A program made the translations under genes and the position numbers. Below the pieces are notes generated by a model. That model searched no databases, was not told the origin of the DNA, and was given only the letters and a program-made list of their open reading frames with translations. Shown here piece after piece: positions 1 to 64,000 of a stretch of DNA of 64,000 bases (the first letter of the stretch is position 1; each line of letters begins with the position of its first letter). The stretch is from contig NZ_FYEH01000015.1 of NCBI RefSeq assembly GCF_900187945.1, forward strand, positions 1-64,000, read 5' to 3'. This stretch comes from Arboricoccus pini (GTDB taxonomy: Bacteria; Pseudomonadota; Alphaproteobacteria; Geminicoccales; Geminicoccaceae).

Positions 1-2
1 CC

Positions 3-182
3 CTGACCCCCGTGCGCGCTTATCTAAGCTGGCTGCGCGGCCAGGTGGCAAAGCTGCAGGATCAGGGCGTGCAGATCGATGCTATCGTCGAGGCGACCGA
101 CAGCGCGTCGCGAACCTACAAAGGCAGCTTTCCCATGGGCAGCGCCACGCGACCCCGACTCAAGCAGCCCGAAGGGCGGTAG
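3..182 (+). CDS. 3' end of an unidentified gene (partial)
   Basis: The last 59 codons of a gene that starts before the window. The frame is open from base 3 and stops at TAG (180-182). The tail is mostly one polar helix (LTPVRAYLSWLRGQVAKL) followed by a basic, probably disordered end. The TPVRAYL stretch recalls the C-terminal helix of MBL-fold metallohydrolases, but this is only a resemblance and no active-site motif lies inside the visible part. Frame 2 is also open across these bases, so the frame choice rests on the natural-looking amino-acid composition and on the stop just before the next gene. Function is not assigned. Confidence 0.4.
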   Translation: MTPVRAYLSWLRGQVAKLQDQGVQIDAIVEATDSASRTYKGSFPMGSATRPRLKQPEGR

Positions 183-205
183 CCATCAAGAAACCCCGGC
201 TCGCC

Positions 206-400
206 TCATGCGGACGGTAGCCTGCAGGTAAACTTGCGGATCAACCACCCGGGATGACCGGCGCTCCATTCGGCGGCATGGATCTGCGCCTGCCAAACGC
301 ACTGGTTCATGTTTGTGGCCTGGAACGGGATATTGAACCCCTGGCAATAGCTAGGTTTGGCGATAAGGCAGGCCAGTACGACCAACTCAACCATCTTCAC
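206..400 (-). CDS. Small secreted conserved protein (64 aa)
   Basis: A 64-residue protein with a hydrophobic start (MKMVELVVLACLIAKPSYC) that works as a short signal peptide or membrane anchor. It is followed by a small domain with three Cys (about residues 19, 34 and 59) and the pattern CVWQAQIHAAEWSAGHPGW. From memory, this pattern is typical of a widespread family of roughly 60-70 residue hypothetical proteins in Rhizobiales and Rhodospirillales, whose function is unknown. The conserved Cys suggest a disulfide in the periplasm. It stands alone between the partial gene at the window start and an RTX-like gene on the same strand. Confidence 0.7.
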   Translation of the reverse strand: MKMVELVVLACLIAKPSYCQGFNIPFQATNMNQCVWQAQIHAAEWSAGHPGWLIRKFTCRLPSA

Positions 401-500
401 TCCATTTCGACGATTCGAGAGAGGTTAGACTCGACTACAACCATGGCTGCCCTGCCCCTTGTTCGTTCGTCCAAGGCGCTGTCGGGCTGGCGGGGACGAG

Positions 501-875
501 TTAGGCGATGGGTATTACCAAGCACGGATCGGTGGCGGTGCTGGCGCCGCTGAGTTTCATCTTGTCGACGCCGTTGGCAGAGGTGCCTACCGGGTCCATG
601 CCGCTGAACGGACTGCACGCAAAGCAATCGGCGCCTCGACCACCACAAAACGTTTCAGTGCGTTGACCGCCCGCCAAGTCGTTGGCGGCAGTATTGAGAC
701 GGATGAGATCATCGGCGGGCCCGCCATGGATCCTATCCGCCCCGGGACCGCCGGTACCATTCAGCGAATCGACAAGATCGCTGGGCCTGCCGCCGGCCAC
801 ATCACTCGTCACGGTGGCCGACACCGTCGACGTCGCGATCGTTTCATTGGCACTCACGCCAGTAAAACTCACCAT
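501..875 (-). CDS. Short RTX-like calcium-binding-repeat protein, probably eroded
   Basis: Translation from ATG at 875 gives 124 residues. I chose this start over the ATG at 950 because GGGGAA lies 7 bases upstream and the preceding DNA is AT-rich, as in a promoter. Residues about 44-105 contain weakened glycine/aspartate nonapeptides (GGPGADRIHGGPADDLIRL, GGRGADCFAC) and an ending like 'NGVDKMKLSGAS', the usual closing block of RTX repeats. Two Cys replace residues that are normally aliphatic or Asp. Intact family members are far longer and are exported by type I secretion, so this is probably a truncated or decaying copy. The alternative is a genuinely short repeat protein. No transporter genes are adjacent. 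Confidence 0.5.
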   Translation of the reverse strand: MVSFTGVSANETIATSTVSATVTSDVAGGRPSDLVDSLNGTGGPGADRIHGGPADDLIRLNTAANDLAGGQRTETFCGGRGADCFACSPFSGMDPVGTSANGVDKMKLSGASTATDPCLVIPIA

Positions 876-1343
876 TTTTATATTCCCCGCATCTATCTTG
901 ATTTTTACACTGTAATCAAACGATGGACGGTCCAAGTAAGTTCGGCCCATCGTCGCGTCGTCGAAGGGCCATGCCTCGACGGCGCTGGTGAAGTCGGGCG
1001 ACCCGTTACCGCGTCGTCGCCAGCGAACCGAAAGACTAGCCTCCGCGTCAGCTGCGACTTTAAGGGGGCCCCGCCACGATGGATCGCGCCACGTCCCGTC
1101 GCCCGCAATTCAACCCTCATCATGCTTAACAAAACGATGGGGTGATTTATTCGCGTGCTAGCGCAACGCAGCAAAATTGACGCGCGCACCGATGCGGGAG
1201 GTGTTGGCCTAGGCTCGCTTCAAGGCCCGGCCGGGCGCTAACGCCATGTTAATCCCTTGTCGTTAGCCTTTGCGCAGATCTGCTCGGGACAAGGACAGAA
1301 TGGCGAAGCTCGTGATCCCTTGCGCCAGCGCGGCCGTAAGGTC
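876..1343. other. Intergenic region without a recognisable gene
   Basis: This 468-base stretch separates the minus-strand RTX-like gene from the plus-strand O-GlcNAc transferase, so it should carry two divergent promoters. An AT-rich patch at about 880-925 sits just upstream of the RTX-like start, and another at 1125-1175 could serve the transferase. Open frames exist on both strands, but their arginine- and serine-rich translations look like shadows of GC-rich DNA. I see no operator-like palindrome or RNA gene. Confidence 0.5.
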
Positions 1344-3581
1344 ATGCTAGACGAGACCTTGGCGTCTGCGGCGTCCTCCGCCTCCTGCCCGACCCGGGCA
1401 GCGATCGCGACGGAACTGCTGGCGGAAGGCCACGCCCTGATCCAGGCCGCGTGCCCCTTGGAGGGTATCGAGGTGCTGCGGCGCGCACTGGCCCTCGACC
1501 CCACCTCGCTGCAGGCCCATGCGGCCCTGGGCCAGGTCTTGACGGACCAGGGGGATCTGCCCGGTGCCTTTGCCGTCTACGAGGCGGCACTGGCCCTCGA
1601 TCCCGACCATTACCTCATGACCCTGAAGCGCGCCGACCTCCTCGTGGCGGCGGGCTTCAAGGCCGAGGCCCTGGCAGCTTACGACCGGGCCTTGGCGATC
1701 GCACCGCGCCTGCCGGCGGTGCTCTCCAACCGGGGCAACGTGCTGCGCCAGCTCGGGCGTTTCGAGGCAGCCCTGGCCGATCATGACGAGGCGGTGGCCG
1801 GCGATCCCCTGGATGGCGGTCTCTGGTGCAACCGGGCCGCCGTGCTGGGCGATCTCGGGCACCTCGATGAGGCGCTGGCCTCCTACGACCGGGCGCTTGC
1901 CTGCCGACCCGACCATCCCGTCATCCTGACCAGCCGCGGCTTCATCCTGGGGCGCCTCGGCCGGTTTAAGGAGGCACTGGACTTGCACGAGCGCGCTCTG
2001 GCGCTTGATCCCGGCTATGCCGTGGCGTGGCGCAACCTGGCCGTGACACTGAACGCGCTCAAGCGCTTTCAGGAAGCGGCGGCCGCCTATCTGAAGGCCC
2101 TGGAGCTCAAGCCCGGCGATCCCGACATCCTGTTCGGTCTGGCCAATCTCTTCATGCTGCTTGAGCGGCGCGAGGCCGCCTATTTCCTCTACGAACGTCT
2201 GGTCAAGGTGGCCCCGGACTTTCCGTTCGCGCAGGGGCTCTTCTTCGATGCCCGACTGCTGATCGGCAATTGGCAGGACCATGACGCCCATGTGGCGAGG
2301 CTCGAGGCAGGACTCGATGCCGCTCGGGACGTCGTCCTGCCTTTCGATGCGATGACCTGGAATGGCGATCCAGCGCGCGAGCTGGCGCTGGCATCGGCTT
2401 ATGTCGCCCGCCATTTCCCTGCCCAGCCCGCTCTGTGGCGCGGTGAACGCTACGGTCATGAGAGACTGAGGATCGCTTATGTGGGGCATGACTTCCATGA
2501 ACACGTGACACCGCATCTCATGGCAGGCGTGTTCGAGTCGCACGACCGCGCGCGCTTTGAGACCTTCGCGATCTCACAGGGGCAAAAGCGCGATCAGCCG
2601 ATGCGCCGCCGCCTCGAGGGCGCCTTCGATCATTTTCTCGACCTGGCGCACCTGACGGCGGGCCAGGTCGCCTCCTTGATGCGGGCGCATGAGATCGACA
2701 TCGCGATCGACCTCAAGGGGCATACGCACGCGAGCGAATGGAGCGTCATGGCGCATCGGCCAGCCCCGCTGCAGGTCAATTTCCTGGCCTTCCCCGGCAC
2801 GACCGGCGCGCCCTATCTGGATTATATCCTGGCCGACGCGTTCATCATTCCCGAGGCGAACCGGCGCTTCTTCAGTGAGAAGGTCGTCCATCTGCCGATC
2901 TCTTATCAGCCCAACGACCGGCATCGGGTCATCAGCCGGGTCGTGCCGACGCGCAAGGCGGCCGGACTGCCACCCACGGGATTCGTCTTTTGCAGCTTCA
3001 ACAAGTCGACCAAGATCAACCCCGCGATCTTCGACATCTGGATGCGCCTGCTGCGCGCTGTCGAGGGCAGCGTGCTCTGGCTGCTGGCCGGCGGGTCCGT
3101 CCACGCAGACCATATGCGGTGCGAGGCTGAGACCAGGGGCGTGGACGCGAACCGGCTGGTCTTCGCGCCGAGCGTGCCACCGGCCGACCATCTGGCGCGC
3201 ATGCGGCTGGCCGATCTCTTCCTCGACACGCTGCCCTTCAATGCGCATACGACGGCCAGCGACGCGCTCTGGGCGGGATTGCCGCTTTTGACCTGTGCCG
3301 GCCGGACCTTCGCCGCCCGTGCGGGCGGCAGCATCGTGCACGCCGCCGGCCTGCCCGAGCTCGTTACCCACTCGCTGGCCGCGTACGAGGAGGTGGCCCG
3401 CGCGCTGGCGCTTGATCCTGCACGATGCGCGGCGCTGAAGGAGCGCCTTGAACACGCCCGTTCGGCCTCGCCCTTGTTCGATACAGTCAGGTTCACCGCC
3501 GCCATCGAGCGGGCCTTCTCGATGATGCAGGCCAGGCACGAGGCCGGCCTGCCTCCCGCTCATTTCAGCGTGCCCGGCTAG
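1344..3581 (+). CDS. TPR-containing protein O-GlcNAc transferase, SPINDLY/GT41 type
   Basis: A 745-residue cytosolic glycosyltransferase that would move GlcNAc (or another sugar) from a nucleotide sugar onto Ser/Thr of proteins. Residues about 15-300 form seven or eight 34-residue TPR units (for example LGRFEAALADHDEAVAGDP). The rest is the GT41 domain: YVGHDFHEH with the conserved His, AFPGTTGAPYLDYILAD, FCSFNKSTKINP with the donor-binding Lys near residue 556, and NAHTTASDALWAGLPLLT near the end. All four blocks match the order in eukaryotic OGT. ATG 1344 is preferred over an in-frame start at 1257 because TAAGG precedes it and the upstream residues lack domain character. Bacterial members are often linked to flagellin or surface glycosylation, but no such genes are nearby. 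It is monocistronic. Confidence 0.9.
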   Translation: MLDETLASAASSASCPTRAAIATELLAEGHALIQAACPLEGIEVLRRALALDPTSLQAHAALGQVLTDQGDLPGAFAVYEAALALDPDHYLMTLKRADLLVAAGFKAEALAAYDRALAIAPRLPAVLSNRGNVLRQLGRFEAALADHDEAVAGDPLDGGLWCNRAAVLGDLGHLDEALASYDRALACRPDHPVILTSRGFILGRLGRFKEALDLHERALALDPGYAVAWRNLAVTLNALKRFQEAAAAYLKALELKPGDPDILFGLANLFMLLERREAAYFLYERLVKVAPDFPFAQGLFFDARLLIGNWQDHDAHVARLEAGLDAARDVVLPFDAMTWNGDPARELALASAYVARHFPAQPALWRGERYGHERLRIAYVGHDFHEHVTPHLMAGVFESHDRARFETFAISQGQKRDQPMRRRLEGAFDHFLDLAHLTAGQVASLMRAHEIDIAIDLKGHTHASEWSVMAHRPAPLQVNFLAFPGTTGAPYLDYILADAFIIPEANRRFFSEKVVHLPISYQPNDRHRVISRVVPTRKAAGLPPTGFVFCSFNKSTKINPAIFDIWMRLLRAVEGSVLWLLAGGSVHADHMRCEAETRGVDANRLVFAPSVPPADHLARMRLADLFLDTLPFNAHTTASDALWAGLPLLTCAGRTFAARAGGSIVHAAGLPELVTHSLAAYEEVARALALDPARCAALKERLEHARSASPLFDTVRFTAAIERAFSMMQARHEAGLPPAHFSVPG

Positions 3582-3888
3582 AATAGACGGTCTGGCCGGC
3601 GCTCGCTCCACCACCGTTCAGCACCTGCCAACCCGTGTCACGGCATGCGGCGACAAAGAGGGGTGGTCACTCCGCAGCATTTGGCCGCGGCCGATGGCGA
3701 TCCGCCAAAGCCGCCATCGCAACATTTGCGGGTGCTGGCCGGCCGTCATTGCATGGGGGCGCGAGAAAATGCCGCCGCGACGCCCCCCTCCAGCTTGCGT
3801 GCAAGACTATCCGGTAACCAGCGTCGCCTGCTTGCGCCAAACGGGCAATGTGCGGCTGCAGCTTCGAACACCCGGTGCGCCGGCACGT
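3582..3888. other. Convergent intergenic region, nothing recognised
   Basis: About 307 bases lie between the end of the O-GlcNAc transferase gene and the end of the minus-strand MFS gene. Both genes must terminate here, but I could not find a strong GC-rich hairpin followed by a T run. The open frames inside have compositions typical of non-coding GC-rich DNA. Confidence 0.4.
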
Positions 3889-5109
3889 TCAGCGGCGAGC
3901 ACGGAACTCGGTCGCGTAGAAGCCCAGCGCCACCAGTCCCAGCCCCACGCCGATCGTTGCCGTGAGCGGCCAGCCGCCCGCCTCGTAGGAGAGCGTGGCC
4001 GCCATCGAACCGACGGCGCCGCAGAGAAAGACCACCATCATGTAGACGGCGTTCAGCCGCCCCCTGATCTCCACGCCCAGCTCATAGACCGCCCGTTGGC
4101 TCAGGATCTGGTTGGTCTGCACAGCGGCGTCGAGAACGACGGCCGCGAAGGCGAGTGCCAGGATGGCACCGCTCAGCCCCGCCCAGCCGGCCAGGCCGAA
4201 GGCGGCGGCGAGCGTCGCCATGGCGATGCCGACCGCAGGCCTGGTATAGCCTCGATCGGCGAGGCGCCCGGCTATGGGTGCCATGAGCGCGCCGCCGGCA
4301 CCGGCCAGCGCGAAGAGCGCAATACCGCGCTGGCCAAAGCCTAGCGAATGCGAAAGGACAAGGGGCACTGCCGTCCAGAAGAGATTGAAGCCGGCGAACA
4401 TCAGGCCCTGATAGGCTGTGCGCCGCCGCAGCTCAGGCAGCGTGAGGAAGAGGCGCACAAGCGAGAGGAGGATCTGGCCATAATGCATGCCCGCCTGCGG
4501 CCGTCGCGTCGGCAGCATCCGCATGAGAATCAGGGCCAAGCCCAGCATGATGAGGGCCGAGACGACGAAGATACCCCGCCAGCCGACCAAGGCCGCGACG
4601 GAGCTGGAGAATGGCCTTGCCAGCATGATCCCGGTCAACAGGCCCGCCATCACGTTGCCGATGACGCGACCGCGCTGGCTGGGCGGCGTCAGATGCGAGG
4701 CGAGCGGGACCAGGATCTGCGCGCCGACCGAACAGAACCCGACCATGAAGGAGCCCGCAAAGAAAATCCAGGCATTGGAGGAGAACGCCACGATGAGCGA
4801 GCCCACGATGGCACCGCCGACGATGACCAGGATCAGCCGGCGATTTTCGACAAGATCAGCCAGCGACACCAGGAAGACAAGGCCGGCCCCATAACCAAGC
4901 TGGGTGACGGTGACGACGAGGCCGGCCAGTGCCGCGTGTAGACCGAGCTCAGGGCCGATCAACTCGATCAGAGGCTGGGCGTAATAGATGTTGGCGACCA
5001 TCGCCCCGCAGGCAAGCGCGAAGACGAAGGTCATGAGCGCGGAGGGTCCGCGTTCCGCCGGATCGTCAAGAACGGGCCGCCCGCCTGCGATCGGTTGAGC
5101 GTCTGCCAT
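3889..5109 (-). CDS. MFS transporter, DHA1 drug:H+ antiporter type
   Basis: A 406-residue inner-membrane protein with about twelve hydrophobic helices. The N-terminal NIYYAQPLIE motif marks the YnfM/AraJ-like branch of the major facilitator superfamily, which exports drugs, sugars or amino-acid derivatives in exchange for protons. The loop 'LADLVENRRLI' corresponds to MFS motif A. ATG 5109 is preferred over an upstream TTG because GAGGG lies 8 bases before it. It starts 20 bases after the aldo/keto reductase gene ends on the same strand, so the two are probably cotranscribed. A cargo related to the aldehyde or ketone handled by that enzyme is only an inference. Confidence 0.85.
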   Translation of the reverse strand: MADAQPIAGGRPVLDDPAERGPSALMTFVFALACGAMVANIYYAQPLIELIGPELGLHAALAGLVVTVTQLGYGAGLVFLVSLADLVENRRLILVIVGGAIVGSLIVAFSSNAWIFFAGSFMVGFCSVGAQILVPLASHLTPPSQRGRVIGNVMAGLLTGIMLARPFSSSVAALVGWRGIFVVSALIMLGLALILMRMLPTRRPQAGMHYGQILLSLVRLFLTLPELRRRTAYQGLMFAGFNLFWTAVPLVLSHSLGFGQRGIALFALAGAGGALMAPIAGRLADRGYTRPAVGIAMATLAAAFGLAGWAGLSGAILALAFAAVVLDAAVQTNQILSQRAVYELGVEIRGRLNAVYMMVVFLCGAVGSMAATLSYEAGGWPLTATIGVGLGLVALGFYATEFRARR

Positions 5110-5128
5110 CAGCTGCAATCCCTCGAAT

Positions 5129-6193
5129 TCAGACGCCGGCTTTGTCGATATGCGGCCCCAAAAGCGACTTGTCGGCCGGCGACAGCCTGTCCTTGGCGGC
5201 CTTTGCCTGATGCCAATAGGGATAGGCCAATGGCGGCCGACTCACCTCGTCTAGCCGGCCGATCTCCTCCGGCGAGAGAACGAGCGCAGCAGCCTGCAGG
5301 TTGTCGGCCAGTTGGGCCTCAGTGCGCGCGCCGATCACCAGGGAAGCCACCGCCGGTCGGGTCAGCAACCATGCGAGGGCGACCTGGGCGGCGGAAACTC
5401 CCCGCTTCTGGCCGATCTCGACCAGGATCTCGACGATGTCGAAGAGCCTTTCCTGGTCGTGCACCGGCGGCTCGCTCCAGTTCGCGAGCTGGCGGGTCCC
5501 CTCGGGCGTCGGCTTGCCGCGACGATGCTTGCCCGAGAGCAGACCGCCCGCGAGCGGGCTCCAGACCAGGAGTCCCAGGCCCTGGTCGAGCGACAAGGGG
5601 ACCAGCTCCTGTTCCGCTTCGCGTGCCTGGAGCGTGTAGTGGATCTGCTGGGCGACCGGACGGATGAAGCGGTTCTCATCGGCCACCTTGAGCGCCTTCA
5701 TGACGTGCCAGGCCGAGAAATTGGACACGCCCACATAACGGACCTTCCCCTGACGCACCAGCGTGTCCAGCGCCTCGAACGTCTCCTCGAGCGGCGTCAG
5801 CCCGTCCCACTGATGGAGCTGATAGAGATCGATATGCTCGATCTTCAGCCGCTTCAGGCTGGCATTGCAGGCCTCGATCAGATGCAGGCGCGAGAGCCCC
5901 GTGCCGTTCGGTCCCTCGCTCATGCGAAACCGCGCCTTGGTGGCGATCAACAGCTGCTGCCGGCGACCGGCAATGGCCTCGCCGACGATCTCCTCCGACA
6001 GGCCGGCCGAATAGACATCGGCCGTATCGAACAGATTGATCCCGGCCTCGAGGCACATGTCGACCTGCCGGCGGGCGCCGGCTACATCCGTGGAGCCGGT
6101 GGCGGCAAAGGCGCCCTTGCCGCCAAAGGTCATGGTCCCGAGGCAAAGCGTGGAGACGAGGAGGCCCGATCTACCGAGCTGGCGATATTCCAT
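5129..6193 (-). CDS. Aldo/keto reductase
   Basis: A 354-residue NADPH-dependent reductase of the TIM-barrel AKR superfamily, most like the Tas/YajO/YrpG group. The catalytic tetrad is visible: Asp and Tyr in LFDTADVYSAGLSEE, Lys in IATKARF and His in LYQLHQWDG. The start MEYRQLGRSGL is typical and is preceded by GGAGAA. It lies between two MFS exporter genes on the same strand, with gaps of 21 bases upstream and 19-20 bases downstream. This suggests an export-and-detoxification operon in which the enzyme reduces a carbonyl compound. The physiological substrate cannot be read from the sequence. Confidence 0.9.
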   Translation of the reverse strand: MEYRQLGRSGLLVSTLCLGTMTFGGKGAFAATGSTDVAGARRQVDMCLEAGINLFDTADVYSAGLSEEIVGEAIAGRRQQLLIATKARFRMSEGPNGTGLSRLHLIEACNASLKRLKIEHIDLYQLHQWDGLTPLEETFEALDTLVRQGKVRYVGVSNFSAWHVMKALKVADENRFIRPVAQQIHYTLQAREAEQELVPLSLDQGLGLLVWSPLAGGLLSGKHRRGKPTPEGTRQLANWSEPPVHDQERLFDIVEILVEIGQKRGVSAAQVALAWLLTRPAVASLVIGARTEAQLADNLQAAALVLSPEEIGRLDEVSRPPLAYPYWHQAKAAKDRLSPADKSLLGPHIDKAGV

Positions 6194-6214
6194 GGTCGTT
6201 CTCCGATCCTTGCG

Positions 6215-7618
6215 TTACCTCGCACCCGGCCGCACGGCATCGCCGGCGGCCGGGTGCAGGTCCCTGACATTGAAGAGCGCCACGACGGCCAGGGCCGCCA
6301 CGGCGAAGAAGGCCAGCCTGAAATCCAAAAGCGTGGGCGTTGCGCCATCGCCGCCGGCCAGTATGCCGCCCAGCCGCAGGCTGAGGGCGCCGACCGCGAC
6401 CCCCATGCCCAGCCCCATCTGCTGGATCATGTTGTAGAACGCGTTGGCGCCGCTCATCTCGCCCTCGGGCACGTCGGCGAAGGCCAGCGTATTCAGGGCT
6501 GTGAACTGCATCGAGCGGCAGAGCCCCGAGACGAAGAGAAGGAGCATCGTCAACAAGGGTGCCGAGAGCGGCGAGACGAAGGCGCAGCCCAGCGTCGTCA
6601 GGATGACAAGCAGGCCGTTGCCGACCAGAACCTGCTTGAAGGAGAAGCGCTTGAGCAGCGGCGTCGTCATGGGTTTCATGGCGAGGTTGCCGGCGAAGAC
6701 GACCAGGAGAAGCTGGCCCGCATGAAAGGCCGAGAGCCCATAGCCCAGCTGGAACAAGAGGGGCAGGAGGAAGGGAATGGCGGCGATCGCGATGCGAAAG
6801 AGCGAGCCGCTAAGGATGGTCATCCGGTAGCTCATCCGCGCCATGGCGCGAAGGTCGAGGAGCGGCTGGCGGCGATGCCGTGCATGGTAGATCGCGGCCA
6901 GGACCAGGGCAGCACCACAAAGGAGGACGAGCGGGGCCAGCCAGGAGGTGTTGCCGCCATGGCTCAGCATCTCCACCCCGGCCATGACACCCATGCAGGC
7001 AAGGCCGGTCAGGAAGAAGCCCGGCAGGTCGAAGGGCCTGCCGCGATCGCCCACCGTCGCCGGCACGATCTTGAATGCCAGGAGGAGAGCCAGGATGCCG
7101 AGCGGCAGATTGAGGAAAAAGATCCAACGCCAGGAGGTATAGCTCGTGATGAAACCGCCCAGCGGCGGCCCCAGGACGGGGGCGGCAAGGCCCGGCCAGG
7201 TTATGGTGGCGATGGCTCGCATGAGATCCCGCTTGGCGGTCGAGCGTAGCACGACGAGGCGTCCGACCGGTACCATCATCGCCCCACCGGCTCCCTGCAG
7301 GATACGGGCTGCCACGAAGCTCCAGAGGTTCGGGGCCAGGCCGCAAAGGACGGAGGCCAGGGTGAAAATCGTGATGGCGGCGGAAAAGACGGGACGGGCA
7401 CCAAAACGATCGGCGACCCAGCCGCTGGCCGGGATGAGAACCGCCAGCGTCAGGATATAGGAGGAAATACCGACATTGAGATCGACGGGACCCACATCGA
7501 ACGAATGCGCCATGGCCGGCAACGCTGTGACGATGACGGTCGCGTCCAGATTTTCCATGAAGAAGGTGCTGGCGACCAGGAGGGCCACGGCCGACACGCT
7601 CGAAACCCGCAAGCTCAT
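6215..7618 (-). CDS. MFS transporter, DHA2 (EmrB/QacA-like) drug exporter
   Basis: A 467-residue membrane protein of the 14-helix DHA2 family. It shows the N-terminal ENLDATVIVTALPAM signature of this family with a membrane Asp, motif A as GWVADRFGARPVF, and antiporter motif C as 'GPPLGGFITSYTSWRW'. It is the first gene of a probable three-gene minus-strand operon with the aldo/keto reductase and the DHA1 carrier. The 367 bases upstream would hold the promoter. No membrane-fusion partner (EmrA-like) or outer-membrane gene is near, so it probably acts as a single-component exporter. The substrate is unknown. Confidence 0.88.
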   Translation of the reverse strand: MSLRVSSVSAVALLVASTFFMENLDATVIVTALPAMAHSFDVGPVDLNVGISSYILTLAVLIPASGWVADRFGARPVFSAAITIFTLASVLCGLAPNLWSFVAARILQGAGGAMMVPVGRLVVLRSTAKRDLMRAIATITWPGLAAPVLGPPLGGFITSYTSWRWIFFLNLPLGILALLLAFKIVPATVGDRGRPFDLPGFFLTGLACMGVMAGVEMLSHGGNTSWLAPLVLLCGAALVLAAIYHARHRRQPLLDLRAMARMSYRMTILSGSLFRIAIAAIPFLLPLLFQLGYGLSAFHAGQLLLVVFAGNLAMKPMTTPLLKRFSFKQVLVGNGLLVILTTLGCAFVSPLSAPLLTMLLLFVSGLCRSMQFTALNTLAFADVPEGEMSGANAFYNMIQQMGLGMGVAVGALSLRLGGILAGGDGATPTLLDFRLAFFAVAALAVVALFNVRDLHPAAGDAVRPGAR

Positions 7619-7985
7619 CCTCCGCCTATGTACCGCACCGCAATATCGTGCATGCGCCCCGGCCGTAAACAGGCAGCGTCGAATTTTACCTGCCGGCGGG
7701 CCAGGAAGGCTGGAAGCGAAAGATCAGGAACATGACGGACCTCGTCCATACCGCCCGCCTGGCTGACCACGCGTCACGGCATCGCCGCCACGTTCCCCGC
7801 CGCCCGGGCGGCGGGGCAATTTAGTCCGGAGCGTGCCAGCGCATCCCGCCAGCGGCGCTGGCCGTCCCAAGCGCCTTCGGCATCGTCCGCCCTTGAGGTC
7901 CGGCCGGTCGCAAGAGACGGCCCTCGTCATCCCAGATCCGGCGCCTTGGCCGCCTATCCAAGCCGAATTTGGTCCGGCGCGACCG
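7619..7985. other. Promoter-containing intergenic region
   Basis: This 367-base stretch lies between the end of the minus-strand DHDPS-family gene (7986) and the start of the DHA2 exporter. It must contain the promoter of the exporter operon. I did not find a clear palindrome, riboswitch-like structure or gene. Open frames running through it are extensions of shadow frames from the neighbours. Confidence 0.4.
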
Positions 7986-8975
7986 CTAAGCCCGGAGATA
8001 GCCTTGGCCACCGGCCCGGGGCAAATGGCCCAGCAGCGTGAAGGCCGCCTGCAGCAAGGATGTGGGCAGCTCGTTACCGGAGATGGTGAGTGGCAGCGGC
8101 TGGTCCCGCCAGGCGTCGCCATGGGCCGCCAGATGATCGGCCGCGCGATTGGCGTTGGAAAAAGGATTGCCGAACGGCAACTCCGCCGCCGCGGCGAACA
8201 GGCCGGCCACCAGCTCGCTCATGACATTGGAGAGACGCTGCGCCGTCAGGGCCTCGCCCCGCGCGTGCAGATCCAGCAACGTACGAAGGAGCCGCCCGAA
8301 CACATTGCCGGTGCTGAGCAACCAGCCATCATAAGGCCCGGAGGGACCAAGCGCCTCCAGGTAGCCACCTTCGGCGCCACGCACGAAGGTGACCCCCTGG
8401 ATACGACCGGCCTTGGCAACCGTATCCTCGCCGCTCGTGTCCTTGAACATGCCAAGGCGCGGATTGGCGGCCAGTTCGCGCAAGGTCTCGGCCTCGATGC
8501 GACAATGTGTAATCTGCGGTAGCTGGTAAGCGGCGATCGGGCAACTCGTGGCGGCCAGCACCGCCTCGTAATGGGCGCGGATATCCGGCTGGCTGGCCTT
8601 GGCATCGATCGGCGGGCAGACGGCAAAGCCGACGAACTGGCCAGCACGGCCCTTGAGCCCCTCCAGCAGCCGCTCCACCTGCCGCGCGCGTTCGACTACT
8701 TCCTCGGTCGTCGGCCGCAGGATGCCGACCAGGAAGCGCGTATCGCCAAAGGTAGCCGCGTCGGTGGTCAGGCGCAGCAGGGCTTCGAGTTCGTCCATCG
8801 CCATTTCCCAGCCATCGCCGGTCGAGCCCGCCAGCAGGAATTGGCGCACGGCTGGCTGCATCGCGCGCAGATGCGCGGCCGTGCGCTGACTATCGAGGGC
8901 GACGCGGCCGCCGTCGCGGCGGTAATGGCAAAGGGCCGGAACCCAGAGGCGGTCGGTTTGATCGGGATTGGTCAT
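7986..8975 (-). CDS. Dihydrodipicolinate synthase / N-acetylneuraminate lyase family aldolase
   Basis: A 329-residue class I aldolase or dehydratase with a TIM barrel. The Schiff-base lysine is visible as K178 in MFKDTSG and the catalytic tyrosine as Y150 in IAAYQLPQ. The usual GTTGE loop is replaced by GSTGDG. In sugar-acid pathways such enzymes act on 2-keto-3-deoxy acids such as KDG, or on 5-keto-4-deoxyglucarate. That fits its place behind a GntR regulator and opposite two enolase-type dehydratases, which would make the 2-keto-3-deoxy acid. It follows the regulator on the same strand after about 60 bases. The exact substrate is inferred from context only. Confidence 0.85.
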   Translation of the reverse strand: MTNPDQTDRLWVPALCHYRRDGGRVALDSQRTAAHLRAMQPAVRQFLLAGSTGDGWEMAMDELEALLRLTTDAATFGDTRFLVGILRPTTEEVVERARQVERLLEGLKGRAGQFVGFAVCPPIDAKASQPDIRAHYEAVLAATSCPIAAYQLPQITHCRIEAETLRELAANPRLGMFKDTSGEDTVAKAGRIQGVTFVRGAEGGYLEALGPSGPYDGWLLSTGNVFGRLLRTLLDLHARGEALTAQRLSNVMSELVAGLFAAAAELPFGNPFSNANRAADHLAAHGDAWRDQPLPLTISGNELPTSLLQAAFTLLGHLPRAGGQGYLRA

Positions 8976-9036
8976 GAATGTCGCTGCCCTTCGTTATTTT
9001 GCCATCGCCGTTACCAGGGTCGACCGACCCCGTAGC

Positions 9037-9744
9037 CTAGCAGAGGCCCTTTTTCAGCCGCCGCCACGAACGTTCCATATGCCAGCGCATCTTCAGCCCC
9101 GCCATTTCGCCATCGCCCTGCGCGATGGCACGCACAATCGCCATATGTTCCTCGCGCGCTTCCAAGAGGAACTCGATACGGAGCGCATCGTTAGCCCGGC
9201 TGCGCCCGATCGAGCGACGCAGTGAGCCACCAAGGAAATTCAGCACCTCGATGATCGAGGCGTTCTTGGAGGCGGCTGCCACGAGCTGGTGAAAATAGAG
9301 ATCTTCCTCCACGCCCGGCAGGCCCGCCTCGCCGGCCACGATCATGCTGGTCAGCGCCTCCTCGAGCAGCGCCACGTCCTCCTCGCTGCGTCGCGCGGCT
9401 GCGAGCTGAGCCGCCTGTGCCTCGAGGCCGGCACGCAGTTCCAGCATGTCCTGCACCTGCTTAATCTCCGACAAATCGGGGATCTTCAGCCTGAGCACAC
9501 CGGCCGTGCCCTGCTCGTTGACGAAGACGCCTTGGCCGCGCCGGCTCTCAATCAGTTCTTCGGCGCGCAGAATCGTCAGGGCCTCGCGCACTACCGAACG
9601 GCTGACGCGCAACTGACGCGCAATCTCAACCTCGCCCGGCAGGCGACCGCCAGGCTTGACCGTCCCATCGCGGATCTGCGCGGTGAGTTTGCTCACCACC
9701 TGATCGACGAGGCTGCCGCGCGGGGGCAAGGGCTGGAGCTGCAT
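9037..9744 (-). CDS. GntR-family (FadR/FCD subfamily) transcriptional regulator
   Basis: A 235-residue repressor with an N-terminal winged helix (residues about 8-75, containing LPGEVEIARQLRVSRSVVREA, the GntR recognition region) and an all-helical FCD ligand domain (about 90-225) that normally binds a metal and an organic acid. ATG 9744 is chosen over an upstream in-frame start because GGAGA lies 8 bases before it. It is transcribed away from the ACS-family transporter, and the two share a 152-base intergenic region holding a TGTC-N-GACA operator candidate. The likely inducer is the sugar acid or keto acid degraded by the surrounding genes. Confidence 0.9.
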   Translation of the reverse strand: MQLQPLPPRGSLVDQVVSKLTAQIRDGTVKPGGRLPGEVEIARQLRVSRSVVREALTILRAEELIESRRGQGVFVNEQGTAGVLRLKIPDLSEIKQVQDMLELRAGLEAQAAQLAAARRSEEDVALLEEALTSMIVAGEAGLPGVEEDLYFHQLVAAASKNASIIEVLNFLGGSLRRSIGRSRANDALRIEFLLEAREEHMAIVRAIAQGDGEMAGLKMRWHMERSWRRLKKGLC

Positions 9745-9834
9745 CGTCTGAGTTCTCCGTTCGGCTCTGTGAGGCGACTGCACTGACCGTAGCTATTCCG
9801 TTCGGATCCACAATGATATTGCACCGAACGCTGA

Positions 9835-9863
9835 TGTCTGACAACCTACGTCTAACAGCAGAC
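9835..9863. promoter_or_regulatory. Candidate GntR/FCD operator in divergent promoter
   Basis: TGTCTGACA (9835-9843) is a perfect TGTC-N-GACA palindrome of the kind bound by FCD-type GntR proteins. A second, wider inverted pair GTCT-N6-AGAC lies at 9850-9863. Both sit between the regulator start (9744) and the transporter start (9897), where a repressor could control both directions. The assignment rests on motif shape and position only. Confidence 0.45.
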
Positions 9864-9896
9864 CTAATGCTGACCAAGTAGATCAGGGAGACGTCG

Positions 9897-11273
9897 ATGG
9901 CAGCAACGCTTTTGCCTCTCGCGAAGGCCGACGAGGACCCGGCCACTGCCGTTTACCAGAAGGTGCTCTGGCGCATCGTGCCGCTGCTCCTCCTTGGCTA
10001 CATCGTGGCCTATCTGGATCGGGTAAACGTTGGCTTTGCCAAGCTTGAGATGCTGGGCGATCTCGGTCTCAGCGACACGGTCTACGCGATCGGGGCCAGC
10101 ATCTTCTTCTGGGGCTACGTGATCCTAGAGGTGCCAAGCAACCTGCTCCTGGAACGGTTCGGCGCCCGGGCCTGGATCGCGCGGATCATGGTAAGTTGGG
10201 GCCTGATCGTCATCGCCATGATGTATATCGAGCCCCTGGCCACCCTGTTTGACGTGCAGAACAGCACGATGTTCTACACGCTTCGCTTCCTGCTCGGGGC
10301 TTGTGAGGCGGGCTTCTTTCCCGGCGTCATCTTCTATTTCAATCAATGGCTGCCTTCGGACCGGCAAAGCAAGGTCATGTCGGGATTCCTGCTGGCGTTG
10401 CCGCTCAGCCTCGTCATCGGCGCACCACTCTCGGGGTGGCTCATGGATTCGACGCACGGCTTTTGGGGCATGAATGGCTGGCGCTGGATGCTGGGCCTGG
10501 AGGGCCTGCCGGCGATCATCCTGGGTGTCGTCATGTTCCTGCTCCTGGACGACAAGCCCGCCAAGGCGAAATGGCTAAATGCCGACGAACGCCAAATTAT
10601 CGAGGCCAACCTCAAACGCGACGATCGCCACAAGAACCATTCCTTTGGCGCCGCGCTCCGCGACTACCGGGTCTGGCTGATGGTTGGCATCATCTTCACC
10701 TATAATACGGGCTTCTACGGCCTCTCGTTCTGGTTGCCGACGATCATCAAGGCCGGCGGCATCGAGAGCTCCTTCCATATCGGCCTGCTGGCCGCCATCC
10801 CCTATGCATGCGCCTGCGTCGTCATGGTCGTGAACGCCGCCCACTCGGCGCGGACCGGCGAACGGCGCTGGCATGCGGCGATCCCGGCCCTGATTGGGGC
10901 TATCGGCCTGATCCTGAGCGCCATCTTTGCCAACAATCTGCCGCTCTCGATCGTCTTCCTTGCCTGTGCCGCCTCCGGCGTCCTTGGCCTTATGCCGGTC
11001 TTTTGGACATTCCCGGGTGCTATCCTCTCGGGCTCGGCCGCCGCAGCCGGCATCGCGCTCATCAATTGCCTGGGCAGCCTGTCCGGTGTCACCGGCTCGC
11101 TTATCACCGGGTACATGCATGCCTGGACCGGCTCCTACAGCAGCGGCACCTACGTGCTCGGCGCCTCGCTCCTGCTGACGGTCATCTTCATCCTGGCCAT
11201 CCCCGCGCACACGCTGCGGCCGCACACGCTGGAGACGACGGAATCGCGACCCGAGCGGCCGTCCCGCGCCTGA
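9897..11273 (+). CDS. MFS transporter, anion:cation symporter (ACS) family
   Basis: A 458-residue, 12-helix permease. The N-terminal block 'GYIVAYLDRVNVGFAKLEM' is diagnostic of the ACS family (tartrate, glucarate, galactonate and phthalate carriers), which import organic anions with H+ or Na+. The FFWGYVILEVPSNLLLERFGAR block is also typical. It is the first gene downstream of the divergent GntR operator and is followed by further sugar-acid genes, so it probably imports the inducing sugar acid. The start follows AGGGAG by about 6 bases. Substrate identity is inferred from genomic context. Confidence 0.9.
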   Translation: MAATLLPLAKADEDPATAVYQKVLWRIVPLLLLGYIVAYLDRVNVGFAKLEMLGDLGLSDTVYAIGASIFFWGYVILEVPSNLLLERFGARAWIARIMVSWGLIVIAMMYIEPLATLFDVQNSTMFYTLRFLLGACEAGFFPGVIFYFNQWLPSDRQSKVMSGFLLALPLSLVIGAPLSGWLMDSTHGFWGMNGWRWMLGLEGLPAIILGVVMFLLLDDKPAKAKWLNADERQIIEANLKRDDRHKNHSFGAALRDYRVWLMVGIIFTYNTGFYGLSFWLPTIIKAGGIESSFHIGLLAAIPYACACVVMVVNAAHSARTGERRWHAAIPALIGAIGLILSAIFANNLPLSIVFLACAASGVLGLMPVFWTFPGAILSGSAAAAGIALINCLGSLSGVTGSLITGYMHAWTGSYSSGTYVLGASLLLTVIFILAIPAHTLRPHTLETTESRPERPSRA

Positions 11274-11296
11274 GAACGGCAATCAGGGTAAACCAG

Positions 11297-11392
11297 ATGA
11301 CCATCAAGGGACGCATTAATGTCCTGCGGCGGCTGGAAGTGACTGCCACCGCCTCGCGCGCCGTCTTTCGGACCGCAGGAGACATGCCTTGA
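11297..11392 (+). CDS. Possible 31-codon leader ORF coupled to the downstream MFS gene
   Basis: A short frame (MTIKGRINVLRRLEVTA...) starts at ATG 11297 and ends with TGA at 11390-11392. This overlaps the TTG start of the next gene as TTGA, an arrangement typical of translational coupling. The residue make-up is basic and resembles no domain. It could be a leader peptide or a chance frame, since the next gene has its own AGGAG ribosome-binding site inside it. Low confidence that the peptide itself is functional. Confidence 0.25.
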   Translation: MTIKGRINVLRRLEVTATASRAVFRTAGDMP

Positions 11393-12786
11393 GCGCGGCC
11401 GGAACCGGCGCACTCACCCAAAGAGGCATGGCGCCGGCCCGGGCGCGCACCGCCGAGGAACAGGCCGGCCTGCGGCGGGTCATCCTGTCCTCGATACTTG
11501 GCAGTATTCTCGAATGGTATGACTTCTACCTCTATGGCACCGCCAGCGCCCTGATTTTCAGCCAGCTCTTCTTCACGTCGCTGGATCCGACGACGGGCGT
11601 CATCGCCTCCTTCAGCACCCTGGCCCTGGGCTTCATCGCCCGCCCCATCGGCGGCCTGTTCTTTGGAGGCATGGGCGATCGGCTGGGCCGTAAGAAGGTC
11701 CTCCTCATCACCATGTTGCTGATGGGCGGTGCGACCGCCATCGTCGGCCTCTTGCCCACCTATGCCTCGATCGGGCTCTGGGCGCCCCTTATCCTTTGCC
11801 TTTGTCGCCTCCTGCAGGGCTTTGCCGCCGGCGGGGAATATGCGAGCGCGGTCGCATTGACCACCGAACACGCGCCTGGCGAACGGCGCGGCTTCTTTGC
11901 CAGCCTGCCAGGCATCGGCGTCTCCGCCGGCATCCTGCTCTCCGCAGCCCTCTTCAGTCTCTTTCGCCTGATGCCCGAGGATGCCTTCATGGCTTGGGGC
12001 TGGCGCCTTCCCTTCCTACTCAGCCTGCTTGTGGTGGCCATCGGCAGCTATGTGCGACTGCGGGTCCAGGAATCACCTGTCTTCGAACAGCTCAAGGAAG
12101 AGGCGATGCTGGCCGCGGCACCCGTGCGCGAGGTGTTCGCCAGCAAGGATGCGCGGCGCAATCTCTTTGTTGCCTTCGGCGCCCGCTTTGCCGAGATCAC
12201 CAGCGTCAATGTCTTCCAGGTCTGGATCCTTTCCTACCTCGCGGCCTGGACGACAAGTGCACAAGGCGTGGGCCTGATCGGCATCCAGGTCGGCCAAGCG
12301 CTCTCGCTGATCTCGATCCCACTTTTTGGCGCGCTCAGCGACAAGGTCGGACGCAAGCCGGTCTATATGGGCGGCGCGATCTTCATGGGCTTCTTCGTCT
12401 GGCCCTTCTTCGCCATGCTGCACAGCGGCCAAGCCTGGCAGATCGTGCCGGCCATGGCCATCATGCTGGCGGTGGCCTATCAGGCCATGTTCGCGGCCCA
12501 GGCCTCTTATTTCTCCGAGCTGTTCGCGCCCAGACTTCGCGTCACCGGCTTCACGACAGCGCGCGAGATCACGGCCGCCGTCCTGGGCGGCCCCGCCTCC
12601 ATCATCGCGACGGCAATCACCGCAAGCGCGGCTGGCGGCTACTGGCCGGTCGCCACCTTCATGGTCGCGATGTGCATCGTCACCTCGGCGGCCCTCATCA
12701 TCGGCCCCGAAACCCATCCAGGGCTGCCGCGAAACGGCGCCAGCCTCGGTTCATCGTCGTCAACGCAAGGGAACCAGACCCCGTGA
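11389..12786 (+). CDS. MFS transporter, metabolite:H+ symporter (MHS) family
   Basis: A 465-residue permease of the ShiA/ProP/KgtP group. It shows 'ILGSILEWYDFYLYGTAS', the hallmark first helix of MHS carriers, motif A as GGMGDRLGRKKVLL and the repeat motif GALSDKVGRKPVYMGG in the second half. It would import a carboxylate or zwitterion with protons. Translation appears to start at TTG 11389, with AGGAG 7 bases upstream. The next gene begins at GTG inside its stop codon (GTGA), so the two are translationally coupled. This is the second importer in the locus, so it may bring in a related acid or the lactone form. Confidence 0.88.
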   Translation: MSAAGTGALTQRGMAPARARTAEEQAGLRRVILSSILGSILEWYDFYLYGTASALIFSQLFFTSLDPTTGVIASFSTLALGFIARPIGGLFFGGMGDRLGRKKVLLITMLLMGGATAIVGLLPTYASIGLWAPLILCLCRLLQGFAAGGEYASAVALTTEHAPGERRGFFASLPGIGVSAGILLSAALFSLFRLMPEDAFMAWGWRLPFLLSLLVVAIGSYVRLRVQESPVFEQLKEEAMLAAAPVREVFASKDARRNLFVAFGARFAEITSVNVFQVWILSYLAAWTTSAQGVGLIGIQVGQALSLISIPLFGALSDKVGRKPVYMGGAIFMGFFVWPFFAMLHSGQAWQIVPAMAIMLAVAYQAMFAAQASYFSELFAPRLRVTGFTTAREITAAVLGGPASIIATAITASAAGGYWPVATFMVAMCIVTSAALIIGPETHPGLPRNGASLGSSSSTQGNQTP

Positions 12787-14006
12787 TCATCACCGGCATC
12801 GAAGCCTTTCCCGTCACCAATCCCACGCCCTATATCGGCGGTCCTGTCTGGCTCTTCGTCGGCTTGGACACGGACAAGGGCATCAGGGGCTATGGCGAGA
12901 TCCTGGCCGTGCAATCCTGCCTGCGGCCCCGCACGCTCGCGCGTATCATCGAGGAGGTCGGCCAGGACTTCTTCGTCGGCCAGGACGTCGCCAATCTCGA
13001 ATATCTCTTCCACAAATATTACAACAGCTTCTACAGCCACAACGGCGATCTTTTGAAGACCGCCATCTATAGCGGCATCGAGATGGCCTGCGTCGATGCC
13101 CTGGGCAAGGAGCTCGATCGGCCGGCCCACGCGCTGCTTGGCGGCCGCTTCCGGCCGAACGTGCGCACCTATACCTATATCAGCGCGCCACCGTCCAAGG
13201 CGGCCCTTGGCTTCGACTTCTGGCTCAACCCGGACTTGGTCGCGGAGCGGGCGGGCGAACTGGTCGAGCAGGGCTTCACCGCCCTCAAGCTCGATCCCTT
13301 CCCGCTCCTTACCGGCAGCACGCAGCACCAGAACCAGGTGGTACCGCTTCAATGGTCGCTGGAAGCCCTCGATCTCACCGAGGCCACGATCGGCGGTATC
13401 CGCAAGCGCGTCGGCAGCCGTGCCGACATCATCATCGGCACGCACGGCCAGATGACCGCCAGCTCGGCGATCCGCGTGGCCCGGCGCCTCGAACGCTTCG
13501 ATCCGCTCTGGCTGGAAGAGCCGGTGCCCCCCGAACTTGCCAGCGAGATGGCAAAGGTTGCCCGGGGCACGACGATCCCGATCACGACGGGCGAGCGGCT
13601 GTCGACGAAGTGGGAGTTCGCGCGGCTGATCAAGGAAGAGGCGGCAGCGATCTTTAATCTGGATGTCAGCCAGGTGGGCGGCCTTTGGGAAGCCAAGAAG
13701 ATCGCCGCCATGGCGGAAGCCAGCTACATCCAGATCGCACCGCACGTCTATGGCGGTCCCCTGGTCGCTGCCGCCTCCATCCAACTGGCATTGGCCAGCC
13801 CCAATTTCCTCATCTGCGAGGGGCTGGGCAAGTTCGAGGGCGTGCATGCCGATCTGCTCGACGAGCCGATCTTGTGGAAGGACGGCGCCGTCGTACCGTC
13901 CGATCGCCCCGGCCTCGGCCACAATCTGAACGAGAAGGTCGCGCGTGAGCTTGCCGCCCGCGACGACGACCGCCTCTGGGGCTCGATCGATTCGACGGCT
14001 CCCTGA
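12783..14006 (+). CDS. Enolase-superfamily sugar-acid dehydratase (mandelate racemase-like), copy 1
   Basis: A 407-residue enzyme of the mandelate racemase/muconate lactonizing group. The start is GTG 12783, overlapping the preceding stop by 4 bases. The capping domain covers about residues 1-115 and the barrel follows. Visible barrel residues are GTHGQ after strand three (His), WLEEPVPPE (Glu), TTGERLS (Glu) and IAPHVYGGP (His). The first acidic ligand, normally Asp just before the DxH His, appears as Thr here. I recall the same GTHGQ block in a large uncharacterised dehydratase subgroup, so this is probably a family trait. It most likely dehydrates an aldonate or aldarate to a 2-keto-3-deoxy acid. 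Confidence 0.88.
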   Translation: MIITGIEAFPVTNPTPYIGGPVWLFVGLDTDKGIRGYGEILAVQSCLRPRTLARIIEEVGQDFFVGQDVANLEYLFHKYYNSFYSHNGDLLKTAIYSGIEMACVDALGKELDRPAHALLGGRFRPNVRTYTYISAPPSKAALGFDFWLNPDLVAERAGELVEQGFTALKLDPFPLLTGSTQHQNQVVPLQWSLEALDLTEATIGGIRKRVGSRADIIIGTHGQMTASSAIRVARRLERFDPLWLEEPVPPELASEMAKVARGTTIPITTGERLSTKWEFARLIKEEAAAIFNLDVSQVGGLWEAKKIAAMAEASYIQIAPHVYGGPLVAAASIQLALASPNFLICEGLGKFEGVHADLLDEPILWKDGAVVPSDRPGLGHNLNEKVARELAARDDDRLWGSIDSTAP

Positions 14007-14121
14007 GAGCCAGAGGAAGGGCGGCATAGCAGCACCCTTCGTTCCCGGCGTGTCCGACTGGCCGATCGCAATCCCAAAGCAGGCATCGCTAGCGACACGC
14101 CCTAAAGGACAGACAAGCACA

Positions 14122-15327
14122 ATGAAAATCACCGGCGTCGAAACCGTCAGACTAGGCGGATTTCCCAATATCCTTTGGGTCGTCGTTCACACCGACCAGG
14201 GGATCACCGGCCTGGGCGAGACTTATTTCCATCCGGCCGCGACCGAGGCCCACGTCCATGATGTGCTGGCACCCTACCTCATCGGCAAGGACCCGCGGCA
14301 GATCGAGCATCACCAGCTCCACTTCACGGGCTATCTGGGCTTTGCCGGCAGCGGCGCGGAAACCCGGGCCCGCTCGGCCGTCGACACCGCCCTCTGGGAC
14401 ATTCTGGGCAAATCCGTCGATCTGCCCCTATGCGATGTCCTGGGTGGCCGCGTCAGAAACGACATCAAGGTCTATAACACCTGCGCCGGCTACTCCTACA
14501 CCCGCAATAACAACCTGAAGGGCACGCAGAATTTCGGCATCGGCAAGGATGAGGGCAAGTATGACGATCTCTCAGCCTTCCTCGAACGGGCGGACGAGTT
14601 GGCCGCCAGCTTGTTGGAGATGGGCATCTCGGCCATGAAGATCTGGCCGTTCGACTATGCCGCCGAAGCAACGCAGGGCCAATACATCTCGCTCGACGAA
14701 TTGAAGAAGGCGCTCGTGCCGTTCGAGAAGATCCGCCACGCCGTCGGCGACAAGATGGAGGTCATGGCGGAACTCCACTCGATGTGGAACAAGCCCATGG
14801 CGATCCGCATCGCCCGCGCGCTAGAACCCATCAACCCGCTATGGGTCGAAGATCCCGTCGTCATGGACAACATGGCCGAGATCGCCGACGTGGCGGCGGC
14901 CACGCGCTGTCCCATCGGTGTCGGCGAGACGCGCGGCATGCGCAGCGATTTCCGCACCCTGCTGGAAATGAAGTCGCTCGGCCTCCTGATCATGGACATG
15001 TCCTGGTGCGGCGGAATCACCGAGGCCAAGGCGATCGCGGCCTCGGCTCAGGCCTACCATCTGCCGGTCGCCTTCCATGACTGCACGGGCCCGGTCGTCC
15101 TCACGGCCTCGACGCATCTGGCCCTTAACGCCAGGAACTGCTTCATCCAGGAAGTCGTGCGCGCGTTCTATTATGGCTGGTATTCGGACGTGGTGACGGG
15201 TCTGCCGCCTTTGGCCAAGGGACGAATCACCGTGCCGGACGCGCCTGGGATCGGCCTCAGCTTGCTCCCCGACCTGCACAAGCGCAGCGATTATTCATCC
15301 AGGATGACGGACAAAGCCAGCCTCTAG
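14122..15327 (+). CDS. Enolase-superfamily sugar-acid dehydratase (mandelate racemase-like), copy 2
   Basis: A 401-residue paralogue-like enzyme, clearly diverged from the gene before it. ATG 14122 is preceded by AAAGGA, and the long in-frame extension upstream lacks domain character. The metal ligands are the usual three acids: Glu in VMAELHSMW, Glu in LWVEDPVVM and Glu in IGVGETRG. A catalytic His lies in VAFHDCTGP. It would eliminate water from a sugar acid or act as a racemase. Having two such enzymes suggests two substrates or epimers entering one 2-keto-3-deoxy acid, then cleaved by the DHDPS-family aldolase at 7986. It is the last gene of this plus-strand operon. Confidence 0.88.
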   Translation: MKITGVETVRLGGFPNILWVVVHTDQGITGLGETYFHPAATEAHVHDVLAPYLIGKDPRQIEHHQLHFTGYLGFAGSGAETRARSAVDTALWDILGKSVDLPLCDVLGGRVRNDIKVYNTCAGYSYTRNNNLKGTQNFGIGKDEGKYDDLSAFLERADELAASLLEMGISAMKIWPFDYAAEATQGQYISLDELKKALVPFEKIRHAVGDKMEVMAELHSMWNKPMAIRIARALEPINPLWVEDPVVMDNMAEIADVAAATRCPIGVGETRGMRSDFRTLLEMKSLGLLIMDMSWCGGITEAKAIAASAQAYHLPVAFHDCTGPVVLTASTHLALNARNCFIQEVVRAFYYGWYSDVVTGLPPLAKGRITVPDAPGIGLSLLPDLHKRSDYSSRMTDKASL

Positions 15328-15351
15328 CGCCAGACGGCCTGGCATCGCTCG

Positions 15352-16317
15352 CTAGATCACCACATCCCCGGGATCGACCGCGCGGCCTTCAGCCACGCAG
15401 GCGAGGTTACGGAACATGCGTTCCAGCGTGGGAACGAGATTGTCCACGGCCGACGCGCCGATATGCGGCGTCAGGATCACGTTGGGTGCGCTCGCTAGCG
15501 GATGGAGGCTGGGCAAAGGCTCCTCGCTGAACACATCGAGGCCGGCGCCACCCAGCCGGCCCTCGACCAGGGCCGCCAGCAGGGCCGCCTCGTCGACGAG
15601 ATCGCCCCTGGCCGTGTTGATCAGGAGGGCACCCTCTTTCACGCGGGACAGGGCGGCAGCGTCGATGAGGCGTCGGGTTGCCGGCGTCAGCGGACAATGC
15701 AGCGAGATGATGTCGCTTGTCGCCAAAAGCGTCTCGAGCGGTACATGCGTGAGGTGCAAGGCCTCGGCCCGGGCCTCCGGCAACGGCTTGGGCTTGGCAT
15801 AGAGAAGACGGCAACCAAAGCCCTGGAGGAGCGTGGCAAGCCGGCCGCCGATCGCTCCCAGCCCCACCAGTCCCACCGTCCGGCTGCCCAGCGTGAAACT
15901 GCGCGGGGCGAGATCGGCCTTGGCCCAGTGTCCCGCCCGCATGCCACGATCGCCGGCCGAGATCTGGCGCAGTAGAGCCAGCATGAGGCCCAGTGCCGTC
16001 TCCGCCACCGGGCCCGCATTGCTGCCCGTCGTGCGAAGGACGCGGATGCTCCGCCTTGCAGCGGCCTCGAGGTCGAAATTATCGACGCCCACGCCCCATT
16101 TATGCACGGCCCGCAGTCGGGGAGCCTGCGCCAGGAGATCGGCCGTGAGCGGCATGTCGCCCGCGATGGCGAAATCGGCATGGGCGATGGCCCGGGCCTG
16201 GTCTTCCGGCGCCGGCGAGCTCGCGGCCGCGAGCTCGAAACCCGCCGGCAGCAGACGCCGCATGGTCAAAAGACGCGACTCGGACAAGGGATCGAGGACG
16301 ACGATCCGCCAACTCAT
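15352..16317 (-). CDS. D-isomer-specific 2-hydroxyacid dehydrogenase
   Basis: A 321-residue NAD(P)-dependent oxidoreductase. The nucleotide-binding motif is GLVGLGAIGGRLA (about residue 150). The catalytic triad is visible as Arg in INTARGDLVDE, Glu in DVFSEEPLP and His in LTPHIGAS. Such enzymes interconvert 2-keto and D-2-hydroxy acids in the cytosol. It is the last gene of a minus-strand operon: its ATG overlaps the stop of the gamma-glutamyltransferase gene by four bases. It converges with the sugar-acid operon after only about 25 bases. The substrate is not evident; a phosphoglycerate-dehydrogenase role is less likely because the C-terminal ACT domain is absent. Confidence 0.9.
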   Translation of the reverse strand: MSWRIVVLDPLSESRLLTMRRLLPAGFELAAASSPAPEDQARAIAHADFAIAGDMPLTADLLAQAPRLRAVHKWGVGVDNFDLEAAARRSIRVLRTTGSNAGPVAETALGLMLALLRQISAGDRGMRAGHWAKADLAPRSFTLGSRTVGLVGLGAIGGRLATLLQGFGCRLLYAKPKPLPEARAEALHLTHVPLETLLATSDIISLHCPLTPATRRLIDAAALSRVKEGALLINTARGDLVDEAALLAALVEGRLGGAGLDVFSEEPLPSLHPLASAPNVILTPHIGASAVDNLVPTLERMFRNLACVAEGRAVDPGDVVI

Positions 16318-18023
16318 TCGCCATCATCCGCCTCGGCCGGCGCGCGGTCCGGCCAGAAGCGCACGCCCGGCCGAGCTTGGCCGCCGCCGATGCCGATGGC
16401 CGTGCCATCGGCGCGCCAGCAGGCAGCCCCGGTCATCATGCCATCCGCCGCGAGGCTGACGAGATTCATCCCACCGCCCACATGCGGCATCACCCGCACA
16501 TCGTGGCCCACCGCTCGAAGGGGGCCGGCACTGCATTCGAAGCCGCGCTCGATCTCGACCTCCGAGCCCTCCGTCCATACCCTTGGCGCCTCGACGGCAT
16601 CTTGCGGCGTCATGCCATGGTCGAGAATATTGAGGATCGCCTGCAGGGCGGAGGTAAAGATCCGCGTACCGCCCGGCAGGCCCAGGGCCAGATGCAACCT
16701 GTCGTCCTTCAGCACCATCATGGGCGCCATTGAGGTGGGCACGCGCTTGCCGGGTGCAATCGAGAGGGCCTTGCCCGGATGCGGATCGAAATTGCTCATG
16801 TAGTTGTTGGGAATGATGCCGGTCCCGGGTACGACGAAGCGCGCGCCGAAGAGGCTATTGATCGTGTGCGTCGCGGCGACGACGTTGCCATCCTTGTCGG
16901 CAATGGTCAGATGCGTCGTGTCGCGCGATTCCTTAAGGCTTGGCGCCGATGCCGGTAGGTTGCGGAGCTTCTGGGCGCATTCGCGGGCATAGGTCTTGCC
17001 GGTCAGGCGCTCGACCGGCACGTCGACGAAATCGGGATCGCCCGAGAAGGTGCGGCGATCAGCGAAGGCCAGTTGCATCACCTGGATCAGGAGTTCGAGC
17101 CCGGCCGGCGTGCCAAAGCCCATCGCGGCCACGTCAAACTGCTCCAGGACATTGAGCATCTGGACGATATGCACGCCCGAGGAAGCTGGAGGCGGCGGGC
17201 CGATGATCTTAAACCCGCGATAGCTGCCGGTGATGGGCTGCCGCGCCACCGTGCGATAGGTCAAGAGATCCTGGCGCCGCAACAGGCCGCCCTTGGCCTG
17301 GATCGCCTCAACCAGCGCGTCGCCGAGCGGGCCGCCGTGGAGGGCACCCGGTCCCATGCTGGCAATCAGCTTCAGGCTTTCGCCAAGATCGCCCATGACA
17401 AGGCGATCGCCGGCCGAGAGCGGCTTGCCCCCCGGCAGGAGGAGTGCGGCGATCGCCGGATCCAATGCCAGCTCGCGCGCCGCCTCGCGGATGGCCCCCG
17501 CGAGGTAGGGGCTGATGCGAAAGCCGCGCCTCGCCACCCTGATCGCCGGATCGACAAGGTCGGCCAGGGGCAACGTGCCGTAGCGCGCCGCCATCTCGCA
17601 CCAGCCCTTGAGATTGCCGGGCGTCGCAACGGACGCCGCCCCCAGCGAATTCCGCTGGCCTTCGACCTGCATATAGTCCGGCCCATGATCGGCCAGCGGC
17701 GTGAAGCTGTCCGGCGTCGCCGCAAGGGGAGCCGTGCTGAGTGCGTCCACGATATGGTGGCTGCCCTCGGCAAGGCGTAGATGAGCCACGCCGCCGCCGA
17801 CGATGCCCACCATCATGGGCTCGACGACGCTAAGCACGAACATGGCGGCGACGCTGGCGTCGACGGCATTGCCGCCGGCGAGCAGGATCTCAGCACCGGC
17901 AGCGCTGGCCAGCGGATGATTGGTGACGACCATGCCGCCCGCCGCCATGGCCGGACGCTTCTCGCAGACGAACTCGACCGGCGAGGAAGATCGCCAGTCC
18001 TTCGCACTCAAGCCAACACTCAT
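16314..18023 (-). CDS. Gamma-glutamyltransferase family protein (Ntn hydrolase)
   Basis: A 569-residue member of the GGT/cephalosporin-acylase family, which matures by self-cleavage into large and small subunits. The expected cleavage point is the first Thr of RDTTHLTIADKDGNV, near residue 369; that Thr becomes the nucleophile. The N-terminal block AGGNAVDASVAAMFVL and GGGVAHLRL are typical. There is no signal peptide, unlike periplasmic E. coli Ggt, so a cytosolic YwrD-like role is likely. Both ends overlap neighbours by four bases (ATGA), with a GlxA-type regulator upstream and a 2-hydroxyacid dehydrogenase downstream. It may hydrolyse gamma-glutamyl amides or glutathione adducts. Confidence 0.88.
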   Translation of the reverse strand: MSVGLSAKDWRSSSPVEFVCEKRPAMAAGGMVVTNHPLASAAGAEILLAGGNAVDASVAAMFVLSVVEPMMVGIVGGGVAHLRLAEGSHHIVDALSTAPLAATPDSFTPLADHGPDYMQVEGQRNSLGAASVATPGNLKGWCEMAARYGTLPLADLVDPAIRVARRGFRISPYLAGAIREAARELALDPAIAALLLPGGKPLSAGDRLVMGDLGESLKLIASMGPGALHGGPLGDALVEAIQAKGGLLRRQDLLTYRTVARQPITGSYRGFKIIGPPPPASSGVHIVQMLNVLEQFDVAAMGFGTPAGLELLIQVMQLAFADRRTFSGDPDFVDVPVERLTGKTYARECAQKLRNLPASAPSLKESRDTTHLTIADKDGNVVAATHTINSLFGARFVVPGTGIIPNNYMSNFDPHPGKALSIAPGKRVPTSMAPMMVLKDDRLHLALGLPGGTRIFTSALQAILNILDHGMTPQDAVEAPRVWTEGSEVEIERGFECSAGPLRAVGHDVRVMPHVGGGMNLVSLAADGMMTGAACWRADGTAIGIGGGQARPGVRFWPDRAPAEADDGE

Positions 18024-19072
18024 GCAAGCCTCCTATTCTTGGTCCGCGCCGGGACGCCATCCCCCCCATTGAAAGCAGAGGCGGCAAAGCGCTGACGATA
18101 ATCGCTGGGTGTGACACCGAGCTGCCGCTGGAAACTCCGGCGCAACTTTTCCTCGCCGCCAAACCCCAGGCGCCGTGCCATCTCTTTAAGCGACACGCCG
18201 CTGCCATCCAGGAGGATACGCGCCGCCTCGACGCGCAGGCGCTCCACCATCCGGGCGGGCGTCGTACCGGTGGCCTCGGCATAATGCCGGCGAAAGCTGC
18301 GCTCGCTCATGGCCGCCCGCCGCGCCAGCCTCGCCACGCTCAAATCCTCATCGAGATGCCCCTCGACCCAGGCATGCAGGTCGGCAAAGCCATCCGCCCT
18401 AGTCTGCATCGAGAGGGTCTGGCTGAACTGGGCCTGGCCGCCCGGGCGCTTCAGGAAGACGACCAGACTGCGGGCCACCGCCAGGGCCAGTGTCGCGCCC
18501 TGGTCCCGCTCGACCAGCGCCAGAGCGAGGTCGATCCCGGCCGTGACACCAGCAGAGGTCCAGACGTCGCCATCCTCGATGAAAAGGGGATCGGCCTCGA
18601 CCCGGATCGCCGGGTAGCTCCGGGCCAGGCGCTCGACATGTTTCCAGTGCGTGACCGCGCGGCGCCCATCGAGGATACCCGCCGCCGCGAGCAGGAAGGC
18701 ACCGGTACAGACCGAGCAGATCCGACCGCCGCCGACACGGCCGCGCAGCCAGTTCAGCAGGGCCGGATCGTCGGCTGCCGCATGCACGCCCCGCCCGCCG
18801 CTGACGATCAGGCTGCCTTGAGATTCCCTAACACCGGCCAAGGGCGATGCCGCCAGCGCCAGACCGGATGAAGTGGTCACCAGCGGCGCTTCCCTCGCCA
18901 GCACCCGCGTCGCGTAAGCGGACGGGCGACCGGCGGCGCGCAGAAGATCGTTGGCGCTGGCAAAGACCTGGAGCGGCCCGGCAATGTCCAGCAGCTGGGC
19001 ATCGGCGAACGCCAGGATGTCGACGGGGTGAGGTCCGCCGAAGGTTGGCCGGATTTGCAGGCATTCTGACAT
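18020..19072 (-). CDS. GlxA-type transcriptional regulator (DJ-1/PfpI plus AraC HTH)
   Basis: A 350-residue regulator. Residues about 10-190 form a DJ-1/PfpI (class I glutamine amidotransferase-like) domain with the conserved Cys in ICSVCTGAFLLA. The C-terminal 110 residues form the AraC double helix-turn-helix (LARRAAMSERSFRRHY and GVSLKEMARRLGFGGEE). It is the first gene of the operon with the gamma-glutamyltransferase and dehydrogenase, overlapping the former by four bases. It is divergent from an isonitrile-hydratase-like gene 55 bases away, which it may also control. Known relatives such as GbdR, CdhR and ArgR respond to nitrogen compounds, but the ligand here is unknown. Confidence 0.9.
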   Translation of the reverse strand: MSECLQIRPTFGGPHPVDILAFADAQLLDIAGPLQVFASANDLLRAAGRPSAYATRVLAREAPLVTTSSGLALAASPLAGVRESQGSLIVSGGRGVHAAADDPALLNWLRGRVGGGRICSVCTGAFLLAAAGILDGRRAVTHWKHVERLARSYPAIRVEADPLFIEDGDVWTSAGVTAGIDLALALVERDQGATLALAVARSLVVFLKRPGGQAQFSQTLSMQTRADGFADLHAWVEGHLDEDLSVARLARRAAMSERSFRRHYAEATGTTPARMVERLRVEAARILLDGSGVSLKEMARRLGFGGEEKLRRSFQRQLGVTPSDYRQRFAASAFNGGDGVPARTKNRRLA

Positions 19073-19127
19073 ATCGGCCGCAGCGTGCGTCGCTAGAATA
19101 AGGCCGTCAAGCTGAAGGAGGGCGACA

Positions 19128-19808
19128 ATGGCGGATCAACGCGTGGGAATTCTGGTGTTCCCCGATGTTCAGCAACTCGATCTGACAGGCCCCTTCGAGG
19201 TATTCGCCTCAACACCCGGCCTTTCGGTCGAACTCGTCGGCAAGTCGACGCAGCCCCTGCGAAGTGCGAGCGGCCTGATCCTCGCTCCCGACCAGACGCT
19301 GGCGTCAGCGTTGCCGTATGATGTGATCTGCGTGCCGGGCGGCGTCGGCGTCAACGCCCTCCTGGACGACCAGTCAATACTCACTTTCCTTCGCGCGCAG
19401 GCCGAGACCGCCCGCTTCGTCACCTCGGTCTGCACGGGCTCGCTGGTCCTGGGGGCCGCCGGACTGCTTACCGGTCGACAGGCGACCACGCATTGGGCCA
19501 GCCACGACCTGCTGGCCGCCTTCGGCGCCAGACCGACGGCGGCGCGGGTCGTGCGCGACGGCAAGTTCTTCACCGGCGGCGGCGTCACGGCCGGTATCGA
19601 CATGGCGCTTACCGTCGTGGCCGAGATCTTCGACCAGGCAACGGCCGAGGCTGTGCAACTGGCGCTGGAATATGCGCCAGCCCCACCCTTCGGCGCCGGC
19701 CATCCCACGAGCGCGCCGCCCGCCGTCCTGGCCCGCGTGCGCGAGCGCGGCAAGGCCGTCCGGCTGGCACGCGAAGCCATCATCTCTCGCCTTGGCGCCC
19801 CTCGCTAA
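19128..19808 (+). CDS. DJ-1/PfpI family protein, isonitrile hydratase-like
   Basis: A 226-residue cytosolic enzyme whose length and motifs match Pseudomonas InhA, which hydrates isonitriles to N-formamides. The catalytic Cys is C102 in VTSVCTGSLVLG, and the supporting acid is Asp in QLDLTGPFEVF (about residue 18). AAGGAGG stands before the ATG. It is divergently transcribed from a GlxA-type regulator that carries a related domain. Together with the regulator's operon (gamma-glutamyltransferase, 2-hydroxyacid dehydrogenase) this suggests a nitrogen-compound detoxification or scavenging locus. A thiol chaperone or protease-like DJ-1 role cannot be excluded by sequence alone. Confidence 0.82.
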   Translation: MADQRVGILVFPDVQQLDLTGPFEVFASTPGLSVELVGKSTQPLRSASGLILAPDQTLASALPYDVICVPGGVGVNALLDDQSILTFLRAQAETARFVTSVCTGSLVLGAAGLLTGRQATTHWASHDLLAAFGARPTAARVVRDGKFFTGGGVTAGIDMALTVVAEIFDQATAEAVQLALEYAPAPPFGAGHPTSAPPAVLARVRERGKAVRLAREAIISRLGAPR

Positions 19809-19829
19809 GCCTCGATTACGGACGCTTGC

Positions 19830-19863
19830 TCCTTCAAGGTGCCCTTTTTACCACCTTGAAGGA
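19830..19863. terminator. Perfect 12-bp stem-loop between convergent genes
   Basis: Arms at 19830-19841 and 19852-19863 are exact reverse complements (TCCTTCAAGGTG / CACCTTGAAGGA) around a 10-base loop that contains five T. It lies about 20 bases after the isonitrile-hydratase-like stop and before the end of the convergent sqdC-like gene, so a bidirectional terminator is the simplest reading. There is no T run after the stem, so Rho-independent action is uncertain. Confidence 0.5.
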
Positions 19864-19985
19864 CATGGAGCGGTGGAGGGCGACGTCCTGAATGCTGATA
19901 CCGCACACGGGCTTCTCTGCCGCTTGCTCGACTTCGGCCGCCGGCACGTCTCCCGTCGAGAAGCTGAGCCTGGTCGAAGGCCGTC

Positions 19986-20894
19986 TCAGGCGGCAAGGAC
20001 CCCCAGCCGGCCGCATATCTCCTTAAGCGTGGCCTCGAGGCGCGGCAGGCCGCCAAAACGCAGGCCCAGCGCCGTCAGCCTGCCGCTGTCCATCTCGATG
20101 AAGGCGTCGTCCACCTGCTCGCCCGGCAGCGGGCCGCGCGCACCGGTCATGGACTGGACGATCGCCACAATCTCCCGCGTGGAGACCATGCGGTCGCTGC
20201 AGTTGAAACACTGGCCCCCCACACACGCCGTCGGCTGCTCGAGCAGGAGAGCGACCGCCCGCGCCACGTCCGCTGCGTGTACCTCGCTGGCCCGCCCCAC
20301 GGGCACGACATCACCGGCGATGGCCGCCTTGACGAGCCCCAGCCATTTGGTGCGCTCGAACGGCTCGGCGATGCCGTAGACCCCGGTCGGACGGAGCACG
20401 GTCACGGGCCAGCCATCTTCCCTCGCGAACGCCCGCGCGAAGCCCTCCAGCGCCAGCTTCAGGGCGCCATAATGGGTCTCGGGCCATGCCGGATGCCGTT
20501 CGTCGAGCCGGCCGGCCCATGACCTTTGGCCATAGACCGCCCGGCTGGAGAGCAGGATGGCGCGCCCTACCCCTTCCCTACGTGCGGCCTCCAGCAAAGC
20601 GAGGCTCCCCATAAGATTGGTCCTAAGAAAGCCCGTGAGATCCTGGCCCTGCCCGCCACGATAGCGACCGGGTTCATGCTGGAAGGCCGCATGCACAAGG
20701 GCGTCGGTGCCATGGAGAAAAGTCCTGGGCGGCGTGGCGCCAAGATCGCCTTCGACAATGAGGGCGGGTCGCGGCAAGGGAGCCACCCGCGCGCCTGGAC
20801 GGAGCAGGAGGACGAGATCGTGCCCCTGGCCCTGCAACTCCCGGGCAATATATTGCCCGACCAGGCCCGTGGCCCCGGTCAGCGCGACGCGCAC
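19986..20894 (-). CDS. sqdC: NAD-dependent epimerase/dehydratase family protein, probable SqdC
   Basis: A 302-residue extended-SDR enzyme with the Rossmann motif GATGLVGQYIA at the N-terminus and the active-site pair YGALK (Tyr-x3-Lys). It starts at GTG 20894 and overlaps the end of the sqdD-like gene by 16 bases. Being third in a run after sqdB and sqdD matches the sqdBDC order described for sulfolipid (SQDG) genes in Sinorhizobium. There and in Rhodobacter, SqdC is a reductase-like protein needed for a late step of sulfoquinovosyl lipid synthesis. The fold is certain. The SqdC name rests on operon order and is less certain than SqdB. Confidence 0.65.
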   Translation of the reverse strand: MRVALTGATGLVGQYIARELQGQGHDLVLLLRPGARVAPLPRPALIVEGDLGATPPRTFLHGTDALVHAAFQHEPGRYRGGQGQDLTGFLRTNLMGSLALLEAARREGVGRAILLSSRAVYGQRSWAGRLDERHPAWPETHYGALKLALEGFARAFAREDGWPVTVLRPTGVYGIAEPFERTKWLGLVKAAIAGDVVPVGRASEVHAADVARAVALLLEQPTACVGGQCFNCSDRMVSTREIVAIVQSMTGARGPLPGEQVDDAFIEMDSGRLTALGLRFGGLPRLEATLKEICGRLGVLAA

Positions 20895-21697
20895 GCCGCT
20901 TCACCGCCGAAAGGTGTGGGCAGGTCAGCCGGCAGGCTGCCGCCGCCATCCAGCCGCTGCCAGAGATCGATCAGGGGACCTAGGAGATGCCGCTTGGGAT
21001 GCGACGCCGCCCAGGGCTTCTCATACTGGTAGTGAAGGATCTTCAAAGCCGGCCAGTGCCAGAGTTGGGGCAGGTTGAAGAAGACATACTGCAAGACGTT
21101 GAACGTATAGGGCAGCCCGTGCCAGTCCGGATACCAGGCCTCGAGGAAGGTTTGGTCGGTCCGTCGCCAGAAGGCTCCGGGCGCATCCAGGGTGGCCAGC
21201 ATGTGATCGTACTCGCGCGGGTTCGGCCGCATGACGAAGACGCCTGAGTTCAGTCGCCCGACATCACTCAGTTGCTCGTAAATGTTCGGGGCCCCGACAA
21301 AGGCCGGATAGGCAAACAGCCGGTCGACATTGCGCAGCACGAGCGCGTCCGCATCGATGAAGACGATCTTTTGATAGCGTTCCAGCCGCCAGAGGGAGAG
21401 CTTGCAGAAATTGTCCAATGGATCGTGGAAGAGCGGCTTCTCGCCTTTGCTGAAGGGGGCGGCCGCGTGCAAGGAGGGCCTGGCATGGCGGGCCCTGAAG
21501 TCTGCGGAGACGGCCGGCTGGCGCACCCTCTCGACCAAGCAGCCCTCGCGCAGCAACGGCTCGAGATCGGGGACAGACTCCGTTGCCAGCACCAGAAGCG
21601 GGCGCGTGGCTCCAGCCTGCCGAAGCGAGCGGGCCAGGGCGCGCGCGCCCCTCGCATAATCGGCATTGGTCACCAGCGTCGCATAGACTTCGCACAT
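20879..21697 (-). CDS. sqdD: Glycogenin-like glycosyltransferase (GT8), probable sulfoquinovosyltransferase SqdD
   Basis: A 272-residue retaining glycosyltransferase. The metal and nucleotide-sugar site is the DAD motif at residues 115-117 (IVFIDADALVLRN). The N-terminus MCEVYATLVTNADYARGARAL is typical of the glycogenin/GT8 fold. ATG 21697 is chosen because the much longer open frame upstream overlaps sqdB and is Arg/Ser-rich shadow. In Rhodobacter and Sinorhizobium SqdD is a GT8 protein thought to transfer sulfoquinovose from UDP to diacylglycerol. The 10-base gap to sqdB and the overlap with the next gene mark one operon. A role in other glycoconjugates is possible but less likely. Confidence 0.8.
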   Translation of the reverse strand: MCEVYATLVTNADYARGARALARSLRQAGATRPLLVLATESVPDLEPLLREGCLVERVRQPAVSADFRARHARPSLHAAAPFSKGEKPLFHDPLDNFCKLSLWRLERYQKIVFIDADALVLRNVDRLFAYPAFVGAPNIYEQLSDVGRLNSGVFVMRPNPREYDHMLATLDAPGAFWRRTDQTFLEAWYPDWHGLPYTFNVLQYVFFNLPQLWHWPALKILHYQYEKPWAASHPKRHLLGPLIDLWQRLDGGGSLPADLPTPFGGEAACASR

Positions 21698-21707
21698 GAG
21701 CCGCGCT

Positions 21708-22931
21708 TCAGGCCCCGACCACCCTGAGACGTCGGCGCTCCGGGTCGCGATCCAAAAGAAGCGAGCGTTCGGCGGTCCAGCCGGAGACGCAGGGAATGCG
21801 CGCCCGATCGATGCGATGGGCAAAGCGCCTGGCGACGTCGACGATCTCGGCAAGCAGCCCCGCCTCCAGCGTCGTCGGCTCGAGGCCCAGGCGAAGGAAT
21901 TGCTCGTTTCTGACGACGAGGTCGTTCTCCTCGGCCTCATTGCGCGGATTGGGCAGATGCACGACCTCGCCACCCACCATGCCGGCCACGATAGCGGCCA
22001 GGTCGCGCACGCGATGGCTCTCGGTCATCTGGTTGAAGATCTGTACCCTGCCGCCTGCGGTCGGCGGATTGTTCAGGGCGATCTCGATGCATCGGACCGA
22101 ATCCTGGATATGGATGAAGGCCCGCGTCTGGCCGCCCTGACCATGCACGGTCAAAGGATAATTGATCGCTGCCTGCACCAAAAAGCGATTGAGCACCGTG
22201 CCGTAATCGCCATCATAATCGAAGCGATTAACCAATTGCGGATGCCGCTTTGTCTCCTCGGTGTTCGTTCCCCAGACGATGCCCTGGTGCAGATCGGTGA
22301 TCCTGAGCTTGTCATTCTTGGCGTAGAACTGGAAGAGGAGCTGATCCAGGCATTTGGTCATGTGGTAGATGCTGCCTGGATTGGCCGGATAGAGGATCTC
22401 CTTCTCGGCCGGCTGACCCTCCGCGTCCAGGACACCCACCTTCAGATACCCCTCGGGGATGGCCGCCCCCATCGTGTCGTAGCCATAGACGCCCATCGTG
22501 CCCAGATGGACCAGATGCGCATCCAGCTTGAGGGCCGTTATGGCGTTCAGGACATTGTGGGTGGCATTGACGTTGTTGTTGACCGTGTAGCCCTTATGGC
22601 GATCGGTCTTCATCGAATAGGGCGCTGCCCGCTGCTCGGCGAAATGGACGATCGCCTCGGGACGAAACTCGGCCAGCCAGATCTTGAAGCGCTCATACTC
22701 GCTGGCGATGTCGATCAACTGAAAGCCGAGCTGCCGCCCGGTCTGCTCTTTCCAGATACGGATACGCTCCTGAATCGAATCCATGGGGGTGAGCGACTGC
22801 ACGCCCAGCTCCGCATCGATCCAGCGCCGGCTCAGATTGTCGACGATATGGATATCGTGGCCCCGCGCTGAAAGATGCAGAGTTGTCGGCCAACCGACGA
22901 AGCCGTCGCCACCTAGAACCGCTATCCGCAT
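21708..22931 (-). CDS. sqdB: UDP-sulfoquinovose synthase
   Basis: A 407-residue extended-SDR enzyme that makes UDP-sulfoquinovose from UDP-glucose and sulfite, the head-group donor of the membrane sulfolipid SQDG. It closely follows plant SQD1: GGDGFVGWPTTLHL for NAD, RRWIDAELGVQSLTP, HFAEQRAAPYSM, the catalytic Thr at position 145 in LGTMGVYG (as in SQD1), and the Tyr-Lys pair YHMTK at 189-193. ATG 22931 is preceded by GGAGG; an upstream in-frame ATG lacks these features. It heads a three-gene operon with a GT8 transferase and a second SDR. Sulfolipid often substitutes for phospholipid under phosphate limitation, but no Pho box was recognised. Confidence 0.93.
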   Translation of the reverse strand: MRIAVLGGDGFVGWPTTLHLSARGHDIHIVDNLSRRWIDAELGVQSLTPMDSIQERIRIWKEQTGRQLGFQLIDIASEYERFKIWLAEFRPEAIVHFAEQRAAPYSMKTDRHKGYTVNNNVNATHNVLNAITALKLDAHLVHLGTMGVYGYDTMGAAIPEGYLKVGVLDAEGQPAEKEILYPANPGSIYHMTKCLDQLLFQFYAKNDKLRITDLHQGIVWGTNTEETKRHPQLVNRFDYDGDYGTVLNRFLVQAAINYPLTVHGQGGQTRAFIHIQDSVRCIEIALNNPPTAGGRVQIFNQMTESHRVRDLAAIVAGMVGGEVVHLPNPRNEAEENDLVVRNEQFLRLGLEPTTLEAGLLAEIVDVARRFAHRIDRARIPCVSGWTAERSLLLDRDPERRRLRVVGA

Positions 22932-23629
22932 GCCTTCACCCTCCAAGCCGACGCGCCGCCTTTCGCAAGGTCTTATCCGTCCTTTAGTTGTAATCCGCGG
23001 CAGCACCGCGACAAGCTGCCGTCCTGTGCGCTGCTGGATTGTGCCGCAGGATCGATACGGGCCGCCCCATAGGCCGAGCCCGATCTTGGATCATCGCCGT
23101 CCGCACCAAGCGGCGCAAGTCACGAAAGCTTGCTAGGCGACCGCGGTCACGTCGACTTAGACTGCATCGTTGGGTCAACGCGTCCAATGACGAAGACCAG
23201 GGCCAAGCGCCGGCTTCCAGCTGCTCTAGGCTACCGTCCGGATGCGGGCATCGTCCTCGCGGTCCGCCCGATCGGTCTGATAAGCCATGGTCTGGACGAT
23301 ATTCTCGACCGCCACACAGACGTTCTCGAGAATGTCGGCGATATTGGCGAAGACGATCCACGCTGAGCCGCGATGCCCACCGCCAGCACGCCGTCAGCAC
23401 CGAGCCCAACCTTACCCGCCACATACAGGAAGCGCTTGGTCCCCCATCGCCAAGCTATAGGCGCTGGGGACCGCCCGATCCGGCGAGTTCTTGACGCTGA
23501 TCGCTATCATTGACGATTCCTTGCAAGGTTTCGCCGGATCGTCATGCAAGAAGGCGGCCGTCATCTCCAGGACGACCGCCAACTCCGAGTCAAGGATGAC
23601 GGAGAGCCCTGCGGAGGCTCCCGGGAGTG
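22932..23629. other. Gene-poor region with a coding-like remnant
   Basis: About 700 bases separate the sqdB start from the end of the LLM monooxygenase gene. No intact gene fits. On the minus strand, a stretch at about 23225-23370 reads naturally (for example ANIADILENVCVAVEN) but has no start. The segment just upstream on that strand, about 23410-23510, reads SVKNSPDRAVPSAYS in another frame before a stop. This looks like a frameshifted, decayed small gene of unknown family. The sqdB promoter must lie near 22935-23050. Confidence 0.35.
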
Positions 23630-24946
23630 CTAGAACTCCAGCAGATTGTCGCGGAAGTGGTCGTGCGCCCATTCACGACGCATCAACCCTTGACGCTGCA
23701 AGGCGGGCACCAAGCCGTCGGTGATTTCGGACAGTGAGCGGCGGCTGGTATTGGACTGCGTGACGAGAAAGCCATCGCCGCCCACTTCCGCCATCGCCTC
23801 CCCCATGCGCCGTGCGATCTGCTCGGGCGTTCCGACAAGTTCCAGCGACCGATCGCCGGTATCCTCGTTCATCGCCTGACGCAAAGTGCGGTTGCCGGCC
23901 TTTTGCTTGAACTCATCAAGCGATTGCTGGTGACCATTGGTCTTAAGCTCGAGCGCGCTGACCGGCGTGTCCAGATCCATCTTACCAAAATCGATATTGG
24001 TGATCTTGCCGAGAAAGGCCAGGCGCTGCTCCACCTTCTCCGACTGGCGCTCCAGGCGCCGCTGCCGCAAACGCTGCGCCTCCTCCTCGGTCTCGCCGAT
24101 CGTGGGCGAGATCAGGAAGAGTACCTTGATCGTGTCGGGATCACGGCCCTGCGCCTTGGCCCGCGCCCTCACGTCCTCGCGATAGGCCTTCATGGCCTCG
24201 ATGCCGTAGGTGGCGGCGATGATCGTGTCGGCGTGACGCGAGGCGAATTGCCGCCCACGCGGCGAGCCGCCGGCCTGGGCGATCACCGGACGCCCCTGCA
24301 CGCAAGGCCCGGAATTGAGAGGCCCACGCGACTTGTAGTACTGGCCAGCATAATCGATGGCATGCACCTTCGCCGGATCGATGAGCACGCCGCTCTCGGG
24401 ATCGGCGACGATGGCGCCGGGCTCGAAGGAATCCCAGAGCCCGTTCACGACCTCCATATATTCATCGGCCATGTCGTAGCGCTGATCGTGCGGCGGCATG
24501 CCATCCAGGCCGAAATTGCGGGCGGCGAAGTCCGAACTGCCGGTCACCATGTTCCAGCCGGCCCGGCCCTGCGAGACCTGATCCAGGGTCGCCACGAGAC
24601 GAGCCAGGAGATAGGGCGGATAGGCGAAGGTCGCCAGCGTCGGCACGATGCCGATCCGCCGCGTGGCGGCCATCATCAGGCTGGCCACCACCGAGGGATC
24701 CTGGCGCGGCACTGAGAGGCCATTCTTCAGATAGATGTCGCGCGACCCACCGAAACTCTCGCCCACATAGCTCGAATCCTCGAGCAGCACGTAGTCGAAG
24801 CAGGCCTTCTCCAGGAGCTTGGCGACGTCGACGAAGAAATCGGGGACCATCCACTCCTTGCCGATATTGCCCGACCAGGGCTCACCCCAGGCCTGCACGC
24901 TGGAGCCGGCCAGAAACCAGCCGAGATGGAAACGCTTGTCCGCCAT
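23630..24946 (-). CDS. LLM-class FMN-dependent monooxygenase (NtaA/SnaA/DszA type)
   Basis: A 438-residue TIM-barrel monooxygenase that uses reduced FMN from a partner reductase to oxidise C-S, C-N or C-H bonds. The family signatures are LATFAYPPYLLARLVATLDQ, GRAGWNMVTG with the FMN-binding region and VIAQAGGSPRGR. ATG 24946 is chosen because AAGGAG lies 8 bases before it, and the upstream extension is shadow. Substrates in this family include nitrilotriacetate, EDTA, dibenzothiophene sulfone and dimethyl sulfide; none can be chosen here. It is divergent from a small conserved gene and shares a promoter motif with the TetR region at 27.7 kb. Confidence 0.9.
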   Translation of the reverse strand: MADKRFHLGWFLAGSSVQAWGEPWSGNIGKEWMVPDFFVDVAKLLEKACFDYVLLEDSSYVGESFGGSRDIYLKNGLSVPRQDPSVVASLMMAATRRIGIVPTLATFAYPPYLLARLVATLDQVSQGRAGWNMVTGSSDFAARNFGLDGMPPHDQRYDMADEYMEVVNGLWDSFEPGAIVADPESGVLIDPAKVHAIDYAGQYYKSRGPLNSGPCVQGRPVIAQAGGSPRGRQFASRHADTIIAATYGIEAMKAYREDVRARAKAQGRDPDTIKVLFLISPTIGETEEEAQRLRQRRLERQSEKVEQRLAFLGKITNIDFGKMDLDTPVSALELKTNGHQQSLDEFKQKAGNRTLRQAMNEDTGDRSLELVGTPEQIARRMGEAMAEVGGDGFLVTQSNTSRRSLSEITDGLVPALQRQGLMRREWAHDHFRDNLLEF

Positions 24947-25030
24947 CGAAATCGCTCCTTCGCTGCCGGCCGCCCGCGCTCTTCCAGGAAAAGCAGCTTG
25001 ACGACCTGTGATCAGCCTCGATAGTGGATT

Positions 25031-25045
25031 TAGAGTCAACTCCAA
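25031..25045 (-). promoter_or_regulatory. Promoter motif shared with the TetR operator region
   Basis: Read on the minus strand this is TTGGAGTTGACTCTA, 85-100 bases upstream of the LLM monooxygenase start. A near-identical run (TGGAGTTGACGCTA, one mismatch in 14) forms the right half of the palindrome upstream of the deacetylase gene at 27723-27736. Both contain TTGAC, which could act as the -35 element in the direction of the downstream gene, with the TGGAGTT half-site overlapping it. TetR control is inferred. Confidence 0.4.
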
Positions 25046-25084
25046 GTCAAGTGTCATCGCCGCGCTTCGACCGAAGGGAAACCG

Positions 25085-25540
25085 ATGTCAGATCATGACG
25101 CCGTCGTCGCGCACGTTGCGGCCACACGCTTTCCATTCGCCGGCCAGACCACATGGCCCGAGGATTATGTGACGATCGTCAATGTCCCCGAGCCCAAGCG
25201 CGCCATCCCGTTCGCCGACGGCTATCACTATCCCGACATCGCGATCGTCGATTCGACCGGCCGCCTGCGCGAGGCGGGCGAAGTGCTGATGACCGTCGAT
25301 CCGGCGGCGACCGCATCGCTCAAGGCCGTCTCCGAAGCGACCGACACCGACACGCCGACCCATGTCCGCCATTTCTTCGTCTACGTTCCGGCGGGCATGG
25401 AGGCGGCGGCGCAAAAGCTCCTGGACGATGCCGCCATTTCCTATGCCGGCGTCCGCAGCTTCGTCTGTACGGCTGAGGGCAGCATCAAGATCCTGCCCTT
25501 CGTCACCGCCGGCAGCCAATTCGACAACCAGGCGACCTGA
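25085..25540 (+). CDS. Conserved hypothetical protein (151 aa)
   Basis: A 151-residue soluble protein without signal peptide or membrane segments and with natural coding character throughout (VTIVNVPEPKRAIPFADGYHYPDIAIVD). I do not recognise a domain. The aspartate-rich middle and the alternating hydrophobic pattern suggest a compact alpha/beta fold. GAAGGG precedes the ATG. It is divergent from the LLM monooxygenase (138-base gap) and ends just before the convergent class II aldolase. It may be an accessory or stress protein of the same catabolic block, but no function should be assigned. Confidence 0.7.
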   Translation: MSDHDAVVAHVAATRFPFAGQTTWPEDYVTIVNVPEPKRAIPFADGYHYPDIAIVDSTGRLREAGEVLMTVDPAATASLKAVSEATDTDTPTHVRHFFVYVPAGMEAAAQKLLDDAAISYAGVRSFVCTAEGSIKILPFVTAGSQFDNQAT

Positions 25541-25555
25541 CGCAGCCGCGCTGCC

Positions 25556-26329
25556 TCAATCCTTGTAGTCGGGCTGCTCGCGGTCGAGCTTGCGGCGCAG
25601 CGCCTGCCAGGGCAGCCAGCCCTTGCTGGCATCGCTGGTGAACTGAAGGCTGGCCCGGGCAACCGTCGATTCGCCCGGCATGACCAGCTTCACGCCACCC
25701 GACTGGGCGGCGAGCTGGATACGGCAGGCCTGCTCCAGATAATACATCCAGTAGAACGCTTCGGCGATCGTGCGGCCGACGGTGAGGAGACCATGGTTGC
25801 GCAGGATCAGGCAGGGCTTGTCGCCGAGGTCCCTGGCCAGCCGCTCGCGCTCGGAGAGATTGTCGCTGTCAGCAATCCCCTCGTAATCGTGGATCGCGAC
25901 CTTGCCGTGGAACTCCATGCTCATCTGGTTCAAGGGCAATATGCCCTGATCCTGCGCCGCCACCGCCATCCCAGCCAAAGTATGGGTGTGCATGACGCAA
26001 TGCGCATCGGGACGGCCCAGGTGAATGGCCGAATGGATGACGAAGCCGGCGGGGTTGACCGGCCAGCTGGTCTCTTGGGCCGGCTCGCCGCCCGCATCGA
26101 CGACAACCAGCGAGCTTGCGGTGATTTCCTCGAAGAGAAGCCCGTAGGGATTGACGAGAAAGCGGTGATCAGGCCCCGGCAATCGCGCCGAAAGATGCGT
26201 GTAGACGAGGTCGGTCATGCCGAAGATCGCGAAGAGCCGATAGGCGGCCGCCAGGTCTTCGCGCAGCTCGATCTCGGTCGGGCGACGGTCGGGATCGGGT
26301 TTTCTCGGGGGCTTCAGCAACGGCTTCAT
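25556..26329 (-). CDS. Class II aldolase/adducin family protein
   Basis: A 257-residue member of the fuculose-phosphate aldolase family. The zinc ligands are visible as HTH in CVMHTHTLAGM and a third His in LILRNHGLLTVG. ATG 26329 is preferred because it overlaps the preceding nitroreductase stop as ATGA, which is typical for coupled genes; a TTG ten codons upstream is the alternative. Many family members cleave 4-carbon or larger hydroxy-keto phosphates, while others decarboxylate. It is the last gene of the TetR / nitroreductase / aldolase operon. Since the nitroreductase is interrupted, its own expression may depend on reinitiation at the overlap. Confidence 0.87.
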   Translation of the reverse strand: MKPLLKPPRKPDPDRRPTEIELREDLAAAYRLFAIFGMTDLVYTHLSARLPGPDHRFLVNPYGLLFEEITASSLVVVDAGGEPAQETSWPVNPAGFVIHSAIHLGRPDAHCVMHTHTLAGMAVAAQDQGILPLNQMSMEFHGKVAIHDYEGIADSDNLSERERLARDLGDKPCLILRNHGLLTVGRTIAEAFYWMYYLEQACRIQLAAQSGGVKLVMPGESTVARASLQFTSDASKGWLPWQALRRKLDREQPDYKD

Positions 26330-27015
26330 CCTTCCATTTCGTCGAGGGGCATGCGCCAAGGGGTGGCAAAGGGGTCGTCACGCTCGCTCCGGACCCGGTT
26401 GATGGGCGCCGTTGGGTCAAGGTAGCCCACCGCCATGCCGCAGACGAGATCCCAGTCGGGCGGAACACCGAGGAAGGTCTTCACCGCACCCGCATGCATG
26501 GCCCAGTCGGCCTGCGGGCAGGTATCGATCCCGGCCTCACGCAACAACAGCATGACGGTCTACAGGAAGATACCCAGATCCAACCATTGATAGCGACCGA
26601 AAGCGGCCGGCATCAGGAAGAAAAGGCCTTGCGGCGCGCCGAAAAACTGGAAGTTCTCGTCGATCCAGGCCGCCCGCGCCGCCCGATCATCTCGGGCGAT
26701 CCCGAGTGCCCCGTAGAGAAGTGCGCCGTTCCGCAGCCGGCGCTCCTGGTAGGTCGCCGGCAGGCTTGCGGGATAGAAGTCATGCGCCAGGGGCTCACCC
26801 GCGGGCTCGGCGACGCGACGCTCGCGCATCAATGCCTTGAGCATCGCCAGCCGTTCGCCCGCGACGAATTCGACCGACCAGGGCTGCAGATTGCCGCCCG
26901 AGGGTGCGCGTGCCGCCTGTCGCACGATCGACCGCAGCCTCTCACCCTCGACAGGCTGGTCGAGGAAGGCGCGCACCGAGTGGCGGCCATTGACGGCGGC
27001 GGTCACGCTGCTCAT
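26326..27015 (-). pseudogene. Nitroreductase family gene interrupted by an in-frame amber codon
   Basis: From ATG 27015 (overlapping the TetR stop) the frame encodes a nitroreductase: NGRHSVRAFLDQPVEGERL at the start and ARAPSGGNLQPWSVEFV with the FMN-binding SGGNxQPW motif. At 26560-26562 a TAG occurs after YQWLDLGIFL. The same frame then continues without any shift as TVMLLLREAGIDTCPQ to the end at 26326, which is the expected C-terminal half including the substrate pocket. A single CAG to TAG change explains everything. FMN-dependent reduction of nitro groups, quinones or ene bonds would be lost unless the stop is read through or is a sequencing error. Both ends keep their four-base overlaps, so the break is probably recent. 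Confidence 0.85.
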
Positions 27016-27653
27016 GCGCTGCCGCCCTTCCCGTTCCGGACCAAGCCGCGCAGTATCACCGCGAGATGGGCCGAGCCAGCCTTCAGCATGTCTTCCGCCG
27101 CCAGAGTCTCCGAGGCGATGAAGCGGCTGAAATTCCATGTCGTGATACCGACGATGAGGTCGGCCAGGACGACGGGATCCACGTCGGGTGCGAGCCGGCC
27201 GCGCTCCTGATAGGTCCTAAGCAGCGTCACGTATTGCCGCTTGATCAAGAGGTTCAAGCGCCCGCCCGCCCTTTGCGCCTTGCCGGCCGGCTCCAGATAT
27301 TGCGCCGCCAGGATCGCGCGCCAGCATCCCTTGGAGAGGTGCTGCAACGCCTGCTCCGCCAGCAGGCGTTCGAAGGCGTTGATGCCGATAAAGGGATCAT
27401 CTGGCGGGTTGCGCACCATGCGGCGCCTGGCCGGTAGGGCCGTGCGCACATGCCGGAGCGCCAGCTCCATCAAAAGATTGGGTTTGGTGGCAAAGTAATT
27501 ATAGACGGTAGCGGGTGCCACCGAGGCAATCTCGGCGATCTCCTCGATATGCGTCGCCTCATATCCATTGCGGGCGAAGAGCAGGTCGGCTGCGTCCAGG
27601 ACCTGTGCCACACGCCTTTGTCGATGCTTCGCTCGTAGATTGACCCCAGCCAT
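27012..27653 (-). CDS. TetR/AcrR-family transcriptional regulator
   Basis: A 213-residue repressor with the N-terminal helix-turn-helix at about residues 15-60 (IEEIAEIASVAPATVYNYF, the TetR recognition pattern) and a helical ligand domain. ATG 27653 fits the family start; an upstream in-frame start at 27767 would cross the operator. It is the first gene of an operon with the nitroreductase (4-base overlap) and class II aldolase, and is divergent from the CE4 deacetylase. A palindrome in the 198-base divergent region is the likely autoregulatory operator. The inducer is probably a substrate of the adjacent catabolic genes. Confidence 0.9.
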   Translation of the reverse strand: MAGVNLRAKHRQRRVAQVLDAADLLFARNGYEATHIEEIAEIASVAPATVYNYFATKPNLLMELALRHVRTALPARRRMVRNPPDDPFIGINAFERLLAEQALQHLSKGCWRAILAAQYLEPAGKAQRAGGRLNLLIKRQYVTLLRTYQERGRLAPDVDPVVLADLIVGITTWNFSRFIASETLAAEDMLKAGSAHLAVILRGLVRNGKGGSA

Positions 27654-27711
27654 GCCTTCACCCTTGGTCTTGCCCGTGCCGGCGGTCAGCCGCCGATCTA
27701 TATTTCTACTG

Positions 27712-27729
27712 AACTCCAAATATGGAGTT
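27712..27729. promoter_or_regulatory. Palindromic operator candidate for the TetR regulator
   Basis: AACTCCA-AATA-TGGAGTT is a 7+4+7 inverted repeat with perfect arms, centred in the divergent region between the TetR gene and the deacetylase operon. It has the size and symmetry expected for a TetR dimer. The right arm continues into TTGAC, a plausible -35 for the rightward genes, so binding would block that promoter. Half of it recurs upstream of the LLM monooxygenase at 25031-25045. Confidence 0.6.
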
Positions 27730-27851
27730 GACGCTAGAGCTATGCGCCGCGCAGAGTATGAGTACAAGGCGTGATCGGATGGGATCGAGACGACCGTCCG
27801 TGGATCTTCGAATGTCGCCTTCCCTACTCGCTATTTGCTTGAAGAGTGCGC

Positions 27852-28769
27852 ATGAGTCTAAGGCTGATCGACAATCCGCCGCCCTGGCCGAATGGCGCCC
27901 GCTGCGCCGTCTGCTTCTCCTTCGATTTCGACGCGGAAAGTCTGCTCCACCTCTATTATCCGGCCGATTCGCGCCGCCGCATCAGCCTTTCCTCGTCCCT
28001 CCGCTATGGCGCGAACGTCGCGATCCCCCGCCTGGTCCAGATCTGGCGCCATTTCGGCATGCGCCAGACGGTCTTTGTGCCGGGTTGGTGCATCGAGACC
28101 TATCCCAAGGCGATCGAAGCACTCCTGGCCGACGGCCATGAGATCGCCCACCACGGCTGGCTGCACGAACGGCCAAATCAGCTCTCGCGCGACGACGAGG
28201 GTCTCGTTCTCATCCGCGGCATCGAGGCCATCATCGCCGCGACAGGGGCGCGCCCTAAGGGCTATCGCTGTCCGTCGGGTGCGTTTTCCGAATACACGCT
28301 CGACCTGCTGCTGGCCGAGAACTTCGCCTACGACGCCTCGCTTGGCGGCGACGACGTTCCCTATCGCATCGAAGGCGAGACGGGCTCGCTCCTGGAGCTG
28401 CCATCGGATCACGCGCTCGATGACTGGCCGCAATATGTCAACATGAAGGAATTCAACATGGGCATGACGATCCAGTCGCCGGCACGGGCGATGGACGTCT
28501 TTCGTGCCGAATTCGATGCGGCGCACGCCCATGGCGGCCTCTGGGCGGCGATCTGGCATCCCTTCGTCTCCGGCCGGCTCGCCAGGGCCGAGGCCATGGT
28601 CGAGCTCATCCAGCACATGCAGGCGAAGGGTGGTGTCTGGTTCGCGACGCTAGCCGAGATCGCGGCCCATATCGAGGAGGTCACCGCCAAGGGCCTCTGG
28701 ACGCCGCGTCGCGAGACCCTCCCCTTCTGGCCGGAACCGGTGCCGCAACTCGTCGTGCCGAGCCGCTAG
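27852..28769 (+). CDS. Polysaccharide deacetylase (CE4/NodB) family amidase
   Basis: A 305-residue metal-dependent amide hydrolase without signal peptide, so it acts in the cytosol. The NodB motifs are visible: FSFDFDAES (catalytic and metal Asp), HEIAHHGWLHE (the His-x3-His metal pair) and YRCPSGAFS. Cytosolic CE4 proteins of this size include HpPgdA-like and PuuE-like (allantoinase) enzymes that open cyclic or small amides rather than polysaccharides. ATG 27852 is preferred; a GTG two codons earlier is possible. It heads an operon with an ABC importer and an M20 carbamoylase-like hydrolase, which supports a role in breaking down an imported cyclic amide or ureide. Confidence 0.85.
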   Translation: MSLRLIDNPPPWPNGARCAVCFSFDFDAESLLHLYYPADSRRRISLSSSLRYGANVAIPRLVQIWRHFGMRQTVFVPGWCIETYPKAIEALLADGHEIAHHGWLHERPNQLSRDDEGLVLIRGIEAIIAATGARPKGYRCPSGAFSEYTLDLLLAENFAYDASLGGDDVPYRIEGETGSLLELPSDHALDDWPQYVNMKEFNMGMTIQSPARAMDVFRAEFDAAHAHGGLWAAIWHPFVSGRLARAEAMVELIQHMQAKGGVWFATLAEIAAHIEEVTAKGLWTPRRETLPFWPEPVPQLVVPSR

Positions 28770-28810
28770 CAATCTTTCCTCGTCGCACCCTGGCCCTTAG
28801 GAGCTGGCCC

Positions 28811-29644
28811 ATGAACTCTCGTTGCCGTGGATGGCTGGCCGCAGCCCTCCTTGTGTCGCTCTGTCCGCCGGTCGCCGACGCGGCGTCGCTGCCGGCCGAG
28901 ATCGCCTCCAGCAAGACCCTGCGCCTGGCACTCGAGCCCAGCTACCCGCCGCTCGAGATGCGCGATACCAAGACCAACGAGTTGACGGGATTCGACGTCG
29001 AACTGGCAACGGCGATCGCCAGCGATCTCGGCCTCAAGATCGAATGGCAGACGAGCGCCTTCGAACAGCTCACGCCATCGCTGCAATCCGGTCGCGCCGA
29101 CATGATCATGAGCGGCTTCTACGACATTCCCAAGCGCCGGGGCATGTTCGACTTCGTCGATTATCTGAAGGCGGGCGCGCAGTTCTACACGCTGGCCGCG
29201 AGCAAGGAGCTGAAGACGGTCAGCGACCTCTGCGGCAAGACGGTGACGACCACGCGCGGCACCAGCTTCCCCGAAACGATCAAGGCGCTGAGCGACAAGA
29301 GTTGTGCCGGCAAGGAGCCGATCACCGTCATCGTCGACACCGATCTTGGCCAGCAATTGAGCAATCTCAAGCAGGGACGCGCCGATGCCGCCGTACAGGG
29401 CCTGGAGGCCGTGCCGACGATCGTCGCCCAGGATCCCGGCATGTACCGGCCGATGGGCGAGCCCTTCTCCTCGACCCTCATGGGCATGGCGTTCAGCAAG
29501 GATAATCCGGGCCTGCGCGACGCCTTCCAGGAGGGCCTGAAGAAGGTCATCGCCGATGGCCGCTATGACGCCCTGATCGCCAAATGGAAGCTCGACCTCA
29601 GCAGCTACAAGGAGGCCACCGTCAACCTCGGTCCGGCGCCATGA
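28811..29644 (+). CDS. Amino-acid-type ABC transporter substrate-binding protein
   Basis: A 277-residue periplasmic protein of the HisJ/GlnH (SBP family 3) type. A signal peptide ends near VADA-AS (about residue 24). The mature part shows LRLALEPSYPPLEM, NELTGFDVELATAIAS and DMIMSGFYDIPKRR, typical of polar amino-acid binders. TTAGGAG lies 8 bases before the ATG. The permease gene starts inside its stop codon (ATGA), so the transporter components are translationally coupled. The ligand is unknown. The upstream deacetylase and downstream M20 hydrolase suggest an amide- or carbamoyl-bearing compound. Confidence 0.92.
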   Translation: MNSRCRGWLAAALLVSLCPPVADAASLPAEIASSKTLRLALEPSYPPLEMRDTKTNELTGFDVELATAIASDLGLKIEWQTSAFEQLTPSLQSGRADMIMSGFYDIPKRRGMFDFVDYLKAGAQFYTLAASKELKTVSDLCGKTVTTTRGTSFPETIKALSDKSCAGKEPITVIVDTDLGQQLSNLKQGRADAAVQGLEAVPTIVAQDPGMYRPMGEPFSSTLMGMAFSKDNPGLRDAFQEGLKKVIADGRYDALIAKWKLDLSSYKEATVNLGPAP

Positions 29645-30537
29645 CGCAGGCGGAGGGCCGCGCCGCGGCGGGCCTGTGCGTCTCGGATGGCGATGTCGGC
29701 ATCGACGATACCGACATCGCGCGCCTGCGCCATGTCCGGCCGCGCCATTATGGCCGCATCCTGGCGGTGCTGCTGATCGTCCTCTTCGCGGGCTTTCTCA
29801 TCAAATCCTTCGCGGAGGGCCAGATCGACTGGCCGGAGGTCGGCAATTACCTCACCTGGCCGACCATCCTCATGGGCGTCGTCAACACCGTCTGGCTCTC
29901 GATCGCCAGCATGGCGATCGGCATCGCCCTGGGTGTTGCCTGCGCCATCGCCCGCAACTCGCCCAACCCCGTCGTGCGCAGCGCCGCGATCTTCTATGCT
30001 TGGTTCTTTCGTGGCACGCCCGTCATCCTCCAGCTCCTGATCTGGTTCAACCTGGCTCTGGTCTTTCCCCGCCTGGGTATCGCCGGTGTCTGGGACGTCA
30101 GGACGGTGACGGTCATCACGCCGGCCGTGGCGGCACTCTTGGGCTTCGGTCTGAACGAGGGCGCCTATGTCTCCGAGATCGTCCGGGCCGGCCTCCTCTC
30201 CGTCGATCGCGGCCAGTACGAGGCAGCCCGCTCGATCGGCATGCGCGAAATGAAGGCGCTCCGGCGTATCATCCTGCCGCAGGCCATGCGCGTCGTCGTG
30301 CCACCGCTCGGCAACGAGTTCATAGGCCTCATCAAGATGACCTCGCTTGCAAGCATCGTCGGCTTCAACGACGTGCTCCGCAGCGCCCAGGACGTCTATT
30401 ACACCAACACCAAGGTGATCGAGCTCCTGATTGTGGCCGCCATATGGTATCTCATCGTCGTCTCCGTCCTCTCCTTCGGCCAGGGCTTCATCGAGCGCCG
30501 CTTCGGCCGTGGCTTTAGCGGGAGCGGCCGGCGTTGA
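29641..30537 (+). CDS. Amino-acid-type ABC transporter permease
   Basis: A 298-residue inner-membrane permease of the HisM/GlnP family. ATG 29641 overlaps the binding-protein stop. About 50 hydrophilic N-terminal residues precede the first helix. The signature EAARSIGMREMKALRRI (EAA loop contacting the ATPase) and FFRGTPVILQLLIWF are visible. There is only one permease gene, so the transporter probably works as a permease homodimer, unlike systems with two different permeases. The ATPase gene follows with a TTGA overlap. Confidence 0.92.
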   Translation: MTQAEGRAAAGLCVSDGDVGIDDTDIARLRHVRPRHYGRILAVLLIVLFAGFLIKSFAEGQIDWPEVGNYLTWPTILMGVVNTVWLSIASMAIGIALGVACAIARNSPNPVVRSAAIFYAWFFRGTPVILQLLIWFNLALVFPRLGIAGVWDVRTVTVITPAVAALLGFGLNEGAYVSEIVRAGLLSVDRGQYEAARSIGMREMKALRRIILPQAMRVVVPPLGNEFIGLIKMTSLASIVGFNDVLRSAQDVYYTNTKVIELLIVAAIWYLIVVSVLSFGQGFIERRFGRGFSGSGRR

Positions 30538-31307
30538 CGGCGCCGATCGTCGCCGCCCGCAAGGTGGGCAAGCTCTTTGGCGAGATGGCGGCCCTCGTCG
30601 ACGTGACGCTGGACGTCATGCCAAAGGAGGTCGTCTGCATCATCGGCCCCTCCGGTTCGGGCAAGACGACGTTCCTGCGCTGCATCAACCAGCTCGAGCG
30701 CATTAATTCCGGTGCGCTCTGGGTGAACGGTGAACTCAACGGCTTTCGCCGCCAAGGCGATTTGTTGCACCCGCTAGGCGAGGCCGAGATCGCCCGCCAG
30801 CGACGCGTGACGGGCATGGTCTTTCAGCGCTTCAATCTCTTTCCTCACATGACCGCCCTCGAGAACATCATCGAGGGGCCAGTGCACGTCCTGAGGCGGC
30901 CACCAGACGAGGCGCGCGAGGAAGCCAGAGCCCTGTTGGCAAGGGTGGGGCTGGCCGACAAGCAAAGCAGTTTTCCAGCCGAACTTTCCGGCGGCCAGCA
31001 GCAGCGTGTGGCGATCGCCCGCTCGCTGGCGATGCGCCCGAAGCTCATGCTCTTCGACGAGCCGACCTCGGCCCTCGATCCCGAGCTGGTGGGCGAGGTC
31101 CTGGCCGTCATGCGCGACCTTGCAAGCAGCGGCATGACCATGATCGTCGTTACGCACGAGCTGGAATTCGCCCGTGACGTTGGCGACCGTATCGTCTTCA
31201 TGGACAAAGGCCGCGTCGTCGAGACCGGCCCTGCCGCCCAGTTGATGGCAAGCCCACGGGCTGCCCGCACCCAGGAGTTCCTCCGTCGGGTCCTGACCCG
31301 CGGCTGA
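30534..31307 (+). CDS. Amino-acid-type ABC transporter ATP-binding protein
   Basis: A 257-residue ATPase of the GlnQ/HisP type. Walker A is GPSGSGKTT, the Q-loop is MVFQRFNLFPHMTALENI, the ABC signature is LSGGQQQR and Walker B is LMLFDEPTSALD, followed by the H-loop VVTHEL. Translation appears to start at TTG 30534, overlapping the permease stop as TTGA. It completes a one-operon importer with the binding protein and permease and is followed by the M20 hydrolase gene after about 27 bases. Confidence 0.93.
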   Translation: MTAPIVAARKVGKLFGEMAALVDVTLDVMPKEVVCIIGPSGSGKTTFLRCINQLERINSGALWVNGELNGFRRQGDLLHPLGEAEIARQRRVTGMVFQRFNLFPHMTALENIIEGPVHVLRRPPDEAREEARALLARVGLADKQSSFPAELSGGQQQRVAIARSLAMRPKLMLFDEPTSALDPELVGEVLAVMRDLASSGMTMIVVTHELEFARDVGDRIVFMDKGRVVETGPAAQLMASPRAARTQEFLRRVLTRG

Positions 31308-31334
31308 ACCTTTCAAAATCCGGAGATTTTGTCG

Positions 31335-32540
31335 ATGCCCGTCGTCGTCGATACCGCGCGTTTCCTGGCCGATCTGCATGAGCTTCGCCAGATCGGCACG
31401 TATAAGACCGGCGTGCACCGGCCGACCTATTCCAAGGAGGACATGGACTCCCGTCGCTGGCTGATGACGAAGATGGCCGAGATCGGCCTTGAGCCCGAGA
31501 TGGACGGAATCGGCAACGTCATCGGCCGCCACCCCGGCCCGGGCCCGCATCTCCTGGTCGGCAGTCATATCGAGACACAGAACCAGGCGGGCTGGCTGGA
31601 CGGCGCGCTGGGCGTCGTCGCGGCACTGGCCCTGGCACGGAGCGGCCTGCCCGTCGATGTGGCCGCCTATGTCGACGAGGAGGGCCATTTCGATGTCGGC
31701 TTCCTCGGCAGCCGCTCCTTGATCGGCGATCTCACCGAGGCCGATCTCGACAAAGCGCGCAACCGGACCGACGGGACGCCGCTTCGCCAGGCGCTGCGGG
31801 CGGCGGGCCTCTCGGGAGAACCCCGCTTCCGCCTCGATCCCACGCGCTACAAGGGCGCCTACGAGTTGCATATCGAGCAGGGCACGCAGCTGGAGCGCGA
31901 GGGGCTGCGCGCCGGGGTCGTCACCGGCATCGTCGCGATCTGGCAGTTCGCCATCCGTATCGTCGGCCAGCAGGATCACGCCGGGGGCACGACGATGGCC
32001 GAGCGCAAGGATGCGGGTCTGGCGGCGGTTCGCCTCCTGGCAGCGATCGATCGGGAGTTTCCCAAGGTCTGCGGCCGGCGCTCCACCTGGACCACGGGTC
32101 GGATCACGCTCAGCCCCGGCGCGCCCTCGATCATCCCGGGCGAGGCGAACATCCTCTTCCAGTTCCGCGACGTCGAGATGGCCGTTCTCGAGCGCATGGA
32201 GGAGTGCCTCGTCCGCCTCGTTCAGGAGAGCAATCGCAACGAGCGGACCGAGGCCTTCCTCGAGGTCATCGACAAGGCCATCCCGGCCGTCTGCGACCCC
32301 GCCATGATGACGGCCCTCGAGGCCGCCGCCCGCGAGCATGCCCCGGACGCCTGGCAGTTCATGCCAAGCGGCGCCGGGCATGATTCGCAAAATCTCGCCC
32401 GCATCATGCCGGCCGCCATGCTGTTCACCCCGAGTATCGGCGGGATCAGCCATCACTGGGCCGAGGACACCAAGGAAGAGGATCTGGCGCTCTGCTGCCA
32501 GATCCTGGCGACGGCGGCCGAACGGTTCCTGGCTGGCTGA
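31335..32540 (+). CDS. M20-family Zn-dependent hydrolase (carbamoylase / allantoate amidohydrolase-like)
   Basis: A 401-residue amidase of the HyuC/AllC group, which splits N-carbamoyl or ureido groups from amino acids. The two-metal site is visible: His in VGSHIETQ (H78), Asp in GWLDGALG, Glu pair in YVDEEGH, His in ELHIEQG and a late His in GGISHHWAE. ATG 31335 has GGAG 9 bases upstream; a TTG two codons earlier is possible. It ends the operon begun by the CE4 deacetylase and the ABC importer. Together these could import a cyclic or acylated ureide, open it, and release ammonia and CO2. The specific substrate is inference. Confidence 0.87.
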   Translation: MPVVVDTARFLADLHELRQIGTYKTGVHRPTYSKEDMDSRRWLMTKMAEIGLEPEMDGIGNVIGRHPGPGPHLLVGSHIETQNQAGWLDGALGVVAALALARSGLPVDVAAYVDEEGHFDVGFLGSRSLIGDLTEADLDKARNRTDGTPLRQALRAAGLSGEPRFRLDPTRYKGAYELHIEQGTQLEREGLRAGVVTGIVAIWQFAIRIVGQQDHAGGTTMAERKDAGLAAVRLLAAIDREFPKVCGRRSTWTTGRITLSPGAPSIIPGEANILFQFRDVEMAVLERMEECLVRLVQESNRNERTEAFLEVIDKAIPAVCDPAMMTALEAAAREHAPDAWQFMPSGAGHDSQNLARIMPAAMLFTPSIGGISHHWAEDTKEEDLALCCQILATAAERFLAG

Positions 32541-32561
32541 CGAGGCCCGCGCCGCCTGAAA

Positions 32562-33956
32562 TCATCCCTGGCCGGCGCGTGCCCGTATGCCCGCCAGCGC
32601 GTCCTCTGCCGCGTGCACCAGAGCCGGCACGTCGACATCCTTGAGTCTGCCCGCTTCCTTGAGGATCCGTCCGTCGGCCATGACGAAGCTGACATTGGCT
32701 GGTTGTGCCGCATGCGTGAGGACGGCATCCAGATCGGCGGTCGGACCGGTATTGATGTCCGCCATGTCGACGAGGATCAAATCCGCGCGCTTGTGCGGGC
32801 GGATCGATCCCGTGACGTCGGCAAGGCCGAGATCGCTTGCACCGCCGATCGTTGCCCACTCGAGGAAGGTTCGGGCGGGAATGGGTTCCTGACGCTCGGC
32901 ACTCCCGGCGGCGATGTTAAGCGCGATCTTCATCACATTGAAGAAATCGGCATTGCCCGCGAGCGGCGTGTTGTCGATCGACAGGCTCAGCTTCACGCCG
33001 GCGTCGTGCAGCAGCCCGATCGGCGGGATGCCAAACCCGACGCGCAGCTCGGTCCATGGACTGAGACTGACGGGTGAGCCACTGGCAGCGATGGCACGCG
33101 CATCCTCGACCGTCGCATGCGTGGCGTGGACGAGCTGGATGTCGGGGCCGAGCAGCCCCTCGCGGGCCAGCGTTGCGATGGCCTGTTGCTTGGCAAGCTC
33201 GCGCGTGATGGCGATATGCACGCTCAAGGGCAGTTTCTGAGCGCGCGCGAAGGCCCACTCCTCGCGCCAGATCGCGGCCTCGCTCCGCTCCGGGCCGCGC
33301 ACGCACATGCCAAGGCTCGTGAGGCCGTCATCCGCGCCGACCTCGCTCTGCACACGCTCCAGCGCGGCAAAATCCATCCGCGCACCCGGCCCCATCTCCT
33401 GGGGGTAACCAAAGGCGAACCGGCCCCGCAATCCGCTCTCTCGATGGGCTCTGATCTCCGCCATCGCATGATCGTAACCACGTGTGTTGTGCGACCAATT
33501 ATGCACGGTCGTAATGCCGCTATAAGCTGCCTCGGCCAGAGCCAGCCTGGCACCCAGATAATTGTCATCCGGCCTGAAGGCTGGCGCCAAGCGGCGCCAG
33601 GCTGGCCAATAGCCCGCCTGCCCCCCGGCAAGACCGCGGCCGACGGAATTCCACATATGCCAATGCGTATCGATCAGACCCGGCATCAAGACGGCATCCG
33701 GGCGGTCGATCAGCGTCGCACCAGGCGCCTCGATCGCCTTGCCGACCGCGACGATCCAGCCATCCCTGACATGCACCGCCCCGCCCTCGACGTCGCCCCC
33801 CGGCTCCATGGTCAGCACACGACCGGCCCGAATGAGATATTCCCCGCGGACGGCAGCGGCGAGCGACGATGCTGCTGGCGCTGCAAGGTCAGAGGCGGCC
33901 AGTCCCGCCAAGGCGCCGAAACGCCTTCTGTTGATCGGACCGCAAAGAAGGCACAT
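32562..33956 (-). CDS. Tat-exported amidohydrolase (ATZ/TRZ-like)
   Basis: A 464-residue metal-dependent hydrolase of the amidohydrolase superfamily. The N-terminus MCLLCGPINRRRFGALAG has a twin-arginine motif followed by a hydrophobic, Ala-rich stretch, so the folded enzyme is probably sent to the periplasm. Metal and catalytic residues are visible: HWH in LIDTHWHMWN, LSVHIAITR, VHATHATVED and the Asp in LSLSIDNTP. Relatives deaminate or dechlorinate triazines, guanine or other N-heterocycles. ATG 33956 is favoured by GGGGA 6 bases upstream; ATG 33962 is the alternative. It converges with the M20 hydrolase after about 20 bases and could process the substrate before import. Confidence 0.85.
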   Translation of the reverse strand: MCLLCGPINRRRFGALAGLAASDLAAPAASSLAAAVRGEYLIRAGRVLTMEPGGDVEGGAVHVRDGWIVAVGKAIEAPGATLIDRPDAVLMPGLIDTHWHMWNSVGRGLAGGQAGYWPAWRRLAPAFRPDDNYLGARLALAEAAYSGITTVHNWSHNTRGYDHAMAEIRAHRESGLRGRFAFGYPQEMGPGARMDFAALERVQSEVGADDGLTSLGMCVRGPERSEAAIWREEWAFARAQKLPLSVHIAITRELAKQQAIATLAREGLLGPDIQLVHATHATVEDARAIAASGSPVSLSPWTELRVGFGIPPIGLLHDAGVKLSLSIDNTPLAGNADFFNVMKIALNIAAGSAERQEPIPARTFLEWATIGGASDLGLADVTGSIRPHKRADLILVDMADINTGPTADLDAVLTHAAQPANVSFVMADGRILKEAGRLKDVDVPALVHAAEDALAGIRARAGQG

Positions 33957-34044
33957 CCTCATTCCCCGCTCATGTCGCCCTGCCAGATACAAGCTACCCG
34001 GCATGAGCGCTCTTTGATATCGGCAGCACGACAGAGGCTGGGAC

Positions 34045-34758
34045 ATGACGTTGAGACAGCAGCAGGCTCCTTGCAAGGTAGCCTTGATCGTCGGTGCCGG
34101 CCCCGGGATCAGCGGTGCGTTGGCCCGCCGACTCGCGGCGAGCGGCGCCAAGGTCGCGATTTGTGCCCGGGACGGCCAGCGCGTGGCGGCGCTGGCGGAC
34201 GCCACCGGTGCTGCGGCCTTCACCGCCGACGCCACCGATGCCGGTGCCGTGGCGAGACTGTTCGTCGAGGTCGAGGAACGTTTTGGCAGCCCCGATTTCG
34301 TCCTCTACAATCCCAGCGCGCGCGCCGGCGGACCACTGACCGAGCTCGAACCCGAAGCTGTGGCGACAGCGCTGGCGATCGGCGCCTTTGGCGGCTTTCT
34401 TGTGGCGCAGCAGGCAGCACGGCGCATGATCCCGCAAGGCGGCGGCGCCATCTTTTTCACCGGCGCCACCGCCAGCCTAAAGGCCTATGCAGGCTCAGCT
34501 GGCTTTGCCATGGGCAAGTTCGCGCTTCGAGCTCTGGCCCAGAGTGCCGCCCGCGAACTCGGCCCTAAGGGCATCCACGTCGCTCATTTCATCATCGATG
34601 GCGGCGTGCGCTCGGCTAAACGGCCAGACCCGGCAGATGCGCCCGACAGCACCCTCGATCCCGATGCGATCGCCACCGTCTATCTCGATACCCTGGCCCA
34701 GCACCGAAGTGCCTGGGCGCACGAAATCGACCTCAGGCCCTGGGTGGAGCGCTTTTGA
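34045..34758 (+). CDS. Short-chain dehydrogenase-like protein with Phe in place of the catalytic Tyr
   Basis: A 237-residue Rossmann-fold protein. The cofactor motif is VGAGPGISGALARRL. The active-site region reads FFTGATASLKAYAGSAGFAMGK when taken in two overlapping parts: Ser is retained, but the YxxxK position is F-A-M-G-K, so the acid/base Tyr is absent. From memory, a sizeable bacterial subgroup with the ARELGPKGIHVAH block shares this change, so it is probably a family trait rather than decay. It may bind NAD(P) without classical reductase activity or use another residue. It is divergent from the Tat amidohydrolase (about 90 bases) and followed by an unrelated membrane gene. Confidence 0.82.
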   Translation: MTLRQQQAPCKVALIVGAGPGISGALARRLAASGAKVAICARDGQRVAALADATGAAAFTADATDAGAVARLFVEVEERFGSPDFVLYNPSARAGGPLTELEPEAVATALAIGAFGGFLVAQQAARRMIPQGGGAIFFTGATASLKAYAGSAGFAMGKFALRALAQSAARELGPKGIHVAHFIIDGGVRSAKRPDPADAPDSTLDPDAIATVYLDTLAQHRSAWAHEIDLRPWVERF

Positions 34759-34901
34759 AGCCATCCCAAGACCCTTGCTCAAAGGGTGCGGCCAGCGGAC
34801 ACAAGTGAGGCCTTTCCGCCCATTCACCCCGTTCTCTAACTTGGCGAAACCAGGTGAAATCGGCATCAAGGCGCCCCAAGCCAACGGCAGACTGCGAATA
34901 G

Positions 34902-35891
34902 ATGAGCATCGGTTTGATCGCGCTTCTGGATGACGTGGCCGCCATAGCCAAGCTGGCCGCGGCATCACTCGACGATATTGCCGGCCAGACAGCTACGGCC
35001 AGCGCCAAGGCTGCCGGCATCGTCATCGACGATGCTGCCGTGGCCCCCAATTATGTCGTAGGCGTCTCGCCGGCGCGCGAATTCCCGATCATCTTGAAGA
35101 TCACGCTGGGCTCGCTACGCAATAAACTGATTTTCCTCCTGCCAGCCGCCCTGTTGCTCGGCTATTTCGCGCCCTGGGCCATCACGCCGCTCCTGATGCT
35201 GGGCGGCGCCTATCTCTCCTACGAGGGGGCGGAGAAGGTGCTAGGGGCGATCAAGCCGCACCATGGCGGGGTCAGTGCCGAAACGACGGCGGTGGCCGCC
35301 GATCCCAAGACATTGGAGGACGAGAAGGTCCAAAGCGCCATCAAGACCGATTTCATCCTTTCAGCCGAGATCATGGCGTTCACGCTGGCATCGATCCCGG
35401 CCGGCAGCATCTGGGTCCAGGCCGTGATCATGGCCCTGGTCGCCATCCTGATCACGCTTGCCGTCTATGGTGTCGTGGCTCTCATCGTCAAGGCGGACGA
35501 TCTGGGTCTGGCTTTGGCGGGCAACCGAGATGCCTCCTTCCTCGGCAGCATCGGCCGTGGCACCGGGCGCGGCCTCGTCAAGACCATGCCCATCCTCCTC
35601 AAGCTCCTCGGGATCGTCGGCACGGCTGCCATGATCTGGGTCGGCGGCGGCATCATTATCCACGGCCTCGAGGTCTATGGCCTGCCGGCCCTGGGCCATG
35701 CGATCGAGACGGCGGCCGAAACCGTTACCCATCCACTGCCGGCTGGCGGCAGCATCGTCGCATGGATCGTCAAGGCCGCGGCCTCCGGCATTGTCGGCCT
35801 GGCGCTGGGTGCCCTCCTCATCCCGCTGGCGACCTATGGCCTGGCGCCGATCGCCCGCGCCCTCAAAGGCAGGCGCGGTCAGGCCGTCTGA
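34902..35891 (+). CDS. DUF808 (YedI-like) inner-membrane protein
   Basis: A 329-residue membrane protein of the YedI family. The hallmark N-terminus (MSIGLIALLDDVAAIAKLAA, then SLDDIAGQ) is followed by KAAGIVIDDAAVAPNYVVG and several hydrophobic helices, with conserved LDD motifs. Its function is unknown in all bacteria that carry it; the repeated acidic motifs might bind a cation. It is monocistronic, with 143 bases upstream and a convergent gene 14 bases downstream. Confidence 0.92.
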   Translation: MSIGLIALLDDVAAIAKLAAASLDDIAGQTATASAKAAGIVIDDAAVAPNYVVGVSPAREFPIILKITLGSLRNKLIFLLPAALLLGYFAPWAITPLLMLGGAYLSYEGAEKVLGAIKPHHGGVSAETTAVAADPKTLEDEKVQSAIKTDFILSAEIMAFTLASIPAGSIWVQAVIMALVAILITLAVYGVVALIVKADDLGLALAGNRDASFLGSIGRGTGRGLVKTMPILLKLLGIVGTAAMIWVGGGIIIHGLEVYGLPALGHAIETAAETVTHPLPAGGSIVAWIVKAAASGIVGLALGALLIPLATYGLAPIARALKGRRGQAV

Positions 35892-35904
35892 AGAAAGGCG
35901 GCGC

Positions 35905-36855
35905 TCAGGGTACTGTAAGATCCACACCGTAGCGCTCGGGCGGCAAGACCTCCTTGATCAAGCCACCCGCCTGAAGATAGGCCGCGACCTTCTCATAGCC
36001 GGCTTTGTCCAAAGCGCCCGGCGGCGAGGCCACGGCCGGAACTGTAACGGTCCAGGACCGACGATTGAGTTCGTCGTCCAGCTCTGGCGCGAAGGTCTTG
36101 AAGCTGTCGAAGGCGGCATCGGGATTGGCCTTCAGCCAGGCGGCCGCCTTGGTAACGGCGTCCATAAAGGCCTTCAGCTCCGGACGGCCCACATCGCCCC
36201 GATTGGCCACATAGACCATCTCGTCGTAGCTGGGGACACCCTCCTCCTCGACAGGATAACAATGCGTCGAGACACCCTGCATGGCGAGTTGGATGGGCTC
36301 GAAATTGCGATAGGCGCCGATCACCGCATCCACCTGTCCGCTAGCCAGAGCGGAAGCCAGGGAGAAATTGACGTTGACGAGTTCGACGTCGCCCAGCTTC
36401 AGTCCATGCCGCGCCAGGATCGTTCGCATGAGGATCGTCTGCAGATCGCCGATCGAGTAGCCGATCTTCTTGCCTTTCAGGTCGTCCAGGGCCGGCCCGT
36501 CGCTTTTGACCATGAGGCAGGTAAGTGGTCGGTCGATAATCGTGCCGATCCGCACGAGCGGCACGCCTTCCGCCTGTTGCATGATCAATTGGGGCTCGTA
36601 GTTGATACCAACATCGGCCTGCCTCGCGATCAGGAGCTTGGTGGCATCATCGGCGCTGGATGGCACGATAACGTCGACATCGAGCCCCTCGGCCGCGAAG
36701 AAGCCCTTCTGCTTGGCAACGATGATGGGCGCGTGGCTGGGATTCGCGAACCAGTCCAAAAGGACGCGGAGTTTTTGCGCCGCCGCGGCTGGTCCCGCCC
36801 CTCCGGCCAACAAACTGGTCATAACGAAGAGCGCCAAAAGGCCCCGCCGCAGCAT
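35905..36855 (-). CDS. NMT1/THI5-like ABC transporter substrate-binding protein
   Basis: A 316-residue periplasmic binding protein with signal peptide (MLRRGLLALFVMTSLLAGG, cleavage near AAAA-Q). The mature start LRVLLDWFANPSHAPIIVAK resembles ThiY, which binds the pyrimidine precursor of thiamine (formylaminopyrimidine), and other NMT1-type binders for nitrate, sulfonates or aromatic acids. ATG 36855 is chosen because AAAGGG lies 7 bases before it; ATG 36876 is possible. No permease or ATPase gene is adjacent, so it must share a transporter encoded elsewhere or be a remnant of a larger operon. Confidence 0.85.
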   Translation of the reverse strand: MLRRGLLALFVMTSLLAGGAGPAAAAQKLRVLLDWFANPSHAPIIVAKQKGFFAAEGLDVDVIVPSSADDATKLLIARQADVGINYEPQLIMQQAEGVPLVRIGTIIDRPLTCLMVKSDGPALDDLKGKKIGYSIGDLQTILMRTILARHGLKLGDVELVNVNFSLASALASGQVDAVIGAYRNFEPIQLAMQGVSTHCYPVEEEGVPSYDEMVYVANRGDVGRPELKAFMDAVTKAAAWLKANPDAAFDSFKTFAPELDDELNRRSWTVTVPAVASPPGALDKAGYEKVAAYLQAGGLIKEVLPPERYGVDLTVP

Positions 36856-36996
36856 CGCACTACCCTTTACTCGCATGGTCCAGCGGCAGGACTTAGAGCC
36901 TAAGGGGCAGCCCCGCTAGTCCTTTCCCCACTGACTGGACATTCGAGAGCGGCTGGCCAGACTAAGGCGCATCTACCCTTCAAAAGCGGGAACGCG

Positions 36997-38028
36997 ATGA
37001 ACGTCTATTGGAACGAGATGGAGTTGGCCCACGACCCGGCCTTCTTTCTCCAGCGTGGCAATCTGCGTCAGCATTTCGAGGTGCCGGGCCGGGCGCTAGC
37101 CCTACTCGAGGGTGCCAAGGCCATGGGACTGACGATCACATCGCCGCCGCCGGTCGATCCCTCTGAGCTGGAAACCGTGCACGCGCCGGACTTCCTGGCG
37201 TTCCTCGAGCATGCTTCCACCGATTGGCGGGCGATGCCGGACAGCGCGCCCGAGGCGGTCCCCAACATTCATCCAACGCCAGAAATGCTGGCCAATGGCG
37301 CCAAGCCCTCGGCCACAATCGTCGGTCGCCTTGGCTGGTACACGGCCGACCTCGCCTGCCCGATCGGGCCCTCGACCTGGCAGGCCGCACTGGCGGCGGC
37401 GACCGGTGCTATCGCCGCCGCCGACGACGCGGCGGCGGGCCGGCATGCCTATGCCCTGGCGCGTCCCCCAGGTCATCACGCCTACCGGGCCCGGACAGGT
37501 GGCCATTGCTATCTCAACAACGCGGCCCTGGCGGCGGAGCGTCTCCGGGCCCATGGCGCAGATCGGGTGGCGATTCTCGACATCGACAGTCATCACGGCA
37601 ATGGCACGCAAGGCATCTTCTGGGAGCGCGATGACGTCTTCTTCGCCTCGATCCACGGCGATCCGAACGGCTACTATCCCTGGTATGTGGGCCATGCGGA
37701 CGAGACGGGCGCCGGTGCGGGCCAGGGCTGCACGCTGAACCAGCCTCTAGCACAGGGTACCGGCGATGGCCCCTGGCTGGCGGCCCTGGATAATGCTCTC
37801 GAATCTGCCCAACGCTTTGGCGCCGATGCGGTCGTGGTCAGTCTCGGCTTCGATGCCTCCGAGCACGAGCCCTTGAGCTTTCTCAAAATCACCGCCGATG
37901 GCTTCGCCCGCGCCGGCCAGGCCATCTCCCGGGCGCGCAGGCCCACCGCCATCGTCCAGGAAGGCGGCTACGCCGTCGACCATCTGGGCACTTTGCTGCA
38001 ACGCTTCCTCGACGGGTTCGGCGCCTGA
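36997..38028 (+). CDS. Histone-deacetylase family amidohydrolase (acetylpolyamine amidohydrolase-like)
   Basis: A 343-residue zinc deacetylase of the HDAC/AcuC/AphA superfamily. Active-site blocks are intact: ARPPGHHAYRARTGGHCYL (the His-His charge relay), LDIDSHHGNGTQGIF (zinc Asp and His), LGFDASEHEP (zinc Asp) and QEGGYAVD (catalytic Tyr). The GHCYLNNAALAA and HHGNGTQGIF blocks match bacterial acetylpolyamine amidohydrolases most closely. It would remove acetyl groups from polyamines or small amides in the cytosol. It is divergent from the NMT1-like binding-protein gene and followed after 63 bases by the flavin reductase gene. Confidence 0.9.
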   Translation: MNVYWNEMELAHDPAFFLQRGNLRQHFEVPGRALALLEGAKAMGLTITSPPPVDPSELETVHAPDFLAFLEHASTDWRAMPDSAPEAVPNIHPTPEMLANGAKPSATIVGRLGWYTADLACPIGPSTWQAALAAATGAIAAADDAAAGRHAYALARPPGHHAYRARTGGHCYLNNAALAAERLRAHGADRVAILDIDSHHGNGTQGIFWERDDVFFASIHGDPNGYYPWYVGHADETGAGAGQGCTLNQPLAQGTGDGPWLAALDNALESAQRFGADAVVVSLGFDASEHEPLSFLKITADGFARAGQAISRARRPTAIVQEGGYAVDHLGTLLQRFLDGFGA

Positions 38029-38091
38029 GCTCAGCGACAGACCGCCAGCTGGAAGCTTTCGATCCTGCCCGTTCGCGAAGGAAGTCAGGCG

Positions 38092-38655
38092 ATGACCCGC
38101 TCCAAGCCGAAAGTGGATTTCCCGACCGGCAAGGTGCGCCGCTTCCTCGAGCCGGGTCCGATCGTGCTCGTCTCGTCCAGCTGGCGGGGCCAGCGCAACA
38201 TCATGACGCTCGGCTGGCACACGGTGCTGGAATTCTCGCCGTCGCTGGTCGGGCTCATGATCTCGGCGGGCAATCACAGCTTCGAGCTAATCAGGAGCAG
38301 CCGCGAATGCGTGATCAACCTGCCAACGACGGCCCTGACCGCCGAGGTGGTCAAGATTGGCAATACGTCCGGTGCCAAGCTCGACAAATTCGCGGCGTTC
38401 GGCCTCACGCCCGAAGCCGCAGCCAAGGTCGAGGCGCCGCTCATCGGTGAATGTCACGCGAATTTCGAGTGCCGTATGCACGAGGATGCGCTGGTCGAGC
38501 GCTACAATTTCTTCATCTTCGAGGTGGTAAAGGCGCATGTAGCACCCTCGCCCGAGCATCCCCGGACCCTGCACTACACGGGCGACGGGGTCTTCATGGA
38601 GTCGGGCAGGATCATCAGCCGACGTTCGCTGTTCCGGCCGGAGCTGCTCGACTGA
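38092..38655 (+). CDS. Flavin reductase family protein (flavoprotein oxygenase type)
   Basis: A 187-residue FMN-binding split-barrel protein of the flavin_reduct family. Characteristic parts are VLVSSSWRGQRNIMTLGW, the SRECVINLPT strand and the NTSGAKLDKF helix start. Such proteins supply reduced FMN to two-component monooxygenases or act as FMN-dependent oxidoreductases. AAGGAAG stands upstream of the ATG. An LLM-class monooxygenase follows on the same strand 307 bases later, which is the natural candidate partner. A second LLM enzyme at 23.6 kb could also use it. Confidence 0.88.
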   Translation: MTRSKPKVDFPTGKVRRFLEPGPIVLVSSSWRGQRNIMTLGWHTVLEFSPSLVGLMISAGNHSFELIRSSRECVINLPTTALTAEVVKIGNTSGAKLDKFAAFGLTPEAAAKVEAPLIGECHANFECRMHEDALVERYNFFIFEVVKAHVAPSPEHPRTLHYTGDGVFMESGRIISRRSLFRPELLD

Positions 38656-38962
38656 CGATTCGAGCTGGTGACGGCCCGCGCTCCGTCTTGCTCGACGCCT
38701 GCGCTCGCATCACGTAGATGAGCACGCCCGCTCCCCCCAATCCACCGCCCATTTTTGACATGGCCGGGGATCCGAGCTCGAAGGGACGATGACGGCTCCA
38801 GGCCGGGCGTGACCGTTCGCAGCTGGGCGTTCGATGTGGCCGAGCATATGGGCCGGCCCTTAGCAGTTGCCAAGGCGCGGTGACAAAGCCGGCCGTGCGC
38901 GCCATGATCGACATGGAGCCAAGCCCGCGTCCCCCACAGCCACTTTTACCAAGGAGGCTCGC
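38656..38962. other. Intergenic region before the second LLM monooxygenase
   Basis: A 307-base gap follows the flavin reductase. A 24-codon frame beginning at ATG 38718 (MSTPAPPNPPPIFDMAGD) is proline-rich and ends in TGA, but it has no ribosome-binding site and is probably chance. The minus-strand frames are shadows. The gap is large enough to give the monooxygenase its own promoter. Confidence 0.35.
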
Positions 38963-40288
38963 ATGGCCAAACGGCAATTGAAACTCGGCGCGTTCATGCG
39001 GCCGGTCAGCCTCCACACGGGCGCCTGGCGCTACCCCGGCGCCTGGGCGGATGCGAATTTCAATTTCGCGCATCTCAAGCGCATGGCGCAAAAGCTTGAG
39101 GAAGGCCTCTTCGACGCCTTCTTCATGGCCGATCACCTGGCCGTGCTCAACATGCCGGTCGAGGCACTGAAGCGCAGCCACACGGTGACGTCCTTCGAGC
39201 CCTTCACGCTGCTCTCGGCGCTGGCCGGCGCCACCGAGCATCTGGGCCTGGTCGCTACCGCCTCGACCACATTCGACGAACCCTACCATATAGCCAGGCG
39301 CTTTGCCTCACTCGACCATATTTCGGGCGGCCGGGCCGGCTGGAACGTCGTTACCACCTCCAACCCGGACGCTGCCCGTAATTTCGGTCGCGAGGATCTG
39401 CTCGACCATGACGAGCGTTATCGCCGGGCCCGCGAGTTCGTCGACGTCGTCACCGGCCTCTGGGACAGCTTTGCCGATGATGCCTTCGTTCGCAACGTCG
39501 AGACGGGAATCTATTTCGACCCCGCCCGCATGCATGTCCTGGATCACAAGGGCGAGTTCCTAAATGTCCGCGGCCCGCTCAACATCGCCCGCCCAGTCCA
39601 GGGCTGGCCTGTCATCGTCCAGGCCGGTTCGTCCGAGCCGGGCCGCCAACTGGCAGCGGAAACCGCCGAGGCCATCTTTGGCGCCGCGAACACGATCGAG
39701 GCGGGCCGCGCCTTCTATGCGGACGTCAAGGAGCGGATGGATCGGCTTGGCCGTCCGCGCGAGCATCTCAAGATCCTGCCCGGCCTCTTTGTGATCGTAG
39801 CCGACAGCCTGGCAGAAGCCCAGGAGCGGCGTGCCTTGCTCGATAGCAAGGTGCATGCGCAAAGTGCGATCGCGTCCTTGTCGGTCTGGCTGGGACTGGA
39901 TGTGAGCAGCTTCGATCTCGACCGGCCGCTGCCGGACAATCTTCCGGAGACCAACCAGAGCCGCTCCGGGCGCGAACGTGTCATCGAAATGGCGCGGCGC
40001 GAAAATCTGACGGTGCGGCAGCTGGCCCAGCGGCTCGGCGGCTATGGCGGCCTGACTATGATCGGAACAGCGGCCTCGATTGCCGATGAGATGGAGGCGT
40101 GGCTGGAAAGCGAGGCCTGCGACGGGTTCAACGTCATGTTTCCCTATCTGCCGGACGGGCTCTTCGATTTCGTCGACAAGGTGATTCCCGAGCTGCAGCG
40201 GCGTGGGATCTACCGTCTGGCCTATGAGGGATCGACGCTGCGGGAGAATCTGGGGCTGCCGCGACCGGCCAATCGCTTCTTCGATTGA
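38963..40288 (+). CDS. LLM-class FMN-dependent monooxygenase (NtaA/SnaA/DszA type), second copy
   Basis: A 441-residue TIM-barrel monooxygenase. A perfect AAGGAGG lies 5 bases before ATG 38963, which settles the start. Family blocks are RQLKLGAFMRPVSLHTGAWR, FASLDHISGGRAGWNVVTTS, NVRGPLNIARPVQGWPVIV and QAGSSEPGRQLAA. It is similar in architecture to the enzyme at 23630 but clearly diverged. It is probably supplied with reduced FMN by the reductase gene upstream. Substrates in the family are chelators, sulfones and other C-N or C-S compounds; the actual one is unknown. Confidence 0.9.
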   Translation: MAKRQLKLGAFMRPVSLHTGAWRYPGAWADANFNFAHLKRMAQKLEEGLFDAFFMADHLAVLNMPVEALKRSHTVTSFEPFTLLSALAGATEHLGLVATASTTFDEPYHIARRFASLDHISGGRAGWNVVTTSNPDAARNFGREDLLDHDERYRRAREFVDVVTGLWDSFADDAFVRNVETGIYFDPARMHVLDHKGEFLNVRGPLNIARPVQGWPVIVQAGSSEPGRQLAAETAEAIFGAANTIEAGRAFYADVKERMDRLGRPREHLKILPGLFVIVADSLAEAQERRALLDSKVHAQSAIASLSVWLGLDVSSFDLDRPLPDNLPETNQSRSGRERVIEMARRENLTVRQLAQRLGGYGGLTMIGTAASIADEMEAWLESEACDGFNVMFPYLPDGLFDFVDKVIPELQRRGIYRLAYEGSTLRENLGLPRPANRFFD

Positions 40289-40392
40289 GCGCCAGGACTG
40301 CGGTTCCAGGCATTTGAACAGACCTGACCACCGCTTGCCTCCGAGGCTGCGCGTCATATGGTTAGAGCCTACCTGAATCAGGAGGATATCCC

Positions 40393-42120
40393 ATGGCGCA
40401 GACCGTTGCCGATCAGATGGTGCAGACACTGGCTGCCATCGGAGTTAAGCGGATCTATGGGATCGTCGGCGACAGCCTGAACGGCTTTACCGATTCGCTC
40501 CGCCGTCAGGGAGAAATCGAGTGGCTGCATGTTCGCCATGAGGAAGTGGCAGCCTTCGCGGCTGGCGCCGAGGCGCATCTGACGGGAGAGCTTGCCGTCT
40601 GTGCCGGGTCCTGCGGGCCGGGCAATCTGCATCTGATCAATGGTCTTTTCGACTGCCATCGCTCGCGGGTGCCGGTCCTCGCGATCGCCGCCCAGATACC
40701 TTCAGCCGAGATCGGCTCCGGTTATTTCCAGGAAACCCATCCCGAGAATCTCTTCAAGGAATGTTCCTCCTGGTGCGAGCTCGTGGCCTCGCCACAGCAA
40801 TTGCCGCGCATGCTCGAGATAGCCATCCGCAATGCCGTGATGACGAACGGGGTCTCGGTCCTGGTCATCCCGGGCGACGTCGCCCTGCTCCCTGCCTTGC
40901 CCACGCCGGCGCCGAAGCCAGCCGGGCTCCTCCCCGAGCCCGCCTCGCTCATTCCGGGGGAAGCGTCGCTGGACGGTCTGGCCAAGCTTCTCAACGAGGC
41001 CAAGGCGGTCACACTCCTTTGCGGCGGAGGCTGTGCCGGCGCCCACGCCGAACTTCTGGCGGTGGCAGAGGCACTCAAGGCGCCGATCGTGCACGCCATG
41101 CGCGGCAAGGAGCACGTCGAATGGGACAACCCTTTCGATGTCGGCATGACGGGATTGATCGGCTTCGCCTCGGGCTACCATGCCATGCAGAACTGCGACA
41201 CGCTTTTGATGCTGGGGACCGACTTTCCCTATCGTCAGTTCTATCCGGGCAAAGCAAAGATCGCCCAGGTCGACAAAAGAGGCGCGCAGATCGGTCGCCG
41301 GGTGCCGGTCGATCTCGGCATTGAGGGCGACGTCAAGTCGACCCTGCGTGCCTTGCTGCCACGCCTGGAGGCCAAGTCCACACGGCGGCATCTGGACTCC
41401 GCGCTCGACCATTACAAGAAGGCGCGCAAGGAGCTGGATGAGCTGGCGACCGGCCGCGCGGGCGGGCCGCTGCACCCGCAGCACGTCACCCGCGTCGTCA
41501 GCGAGATCGCTGCCGAGGACGCGGTCTTCACCTGCGATGTCGGTTTGCCGACAGTCTGGGCGGCCCGCTACCTCGGCATGAATGGCAAGCGCCGCCTCCT
41601 GGGCTCGTTCTGGCATGGCTCGATGGCGAACGCGATGGCGCAGGCGATCGGTGCGCAGGCAGCGTTTCGCGAGCGCCAGGTCGTATCGCTGTCGGGCGAT
41701 GGCGGCTTCACCATGCTGATGGGCGACTTTCTCAGCCTGAAGCAGCTCGATTTGCCGGTAAAGGTCGTCGTGTTCAATAACGGCGCCCTGGGCTTCATCG
41801 AGCTCGAACAGAAAAGTTCGGGCTTCCTCGACACCGGCACTGATTTCGACAATCCCAATTTCGCCGCCATGGCAGAGGCCTGCGGCATCAAGGGCGTGCG
41901 CATCGAGAACCCAGCCGACGTCGAATCCAAGATCCGCGAAGCGTTCGCGCATCCCGGGCCCGTCGTCATCGATGCGGTCGTCAATCGGTCCGAGCTCGCC
42001 ATGCCGCCCAAGGTCACGGCCGAGATGGCCAAGGGCTTTACCATGTACATGCTCAAGGCCGTCCTGAATGGCCGCAGCAATGCCCTCGTCGAGATGGCGA
42101 CGAGCAACTGGCGGCGGTGA
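40393..42120 (+). CDS. poxB: Pyruvate dehydrogenase (quinone), PoxB
   Basis: A 575-residue thiamine-diphosphate flavoenzyme that oxidises pyruvate to acetate and CO2 and passes electrons to ubiquinone at the inner membrane. It aligns along its whole length with E. coli PoxB as I remember it: E50 in [14 protein letters not shown] for ThDP activation, [52 protein letters not shown], and the ThDP/Mg motif [14 protein letters not shown]. The C-terminal end (ATSNWRR) matches the membrane-binding tail AKTNWLR. AGGAGG precedes the ATG by 7 bases. It is monocistronic. In other bacteria it is used in stationary phase or when the pyruvate dehydrogenase complex is limiting. Confidence 0.95.
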
Positions 42121-42197
42121 GCGGCGCCACCTGAATCAAAATCGGCCGTCTCCTCAAGATGGCCGTTGGTTCCCCCCTCCCCTCGCCGGATCGACGC

Positions 42198-43391
42198 TCA
42201 AAGCGACGCTAGGCTGTGTATGGCGTCCAGGAAACGGGCGATGTCGGCCTCGGTCGTGTAGGCATGCGGTGCCACGCGATTGCAGGTGCGGGGCGGTTCG
42301 AAATTGAGCCGCGTCGTCCGCCAATCAAGCGTGGCGATCGTGATGTCGGACTGAGCGAGCCTCGCCGTCACGGAAGAAGCCTCGTGATTGGCCAGTGCGA
42401 AGGTGAGGAAGGCCGGGCGATCCGCCTGCGCCTCCCAAACCTGGACCCCGGGGATGGCCTGCAGTCCCTGGCAGATCTGCGCCACCCTGGCATCGATCGC
42501 GGCCGCTATCGCGGCGATGCCCCAGCTTTGCACATGCCGGATCGCGGCACCGAGCCCCAACCGGGCGGCCCAGGAAAACTCATAAGCCTCGAAACGGCGC
42601 GAGACGTCGCGGAGCGCATAGCCATCCCACCCAAAAGTGGTTCCGGCCAGCTGATCGATGATCGGCGGATCGCCCAGAATCTCCAAAGCTCGCGGCGAGA
42701 GTGCCATCAATGCCTGGCCACGCGGACCGCGCAGCCATTTCCGGGCGGGCGCCACCAGAATATCGGCATTCAACGCCATCGCATCGACCGGGAAACGCCC
42801 GACCGCTTGCGCACCATCGACGAAGAAGAGGCACGAATCGGGGCGCGGCAGGGCACCCACGGCCTCTACGGGCTGCCGAAATCCCGTGGCACTTTCGACC
42901 ACGGGCATGCAGATCGCCTGCGTGCGCTCGTCGATGAGATGGCGGAGATGGTCGACGATGAGCTGTCCGTCCCGACCACGCTCGACGACCGCCACCTCGA
43001 TGTCCTCTAGCTGGCGTCGACGCAGAATGTTGAGGACATTACTGCCCCATTCCCCGCGCGAGACGATGATCTTGGCGCCAGGAGACAGCCTGAGCGCATG
43101 GAAGGCCATGGCCCAGAGGCGGCCTGAAGTTTCGCCAAAGGCGATCTCGTCGGGCATGCGGCCTAGCAGCTCGGCCACGGCCTCACGGACGGGTTCGATG
43201 CGAACAGCGGCATGCGCCATCGCCGCGTGGGGCCCCTTGAGCAGCTCGAGATCGAGCTGCTCAGCCACAGCCTGCTGCACGGCGCGTGGCTGCAACCCGG
43301 CGCTGGCGGCGTTGAGATGCACACCAACTGCTGCCGCCGGCGTCGCCGCGCGAAATGCCTTCAGGTTAAGCCAATCCTCATTCCCAGCCAT
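42198..43391 (-). CDS. Aminotransferase class V-fold PLP enzyme
   Basis: A 397-residue fold-type I PLP enzyme related to cysteine desulfurases and isopenicillin-N epimerase-like proteins. The N-terminal block HLNAASAGLQPRAVQQAV, the FFVDGAQAVGRFPVD block (PLP-binding Asp with Ala-Gln) and VAPARKWLRGPRGQALM (Schiff-base Lys) are visible. ATG 43391 is preceded by GGGGGAG, which excludes the longer frame. No sulfur-carrier or SUF/ISC partner genes are adjacent, so a role in amino-acid racemisation, lyase chemistry or transamination is as likely as sulfur transfer. Confidence 0.88.
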   Translation of the reverse strand: MAGNEDWLNLKAFRAATPAAAVGVHLNAASAGLQPRAVQQAVAEQLDLELLKGPHAAMAHAAVRIEPVREAVAELLGRMPDEIAFGETSGRLWAMAFHALRLSPGAKIIVSRGEWGSNVLNILRRRQLEDIEVAVVERGRDGQLIVDHLRHLIDERTQAICMPVVESATGFRQPVEAVGALPRPDSCLFFVDGAQAVGRFPVDAMALNADILVAPARKWLRGPRGQALMALSPRALEILGDPPIIDQLAGTTFGWDGYALRDVSRRFEAYEFSWAARLGLGAAIRHVQSWGIAAIAAAIDARVAQICQGLQAIPGVQVWEAQADRPAFLTFALANHEASSVTARLAQSDITIATLDWRTTRLNFEPPRTCNRVAPHAYTTEADIARFLDAIHSLASL

Positions 43392-43543
43392 GGTCGGGCT
43401 CCCCCTTCCCGCCAGGAGGAAGCCAGGAAAACGCGCGGTCGACAATAGCCGCAATGGGGGCTACGGCCGGCCGAAATAGAGGAGCGCTCCGGCCGGCGGC
43501 CCGCTGCAGGTGGCCGATGCCAGCTGCGACCGAGGCCCGTTCC

Positions 43544-44032
43544 TCAGGTCTGCTTGAGGACCCGGGTCAAACCCTTCAATCCGGCGGTATAGACATCGGT
43601 GACGGCTTTGATGGCGTCCGCCTCGGAGGCGCCCTTGGGGTCGAACTTGCTGGTCCAGACGACCTCGCAACCATCGTCGTCCCAGCCGACCTTTATGCTG
43701 GAAACATAATTCTGGACGGGTAGCGGACTTTCGAGAATCTTGTAGGTCAGCGTCGTCGTCTTGTCGTCGGCGCTGACCAGTTGTTCGACGAACTTGGCGC
43801 CGTCCTGAGTCGTTAAGGTACGGACCGTAGCACCGTCCTTGGTGCTCAGTTCGCAGCTTTTGATACCCGGATGCCATGTCGAGATCGAGCAGAAATCCTT
43901 GATTACCGCCCATGCCTGTTCCGGCGTCGAACCATACTCGCGGCGCTTGCGCACATCTGCGGCGTCCGCTTCAGCGGCCATGGCGAAGGTGAAAGCGGCC
44001 GCCATCAGGCCTAGGGCGAGTTTGCGCGGCAT
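43544..44032 (-). CDS. Secreted SRPBCC family protein
   Basis: A 162-residue protein with a clear signal peptide (MPRKLALGLMAAAFTFAMA, cleavage near ADA-AD) and a START/polyketide-cyclase-like ligand-binding fold: EYGSTPEQAWAVIKDFCSI at the N-terminal helix and TYKILESPLPVQNYVSSI in the sheet. Two internal Cys could form a periplasmic disulfide. Relatives bind hydrophobic small molecules, but none of the exported ones is well understood. It stands alone, 152 bases upstream of the class-V aminotransferase gene on the same strand. Confidence 0.85.
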   Translation of the reverse strand: MPRKLALGLMAAAFTFAMAAEADAADVRKRREYGSTPEQAWAVIKDFCSISTWHPGIKSCELSTKDGATVRTLTTQDGAKFVEQLVSADDKTTTLTYKILESPLPVQNYVSSIKVGWDDDGCEVVWTSKFDPKGASEADAIKAVTDVYTAGLKGLTRVLKQT

Positions 44033-44063
44033 CCAATGCCTCCCATAAGATAAATCCTATGGG

Positions 44064-45159
44064 CTAGCAAAGCGCTCGATCCACGGCAGAATCAAGGGGG
44101 TAACCACCCCTTCCCTTCCCCTTGCCGACATGGCGCAGATTGATATCGCGAATCGCCCGCGCCGCCTCGTCGTAGAGGAATGGAAGGGACGCGCAGCGCC
44201 GCCCCCCCCCGGGTGGCCGGCAGCGCCTCGTGGGGCATCGAGCAGGAAATCACGATGCCACCTCCTGTTGGCGGCCGGTAGGTTTGTTGAACGAATTCCG
44301 CCAAGCGGGGTTCGCCTCCCTAGAATCCCTCGGCATTCAGGTTGACGGAGACGGCAAATCGTCAATCGGAAGTGCCAAGCGTAGTGTTGTCGCGGAGGGT
44401 GTTGAAATGCCGCCGGGCGGCGGCGTATCATGATATGCCGCATCGCTCCATACAGGTGACGCCGCGCTGGTGTGATTTCGCGATCGCCGGCACCACACGG
44501 CGGATAGAACGCTCCCGGATAGCAGCCTTCAGTTGAAGTTGCTCGATGGACCAGTCGCGACGGACTTTGTACTGCCGATCGGTGATCTCAACCGTGCGAC
44601 CAGCCACATCGCGCTTGAAGCCGCTGGGCCTGCCGCCATGCCGCTCATAGGCGGCGATCAGCTCCCGGCAGATACGCGGCCCGCGGATATGCGGGATGAT
44701 CAGCACGAGCGGGTCCCCAACGACTCTTCCGAGTCGTTGGGGATGCGGCCGCGCGCGCAGTAAGGCAAAGATCAGTGCCGCGTGGGTTGCAGGCTCACCC
44801 GCAACCAAGCCGATTACCTGCTGGCGCGGCGAGACGATATTCGAGACCGCCCTGTTTCCCCTTCCCCGGACAACATAGTGGCGGGCAATCGCACCGTCGT
44901 CCAGGAACACCTTGATGCCCGCAAGCAGGGCGTCCAAGAGCGAGCTGGTGGACTCGTTTGGATCAGTAACGACGAAGAGCGCAGCACCCAGACCGTCGAA
45001 GACGCGTTTGGCCGACAGGTCGGCCAGCAACGCCGCGCCCGCCGATGACGTGAAGCCATTGAAGAAAGTCAGCACCAGATAACGCCCCTCGGCCGACTCG
45101 AAGTAGCAATCCGGGTCGACGTAGAAAAACGGCGCCGGTTCGCCAGTTCTGACGGCCAT
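44064..45159 (-). pseudogene. Broken gene for a peroxiredoxin-like / 2OG-Fe(II) oxygenase fusion
   Basis: The first 243 codons from ATG 45159 read as a thioredoxin-like N-terminal domain (GRYLVLTFFNGFTSSAG) followed by the start of a prolyl-4-hydroxylase-like domain (RRDWSIEQLQLKAAIRERS). The frame stops soon after. The missing catalytic part can still be read in pieces downstream: RDNTTLGTS, RFAVSVNLNAEGF and QQTYRPPTGGGIVISCS in one frame with stops, then ASLPFLYDEAARAIRDINL in another after a run of nine C (44202-44210). At least two frameshifts and two in-frame stops are present, and the iron-binding HxD block is damaged. It borders the partition genes, so it probably decayed after plasmid rearrangement. 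Confidence 0.8.
44714..44743. repeat. Perfect 13-bp inverted repeat with 4-base loop inside the oxygenase pseudogene
   Basis: TCCCCAACGACTC (44714-44726) and GAGTCGTTGGGGA (44731-44743) are exact reverse complements around TTCC. It falls at the junction between the thioredoxin-like and oxygenase domains of the pseudogene. There is no adjacent T run, so a Rho-independent terminator is doubtful. It could be a small mobile palindromic element or a protein-binding site (for example a centromere-like site near the parB genes). Function is unknown. Confidence 0.6.
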
Positions 45160-45455
45160 GTCGATCCCCGAGCGATACCATCAGTAACGTTTCCGGCGAC
45201 GCGGATAACCCGCGGGATACCGCTTTTCGCCTTGTTCGGAGGATGATCGCGACAAACCAGCGTGTTGTTGGACGTCCGGTGCGCCTTGCCCTAGACTTGG
45301 CAAGGGAACGGTAGGTTGAACGACGAAAATGGACCGCCGGGCCTGGGAAGGTCGAGGACGGATATCGACATCGTGTCGCTGCCGCGCGGTAGCATCGCGA
45401 AAGATTGGAGTCGCTCCTTGGGTAAAATGGCTTCTTTGGACGATAGGGAGGCTTG

Positions 45456-46295
45456 ATGGCGCAGCGGACGACGACGGTGAAGGCAAGCGGTCGAGCGGTG
45501 CGGTCGACGAAAAAGGCCGCGGAGGGGCCAGCATCGGTCAGCGAGGTGGCGATCGCCAGCATCGATCCCCATCCCAATCAACCTCGACGGCATATCGATG
45601 AGGAAGCCCTCAAGGAGCTGGCGCGCTCGATTGAGGCGCATGGACTCTTGCAGCCGATCGTCCTGCAGCGCATCGGCGATCGGTATCAGCTGATTGCGGG
45701 GTCAAGGCGGCTCGCAGCGCATGGCCGGCTCGGTCGGACACGCGTTCCAGCCGTCATCCTGCCGGATGCCGATTCCGATACCATGGCGATGGTCGAGAAT
45801 CTCCATCGCCGCGACCTTACGCCCATTGAGGAGGCCGAGGGCCTGGCGTGGCTCAAGCGCCAGCGGCGCCTGACACTGGCCCAGATGCACGCTTTGGTCG
45901 GCAAGAGCGTCTCCTACCTTTCCGAAATCGTCGGCATCGCCAATCTTCCACGCGCCATTCTCGACGAGGCCCGGGCGCGGGAGAGTGCGGGAAAGCCAGT
46001 GCCGCGCGGAACGCTGGTCGAGATTTCGCGCATCAAGGACAAGACGGAACAGGCGCGCACATGGCGCAAAGTCGTCTCCAGTGAGGGCGGCAAACGTGAT
46101 GCCGCCCGCGCGGCCAGACGCCCGGACCGGAAACCCACCGCCGGCGCCAACTCCCCATTAGCTTACGTACGCGACGTCGACCGCTTTCGTGTATCGCTAA
46201 AAACCATCGATCTGCGTGGAAAGTCTGGGGCTCATCTGCGCACCTCGCTCAAGGCGCTGCGGGATCAGATCGATCGGGTCCTGGCCGGCGACTGA
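45456..46295 (+). CDS. ParB/RepB/Spo0J family partition protein (orphan, plus strand)
   Basis: A 279-residue DNA-binding protein. The ParB/Srx-like N-domain starts near residue 28 with ASIDPHPNQPRRHIDEEAL and contains the CTP/nuclease-like motif LIAGSRRLAAHG and ENLHRRDLTPIEEAEGL. A helix-turn-helix follows (LTLAQMHALVGKSVSYLSEI). AGGGAGG precedes ATG 45456, deciding against the adjacent TTG. It has no ParA beside it on this strand; the parA-parB pair lies convergent on the other strand. It may help centromere loading, act as a KorB-like repressor, or belong to a merged second plasmid. Confidence 0.9.
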   Translation: MAQRTTTVKASGRAVRSTKKAAEGPASVSEVAIASIDPHPNQPRRHIDEEALKELARSIEAHGLLQPIVLQRIGDRYQLIAGSRRLAAHGRLGRTRVPAVILPDADSDTMAMVENLHRRDLTPIEEAEGLAWLKRQRRLTLAQMHALVGKSVSYLSEIVGIANLPRAILDEARARESAGKPVPRGTLVEISRIKDKTEQARTWRKVVSSEGGKRDAARAARRPDRKPTAGANSPLAYVRDVDRFRVSLKTIDLRGKSGAHLRTSLKALRDQIDRVLAGD

Positions 46296-46302
46296 GGGCT
46301 CT

Positions 46303-46317
46303 TGGACTCTTGCTTCC
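46303..46317 (+). repeat. Isolated perfect iteron copy
   Basis: TGGACTCTTGCTTCC, identical to the consensus of the origin iterons, lies 7 bases after the stop of the orphan parB and about 2.5 kb from the array at 48.8-49.1 kb. It is between the convergent ends of two parB genes. A site outside the origin could titrate RepA or pair with the origin (handcuffing). Confidence 0.7.
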
Positions 46318-46345
46318 TTGTCCGCACGGCGACGGTGTTTAACAG

Positions 46346-47359
46346 TTAAACACCCAGCGCCTTGTGCAGGGCAGCCACGACACCGTCGATCTCAGCCGGC
46401 GCCAGCGATGCAGCAAAATCGATACTGACACCACCGTCCGCGCGCTCGCGTCGCCAAGCCAGCGGCTTGCCCCCTCGCCTGACCAACACTTTACGCGTCC
46501 GCCTGTCATCATCTTCAGCGGCCGGACGCAAAAGGGCCAGCACTTGGCGGGCCCGCCCATCAGGCGAAGATGCGGGCCGAACGCTACCCCATGCCGACAG
46601 CACACGTTCCTCAGCGGCTGGCCCACCCAACACTTGAGCCAACTCCTCGAGCAAGCGCATGCTGAAGCCGCGCGGGTCACCTATCAGCTCCTCCAGCGCC
46701 GGCGAAAATAGCGGGAGGCGCATGAGACGACTGACATACCCAGCAGAAATTCCAAGTGTTTCGGCAAGAGCGCGCACCGAAAGCTTCTCCGCCATCGCCA
46801 GCTGGCGGACGAAGGCACCCCGCTCGTAGAGGCTCAGTTGCTCCCGTTCCTGATTCTCGCGCACCATGACACGAAGAAGCTCGGCATCGTCGAGGACCTT
46901 GACGCGCGCCTTGATCTGCAGACCGAGCTGTCGGCAAGCCTCCCGTCGCCGCCTGCCGTAGGCGATCTCGTAGCGTCCGGACTCGCTCGGATGCGGTCGG
47001 ACGAGGATGGGTTGATCCTGGCCGTTGAGCCTGATGCTCTCGCGTAGCGCGACGAACGCTTCGTCGGCGAAGGCATGCCGCGTACGATCAGATGGAAAGC
47101 GATCGCCAATCACAGCCGGATCGAGAAGCAGGTCGGCGCCACCGTCCTGGCGGAGCTGCGACAGCTCGCTCCGGAGTGTGGCGTTCTCCTCGACCAGGTT
47201 TTGACGTTGCTCGCGCAGGAAGACCCCAGGCGCCCCGCCGCTGGCGATCACACCCACCTCGCGCCTAGGCGCCGGATCCTCGCTGGGCGCCCGTGGCGTC
47301 CCTCCATAGATGCTGGCCAGCCCCGCCCGCAGATCCTTGGGTCGCTTAGGCTTAGTCAT
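46346..47359 (-). CDS. parB: ParB family plasmid partition protein (with ParA)
   Basis: A 337-residue centromere-binding protein. An N-terminal variable part with a coiled-coil-like stretch (QNLVEENATLRSELSQLRQ) is followed by the ParB domain with EIAYGRRRREACRQLG and VRENQEREQLSLYERGA, then a helix-turn-helix (LSVRALAETLGISAGYVSRL). The gene starts 8 bases inside the end of parA, so the two form one partition operon. It shows only family-level similarity to the plus-strand ParB at 45456. The C-terminal dimerisation region is present, so it appears intact. The centromere site parS was not identified with confidence. Confidence 0.92.
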   Translation of the reverse strand: MTKPKRPKDLRAGLASIYGGTPRAPSEDPAPRREVGVIASGGAPGVFLREQRQNLVEENATLRSELSQLRQDGGADLLLDPAVIGDRFPSDRTRHAFADEAFVALRESIRLNGQDQPILVRPHPSESGRYEIAYGRRRREACRQLGLQIKARVKVLDDAELLRVMVRENQEREQLSLYERGAFVRQLAMAEKLSVRALAETLGISAGYVSRLMRLPLFSPALEELIGDPRGFSMRLLEELAQVLGGPAAEERVLSAWGSVRPASSPDGRARQVLALLRPAAEDDDRRTRKVLVRRGGKPLAWRRERADGGVSIDFAASLAPAEIDGVVAALHKALGV

Positions 47360-48599
47360 GAGCGCCTCCGCGCGTTAGCGTGCTGGCAGAGGGCAGGGCA
47401 TGGGGCGAACCCTTACGTCCCCAAGCCTGCCAGAGCGTCGATTCAAGATCGAAGCAAAGCCTGTCAAACGCTTCAAGCGCCCGGTTATAGGCCCGCCGCC
47501 GACCTTCGTCGGGTTCATATTCGTAGAGCGTCTGCCATTGTGCGTTGGCGTGGCCTAAAGCGGCCGTTTGCAGCATCGGCGTGCGCAACACCCAGTCCGG
47601 CATACGGGCCAACAGCCAATGATGGCATTGCGCCTGGGCCGCCTGAGTCGGGTCGAACCTGTTGATGACGAGCTTGACGAAATCGAGGCCGATGCCCTCC
47701 TCGCCCAGGCCGAATTGCGGCAACTGCTCCAAGAGGAAGGAAGAAAAGCGAAAAAATTCGCCCATGCTGGCGATGTCCAACTGGCTCATGGTTACCGGCA
47801 CGAAGATGCCGGTAGCCGCCAGGAGGGCATTCAATGTCGTCATGCCCAGATCCGGCCGACAATCCAGGAGCACGACGTCATAGTTCTCCTTCACGTCACG
47901 CAGGGCGTCGCGAAGATAGAGATGGATGGGTCGGGGCTCCAGCTTGGCGCGACCAGCGATCTCGAAATCGGTGAGGGCCAGAGCCAAGTTCGCTGGCACC
48001 AGATCGAGGCCCGGCCAATAGGTCGGCCGGACGATCTCCGCCATCGTCCGCTGGCCGCCTACCACGCCATAGAAGGTTGCGTCATCCTCCACCTCCGCTG
48101 CCGGATTGAGGCCAAAGAGCGTGGTCGCCGATGCCTGCGGATCGAGATCGAGCACGAGAACCCGATAGCCCCGGAGAGCCAGATATTGGGCAAAATGAAC
48201 GGCCAGCGTCGTCTTACCGGTACCTCCCTTGAAGATCATCGAAGCCACGACTTGAACGGTCTCGCCCTCGACCCGTCCTGGCAATAAACGCCGCTTACGG
48301 CCACCGGCTGCGGCTGCGGCTGCAGCCTGCTTCCGCAGCGTCGCCATCTCCTCAGCGGTAAGCAAGAGTCCACCCCTGGAGCCACTACGCCCGTTCTCCG
48401 CGCCTAAGCCATGCTCGGCGCATAGTGCGCGCAGGGTAGGGACGGAGACGCCGATCCAACGCGCTGCTTCCCGCAAGGAGAACGAGCGGAGTGTCTTGCG
48501 GGCATCGGGCTCGTAGACGACCTCGAGGATGTTCTTTTGCAGGTCGCCGACCGCGTCAGCGAGTTCCTGGAGATCCTGGGCAGGATTCTTGAGTGCCAT
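47352..48599 (-). CDS. parA: ParA family partition ATPase with N-terminal HTH
   Basis: A 415-residue type Ia ParA. Residues about 38-62 form a MerR-like helix-turn-helix (LREAARWIGVSVPTLRALC), used by large ParAs to repress their own operon. The deviant Walker A is FKGGTGKTT at 123-131, Walker A' is LVLDLDPQAS and the switch region is VLLDCRPDLG. An Ala-rich linker lies near residue 92. It drives segregation of the replicon together with the overlapping parB. Its promoter region holds an inverted repeat at 48624-48637 and lies beside the iteron origin. Confidence 0.93.
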   Translation of the reverse strand: MALKNPAQDLQELADAVGDLQKNILEVVYEPDARKTLRSFSLREAARWIGVSVPTLRALCAEHGLGAENGRSGSRGGLLLTAEEMATLRKQAAAAAAAGGRKRRLLPGRVEGETVQVVASMIFKGGTGKTTLAVHFAQYLALRGYRVLVLDLDPQASATTLFGLNPAAEVEDDATFYGVVGGQRTMAEIVRPTYWPGLDLVPANLALALTDFEIAGRAKLEPRPIHLYLRDALRDVKENYDVVLLDCRPDLGMTTLNALLAATGIFVPVTMSQLDIASMGEFFRFSSFLLEQLPQFGLGEEGIGLDFVKLVINRFDPTQAAQAQCHHWLLARMPDWVLRTPMLQTAALGHANAQWQTLYEYEPDEGRRRAYNRALEAFDRLCFDLESTLWQAWGRKGSPHALPSASTLTRGGAHD

Positions 48600-48623
48600 T
48601 GACGGTCTTCAACTCACTCGCTT

Positions 48624-48637
48624 GGCCCTAAGGGGCC
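48624..48637. promoter_or_regulatory. Small inverted repeat in the parA promoter region
   Basis: GGCCC-TAAG-GGGCC, a 5+4+5 palindrome, lies 25 bases upstream of the parA start codon. A ParA protein with an N-terminal HTH usually binds such a site to autoregulate the partition operon. The arms are short, so chance cannot be excluded. Confidence 0.3.
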
Positions 48638-48772
48638 TAAATGGCTGTCGGATAACCATCCCATAAACTGAAAACAGGATAAAAACGAGCCGTTTTAGGA
48701 AAATAGCTTGTAGATCCTCATGTTTTTCGTTAACTCGCGAAAGGCTCGATATATGGATCCTTCCATGACGCG

Positions 48773-49126
48773 TGGACTCTTGCTGCGACGAACGTGCCGA
48801 CGAGAGGCATCCGGTTCCTTTTCCGTCAGCACGTTGGCCGAGGGGATCATTCATGACGCCCGGCCCGTTGGACTCCTGCTGCCATGAAGCGTTTCGAAAA
48901 ACCAGCCTTTCCAAGGTGTCGGCGACATTCTCTCAGTCCTTTTCTCTTTGATTGGACTCTTGCTTCCACCAGGGAAAAGACGTCCGGGATGGGCTTGGGG
49001 TCTTGCTTCCAATGTGCATAAGCCGTGGACTCTTGCTTCCAGATGAGTTGCAATACTGGACTCTTGCTGCCGAATATTTGGATTCGTGCTGCAACCACCC
49101 TGATTTATCCGTGGACTCCTGGTTCC
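48773..49126 (+). repeat. Iteron array, 15-bp consensus TGGACTCTTGCTKCC
   Basis: Direct copies start at 48773 (1 mismatch), 48869 (1), 48953 (0), 48996 (2), 49026 (0), 49057 (0), 49079 (3) and 49112 (2); mismatches are against the consensus with K = T or G. The start-to-start distances are 96, 84, 43, 30, 31, 22 and 33 bases, all close to whole numbers of helical turns (about 9, 8, 4, 3, 3, 2 and 3). RepA molecules bound to them would therefore sit on one face of the DNA. Copies nearest the AT-rich stretch and repA are the most degenerate. Confidence 0.9.
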
Positions 49127-49163
49127 CAAGCAAATATAAGAATCTAGTATATTATCTAGCTAC

Positions 49164-49178
49164 TGCAGCCAGAGTCCA
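49164..49178 (-). promoter_or_regulatory. Inverted iteron at the repA promoter
   Basis: On the minus strand this reads TGGACTCTGGCTGCA, two mismatches from the iteron consensus, in the opposite orientation to the array. It lies about 42 bases before the repA start, where the promoter should be. Inverted iteron half-sites at this place are the usual operators through which Rep proteins repress their own synthesis. Confidence 0.55.
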
Positions 49179-49219
49179 AACGATGCCGATCACCTGCAGG
49201 CCGTTCGAGGAAAAAGCCC

Positions 49220-50200
49220 ATGGGTAAGCTGCATGATCTCGTGCGCGTGCATGGGAGTGACCACGTAGTCGAAATGGCCCAGACAGAAAAAGCACGGCGC
49301 CTTGCGCGCATCGCGGCCGAGATCCTCGCCGAAGACACGCAGGAACTAGGCATCACCTATAGCGGTTTTTGCCTTACGGCGTTGCCGCACAAACGACTGC
49401 CTGACGATCAGATATGGCAACGCAGTTCGCGTAACATCAGCCTTTTGATCGAGCCTACAAGAGTCCACGGCCAAGGTGACAATCGCTATATCGGCGTGCC
49501 CTACGGATCGCGCGCTAGACTGATCCTACTCTATCTTCAAACCGAAGCTGTCCGTAACAATAGCCGTGAAGTCGAACTTGGTCGTTCGATGCGCGAATGG
49601 CTGCGGCGGATGGATATCGGTATCGGCGGCAAATCCTATAAGGACGTACGCGAACAGGCCTCGCGCATCAGCTCCTGTCGTCTGACCTTCAAATGGCATT
49701 CCGACGATGGCAAGATCAGCGCCTGGGATCATGACCATATCATCAAAAGCGGCTTTGCCTTGCATGACCTCGCCGGCGACGATGCCCAAGGCTCGCTCTG
49801 GAACGAGACGGTGCGGCTAGGCGAGACCTTTTTTGAGGAACTGCGTCGCCACCCAGTACCCATCTTCGAGCCTGCGATCCGCCATATCGCCAATCAGAGC
49901 CTGACAATCGACATCTATATCTGGCTGGCCTATCGGCTGCATTCGCTGACCAAAGCCACGACCGTCTCTTGGCTCTCCATGAAGGAGCAGTTCGGCCCAG
50001 GCTATGCGAGCGTCAAGCCCTTCCGCCAACGCTTCCTTCAAGCACTCGAGATGGCCCTGGCCGTCTACCCGCAGGCGCGCGTCGACGCCTCGAGTAAAGG
50101 TCTCCTCTTGCATCCATCGCCATCTCCGATCGAGCGACGCAGCCTCGGTCTGGTGACGCGCGAGAGCAATACCTGTCTAGCGTCGCGCGAGATAGGCTGA
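49220..50200 (+). CDS. repA: Plasmid replication initiator, RepA_C type
   Basis: A 326-residue initiator. The RepA_C (plasmid-encoded RepA) character is seen in IGVPYGSRARLILLYLQTEA, the EVELGRSMREWLRRMDI helix and the C-terminal block MKEQFGPGYASVKPFRQRF. It would bind the iterons just upstream, melt the AT-rich segment and load the helicase. GAGGAA precedes the ATG. An additional 10-base exact iteron core in reverse orientation lies inside the gene at 49458-49467. The same family occurs on plasmids of Methylobacterium, Azospirillum and other alphaproteobacteria; this is not a repABC-type RepC. Copy-number control is probably through iteron handcuffing. Confidence 0.9.
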   Translation: MGKLHDLVRVHGSDHVVEMAQTEKARRLARIAAEILAEDTQELGITYSGFCLTALPHKRLPDDQIWQRSSRNISLLIEPTRVHGQGDNRYIGVPYGSRARLILLYLQTEAVRNNSREVELGRSMREWLRRMDIGIGGKSYKDVREQASRISSCRLTFKWHSDDGKISAWDHDHIIKSGFALHDLAGDDAQGSLWNETVRLGETFFEELRRHPVPIFEPAIRHIANQSLTIDIYIWLAYRLHSLTKATTVSWLSMKEQFGPGYASVKPFRQRFLQALEMALAVYPQARVDASSKGLLLHPSPSPIERRSLGLVTRESNTCLASREIG

Positions 50201-50230
50201 TATTCCGGTCGGCGGCTAAGTTCTTCGACC

Positions 50231-50251
50231 TGTAGCACGGTTCGTGCTACA
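50231..50251. promoter_or_regulatory. Palindromic operator of the toxin-antitoxin operon
   Basis: TGTAGCACG-GTT-CGTGCTACA has perfect 9-base arms around three bases and lies 26 bases before the antitoxin start. Antitoxins of the Phd/VapB kind normally bind such palindromes with the toxin as co-repressor. The site includes the alternative ATG at 50251, which argues that translation begins at 50278. Confidence 0.75.
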
Positions 50252-50277
50252 TGAGTCCGGAAGCGGAGCGCTATCGC

Positions 50278-50529
50278 ATGAGCAAGACCATATCGCTACG
50301 CGACGCCAATCAGTCATTCGCCAAATGCGTCCGCGAAGTCGAATCCGGTACGGAATTCGTCATCACGCGCAATGGCAACGCCGTAGCCCGCCTGGTGCCG
50401 ATGGGCGTCCGTCGCATGCTGACGCCGCGTCAACAAGAGGCGCTTGCACGGACCCGCGCGAGGATGACGGCTAGCCGCGCCGGTTCGGTCGACACGACTT
50501 TCGATCGGGCGTCGCTGCATGAGCGCTGA
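50278..50529 (+). CDS. Type II antitoxin, Phd/YefM family
   Basis: An 83-residue antitoxin. MSKTISLRDANQSFAKCV and SGTEFVITRNGNAVARLV are the family's DNA-binding N-terminal pattern; the C-terminal part is basic and polar and would wrap around the toxin. ATG 50278 is chosen because GGAG lies 9 bases upstream and the palindrome covers the earlier ATG. The toxin gene begins within its last codons (11-base overlap). Placed directly after repA, the pair probably stabilises the replicon by killing or arresting plasmid-free cells. Confidence 0.9.
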   Translation: MSKTISLRDANQSFAKCVREVESGTEFVITRNGNAVARLVPMGVRRMLTPRQQEALARTRARMTASRAGSVDTTFDRASLHER

Positions 50530-50989
50530 GCGCTTCACGCTCGATACCAATATTCTTGTCTACAGCATCGACCGGACGGCGGGGCTGAGGCACGAGCAGG
50601 CCGTTTGTATCGTCGAGGCCGCGATCACGCAGGACTGCCACCTGACCCTTCAGGTCGTCTCTGAGTTCTGCGCTGCCGCAACGCGCAAATGCGGCATGTC
50701 TGTCGACGAGGCCGCTGCCCAGGCGGAGGACTGGCTGGAGCTTTTCCCCTGCCTACTGGCCAGTGACGATACCGTGCGCCGCGCACTCGGTTGCGTCCGC
50801 GGCGGCCCTGCCTCCTATTGGGACGCCCTCCTTGTAGCCACAGCGGGGGAGGGGGGATGCACTACGATCCTTACCGAGGACCTGACCGATGGCACCAGAC
50901 TGGAAGGGGTGCGCATCGTCAATCCCTTCGGTCCCGTCGGACTGAGCCGGGCGGCGAGCCAGATTCTCGACCTGGCGCGCCATGCGTGA
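50519..50989 (+). CDS. PIN-domain toxin, VapC-like ribonuclease
   Basis: A 156-residue PIN-domain RNase. The Mg-binding acids are visible: Asp in TLDTNILVYS (D9), Glu in VVSEFCAAA, Asp in YWDALLVATA and Asp in LTEDLTDG. Related VapC toxins cut tRNA or rRNA to stop translation. It overlaps the antitoxin gene by 11 bases, so both are made from one mRNA. The catalytic set is complete, so the toxin should be active. Pairing a Phd/YefM-type antitoxin with a PIN toxin is common in alphaproteobacteria. Confidence 0.92.
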   Translation: MSAERFTLDTNILVYSIDRTAGLRHEQAVCIVEAAITQDCHLTLQVVSEFCAAATRKCGMSVDEAAAQAEDWLELFPCLLASDDTVRRALGCVRGGPASYWDALLVATAGEGGCTTILTEDLTDGTRLEGVRIVNPFGPVGLSRAASQILDLARHA

Positions 50990-51097
50990 GCATGCCCGTA
51001 TTCGCCGGCGAAGAAACCGCCTAGGCTCAGAATCCACGAGGGAAGGCCCGGCCGATAGCCGCCTTCCGTCCAAATATGATCGACAGGGGCTAGGGCT

Positions 51098-51832
51098 TTG
51101 ATCAACGGCGAATTCAGCGGCAAGCGCGTCATGGTGACAGGCGCTGGTAAAGGGATCGGACGCGCGACGGCTGAATTGCTGGCCGGGCGAGGGGCCAAGG
51201 TTATCGCCCTCACGCGTTCGGCTGGTGATCTTGAGGCGCTCAAGGCAGCGATCGATTGCGAGACATTCGCCGTCGATCTCGAGGATGCCGAGGCCACCAA
51301 GGCGGCCACGCATGAAGCGGGCACGATCGACCTGTTGGTGAACTGTGCCGGCATCACCGATCTTACGCCGTTCCTGGATACCACAATCGAGAATTTCGAC
51401 CGCGTCATGGCGGTCAATGTCCGTGCGGCGCTGATTACCAGCCAGATCGTCGCCCGCGGCCTTGTCGATCGGGGGCAGAAAGGCGCCATTGTCAACGTTT
51501 CCAGCCAGGCCTCGATGGTAGGCATCGTCGATCACACGTCCTATTGCACGTCGAAGGGCGCGCTCGATTCGCTTACCATGGTGATGGCTAAGGAACTGGG
51601 CCCGTATGGCATCCGCACCAATGCCGTCCTGCCAACCGTGACCCTGACGCCCATGGGCGCCAAGGCGTGGAGCGATGCGACCAAGGCCACACCGATGCTA
51701 CAGCGCATCCCGCTGAACCGCTTCGCCGAGCCCATCGAGGTGGCCGAGGCGATCGCCTTTCTTTTGAGCGAGCGTGCCGCCATGATCAACGGCGTCATGC
51801 TCTCCGTGGATGGCGGCTTCAACATCAGCTGA
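51098..51832 (+). CDS. SDR-family L-xylulose / dicarbonyl reductase-like enzyme
   Basis: A 244-residue classical SDR, the same length as human DCXR and similar along its full length: VTGAGKGIGRATAELLAGRG for NADP, LLVNCAGITDLTPFLD, SQIVARGLVDRGQKGAIVN, then Ser in NVSSQASM and the YCTSK pair. The SQIVARGL and LNRFAEPIEVAEAI blocks are particularly DCXR-like. It would reduce L-xylulose or related alpha-dicarbonyl sugars. Translation seems to begin at TTG 51098 after GGGGCTAGGG. An amidohydrolase gene follows 14 bases later in the same operon. Confidence 0.88.
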   Translation: MINGEFSGKRVMVTGAGKGIGRATAELLAGRGAKVIALTRSAGDLEALKAAIDCETFAVDLEDAEATKAATHEAGTIDLLVNCAGITDLTPFLDTTIENFDRVMAVNVRAALITSQIVARGLVDRGQKGAIVNVSSQASMVGIVDHTSYCTSKGALDSLTMVMAKELGPYGIRTNAVLPTVTLTPMGAKAWSDATKATPMLQRIPLNRFAEPIEVAEAIAFLLSERAAMINGVMLSVDGGFNIS

Positions 51833-51846
51833 CGGGCGAGGAACGG

Positions 51847-53073
51847 ATGGAGAAGCCGGAGGGCGCATGCGTCTATAGGAATGCCCGACTGGCCGATGGC
51901 AGCCAGGCGACGCTGTCGGTTCAGGACGGACGATTCAAGTCCATCACCCCGGGCGCCGCCATTCCCGAGGAGGCCGTGGCTCAGATCGTCGATCTCGGCG
52001 GCAGGCTGGTGCTGCCAGGTCTGGTCGATGGCCACATCCATCTGGACAAATCTTTCGTCGGCGATGTCTGGAAGCCGCATCGTGCCTGCGCCGATGGCTT
52101 CGACGTGCGTGAGCGCGTGGCGATCGAAAAGGAGCTTTTTACCAGTGCGGCGCCCATGCATGAGCGGGCGGCGGCATTGCTCCGTCTTTGCATAGCCCAG
52201 GGCACGACGCGGATGCGCAGCCATGTCGACATCGATGTCGACGTCGGGCTTAGGCATCTGGAGACAGTGCTGGCAGCTCGCGAAACCTTTGCCTCCCTGG
52301 TCGAGATCCAGATCGTTGCCTTTCCACAAAGCGGCATCCTGGCGGCACCGGGGACGGAGGAACTCCTGGATGCCGCCATTGTCGAGGGAGCGGACCTCGT
52401 AGGCGGGCTCGACCCTGCCAGCTTCGATCGCGATGTCGAGCGACATCTGGATGTTGTTTTCGGCATCGCCGAGCGCCGCGGGGTGGGTGTTGATATTCAT
52501 CTACACGACGCTACCCGGCTCGGGATCTTCGAGCTCGAGCAAATCGCCGAGCGGACGCGGGCTCTCGGCATGCAGGGCAAGGTCGCGGTGAGTCATGCCT
52601 ACGCCTTGGGTGAAGTGGATGAGGGGACGATGCGACGCACGGCCGCCCAACTGGCGGAAGCTGGCGTGGCGATCATGACCAACGCGCCCGGCAATCATCC
52701 CTTTCCGCCGGTTCTTCCGTTGCGCCAGGAAGGCGTCACAGTCTTTAGTGGCAACGACAATATCAGGGATGCTTGGTGGCCCTACGGCGATGGCGACATG
52801 CTCCGACGGGCCAACATGATCGGCTATCGTTCGGGCTTCTACACAGACGACGAGCTCGAGGTTGCCCTCGATCTTGCGACCGATGCCGCCGCCGAGGCGC
52901 TGGGATTGGACGATTACGGCCTGCGCGTCGGTGCGCGCGCCGATTTCGTCACACTCAAGGCATCGCATGGTGCCGAGGCTGTGGCCAGTTGCCCGCCACG
53001 GCAGGACGTGTATCGGGCCGGTCGGCTCGTTGCTCGGGATGGCTATCTGGTCGATCGTTCGGGCGAAGCTTGA
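51847..53073 (+). CDS. Amidohydrolase, cytosine deaminase-like
   Basis: A 408-residue TIM-barrel metal hydrolase of the CodA / N-isopropylammelide group. The metal residues are visible: HxH in LVDGHIHLDKSF, His in VDIHLHDATR, His in AVSHAYALGE and Asp in SGNDNIRDAW. There is no signal peptide. ATG 51847 follows GAGGAA. Substrates in this group are cytosine, creatinine, isoguanine and s-triazines. It follows an L-xylulose-reductase-like SDR by 14 bases, an unusual partner for a base deaminase, so the substrate may be a cyclic amide of sugar origin instead. Confidence 0.87.
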   Translation: MEKPEGACVYRNARLADGSQATLSVQDGRFKSITPGAAIPEEAVAQIVDLGGRLVLPGLVDGHIHLDKSFVGDVWKPHRACADGFDVRERVAIEKELFTSAAPMHERAAALLRLCIAQGTTRMRSHVDIDVDVGLRHLETVLAARETFASLVEIQIVAFPQSGILAAPGTEELLDAAIVEGADLVGGLDPASFDRDVERHLDVVFGIAERRGVGVDIHLHDATRLGIFELEQIAERTRALGMQGKVAVSHAYALGEVDEGTMRRTAAQLAEAGVAIMTNAPGNHPFPPVLPLRQEGVTVFSGNDNIRDAWWPYGDGDMLRRANMIGYRSGFYTDDELEVALDLATDAAAEALGLDDYGLRVGARADFVTLKASHGAEAVASCPPRQDVYRAGRLVARDGYLVDRSGEA

Positions 53074-53814
53074 CCGCCGGGGAGCTACGACCGGCCACCC
53101 CTGGGGGTGAGAGCCTTGCCACAATCATCTCCCGAAATGCTGCTCATCTCGCGTAACCGTTGATCGTCTATCGGGGCCGGGCCACGATTGTCATGTCACG
53201 CCGCGTTTTTTAGCGCCGGATGAAGGTTCTGCTTGCGAATGCGAGGAGATGCCGACCCAGCATCAGCGATGCGGCATATGATAAGTCCGGCAGATTTCCC
53301 GGTGCGGAAATAGGCGTCGGCCGATGCCGTGATAGAGAGAGGTCCATGGCCGCCGCCACCGGCGATCCGTCGATTGAGGGCGGCCGCGTTTCACAAGTAG
53401 GACCGTGCGATGTCGGGATGCGTGACGTGCGCACCTGCTTCGACCATCTGCCTGGCCGTGTGTCCGGGGCGACCACGGATGCTATGCGGACACCCGCCTT
53501 TATCGGACTGAAAGATGACGGCGGGATTCTTGCCGAGGCAGGCATGCTCCCCTGAGTGCCATCGGGGATGATCTCTACGCTGGTGGTTGGGAGCGGAAGT
53601 TCTGCTATGCCAGTTTCGAACGGAGCGAGCGCCGATCGAAACTGGCAGACGGGGCAGGCGATACGTTCCGATGCAGCTTGGCGCGGGGCCGGGTCAGGAG
53701 GATCGACGGCGCCCCCGCTGTCAGGATCGCGCGATCAGCCTCTCAGCGTCGATGTATGACCCCGCAGCTTCCGGCGCGCCGTAATTCCGGGTACGATCGC
53801 AGCGGTCAGTTCGG
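53074..53814. other. Gene-poor region with a fragment resembling a nearby gene start
   Basis: About 740 bases without a convincing gene. At 53190-53220 the sequence closely resembles 55056-55087, the start of the SsuA-like binding-protein gene (GTCATGTCrCGyCG... TAGCGCCGGA), but the frame hits a TAG after six codons. A 111-codon frame at 53220-53555 and its antisense counterpart lack recognisable character. Most likely this is the debris of a decayed gene. Terminators for the deaminase and esterase genes must be here but were not seen clearly. Confidence 0.4.
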
Positions 53815-54786
53815 CTAAGCCAGAATTTCCCTGGCCCAGTCGCCCGACATTTGAAAGGCCTGCCTGCCTTCGGTCACCACCGTTGCTTGCTGCATGAAGC
53901 CGTGCAGCACGCCCGCGTGCAGGACGATCGGATCGTCACGGCCGAGGTCTCGAAGTCGAGCCGCTAGCAAAAGACTGTCGCTGGCGAGCGGGTCCAGGCC
54001 GGCTGCGTTCAGCCACAGCGGCGGCAGTCCGGCCAGCGCCGCATCCTCAGCAAGCAGCGGGCTCGCCAGGGGATTGGCACGGTTGCTGGCATCCGGGATG
54101 TACCAGGCCCAGTACCGCTCCATGCCCTGCGTGGTCAGGCCGAAGCCCCTACCATAAGCGCGATGCGAGGGGGTCGAGTGGTCATTGGCATAGACGCCAT
54201 AATAAAGGAGGGCCAGCCGAGGCAGCACGCGCCCTTCGCGCTGCTCATGCAGCATGGCGGCGAGCGCCAGGTTCGCCCCGGCGGAATCGCCGCCGATCGC
54301 ATAAGGGCCACCCCCGACGATTTGACCGTCGGAGAGCGCGCGCCACGCCGCGACCGTATCCAGAAGCGGGACTGGGAAGGGGTGTTCCGGTGCCAGTCGA
54401 TAGGCGACGCCGACAACCGCCATCCCCGACGCCAATGCCAGAAGGCGCATGGCGCGCTCATGTGTGGCAAGGCTGCAAAAGGCCCAGCCACCGCCATGAA
54501 CATAGAGGAGAACGCCATGGGCATTCGCGGGTGCGAATAGGCGGGCCGCCAAGGTCGGCGTGCCCAACTCGTCATTGGCCTGTATCTTGAGATGACGGAC
54601 CAGCGCCAGCGGCGGCAGATCGACGTTCCAGCGCCGATTGGTCTCTTCGGCAAGGGCGCGGCCTGCTGGCGCGTCAAGCGTGAGCCAGTCCGCCAACCGG
54701 CCTTCTTCGCGTGCCAAATGGCGGATGAGCGCTGCGGTTTCAGCATTGGGTGCGGCGTCGAGATCGAGTGTCGGGATCTTGCTCAT
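53815..54786 (-). CDS. Alpha/beta hydrolase, hormone-sensitive-lipase (HSL) type esterase
   Basis: A 323-residue esterase. The oxyanion-hole motif HGGG (LLYVHGGGWAF), nucleophile elbow GDSAG (AIGGDSAGANLALA), catalytic Asp in AAGLDPLASDS and His in GVLHGFMQQ are all present, as in family IV bacterial lipases. ATG 54786 is preceded by GGAGG at 7 bases; the longer frame upstream is shadow. No signal peptide, so it acts on small esters in the cytosol. It is divergent from the SsuA-like gene with a 263-base gap. Confidence 0.92.
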   Translation of the reverse strand: MSKIPTLDLDAAPNAETAALIRHLAREEGRLADWLTLDAPAGRALAEETNRRWNVDLPPLALVRHLKIQANDELGTPTLAARLFAPANAHGVLLYVHGGGWAFCSLATHERAMRLLALASGMAVVGVAYRLAPEHPFPVPLLDTVAAWRALSDGQIVGGGPYAIGGDSAGANLALAAMLHEQREGRVLPRLALLYYGVYANDHSTPSHRAYGRGFGLTTQGMERYWAWYIPDASNRANPLASPLLAEDAALAGLPPLWLNAAGLDPLASDSLLLAARLRDLGRDDPIVLHAGVLHGFMQQATVVTEGRQAFQMSGDWAREILA

Positions 54787-55049
54787 CGTTCGACCTCCGT
54801 TGGCACGGGTGAGGATGCCCCGCTTGGAACCTGAAAGGAGGAACTCTCGGCCGAGAGGGGCAACGTCATGCAAGGGCCTCGTCGGCAATGGCCTACCTCC
54901 GTCGCTATCGATACCGGCAGGGCCTTCCACCAACAAGTCTATCGATTCACCCGCTCCGCGCGCGGACCGGCATGAGCGCCGCTGATTTACAGGGCAGCGC
55001 TTTCTTATTAGTGGCTTTGATGGCCCCATCAGCAGTCCTTGGATCTTCC

Positions 55050-56006
55050 ATGTCCGTCATGTCGCGTCGTTTTCTCCTTAGCGCCGGAGCCACTCTCAGC
55101 GTAGCCGGGATGTCCGCTCGAAGCCGGGCTCGCGCGGCCACCTCCGTTCGCTTCAGCTATCAGAAATCTTCAGCCCTCCTGCTCGTCCTAAAGTCGAATG
55201 GCAGGCTGGCTGCCAGCCTCTCGCCGCTTGGCTGCGAGCCTGTCTTTTCCGAGTTCACCAGCGTCATGGAGCCGATGAACGCCGGGGTCGTCGACTTCCA
55301 TGCAGATTGTGCCGATGCCGTGCCCATCTTCACGCAGGCGGCCGGCGCCGAGCTCACCTATTATGCCAAAGAGCTGCCTTCGCCGCACGCGGAAGCGATC
55401 ATCGTGCCCGCCAGTTCACCGATCAAGGCCGTGAGCGATCTCGCGGGGCGCACGATTGCCGTGCAGAAGGGTTCCGGCGCGCATTATCTTCTGATCGCTG
55501 CCCTGGGCAAGGCCGGCCTGTCGGTCAAAGACGTTACGATCGCCTATCTGCAGGCGCCCGATGCATCGGCCGCGTTTCAGAACGGCAGCATCGACGCCTG
55601 GTCGATCTGGGACCCGTTCCTGGCGATCGCCGAGGCGCGATCGCCAGTGCGGATTCTGGCCGATGGTGCCGACGGGCTTACCGACTATACCCGCTACTAT
55701 ATGGTGGGGACCGATTTCGCCAGCCGGAATCCGGAAATCGTCAAGGCCGTCTTTGGCGCCTTGGCTGAGGCCGGGGCCTGGATGCGCGCCCACCCGGCTG
55801 AAGCGGCCTCCCTGCTGGCTCCCGTTTGGGGCGACGTGCCAGTGCCGGTGATCGCCAAGGTGAACAGTAGGCGGAGTTACGATGTGGCACCGGTGACGGC
55901 GGTCGATCTCGAGAGCCAGCAGAAGCTGGCGGATGTCTTCCACGATGCCGGACTGATCCCGACGTCGCTCAATACCAGCGCCGTGCCGATCTGGCGGCCA
56001 TCCTGA
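55050..56006 (+). CDS. SsuA/TauA-like ABC transporter substrate-binding protein with Tat signal
   Basis: A 318-residue periplasmic protein. MSRRFLLSAGATLSVAG carries a twin-arginine type signal. The mature part has VRFSYQKSSALLLVLKSNG, VVPASSP-like and VQKGSGAHYLLIAALGKAG, the pattern of aliphatic-sulfonate binding proteins, and IDAWSIWDPFLAIAEA near the hinge. Starts at 55050 and 55059 are both possible; neither has a strong ribosome-binding site. No SsuB/SsuC-type ATPase or permease is beside it, so it is an orphan that must use a transporter encoded elsewhere. Confidence 0.85.
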   Translation: MSVMSRRFLLSAGATLSVAGMSARSRARAATSVRFSYQKSSALLLVLKSNGRLAASLSPLGCEPVFSEFTSVMEPMNAGVVDFHADCADAVPIFTQAAGAELTYYAKELPSPHAEAIIVPASSPIKAVSDLAGRTIAVQKGSGAHYLLIAALGKAGLSVKDVTIAYLQAPDASAAFQNGSIDAWSIWDPFLAIAEARSPVRILADGADGLTDYTRYYMVGTDFASRNPEIVKAVFGALAEAGAWMRAHPAEAASLLAPVWGDVPVPVIAKVNSRRSYDVAPVTAVDLESQQKLADVFHDAGLIPTSLNTSAVPIWRPS

Positions 56007-56569
56007 GATCAACTCGCCGGCCAGCTCCTTGGCGGTAAATCTGAACTTTCCTCGAATGACTGAACGCGCGAGATAGGCTTCTCATCGAGGAAGGGGCTGT
56101 GGTTTCGTACTGTTCGGCCCCAGGGCACGCTGTCTGCCTATTTGCCGCGGGCGTGCCGGTCGCTGAGCAACGTTTGGCCAGACGATTCTTCAATGTGTCA
56201 TGGCGGCCGTTTTCCTAGCTCCGGCCTAGTGGTGGATTTTCAACCTATACGCGATTTACCGCCAAGGTTGGAAGCAGTCTGCGCCGCGCCCGCCATCGGC
56301 TATACACGCGAAAAGGGGGAGGATCCCTCCTTCCCGCGGGCGGCTTTGTCAAAGCAAGCCACCTTGTAAAGCGTTCCCATCTGTCCGCGCATAGGTACAA
56401 GCAGCCTCTCGATAGTAGCGGCGCCACCTTGCCGGCCGTTGGTCGCTGCATATTCAGCCGCGTCACCAAGTGCACACAATAAAATAAGAGCCCATCAACC
56501 AACAGTTGGGTTATAGCTGCCGATGGCATCGGTCGAATATGGCCGTGAACAGCGGAGCCTATTATAAAT
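56007..56569. other. Intergenic region upstream of the RTX glycosidase
   Basis: This 563-base stretch becomes clearly AT-rich toward its right end (about 56475-56569), where the promoter of the RTX protein should lie. A small palindrome CCAAC-A-GTTGG occurs at 56499-56509. The DNA immediately before the start codon is TATTATAAAT, so the transcript may be nearly leaderless. No gene was recognised. Confidence 0.4.
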
Positions 56570-58708
56570 ATGTCAGCAGATTCTGCGACGCGCGCTCGCG
56601 ATATGATTGATAACATTGGTATAAATATTCATCTTTCATATACTGACGGCGACTATAAGAATTACGACTCGGTTATCGCTGATCTTGGTTATCTTGGAAT
56701 CACGCTTGTCAGGGACCGTGTGCCCAATCCCAATACAAATGGCGGTGGTGGCAAGAATTACGGCTATCTGGCCGACGCCGGTATCCGGTTCGATTTGAAC
56801 GCCTCCGCTGCGGCAAGCGACTTCGCCGGCACGATGACGTTGATCGAGAATTTCGTCGCGGCGCATCCGGGCTCGGTCGTGGCGATCGAGGGGGCGAACG
56901 AGGTCGACAAGAATCCGGTAAGCTATGATGGGCTAACCGGCCAGGCAGCCGCCCTGGCGTTGCAAAGCGACATCTACGATTATGTGCACACCAGCACCAC
57001 GCTGGAGGGGATCGCCACCTGGGATCTGACCGGCATCACCGGCGGGACCGACTTCGCCGACGCCAGCAACGCCCACATCTACCCGCGCAACGGCAACCAG
57101 CCGCAAGATCGCCTCGGGCTTGCCATCGAGACGACCTTGGCGGCTCAGCCGGACCGCCCGATGGTAATCACCGAGGGAGGCTACTATACGCTGCCCGGCC
57201 AAGGCTGGGGCGGCGTCGACGCGACGACCCAATCCATCTACACGATCAATTATCTGCTGGACGCTGTCTCGCAGGGTGTGAGCACGACCTTCCTCTATCA
57301 GCTTTTGGACGCCTATACCGATACGACCGGCACCGACATCGAGAAGCATTTTGGCCTGTTCGACGCCGATAATAACCCCAAGCAGGCGGCGGTAGCGCTC
57401 CATAATTTCACAACCATCCTGAGCGACACCGGCGCCTCCGCCACGACTTTCGCGGTCGACACGCTCGACTATGACGTGACGGGCTGGAACAGCTATGGCC
57501 ATTCCTATCTGTTCGAGAAATCCGACGGGACCTTCGACATCGCGCTTTGGTACGAGCAGGATATCTGGGACGAGGTCAATCTGGTCCCGATCGCAACAAC
57601 GAGTACCGCGATCGATCTGGCCCTCGGCAGCTATTTCCGGGTGGTCGAGGTCTTCGATCCTCAACTCGGCACCGGGGCAATTGCGACCTATCATGACGTC
57701 GACCATCTCGATCTTCTCGTCAACCAAGACGCCTTGATCGTCCAACTCGAGCCCAACGGCGCTAATGCGGCGCCAACCATCGAGGGGGTCAACCCGCAGC
57801 AGGTCGTGGTCGGTGATGACCTGACCTTGTCGTTCACCTCGGACATGATCAGCGATGCCAACGGCGACACGGTGCTCTTGAACGCGACCCTGGCCAATGG
57901 GAGCGCGCTGCCTTCGTGGCTGACGTTCGATCCCGATACCTGGACGTTGAGCGGCGTGGCGACGCAGACCGGCAAATGGTCGATCCTCCTGACGGCCAGC
58001 GACCATTACGGCGGCGCGTCCAGCCTCGTTTTCCAGCTCTCGGTCACGAGCCAGGACCACGAGCAGACGCCGACGATTACCGGTGATGGCACTATCATCG
58101 GCACCAAAGCGGCCGACGTCATTGCTGGCGGCGACAACAGCGACACGATCAATGCTTCGAGCGGCGCCGATATCGTCTATGGTCACGCGGGTAATGATCT
58201 GATCAACGGCGGCGGCGATGCCGACGATCTCTATGGGGGAGCCGGCAACGACACCTTGCGCGGCGATGCTGGCGCGGACCGGCTCTTCGGGCAGGGCGGC
58301 GACGACACGCTGGCCGGCGGCGGGGGAGGCTTCGATCTGCTCACCGGCGGTGCCGGCGCCGATACTTTCATCTTCCGCGGCAAGGAATCCACCGGGCCCG
58401 TCGAGAGTGTCGAAGGTTTCCTTGTCGTGCAGCATGCCCGCATTGCCGACCTTGATTTCGCCGAGGGCGACCGGCTGCAGCTTTCCTACTTCGTCGATTC
58501 CAGCGGCGTGAGCTTGCAAAAGGCGGTCGGGCTTTCCGCCAATATCGACAGTCTGAGCGGTCTCGGCACGCTGGTCCATTTTCTCGAGACCGACGATCCA
58601 AGCCATGTGATCGCCGATGCGAGCACGGACACGCTAACACTCATTCTCAAGGATTCGAACGGCGGCCTGCATGCCCTTGAACTCCTCCATTACGCGACGA
58701 TCGCCTGA
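56570..58708 (+). CDS. Secreted glycosidase-like protein with Ig-like domain and RTX repeats
   Basis: A 712-residue exported protein. Residues about 12-395 resemble a clan-A glycoside hydrolase barrel: the acid/base candidate is Glu111 in IEGANEVDK and the nucleophile candidate is Glu202 in VITEGGYYT. Residues about 400-492 form an Ig/cadherin-like domain (PSWLTFDPDTWTLSG). Residues about 505-602 hold six to seven calcium-binding nonapeptides (YGGAGNDTLRGDAGADRLF). No N-terminal signal is present, as expected for type I secretion via a C-terminal signal. No clear ribosome-binding site precedes ATG 56570. The first 40 codons are AT-rich compared with the rest, hinting at acquired or patched DNA. 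A surface polysaccharide is the likely substrate. Confidence 0.82.
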   Translation: MSADSATRARDMIDNIGINIHLSYTDGDYKNYDSVIADLGYLGITLVRDRVPNPNTNGGGGKNYGYLADAGIRFDLNASAAASDFAGTMTLIENFVAAHPGSVVAIEGANEVDKNPVSYDGLTGQAAALALQSDIYDYVHTSTTLEGIATWDLTGITGGTDFADASNAHIYPRNGNQPQDRLGLAIETTLAAQPDRPMVITEGGYYTLPGQGWGGVDATTQSIYTINYLLDAVSQGVSTTFLYQLLDAYTDTTGTDIEKHFGLFDADNNPKQAAVALHNFTTILSDTGASATTFAVDTLDYDVTGWNSYGHSYLFEKSDGTFDIALWYEQDIWDEVNLVPIATTSTAIDLALGSYFRVVEVFDPQLGTGAIATYHDVDHLDLLVNQDALIVQLEPNGANAAPTIEGVNPQQVVVGDDLTLSFTSDMISDANGDTVLLNATLANGSALPSWLTFDPDTWTLSGVATQTGKWSILLTASDHYGGASSLVFQLSVTSQDHEQTPTITGDGTIIGTKAADVIAGGDNSDTINASSGADIVYGHAGNDLINGGGDADDLYGGAGNDTLRGDAGADRLFGQGGDDTLAGGGGGFDLLTGGAGADTFIFRGKESTGPVESVEGFLVVQHARIADLDFAEGDRLQLSYFVDSSGVSLQKAVGLSANIDSLSGLGTLVHFLETDDPSHVIADASTDTLTLILKDSNGGLHALELLHYATIA

Positions 58709-58799
58709 GAAGGGCCGGCCGGGCCTGACAGCATCCTAGCTTCCTCCTAGACTGGGCTCCCGGCCGCTTGCGGCCAAAATGCCCACCAGGGGAGCCCGG

Positions 58800-59786
58800 A
58801 TGGTCGAGATCGGATCGCTTCGCGACTACGCGAATTATGTCTTGCACGAGGCGAGCCTACCCAGCCTGCCCGGCCATTATCGCGGCAAGGTCAGGGACAA
58901 TTACGACCTGGCCGACGGACGCCGTATCCTGATTGCCTCGGATCGGCTGAGCGCCTTCGACCGCATTTTGACGGCCATTCCCTTAAAAGGCATGGTTCTC
59001 ACGCAGACGGCACGCTTCTGGTTCGAGCGGACGGCCGATATCTGTCCCAACCACGTCCTAGCCTATCCCGACCCGAACGTCGTCGTGGGCAAGCGGCTGA
59101 CGATTTTGCCGGTCGAGATGGTCGTGCGGGGCTATCTCGCGGGGACGACCGGCACCTCGATCCTCACGCTCTATAAGCAGGGCCAGCGGCTGATGTACGG
59201 GGCACGGCTGCCCGATGGCATGCGGCCCAACGAAATCCTGCCCACGCCGCTCATCACGCCGACGAGCAAGGCCATGGATGGCGGCCACGACGAGCCGCTC
59301 TCGGCCGACGATATCTTGAAGGCGGGCCTGCTCACCCAGGCTCAGTGGGAGCAGGTCAGCGCCTATGCCCTTGCCCTCTTCGCCCGGGGTCAGGAGATGG
59401 CGGCGGCGAAAGGCCTCATTCTCGCCGATACCAAATATGAGTTCGGCGTCGACGAGGCGGGCAAGATCTATCTGGCCGACGAGATTCACACGCCCGACAG
59501 CAGCCGGTATTGGCGCCAGGCCAGCTACGCGGCGCGTTTCGAGCAAGGGCTGCCGCCCGAGAGCTTCGACAAGGACGTCGTCCGCAGCTGGGTGGCCGAG
59601 CGCTGCGATCCCTACAAGGACCCGATCCCGGCGATCCCGGAGAGCATGGTACTGGCCACGGCCAGTGTCTATCTCGAGGCCCACGCGACCATAACCGGCC
59701 ACGCCTTGACCTTGCCCGATCCGCACATTCCGCCCTTGGAGCGGATCAAGGCCAGCCTTGCCGGCTATCTGGAAGGTGCCAGCTAA
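58800..59786 (+). CDS. purC: Phosphoribosylaminoimidazole-succinocarboxamide synthase (SAICAR synthetase)
   Basis: A 328-residue ATP-dependent ligase of de novo purine synthesis, joining CAIR and aspartate. Family motifs are [51 protein letters not shown] and [21 protein letters not shown]. Its length and insertions match the longer, yeast Ade1-like form rather than the roughly 240-residue B. subtilis/E. coli type. ATG 58800 follows GGGGAG at 6 bases; a 7-codon longer start is less likely. A housekeeping gene only 8.6 kb from a plasmid-type rep gene is notable. The helicase gene follows with almost no gap. Confidence 0.92.
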
Positions 59787-59790
59787 GGAG

Positions 59791-61842
59791 ATGCAGGCCT
59801 CCGATCGATACCTCGCGGACCTCAATCCCGGCCAACGGGAAGCCGTGACGTTCGGTATCCCTGCGGGCGCCGCACCGGCCCCGCCGCTCCTCGTCATCGC
59901 CGGTGCCGGTACGGGCAAGACGACCACGTTGGCCCACCGCGTGGCGCGATTGGTCATGCACGGTGCCGATCCAGGCCGCATTCTGCTCTTGACCTTCAGC
60001 CGCCGGGCGGCCGACGAGATGCGCCGGCGGGTCGCGGCCATTCTCGATCAAGCGGCAGGCGATGCGGGCAGGGGCCTGGAATGGGCCGGTACCTTCCACG
60101 CCACGGGCCGACGCGTTTTGTCGATCTATGCGGCACAGGCGGGCCTGGAGGGGGGGGTCAGCGTCTTGGACCGGGCCGATGCGGCCGATCTTTTGGACCT
60201 TGTGCGCGCCGATCTGGACTTAGTCGGCGACATGCGGCGGTTTCCGAGGAAGGCCACATGCCTGCAGATCTACTCGGCCGCGGTGAATGGCGTCCTGCCG
60301 TTGGCGGAATTGCTAGCCCAGCGTTTTCCCTGGTGTGCTGAATGGGAAGCCCAGCTCAAGCGGCTCTTTGGCGCCTATGTTGAGGCCAAGCAGCACCAGG
60401 CCGCCCTCGATCTCGACGACCTGCTCCTCTGGTGGGAGCGGCTGATGCAGGAACCGGCTCTGGCGGCCCATGTGGGGAACCGCTTCGACCATGTGCTGGT
60501 CGATGAGTACCAGGACACCAATCCCGTGCAGCAACGCATCCTTCTGGCACTCAAGCCGGATGGTGCCGGTGTCACGGCGGTAGGCGACGATGCGCAGGCG
60601 ATCTACAGCTTTCGCGGTGCCAGCGTGCGCAACATCCTGGATTTTCCCAAGGCGTTCGTCCCGCCCGCGGCCATCCTGGCGCTGAGCGCGAACTATCGCT
60701 CGACACAGCCGATCCTGGATGCGGCTGGCGCAGTCATCGGGCTTAGACACGAAGGCTTCGCCAAGGCGCTCGAGGCCGTGCGACCGGGCGGTGTCAAACC
60801 CGTCATCGCCCTTTTGCGCGACGACATCGCCCAGGCCCTCTATGTCGTCCGACGCATCCTCGAGAACCGCGAGGCCGGCACGCGCCTCAACGATCAGGCC
60901 GTGCTCTTTCGAACCGGCCAGCACAGTGCTGCCCTGGAGCTCGAGCTCACCCGGCGCGGTATTCCCTTCGTCAAATGGGGCGGCCTGCGCTTCCTGGATG
61001 CAGCCCACGTCAAGGACCTTCTGGCGCTGCTGCGTTGGTCGCGTAACCTCAAGGACCGCGTCGCCGGGATGCGCTCCCTCCAGCTCCTGCCGGGCATCGG
61101 TCCGGGTACGGCAAAGCGACTGATGACGGCGCTGGAGGTCAAGGGCGATCCCGCCAGCCTCGCCAGCATTGTCGTGCCACCGGCGGCACGGCCGCACTGG
61201 CCAGGGTTCGTCGGCATGATGGCCGATCTGGTCCAAGACCCCGCTTGGCCGGGCGATCTCGTCCGCCTGCGCGATTTCCTGGAGCCACGCCTGCCGGAGC
61301 TCTATGAGGGCGGCCAAAGCCGGGTCCAGGACCTGGACCAGCTGGCCGCCCTGGCGGAACGACATGCTGATGCCGAGGCCTTCCTGGCCGAGATGGTTCT
61401 GGACCCGCCGGAGCTGACGGGCGACCAGGCGGGGCCGCCCTCGCTCGACGAGGAGCAACTCGTCCTCTCGACGATCCATTCGGCCAAGGGCCAGGAATGG
61501 CGCTCCGTTTTCGTCCTCAATTGCGTCGATGGCTGCATCCCCTCCGACCTGGCGGTCGGCAGTGCTGCCGACATCGAGGAGGAGCGGCGGCTTTTCTATG
61601 TCGCCATGACCCGTGCCAAGGACGAGCTCGAGCTGCTGCAGCCTGAGCGCTTCTTCATCCTGCAGCAGGCGGCGCGCGGCGACCGGCATGTGCGGGCCAT
61701 CCGCACCCGCTTCATCCCCGATCGCCTGCTTCGCTTTTTCACCCGTCGCAACGAACATCCATGGCGCGGCGCCGACGCGCCGGCGTCCGCCTTGCCGCGG
61801 CTGGACGTGAAGGCCGATCTGCGGCGGATGTGGGCGGAGTAG
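59791..61842 (+). CDS. UvrD/Rep-family (superfamily 1) ATP-dependent DNA helicase
   Basis: A 683-residue 3'-5' helicase. Motif Ia/Walker A is IAGAGTGKTTTLAHR, the Walker B motif is VLVDEYQDTNPVQQ, motif III is VGDDAQAIYSFRGAS, and motifs V-VI are STIHSAKGQEWRSVFV and FYVAMTRAKDEL. It is somewhat shorter than UvrD or PcrA (about 720 residues). The start is uncertain: AAGGAG abuts ATG 59791 without spacing, and an in-frame TTG at 59758 overlaps the purC end. It probably acts in DNA repair or in restarting forks; association with plasmid replication is speculative. It may be cotranscribed with purC and the following acylase. Confidence 0.9.
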   Translation: MQASDRYLADLNPGQREAVTFGIPAGAAPAPPLLVIAGAGTGKTTTLAHRVARLVMHGADPGRILLLTFSRRAADEMRRRVAAILDQAAGDAGRGLEWAGTFHATGRRVLSIYAAQAGLEGGVSVLDRADAADLLDLVRADLDLVGDMRRFPRKATCLQIYSAAVNGVLPLAELLAQRFPWCAEWEAQLKRLFGAYVEAKQHQAALDLDDLLLWWERLMQEPALAAHVGNRFDHVLVDEYQDTNPVQQRILLALKPDGAGVTAVGDDAQAIYSFRGASVRNILDFPKAFVPPAAILALSANYRSTQPILDAAGAVIGLRHEGFAKALEAVRPGGVKPVIALLRDDIAQALYVVRRILENREAGTRLNDQAVLFRTGQHSAALELELTRRGIPFVKWGGLRFLDAAHVKDLLALLRWSRNLKDRVAGMRSLQLLPGIGPGTAKRLMTALEVKGDPASLASIVVPPAARPHWPGFVGMMADLVQDPAWPGDLVRLRDFLEPRLPELYEGGQSRVQDLDQLAALAERHADAEAFLAEMVLDPPELTGDQAGPPSLDEEQLVLSTIHSAKGQEWRSVFVLNCVDGCIPSDLAVGSAADIEEERRLFYVAMTRAKDELELLQPERFFILQQAARGDRHVRAIRTRFIPDRLLRFFTRRNEHPWRGADAPASALPRLDVKADLRRMWAE

Positions 61843-61859
61843 AAAGAAAGGGCTATTCC

Positions 61860-64000
61860 ATGGTGCAAAGGACGCGCATCGAGCTCGAGGGCTTGAAGGC
61901 GGCGGCGGAGATCGTCGTCGACACGAGCGGCATCCCGCATCTGCGGGCGGAGAGCCGTGCCGACCTCTTCCTCGTCCAGGGCTTCAATGCCGCCCGCGAC
62001 CGGCTCTGGCAGCTCGACCTTTGGCGCAAACGCGGCCTTGGCCTGCTGGCGTCGGATTTCGGCCCGGGCTACCTCATGCAGGATCAGGCCGCCCGGCTCT
62101 TTCTCTATCGCGGCGACATGACGGCCGAATGGGCTGCCTATGGCACTCCGAATACGCGCGCCATCGTCCAGGCGTTCGTCAGCGGCATCAACGCCTTCAT
62201 CGAGTTGACGCAAGCCGATCCGTCCTGGCTGCCCCCCGAGTTCGCGGCGTTCGGAACGAAGCCTGGACGGTTCGCGGCGGAAGACGTCGTCCGCATCCGC
62301 AGCCACGCGCTGGCACGCAACATGCTGGCGGAGGTGGCGCGCGCCAGGGTCGCTGCGGCAGGCGCCCTCGCGGCCGATATTTATCGCAAGGACATCGCCC
62401 CACCGCATGTGCTGGCATTGCCGGACGGGCTCGATCCCGCGCTCATCCCGGCAGGCGTGGAGGACATGTTTCTCCTGGCGACAGCACCGGTCACGTTTCG
62501 GCCCGACCGCTTGGCCGCCTCGCTCGCTGAAGCGCCACTCTGGTCCAAGGTCAACGCGCAGGGTGAGGTGGTGGCCGAGGCTTCCGCCCTATCGCCGTTC
62601 GAGGGGCGCGAGGGGTCCAATAACTGGGCTGTGGCGCCTTCGCGGACGACGACCGGCCGGCCGATCCTGGCCAGCGACCCGCACCGGGCGCATCTGCTGC
62701 CCTCCTTGCGCTACATCGCCCATCTGACCTGCCCCGATCTGGACCTGATCGGGGCAGGGGAGCCGGCGCTGCCCGGCCTGTCGCTCGGTCATAATGGCAA
62801 GGCGGCCTTCAGCCTCACCATCTTCCCGGCCGATCAGGAGGATCTCTATGTCTGCGAGCGGCATCCCTCCGATCCCCGGCTCTATCGCTACGGCGACGGC
62901 TATGAGCCATTCCAGACGGTCGAGGAGACGATCCCCGTCAAAGATGCCTCCCCGCAACCGGTCACGCTCAGCTTCACACGCCATGGTCCCTTGATCCACG
63001 CCACGGCCACGCACGCCTTCGCACTCCGCACGGTCTGGCAGGAGCCGGGTACGGCCCCCTATCTCGGCAGCCTTGCCTATATGGATTGTGCCAGCGTCGA
63101 GGGCTTCGAGGCAGCACTGGCCAGTTGGGCTTCCCCCACCGTCAACCAGGTCTATGCCGATACATCCGGCAGGATTGCCCGGATCACGGCCGGCAAGGTG
63201 CCTAGGAGGCGGAACTTCGACGGGCTGCTGCCAGTGCCGGGCGATGGGCGCTATGAGTGGCATGGGTTTTGGACCACGGCCGATCTGCCGCGTGCGATCG
63301 ATCCGCCGGAGGGCTTCGTCTTCAGCGCCAATGAGATGAACCTGCCGCCGGGCGATCCGAATCTCGAGCGCCATCTGGGATATGAGTGGCTGGAGGCCTC
63401 GCGCGCCGTCGTGATCAGCCGCCATCTGGCCGATCAGGCGCCGCACGGCATCGAGGCCGCCATGCGCTTGCAGAACGACGTGACCTCGCTGCCGGCGCTG
63501 CGGGTGCAGGCCGTGCTCCTGGCCCAGGAGCACGGCGACTGGTCGGCGACGGCTACGCGCGCGCAAGCGCTGCTGGCCGACTGGGACGGCCGCCTGCTGA
63601 AAGCGAGCGCGCCAGCGCTTCTCTTCGAGATCTGGTGGATGCGGCATTTAAAGCCTGCTTTGCTCGCGGGCCTCGTCGCCGATCCCGCCGTTCGGGCGAA
63701 ATTGACGCCGCTCGATAACGAGCCGCTCCTCGTCCATCTCGAAGCCATGGCCAGGGAAGCGTTGCACCCGGTCCTGACGGCCAGCCTCGAACAAGCCTGG
63801 GAGGATTGCGCCGCAAGGCTTGGACCCGATCCGGCCTTTTGGAGCTGGGGGCGCCTGCACCATGCCCATTTCATCCACCCGCAATCCTGCTTGCCGGGTT
63901 CGCCCGGTCGGGATGTCGGTCCGCTGGAGCTTGGTGGCAGCAACAGCACCGTCATGAATGCCGGCTACGATCCGGGCAGCTTCAGAACGAATGTCGGCGC
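61860..64000 (+). CDS. Penicillin acylase family protein (partial, runs off the window)
   Basis: An open frame of 713 codons without a stop before the window end. It is an Ntn hydrolase that self-cleaves into alpha and beta chains. The beta-chain nucleophile Ser253 is in GREGSNNWAVAPSRT, the usual GSNNW motif. The N-terminal IVVDTSGIPHLRAESRADLF and QGFNAARDRLWQLDL, and near the right edge LGGSNSTVMNAGYDPGSF, are typical. The predicted start has no signal peptide, unlike most penicillin G acylases. Relatives hydrolyse penicillins, cephalosporins, acyl-homoserine lactones or other acyl amides. It follows the helicase gene after 17 bases. Confidence 0.88.
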   Translation, partial: MVQRTRIELEGLKAAAEIVVDTSGIPHLRAESRADLFLVQGFNAARDRLWQLDLWRKRGLGLLASDFGPGYLMQDQAARLFLYRGDMTAEWAAYGTPNTRAIVQAFVSGINAFIELTQADPSWLPPEFAAFGTKPGRFAAEDVVRIRSHALARNMLAEVARARVAAAGALAADIYRKDIAPPHVLALPDGLDPALIPAGVEDMFLLATAPVTFRPDRLAASLAEAPLWSKVNAQGEVVAEASALSPFEGREGSNNWAVAPSRTTTGRPILASDPHRAHLLPSLRYIAHLTCPDLDLIGAGEPALPGLSLGHNGKAAFSLTIFPADQEDLYVCERHPSDPRLYRYGDGYEPFQTVEETIPVKDASPQPVTLSFTRHGPLIHATATHAFALRTVWQEPGTAPYLGSLAYMDCASVEGFEAALASWASPTVNQVYADTSGRIARITAGKVPRRRNFDGLLPVPGDGRYEWHGFWTTADLPRAIDPPEGFVFSANEMNLPPGDPNLERHLGYEWLEASRAVVISRHLADQAPHGIEAAMRLQNDVTSLPALRVQAVLLAQEHGDWSATATRAQALLADWDGRLLKASAPALLFEIWWMRHLKPALLAGLVADPAVRAKLTPLDNEPLLVHLEAMAREALHPVLTASLEQAWEDCAARLGPDPAFWSWGRLHHAHFIHPQSCLPGSPGRDVGPLELGGSNSTVMNAGYDPGSFRTNVG

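Follow-up and report, generated by a model that had tools for sequence, protein, structure and literature searches.

In the rut operon for uracil use, a TetR-family regulator, RutR, and a palindromic operator accompany LLM monooxygenase and nitroreductase-type genes. QacR, a TetR-type repressor, binds as neighbouring dimers. The locus described here lies in a 64-kb stretch of Arboricoccus pini DNA (the window) and very probably constitutes a local catabolic regulon in which a single TetR-family repressor uses the dyad TRGAGTnnACTCYA. Assignment to RutR and the rut system was rejected because the scores fell below the curated cut-offs: for RutR/rut, TIGR03613 gave only 29.7 bits (cut-off 368), and for RutA, TIGR03612 gave the LLM protein only 66.6 bits (cut-off 498.3). 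No rutB-D set was seen in family profile scans of the locus proteins. What had been a guess from the sequence has become a defined candidate operator and a predicted regulon, with the operator geometry corrected.

Two candidate operators

The motif TGGAGTTGACNCTA occurs in exact copies at 25031-25044 (minus strand) and 27723-27736 (plus strand), just where the initial annotation had reported a shared promoter motif, and TTGAC points, as it had said, to the LLM gene at the first site and to the deacetylase-like gene at the second. Both sites are instances of the 14-bp dyad TRGAGTnnACTCYA. Operator A (TGGAGTTGACTCTA, 25031-25044, minus) is situated between the divergent LLM (minus) and hyp151 (plus) genes. 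The initial annotation had placed it upstream of the LLM gene, correctly, but had overlooked hyp151, 40 bp away on the other side. A putative -35 box of the LLM promoter (TTGACT, 25034-25039, minus), predicted from the sequence, falls within operator A, which begins 6 bases past a promoter-like TTGACG-16-GATAGT toward hyp151 (24998-25025, plus; a consensus match only).

Operator B (TGGAGTTGACGCTA, 27723-27736, plus) is located between tetR (minus) and the deacetylase-like gene (plus), and encloses a putative -35 box of the deacetylase promoter (TTGACG, 27728-27733, plus). Its right half is degraded (4/6 outer pairs), which counts against the dyad model. A second, weaker copy of the operator (TCTACTGAACTCCA, 27705-27718, plus) is 18 bp away, centre to centre, with a perfect inner half and three mismatches in the outer half. 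The initial annotation had described site B as half of an 18-base palindrome. Such a palindrome is present (AACTCCAAATATGGAGTT, 27712-27729, 8/9 pairs), but it appears to be the junction at which two tandem operators meet, the probable recognition unit being TGGAGTnnACTCCA, a 14-bp dyad that has the TG of TTGAC at its centre.

Gene content of the locus

The LLM flavin monooxygenase belongs to the NtaA/DmoA family (23630-24946, minus; TIGR03860, 395.1 bits, cut-off 279.7). The gene for the TetR-family regulator, the proposed binder of operators A and B (27012-27653, minus; TetR_N, 45.3 bits, cut-off 24), is followed by a nitroreductase-family gene (26326-27015, minus) and a gene for a class II aldolase/adducin family protein (25556-26329, minus; PRK07044.1, 350.7 bits, cut-off 207). 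The nitroreductase had been listed among the acting enzymes; its family assignment stands, but because of an in-frame TAG at 26560-26562 the enzyme may not work. The frame is open in the five orthologues translated.

On the other side of operator B are a hydrolase with the polysaccharide-deacetylase fold that falls in the HpPgdA / cyclic imidase / PuuE group (27846-28769, plus; profile and structure matches), an amino-acid-type ABC importer recognised by family profile matches (solute-binding protein, 28811-29644; permease, 29641-30537; ATPase, 30534-31307; all plus), and an M20 hydrolase of the hydantoinase/carbamoylase family (31335-32540, plus; TIGR01879, 258.9 bits, cut-off 204). The gene sets look like a breakdown pathway for a small nitrogen compound.

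The hyp151 gene (25085-25540, plus) is a regulon member in most orthologous loci, and the conserved site flags its product, a protein without an assigned function, as predicted to be co-regulated. No Pfam or NCBIfam match was found at E 0.001. The predicted fold resembles PD-(D/E)XK proteins, which we take most of its top fold matches to be; these matches are weak (best Foldseek E 4e-3, to NucC, with none at or below 0.001; VIA Z no higher than 7.9), which makes the fold no more than a lead. With the (D/E)-X-K positions as assigned here, D51 and E66 do not vary in alignment A2, and in place of Lys the third position has Glu in 13/13 relatives, the window's own copy having Leu.

The dyad in orthologous loci

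TetR orthologues with 45-63% identity are found at eight chromosomal and four plasmid loci (L039-L046 and L068-L071). Two loci on cut contigs with TetRs of 52-53% identity were left out of these twelve; no dyad was found in one (L047, 53%), and the other (L048) has a two-mismatch dyad 74 bp upstream of tetR. There were no TetR orthologues among 60 relatives in the organism's own family, where the best non-self full-cover matches were about 27-29% identical.

All 12 orthologous loci contain copies of the 14-bp dyad, mostly ahead of the same genes. In 11 of the 12, as in the window, the dyad occurs in an intergenic region on one side or the other of tetR. In Kozakia (L071), no site with two or fewer mismatches adjoins tetR, and a site stands ahead of the ADI-like gene. 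Perfect dyads just downstream of tetR, ahead of the next operon, occur in L039, L040, L042, L068, L069 and L070. The 239 kb of the 12 loci contain 21 sites that differ from TRGAGTNNACTCYA at no more than one position, whereas four dinucleotide shuffles gave 0, 0, 0 and 1. With at most two mismatches, 39 of 40 sites in these loci fall outside homologous genes. The 14 control loci (273 kb) contain three sites with at most one mismatch from TRGAGTNNACTCYA, two of which stand 51 bp upstream of a gene for a TetR that shares the recognition helix. This VYNYF helix also occurs in less related TetRs, which have TGAAGTCAACTTCA 33-39 bp upstream of their own genes in L049-L051 and TGGAGTCGACTCCA 51 bp upstream in L066. 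In all, the dyad lies by the regulator's own gene in 6/13 loci of less related VYNYF-helix TetRs, compared with 0/11 with another helix. In seven loci that lack the TetR orthologue but have a homologue of the deacetylase or the LLM, there were no sites with one or fewer mismatches.

Comparison between loci shows the dyad, how it is conserved, where it stands and that it occurs together with this TetR; it is strong evidence for a shared, predicted operator and settles the question of the motif. The same dyad beside orthologous tetR genes and ahead of the same genes elsewhere also supports the proposal in the initial annotation of one TetR regulon embracing both promoters, at about 23.6-32.5 kb.

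Could TetR control both sites without there being a single pathway, the monooxygenase having its own substrate beside an importer-hydrolase operon for another? We think this somewhat unlikely. The LLM gene is missing from 11 of the 12 loci, where ADI-like, M20big, TPP-enzyme or aminotransferase genes are carried instead, and the nitroreductase is interrupted, both of which favour separate pathways. Only one other locus, that of Acidisoma (L046), ties an LLM gene to a TetR orthologue, but there tetR, operator, LLM, M20 and hyp151 form one block (LLM 69% and M20 75% identical), followed by the deacetylase and importer under the same dyad. The Acidisoma block supports the LLM gene as a regulon member. 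In the genome of the window, the ADI-like gene has no match (an empty answer that carries little weight) and M20big has only a weak M20 match of 30%, so neither is probably a distant member of the regulon here.

There is very little likelihood that TetR reads the 18-bp palindrome AACTCCA-N4-TGGAGTT as one operator, with site A fortuitous or a half-site and only the tetR/deacetylase region controlled. The 18-bp arms (ACTCYA-N4-TRGAGT) are partly kept at the deacetylase promoters, where the inner half of the upstream tandem copy has at most one mismatch in 10 of the 12 compared, and exact AACTCYANNNNTRGAGTT occurs in 4/12 orthologous loci and in 0/14 controls. The perfect 14-bp dyads behind tetR in the six loci named above nevertheless lack the 18-bp arms and are lone dyads, like site A and L046:14578, and the tandem also occurs as two fair 14-bp sites (L041:17516 and 17534, L045:9903 and 9921, and L066). 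It is equally improbable that what the promoters share is no more than a strong sigma-70 -35 region, or the site of another common regulator: TTGAC, a -35 box, does not vary among the deacetylase promoters (TTGAC[AG] within the operator at all 12 compared), but the conserved bases also include TRGAG upstream and YA downstream of it, copies away from that promoter keep the dyad and not TTGAC (TGGAGTCCACTCCA, TGGAGTTAACTCCA, TGGAGCAAACTCCA), and the site tracks the VYNYF-helix TetR even in unrelated gene settings while missing from homologous operons without this TetR.

Occurrence in whole genomes

Exact TGGAGTTGACNCTA matches the 4.07-Mb genome twice, both at the locus, and its reversed-pattern control not at all. 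The sole one-mismatch match (G000:C12:58471) falls within a 459-aa ORF, and matches with two or fewer mismatches are noise, since there are 31 of them against 50 in the control. The dyad with at most two mismatches is likewise not enriched in this genome (33 places, control 46). Because loose matches do not exceed the reversed control, we claim no wider regulon.

The window sequence alone is modest evidence against chance recurrence. Gapped 13-mers of this shape that recur somewhere in the 64 kb number 963; in the intergenic DNA of 23.6-32.6 kb (434 bases) only the TGGAGTTGACNCTA pattern is shared, and when these segments were mononucleotide-shuffled 2000 times, 30 of the shuffles yielded any shared gapped 13-mer. 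Across eight related genomes, exact dyads occur in three places and in four in the reversed control, so they are not commoner than in the control. Exact TRGAGTNNACTCYA is present in three of these eight whole genomes, each time as a single copy that is the site just downstream of tetR; it is the location of the exact dyads, not their frequency, that is telling.

Proposed regulation and pathway

We infer that TetR is the binder and that it represses rather than activates. TetR dimers would bind the 14-bp dyad TRGAGTnnACTCYA, covering the -35 box of the deacetylase-importer-M20 operon at operator B and its weaker tandem copy, and at operator A covering the -35 box of the LLM promoter together with the region where the divergent hyp151 promoter would start transcription. 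The tetR-nitroreductase-aldolase unit is probably autoregulated too, because operator B lies 69 bp ahead of tetR. The four transcription units would come on together once a small inducer frees TetR; that inducer is probably either the compound brought in by the importer or an early product. The substrate may be a small amino compound resembling a cyclic imide, a hydantoin or a ureide, and its breakdown would involve oxidation, ring opening and hydrolysis, with all of the enzymes presumably acting on it. The inducer of TetR would point to the missing substrate.

Through the conserved site, genes can be assigned to the predicted regulon at a dozen loci in Alphaproteobacteria, some of them on pSymA plasmids of Sinorhizobium. 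More tentatively, it is possible that a TetR subfamily reads TRGAGTnnACTCYA, in many cases by two dimers 18 bp apart, and that it controls a module which is mobile, has been reshuffled repeatedly and serves a small amino compound of the cyclic-imide, ureide or guanidino type, one not yet described. Such a module would contain a PuuE/imidase-like hydrolase and, in most cases, an amino-acid importer, an M20 amidase and hyp151, whose predicted fold is nuclease-like (though it is possibly a non-nuclease). Its front-end enzymes would be exchangeable, an LLM here and in Acidisoma and an ADI-like enzyme elsewhere.

Comparison with known systems

A literature search on the gene set and on imidases gave no paper on such a gene cluster among the results listed, and a search for the operator strings gave no bacterial operator among the matches listed. 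The "deacetylase" of the initial annotation was named rightly for its fold, but the protein is nearer to the enzymes that open the rings of cyclic imides and allantoin than to polysaccharide deacetylases. It matches HpPgdA (3qbu, E 1e-28) and PuuE (3cl6, E 6e-19), in a group whose named members include the cyclic imidases HxnM and the P. putida imidase as well as PuuE allantoinase; the group assignment draws on PMC9304392 and PMC3084791. The score for PuuE allantoinase itself fell below the cut-off (TIGR03212, 89.9 bits, cut-off 424.6). Aligned with 3qbu, the protein has the Asp-His-His metal site, the second Asp and the late His; by eye, its Asp pair, HG-x2-HE metal motif and late His-Pro correspond to those of HpPgdA, for which PMC3084791 gives roles to Asp12, Asp14, His86, His90 and His247.

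The LLM protein is above the TIGR03860 cut-off for the NtaA/DmoA/DszA FMN monooxygenases and matches DszA (5tlc, E 6e-70), a family match that carries no assignment to EDTA, NTA, DBT-sulfone or dimethyl-sulfide. None of the ten proteins scanned was assigned to a flavin reductase family. The locus resembles rut in having a TetR-family regulator, LLM and nitroreductase-type genes in one regulon, and an operator of similar length, although the operator sequence differs from that of RutR. The two neighbouring dyads are reminiscent of QacR, but here each is 14 bp long, 4 bp separate the two (18 bp between centres), and co-binding is putative.

Organization of the locus

The gene for an LLM flavin monooxygenase (LLM; 23630-24946, minus strand) is followed by that for hyp151, a protein without a known domain (25085-25540, plus strand), by the genes for a class II aldolase (25556-26329), a nitroreductase (26326-27015) and TetR (27012-27653), all on the minus strand, and by those for a deacetylase-like hydrolase (27846-28769), an importer (28811-31307) and an M20 hydrolase (31335-32540) on the plus strand. 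The initial annotation proposed, from a shared motif, a single TetR regulon spanning 23.6-32.5 kb whose enzymes act on one compound. The regulon idea holds, but corrections are due on three points: how the operator is defined, whether the nitroreductase is intact, and the claim that all enzymes act on one compound. The nitroreductase frame has an in-frame TAG at 26560-26562, a place open in all five translated orthologues, and therefore either the gene is broken or there is a sequencing error.

The shared motif

The shared motif is real. The 14 bases TGGAGTTGACNCTA occur exactly, as first described, at 25031-25044 (minus strand; site A, between the LLM and hyp151 genes) and at 27723-27736 (plus strand; site B, between tetR and the deacetylase-like gene). 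A search for further copies, suggested earlier, found no other exact match in the genome (4,065,473 bases, 28 contigs), and a reversed-pattern control had none. At up to two mismatches the whole genome contained 31 matches versus 50 in the control, so only exact or near-exact sites are meaningful; the sole single-mismatch match is within a 459-aa ORF. Within the window itself the repeat stands out only moderately: 963 gapped 13-mers of the motif's shape recur in these 64 kb, and shuffling the local intergenic segments 2000 times gave a shared gapped 13-mer in 30 cases. Taken with the comparison of loci, the motif very probably serves as operator for the TetR whose gene lies between sites A and B.

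TetR orthologues and the 14-bp dyad

No TetR orthologue was seen among 60 relatives. A one-genome-per-species scan gave ten TetR loci at 52-65% identity, among 29 relatives, from Ancylobacter, a Xanthobacteraceae MAG, Albimonas, Acuticoccus, Acidisoma and Sinirhodobacter. Plasmid records with a match (n = 33, of which seven were examined initially) included Shinella, Sinorhizobium meliloti pSymA, S. medicae pSymA and Kozakia. Our counts use 12 loci (chromosomal L039-L046 and plasmid L068-L071); L047 and L048, which are short and less similar, were omitted. Because TetR orthologues are absent from the 60 relatives yet scattered over other orders and plasmids, horizontal spread of the 27012-32540 region is likely. 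The S. meliloti aldolase (L069:13188-13932) and the S. medicae aminotransferase (L070:11983-13165) each match as two pieces, suggesting frame breaks.

Six of the 12 loci carry the perfect 14-bp dyad TGGAGT-nn-ACTCCA; it follows the matched tetR stretch at a distance of 15-44 bases and precedes the next operon. With R/Y allowed at the second and thirteenth bases, this degenerate dyad has 21 sites with at most one mismatch in the 239 kb of the 12 loci, compared with 0, 0, 0 and 1 in four dinucleotide shuffles and three in 14 control loci (273 kb). Allowing up to two mismatches raises the count to 40, and 39 of these sites fall outside homologous genes (that is, outside matched genes, in partly annotated flanks), positioned before the deacetylase gene, the ADI-like or LLM operon, and hyp151 or an EamA-hyp151 pair; L044:20257 and L069:1192 are among the few without an assigned target. 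Site A, read on the plus strand as TAGAGTCAACTCCA, has no mismatch to the degenerate dyad and site B has one. Exact TRGAGTNNACTCYA occurs in three of eight whole genomes, one copy each and always as the site behind tetR; its reversed control occurs once in four of the eight, so the count by itself is not above chance.

Streptosporangium accounts for two of the three control-locus sites (L066:9950-9981 and L067:9950-9963). Each precedes by 51 bp a matched tetR stretch whose product resembles the window TetR in its DNA-binding end only, and L066 also carries a weaker second copy 18 bp on. In L049-L051, where TetR is 31-36% identical, TGAAGTCAACTTCA precedes the matched tetR stretch by 33-39 bp. 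It is a variant dyad, each time upstream of the gene for a TetR protein of divergent sequence (L049:9965, L050:6857, L051:9962). A dyad with at most two mismatches lies near six of 13 TetRs with a VYNYF helix and none of 11 with another helix, in a tally of 24 partly related loci drawn up after the sites had been seen. No dyad with at most one mismatch was present at seven loci that have a homologue of the deacetylase or LLM but lack this TetR; their best matches within 400 bp upstream had 3-5 mismatches.

Operator geometry and promoters

The 18-base palindrome at 27712-27729 that the initial annotation described is present, with eight of nine pairs, but marks where two 14-bp sites separated by 4 bp meet. 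Of these the upstream copy is the weaker: its inner half has at most one mismatch in 10 of the 12 deacetylase promoters, and its outer half at least two in all 12; two fair copies with this same spacing occur at L041:17516/17534 and L045:9903/9921. In all 12 promoters the downstream copy has TTGAC[AG] at its centre, and in several a plausible -10 sequence lies 17 bases past this hexamer; the window deacetylase promoter lacks one, the hexamer at that place being GCAGAG. Such a placement is compatible with repression through a blocked -35 region, and the overlap may be the reason for the decayed right dyad half at these promoters. At site A, TTGACT on the minus strand is directed towards the LLM gene, and a promoter-like TTGACG-16-GATAGT on the plus strand ends 6 bases before the site, so a single TetR dimer could block the promoters in both directions.

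The LLM and hyp151 genes

The single independent case tying LLM to the regulon is Acidisoma (L046), with the order tetR, dyad (two mismatches), LLM (69%), M20 (75%), hyp151, dyad, deacetylase (76%) and importer. At other loci the place of LLM is taken by an ADI-like protein, a larger M20-type protein, a TPP enzyme or an aminotransferase. A second, distant LLM (28%) at L046:3397-4653 has a dyad with one mismatch (3397) about 140 bp upstream.

Hyp151 has no match in Pfam or NCBIfam at E 0.001. Its predicted model (mean pLDDT 86) resembles the PD-(D/E)XK proteins YaeQ, PaqCI and NucC; Foldseek gives an E of 4e-3 at best, and VIA a Z of 7.9 with rmsd 2.8 over 107 residues. The predicted nuclease-type fold is a lead only, since a Z below 8 may reflect a common arrangement. 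This PD-(D/E)XK-like prediction is made for hyp151 (25085-25540) despite its apparent co-regulation with catabolic genes; in L043, L044 and L045 the gene is duplicated in tandem.

Inferred chemistry

The candidate substrate is a small cyclic amide or ureide that LLM would oxidize, because the hydrolase is HpPgdA/PuuE-like, the M20 protein is of hydantoinase/carbamoylase type (it scores above that cut-off) and the importer is of amino-acid type. A guanidino compound is an alternative candidate, since ADI-like and agmatinase genes adjoin homologues elsewhere. Deacetylase-like homologues in L087, L089 and L090 lie within agmatinase-SDR-SDR-deacetylase gene strings. An Aminobacter plasmid cluster (L086:5861-14507) combines a deacetylase-like gene with a 4-hydroxyphenylacetate 3-hydroxylase-type protein, an ArgE/DapE deacylase, flavin reductases and an amino-acid importer.

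The window deacetylase-like protein matches both HpPgdA and PuuE. HpPgdA is reported to show no activity on typical sugar substrates and to have a small, covered active site (PMC3084791). The fungal cyclic imidase HxnM is reported to be structurally like HpPgdA and 64% identical to a P. putida cyclic imide hydrolase (PMC9304392).
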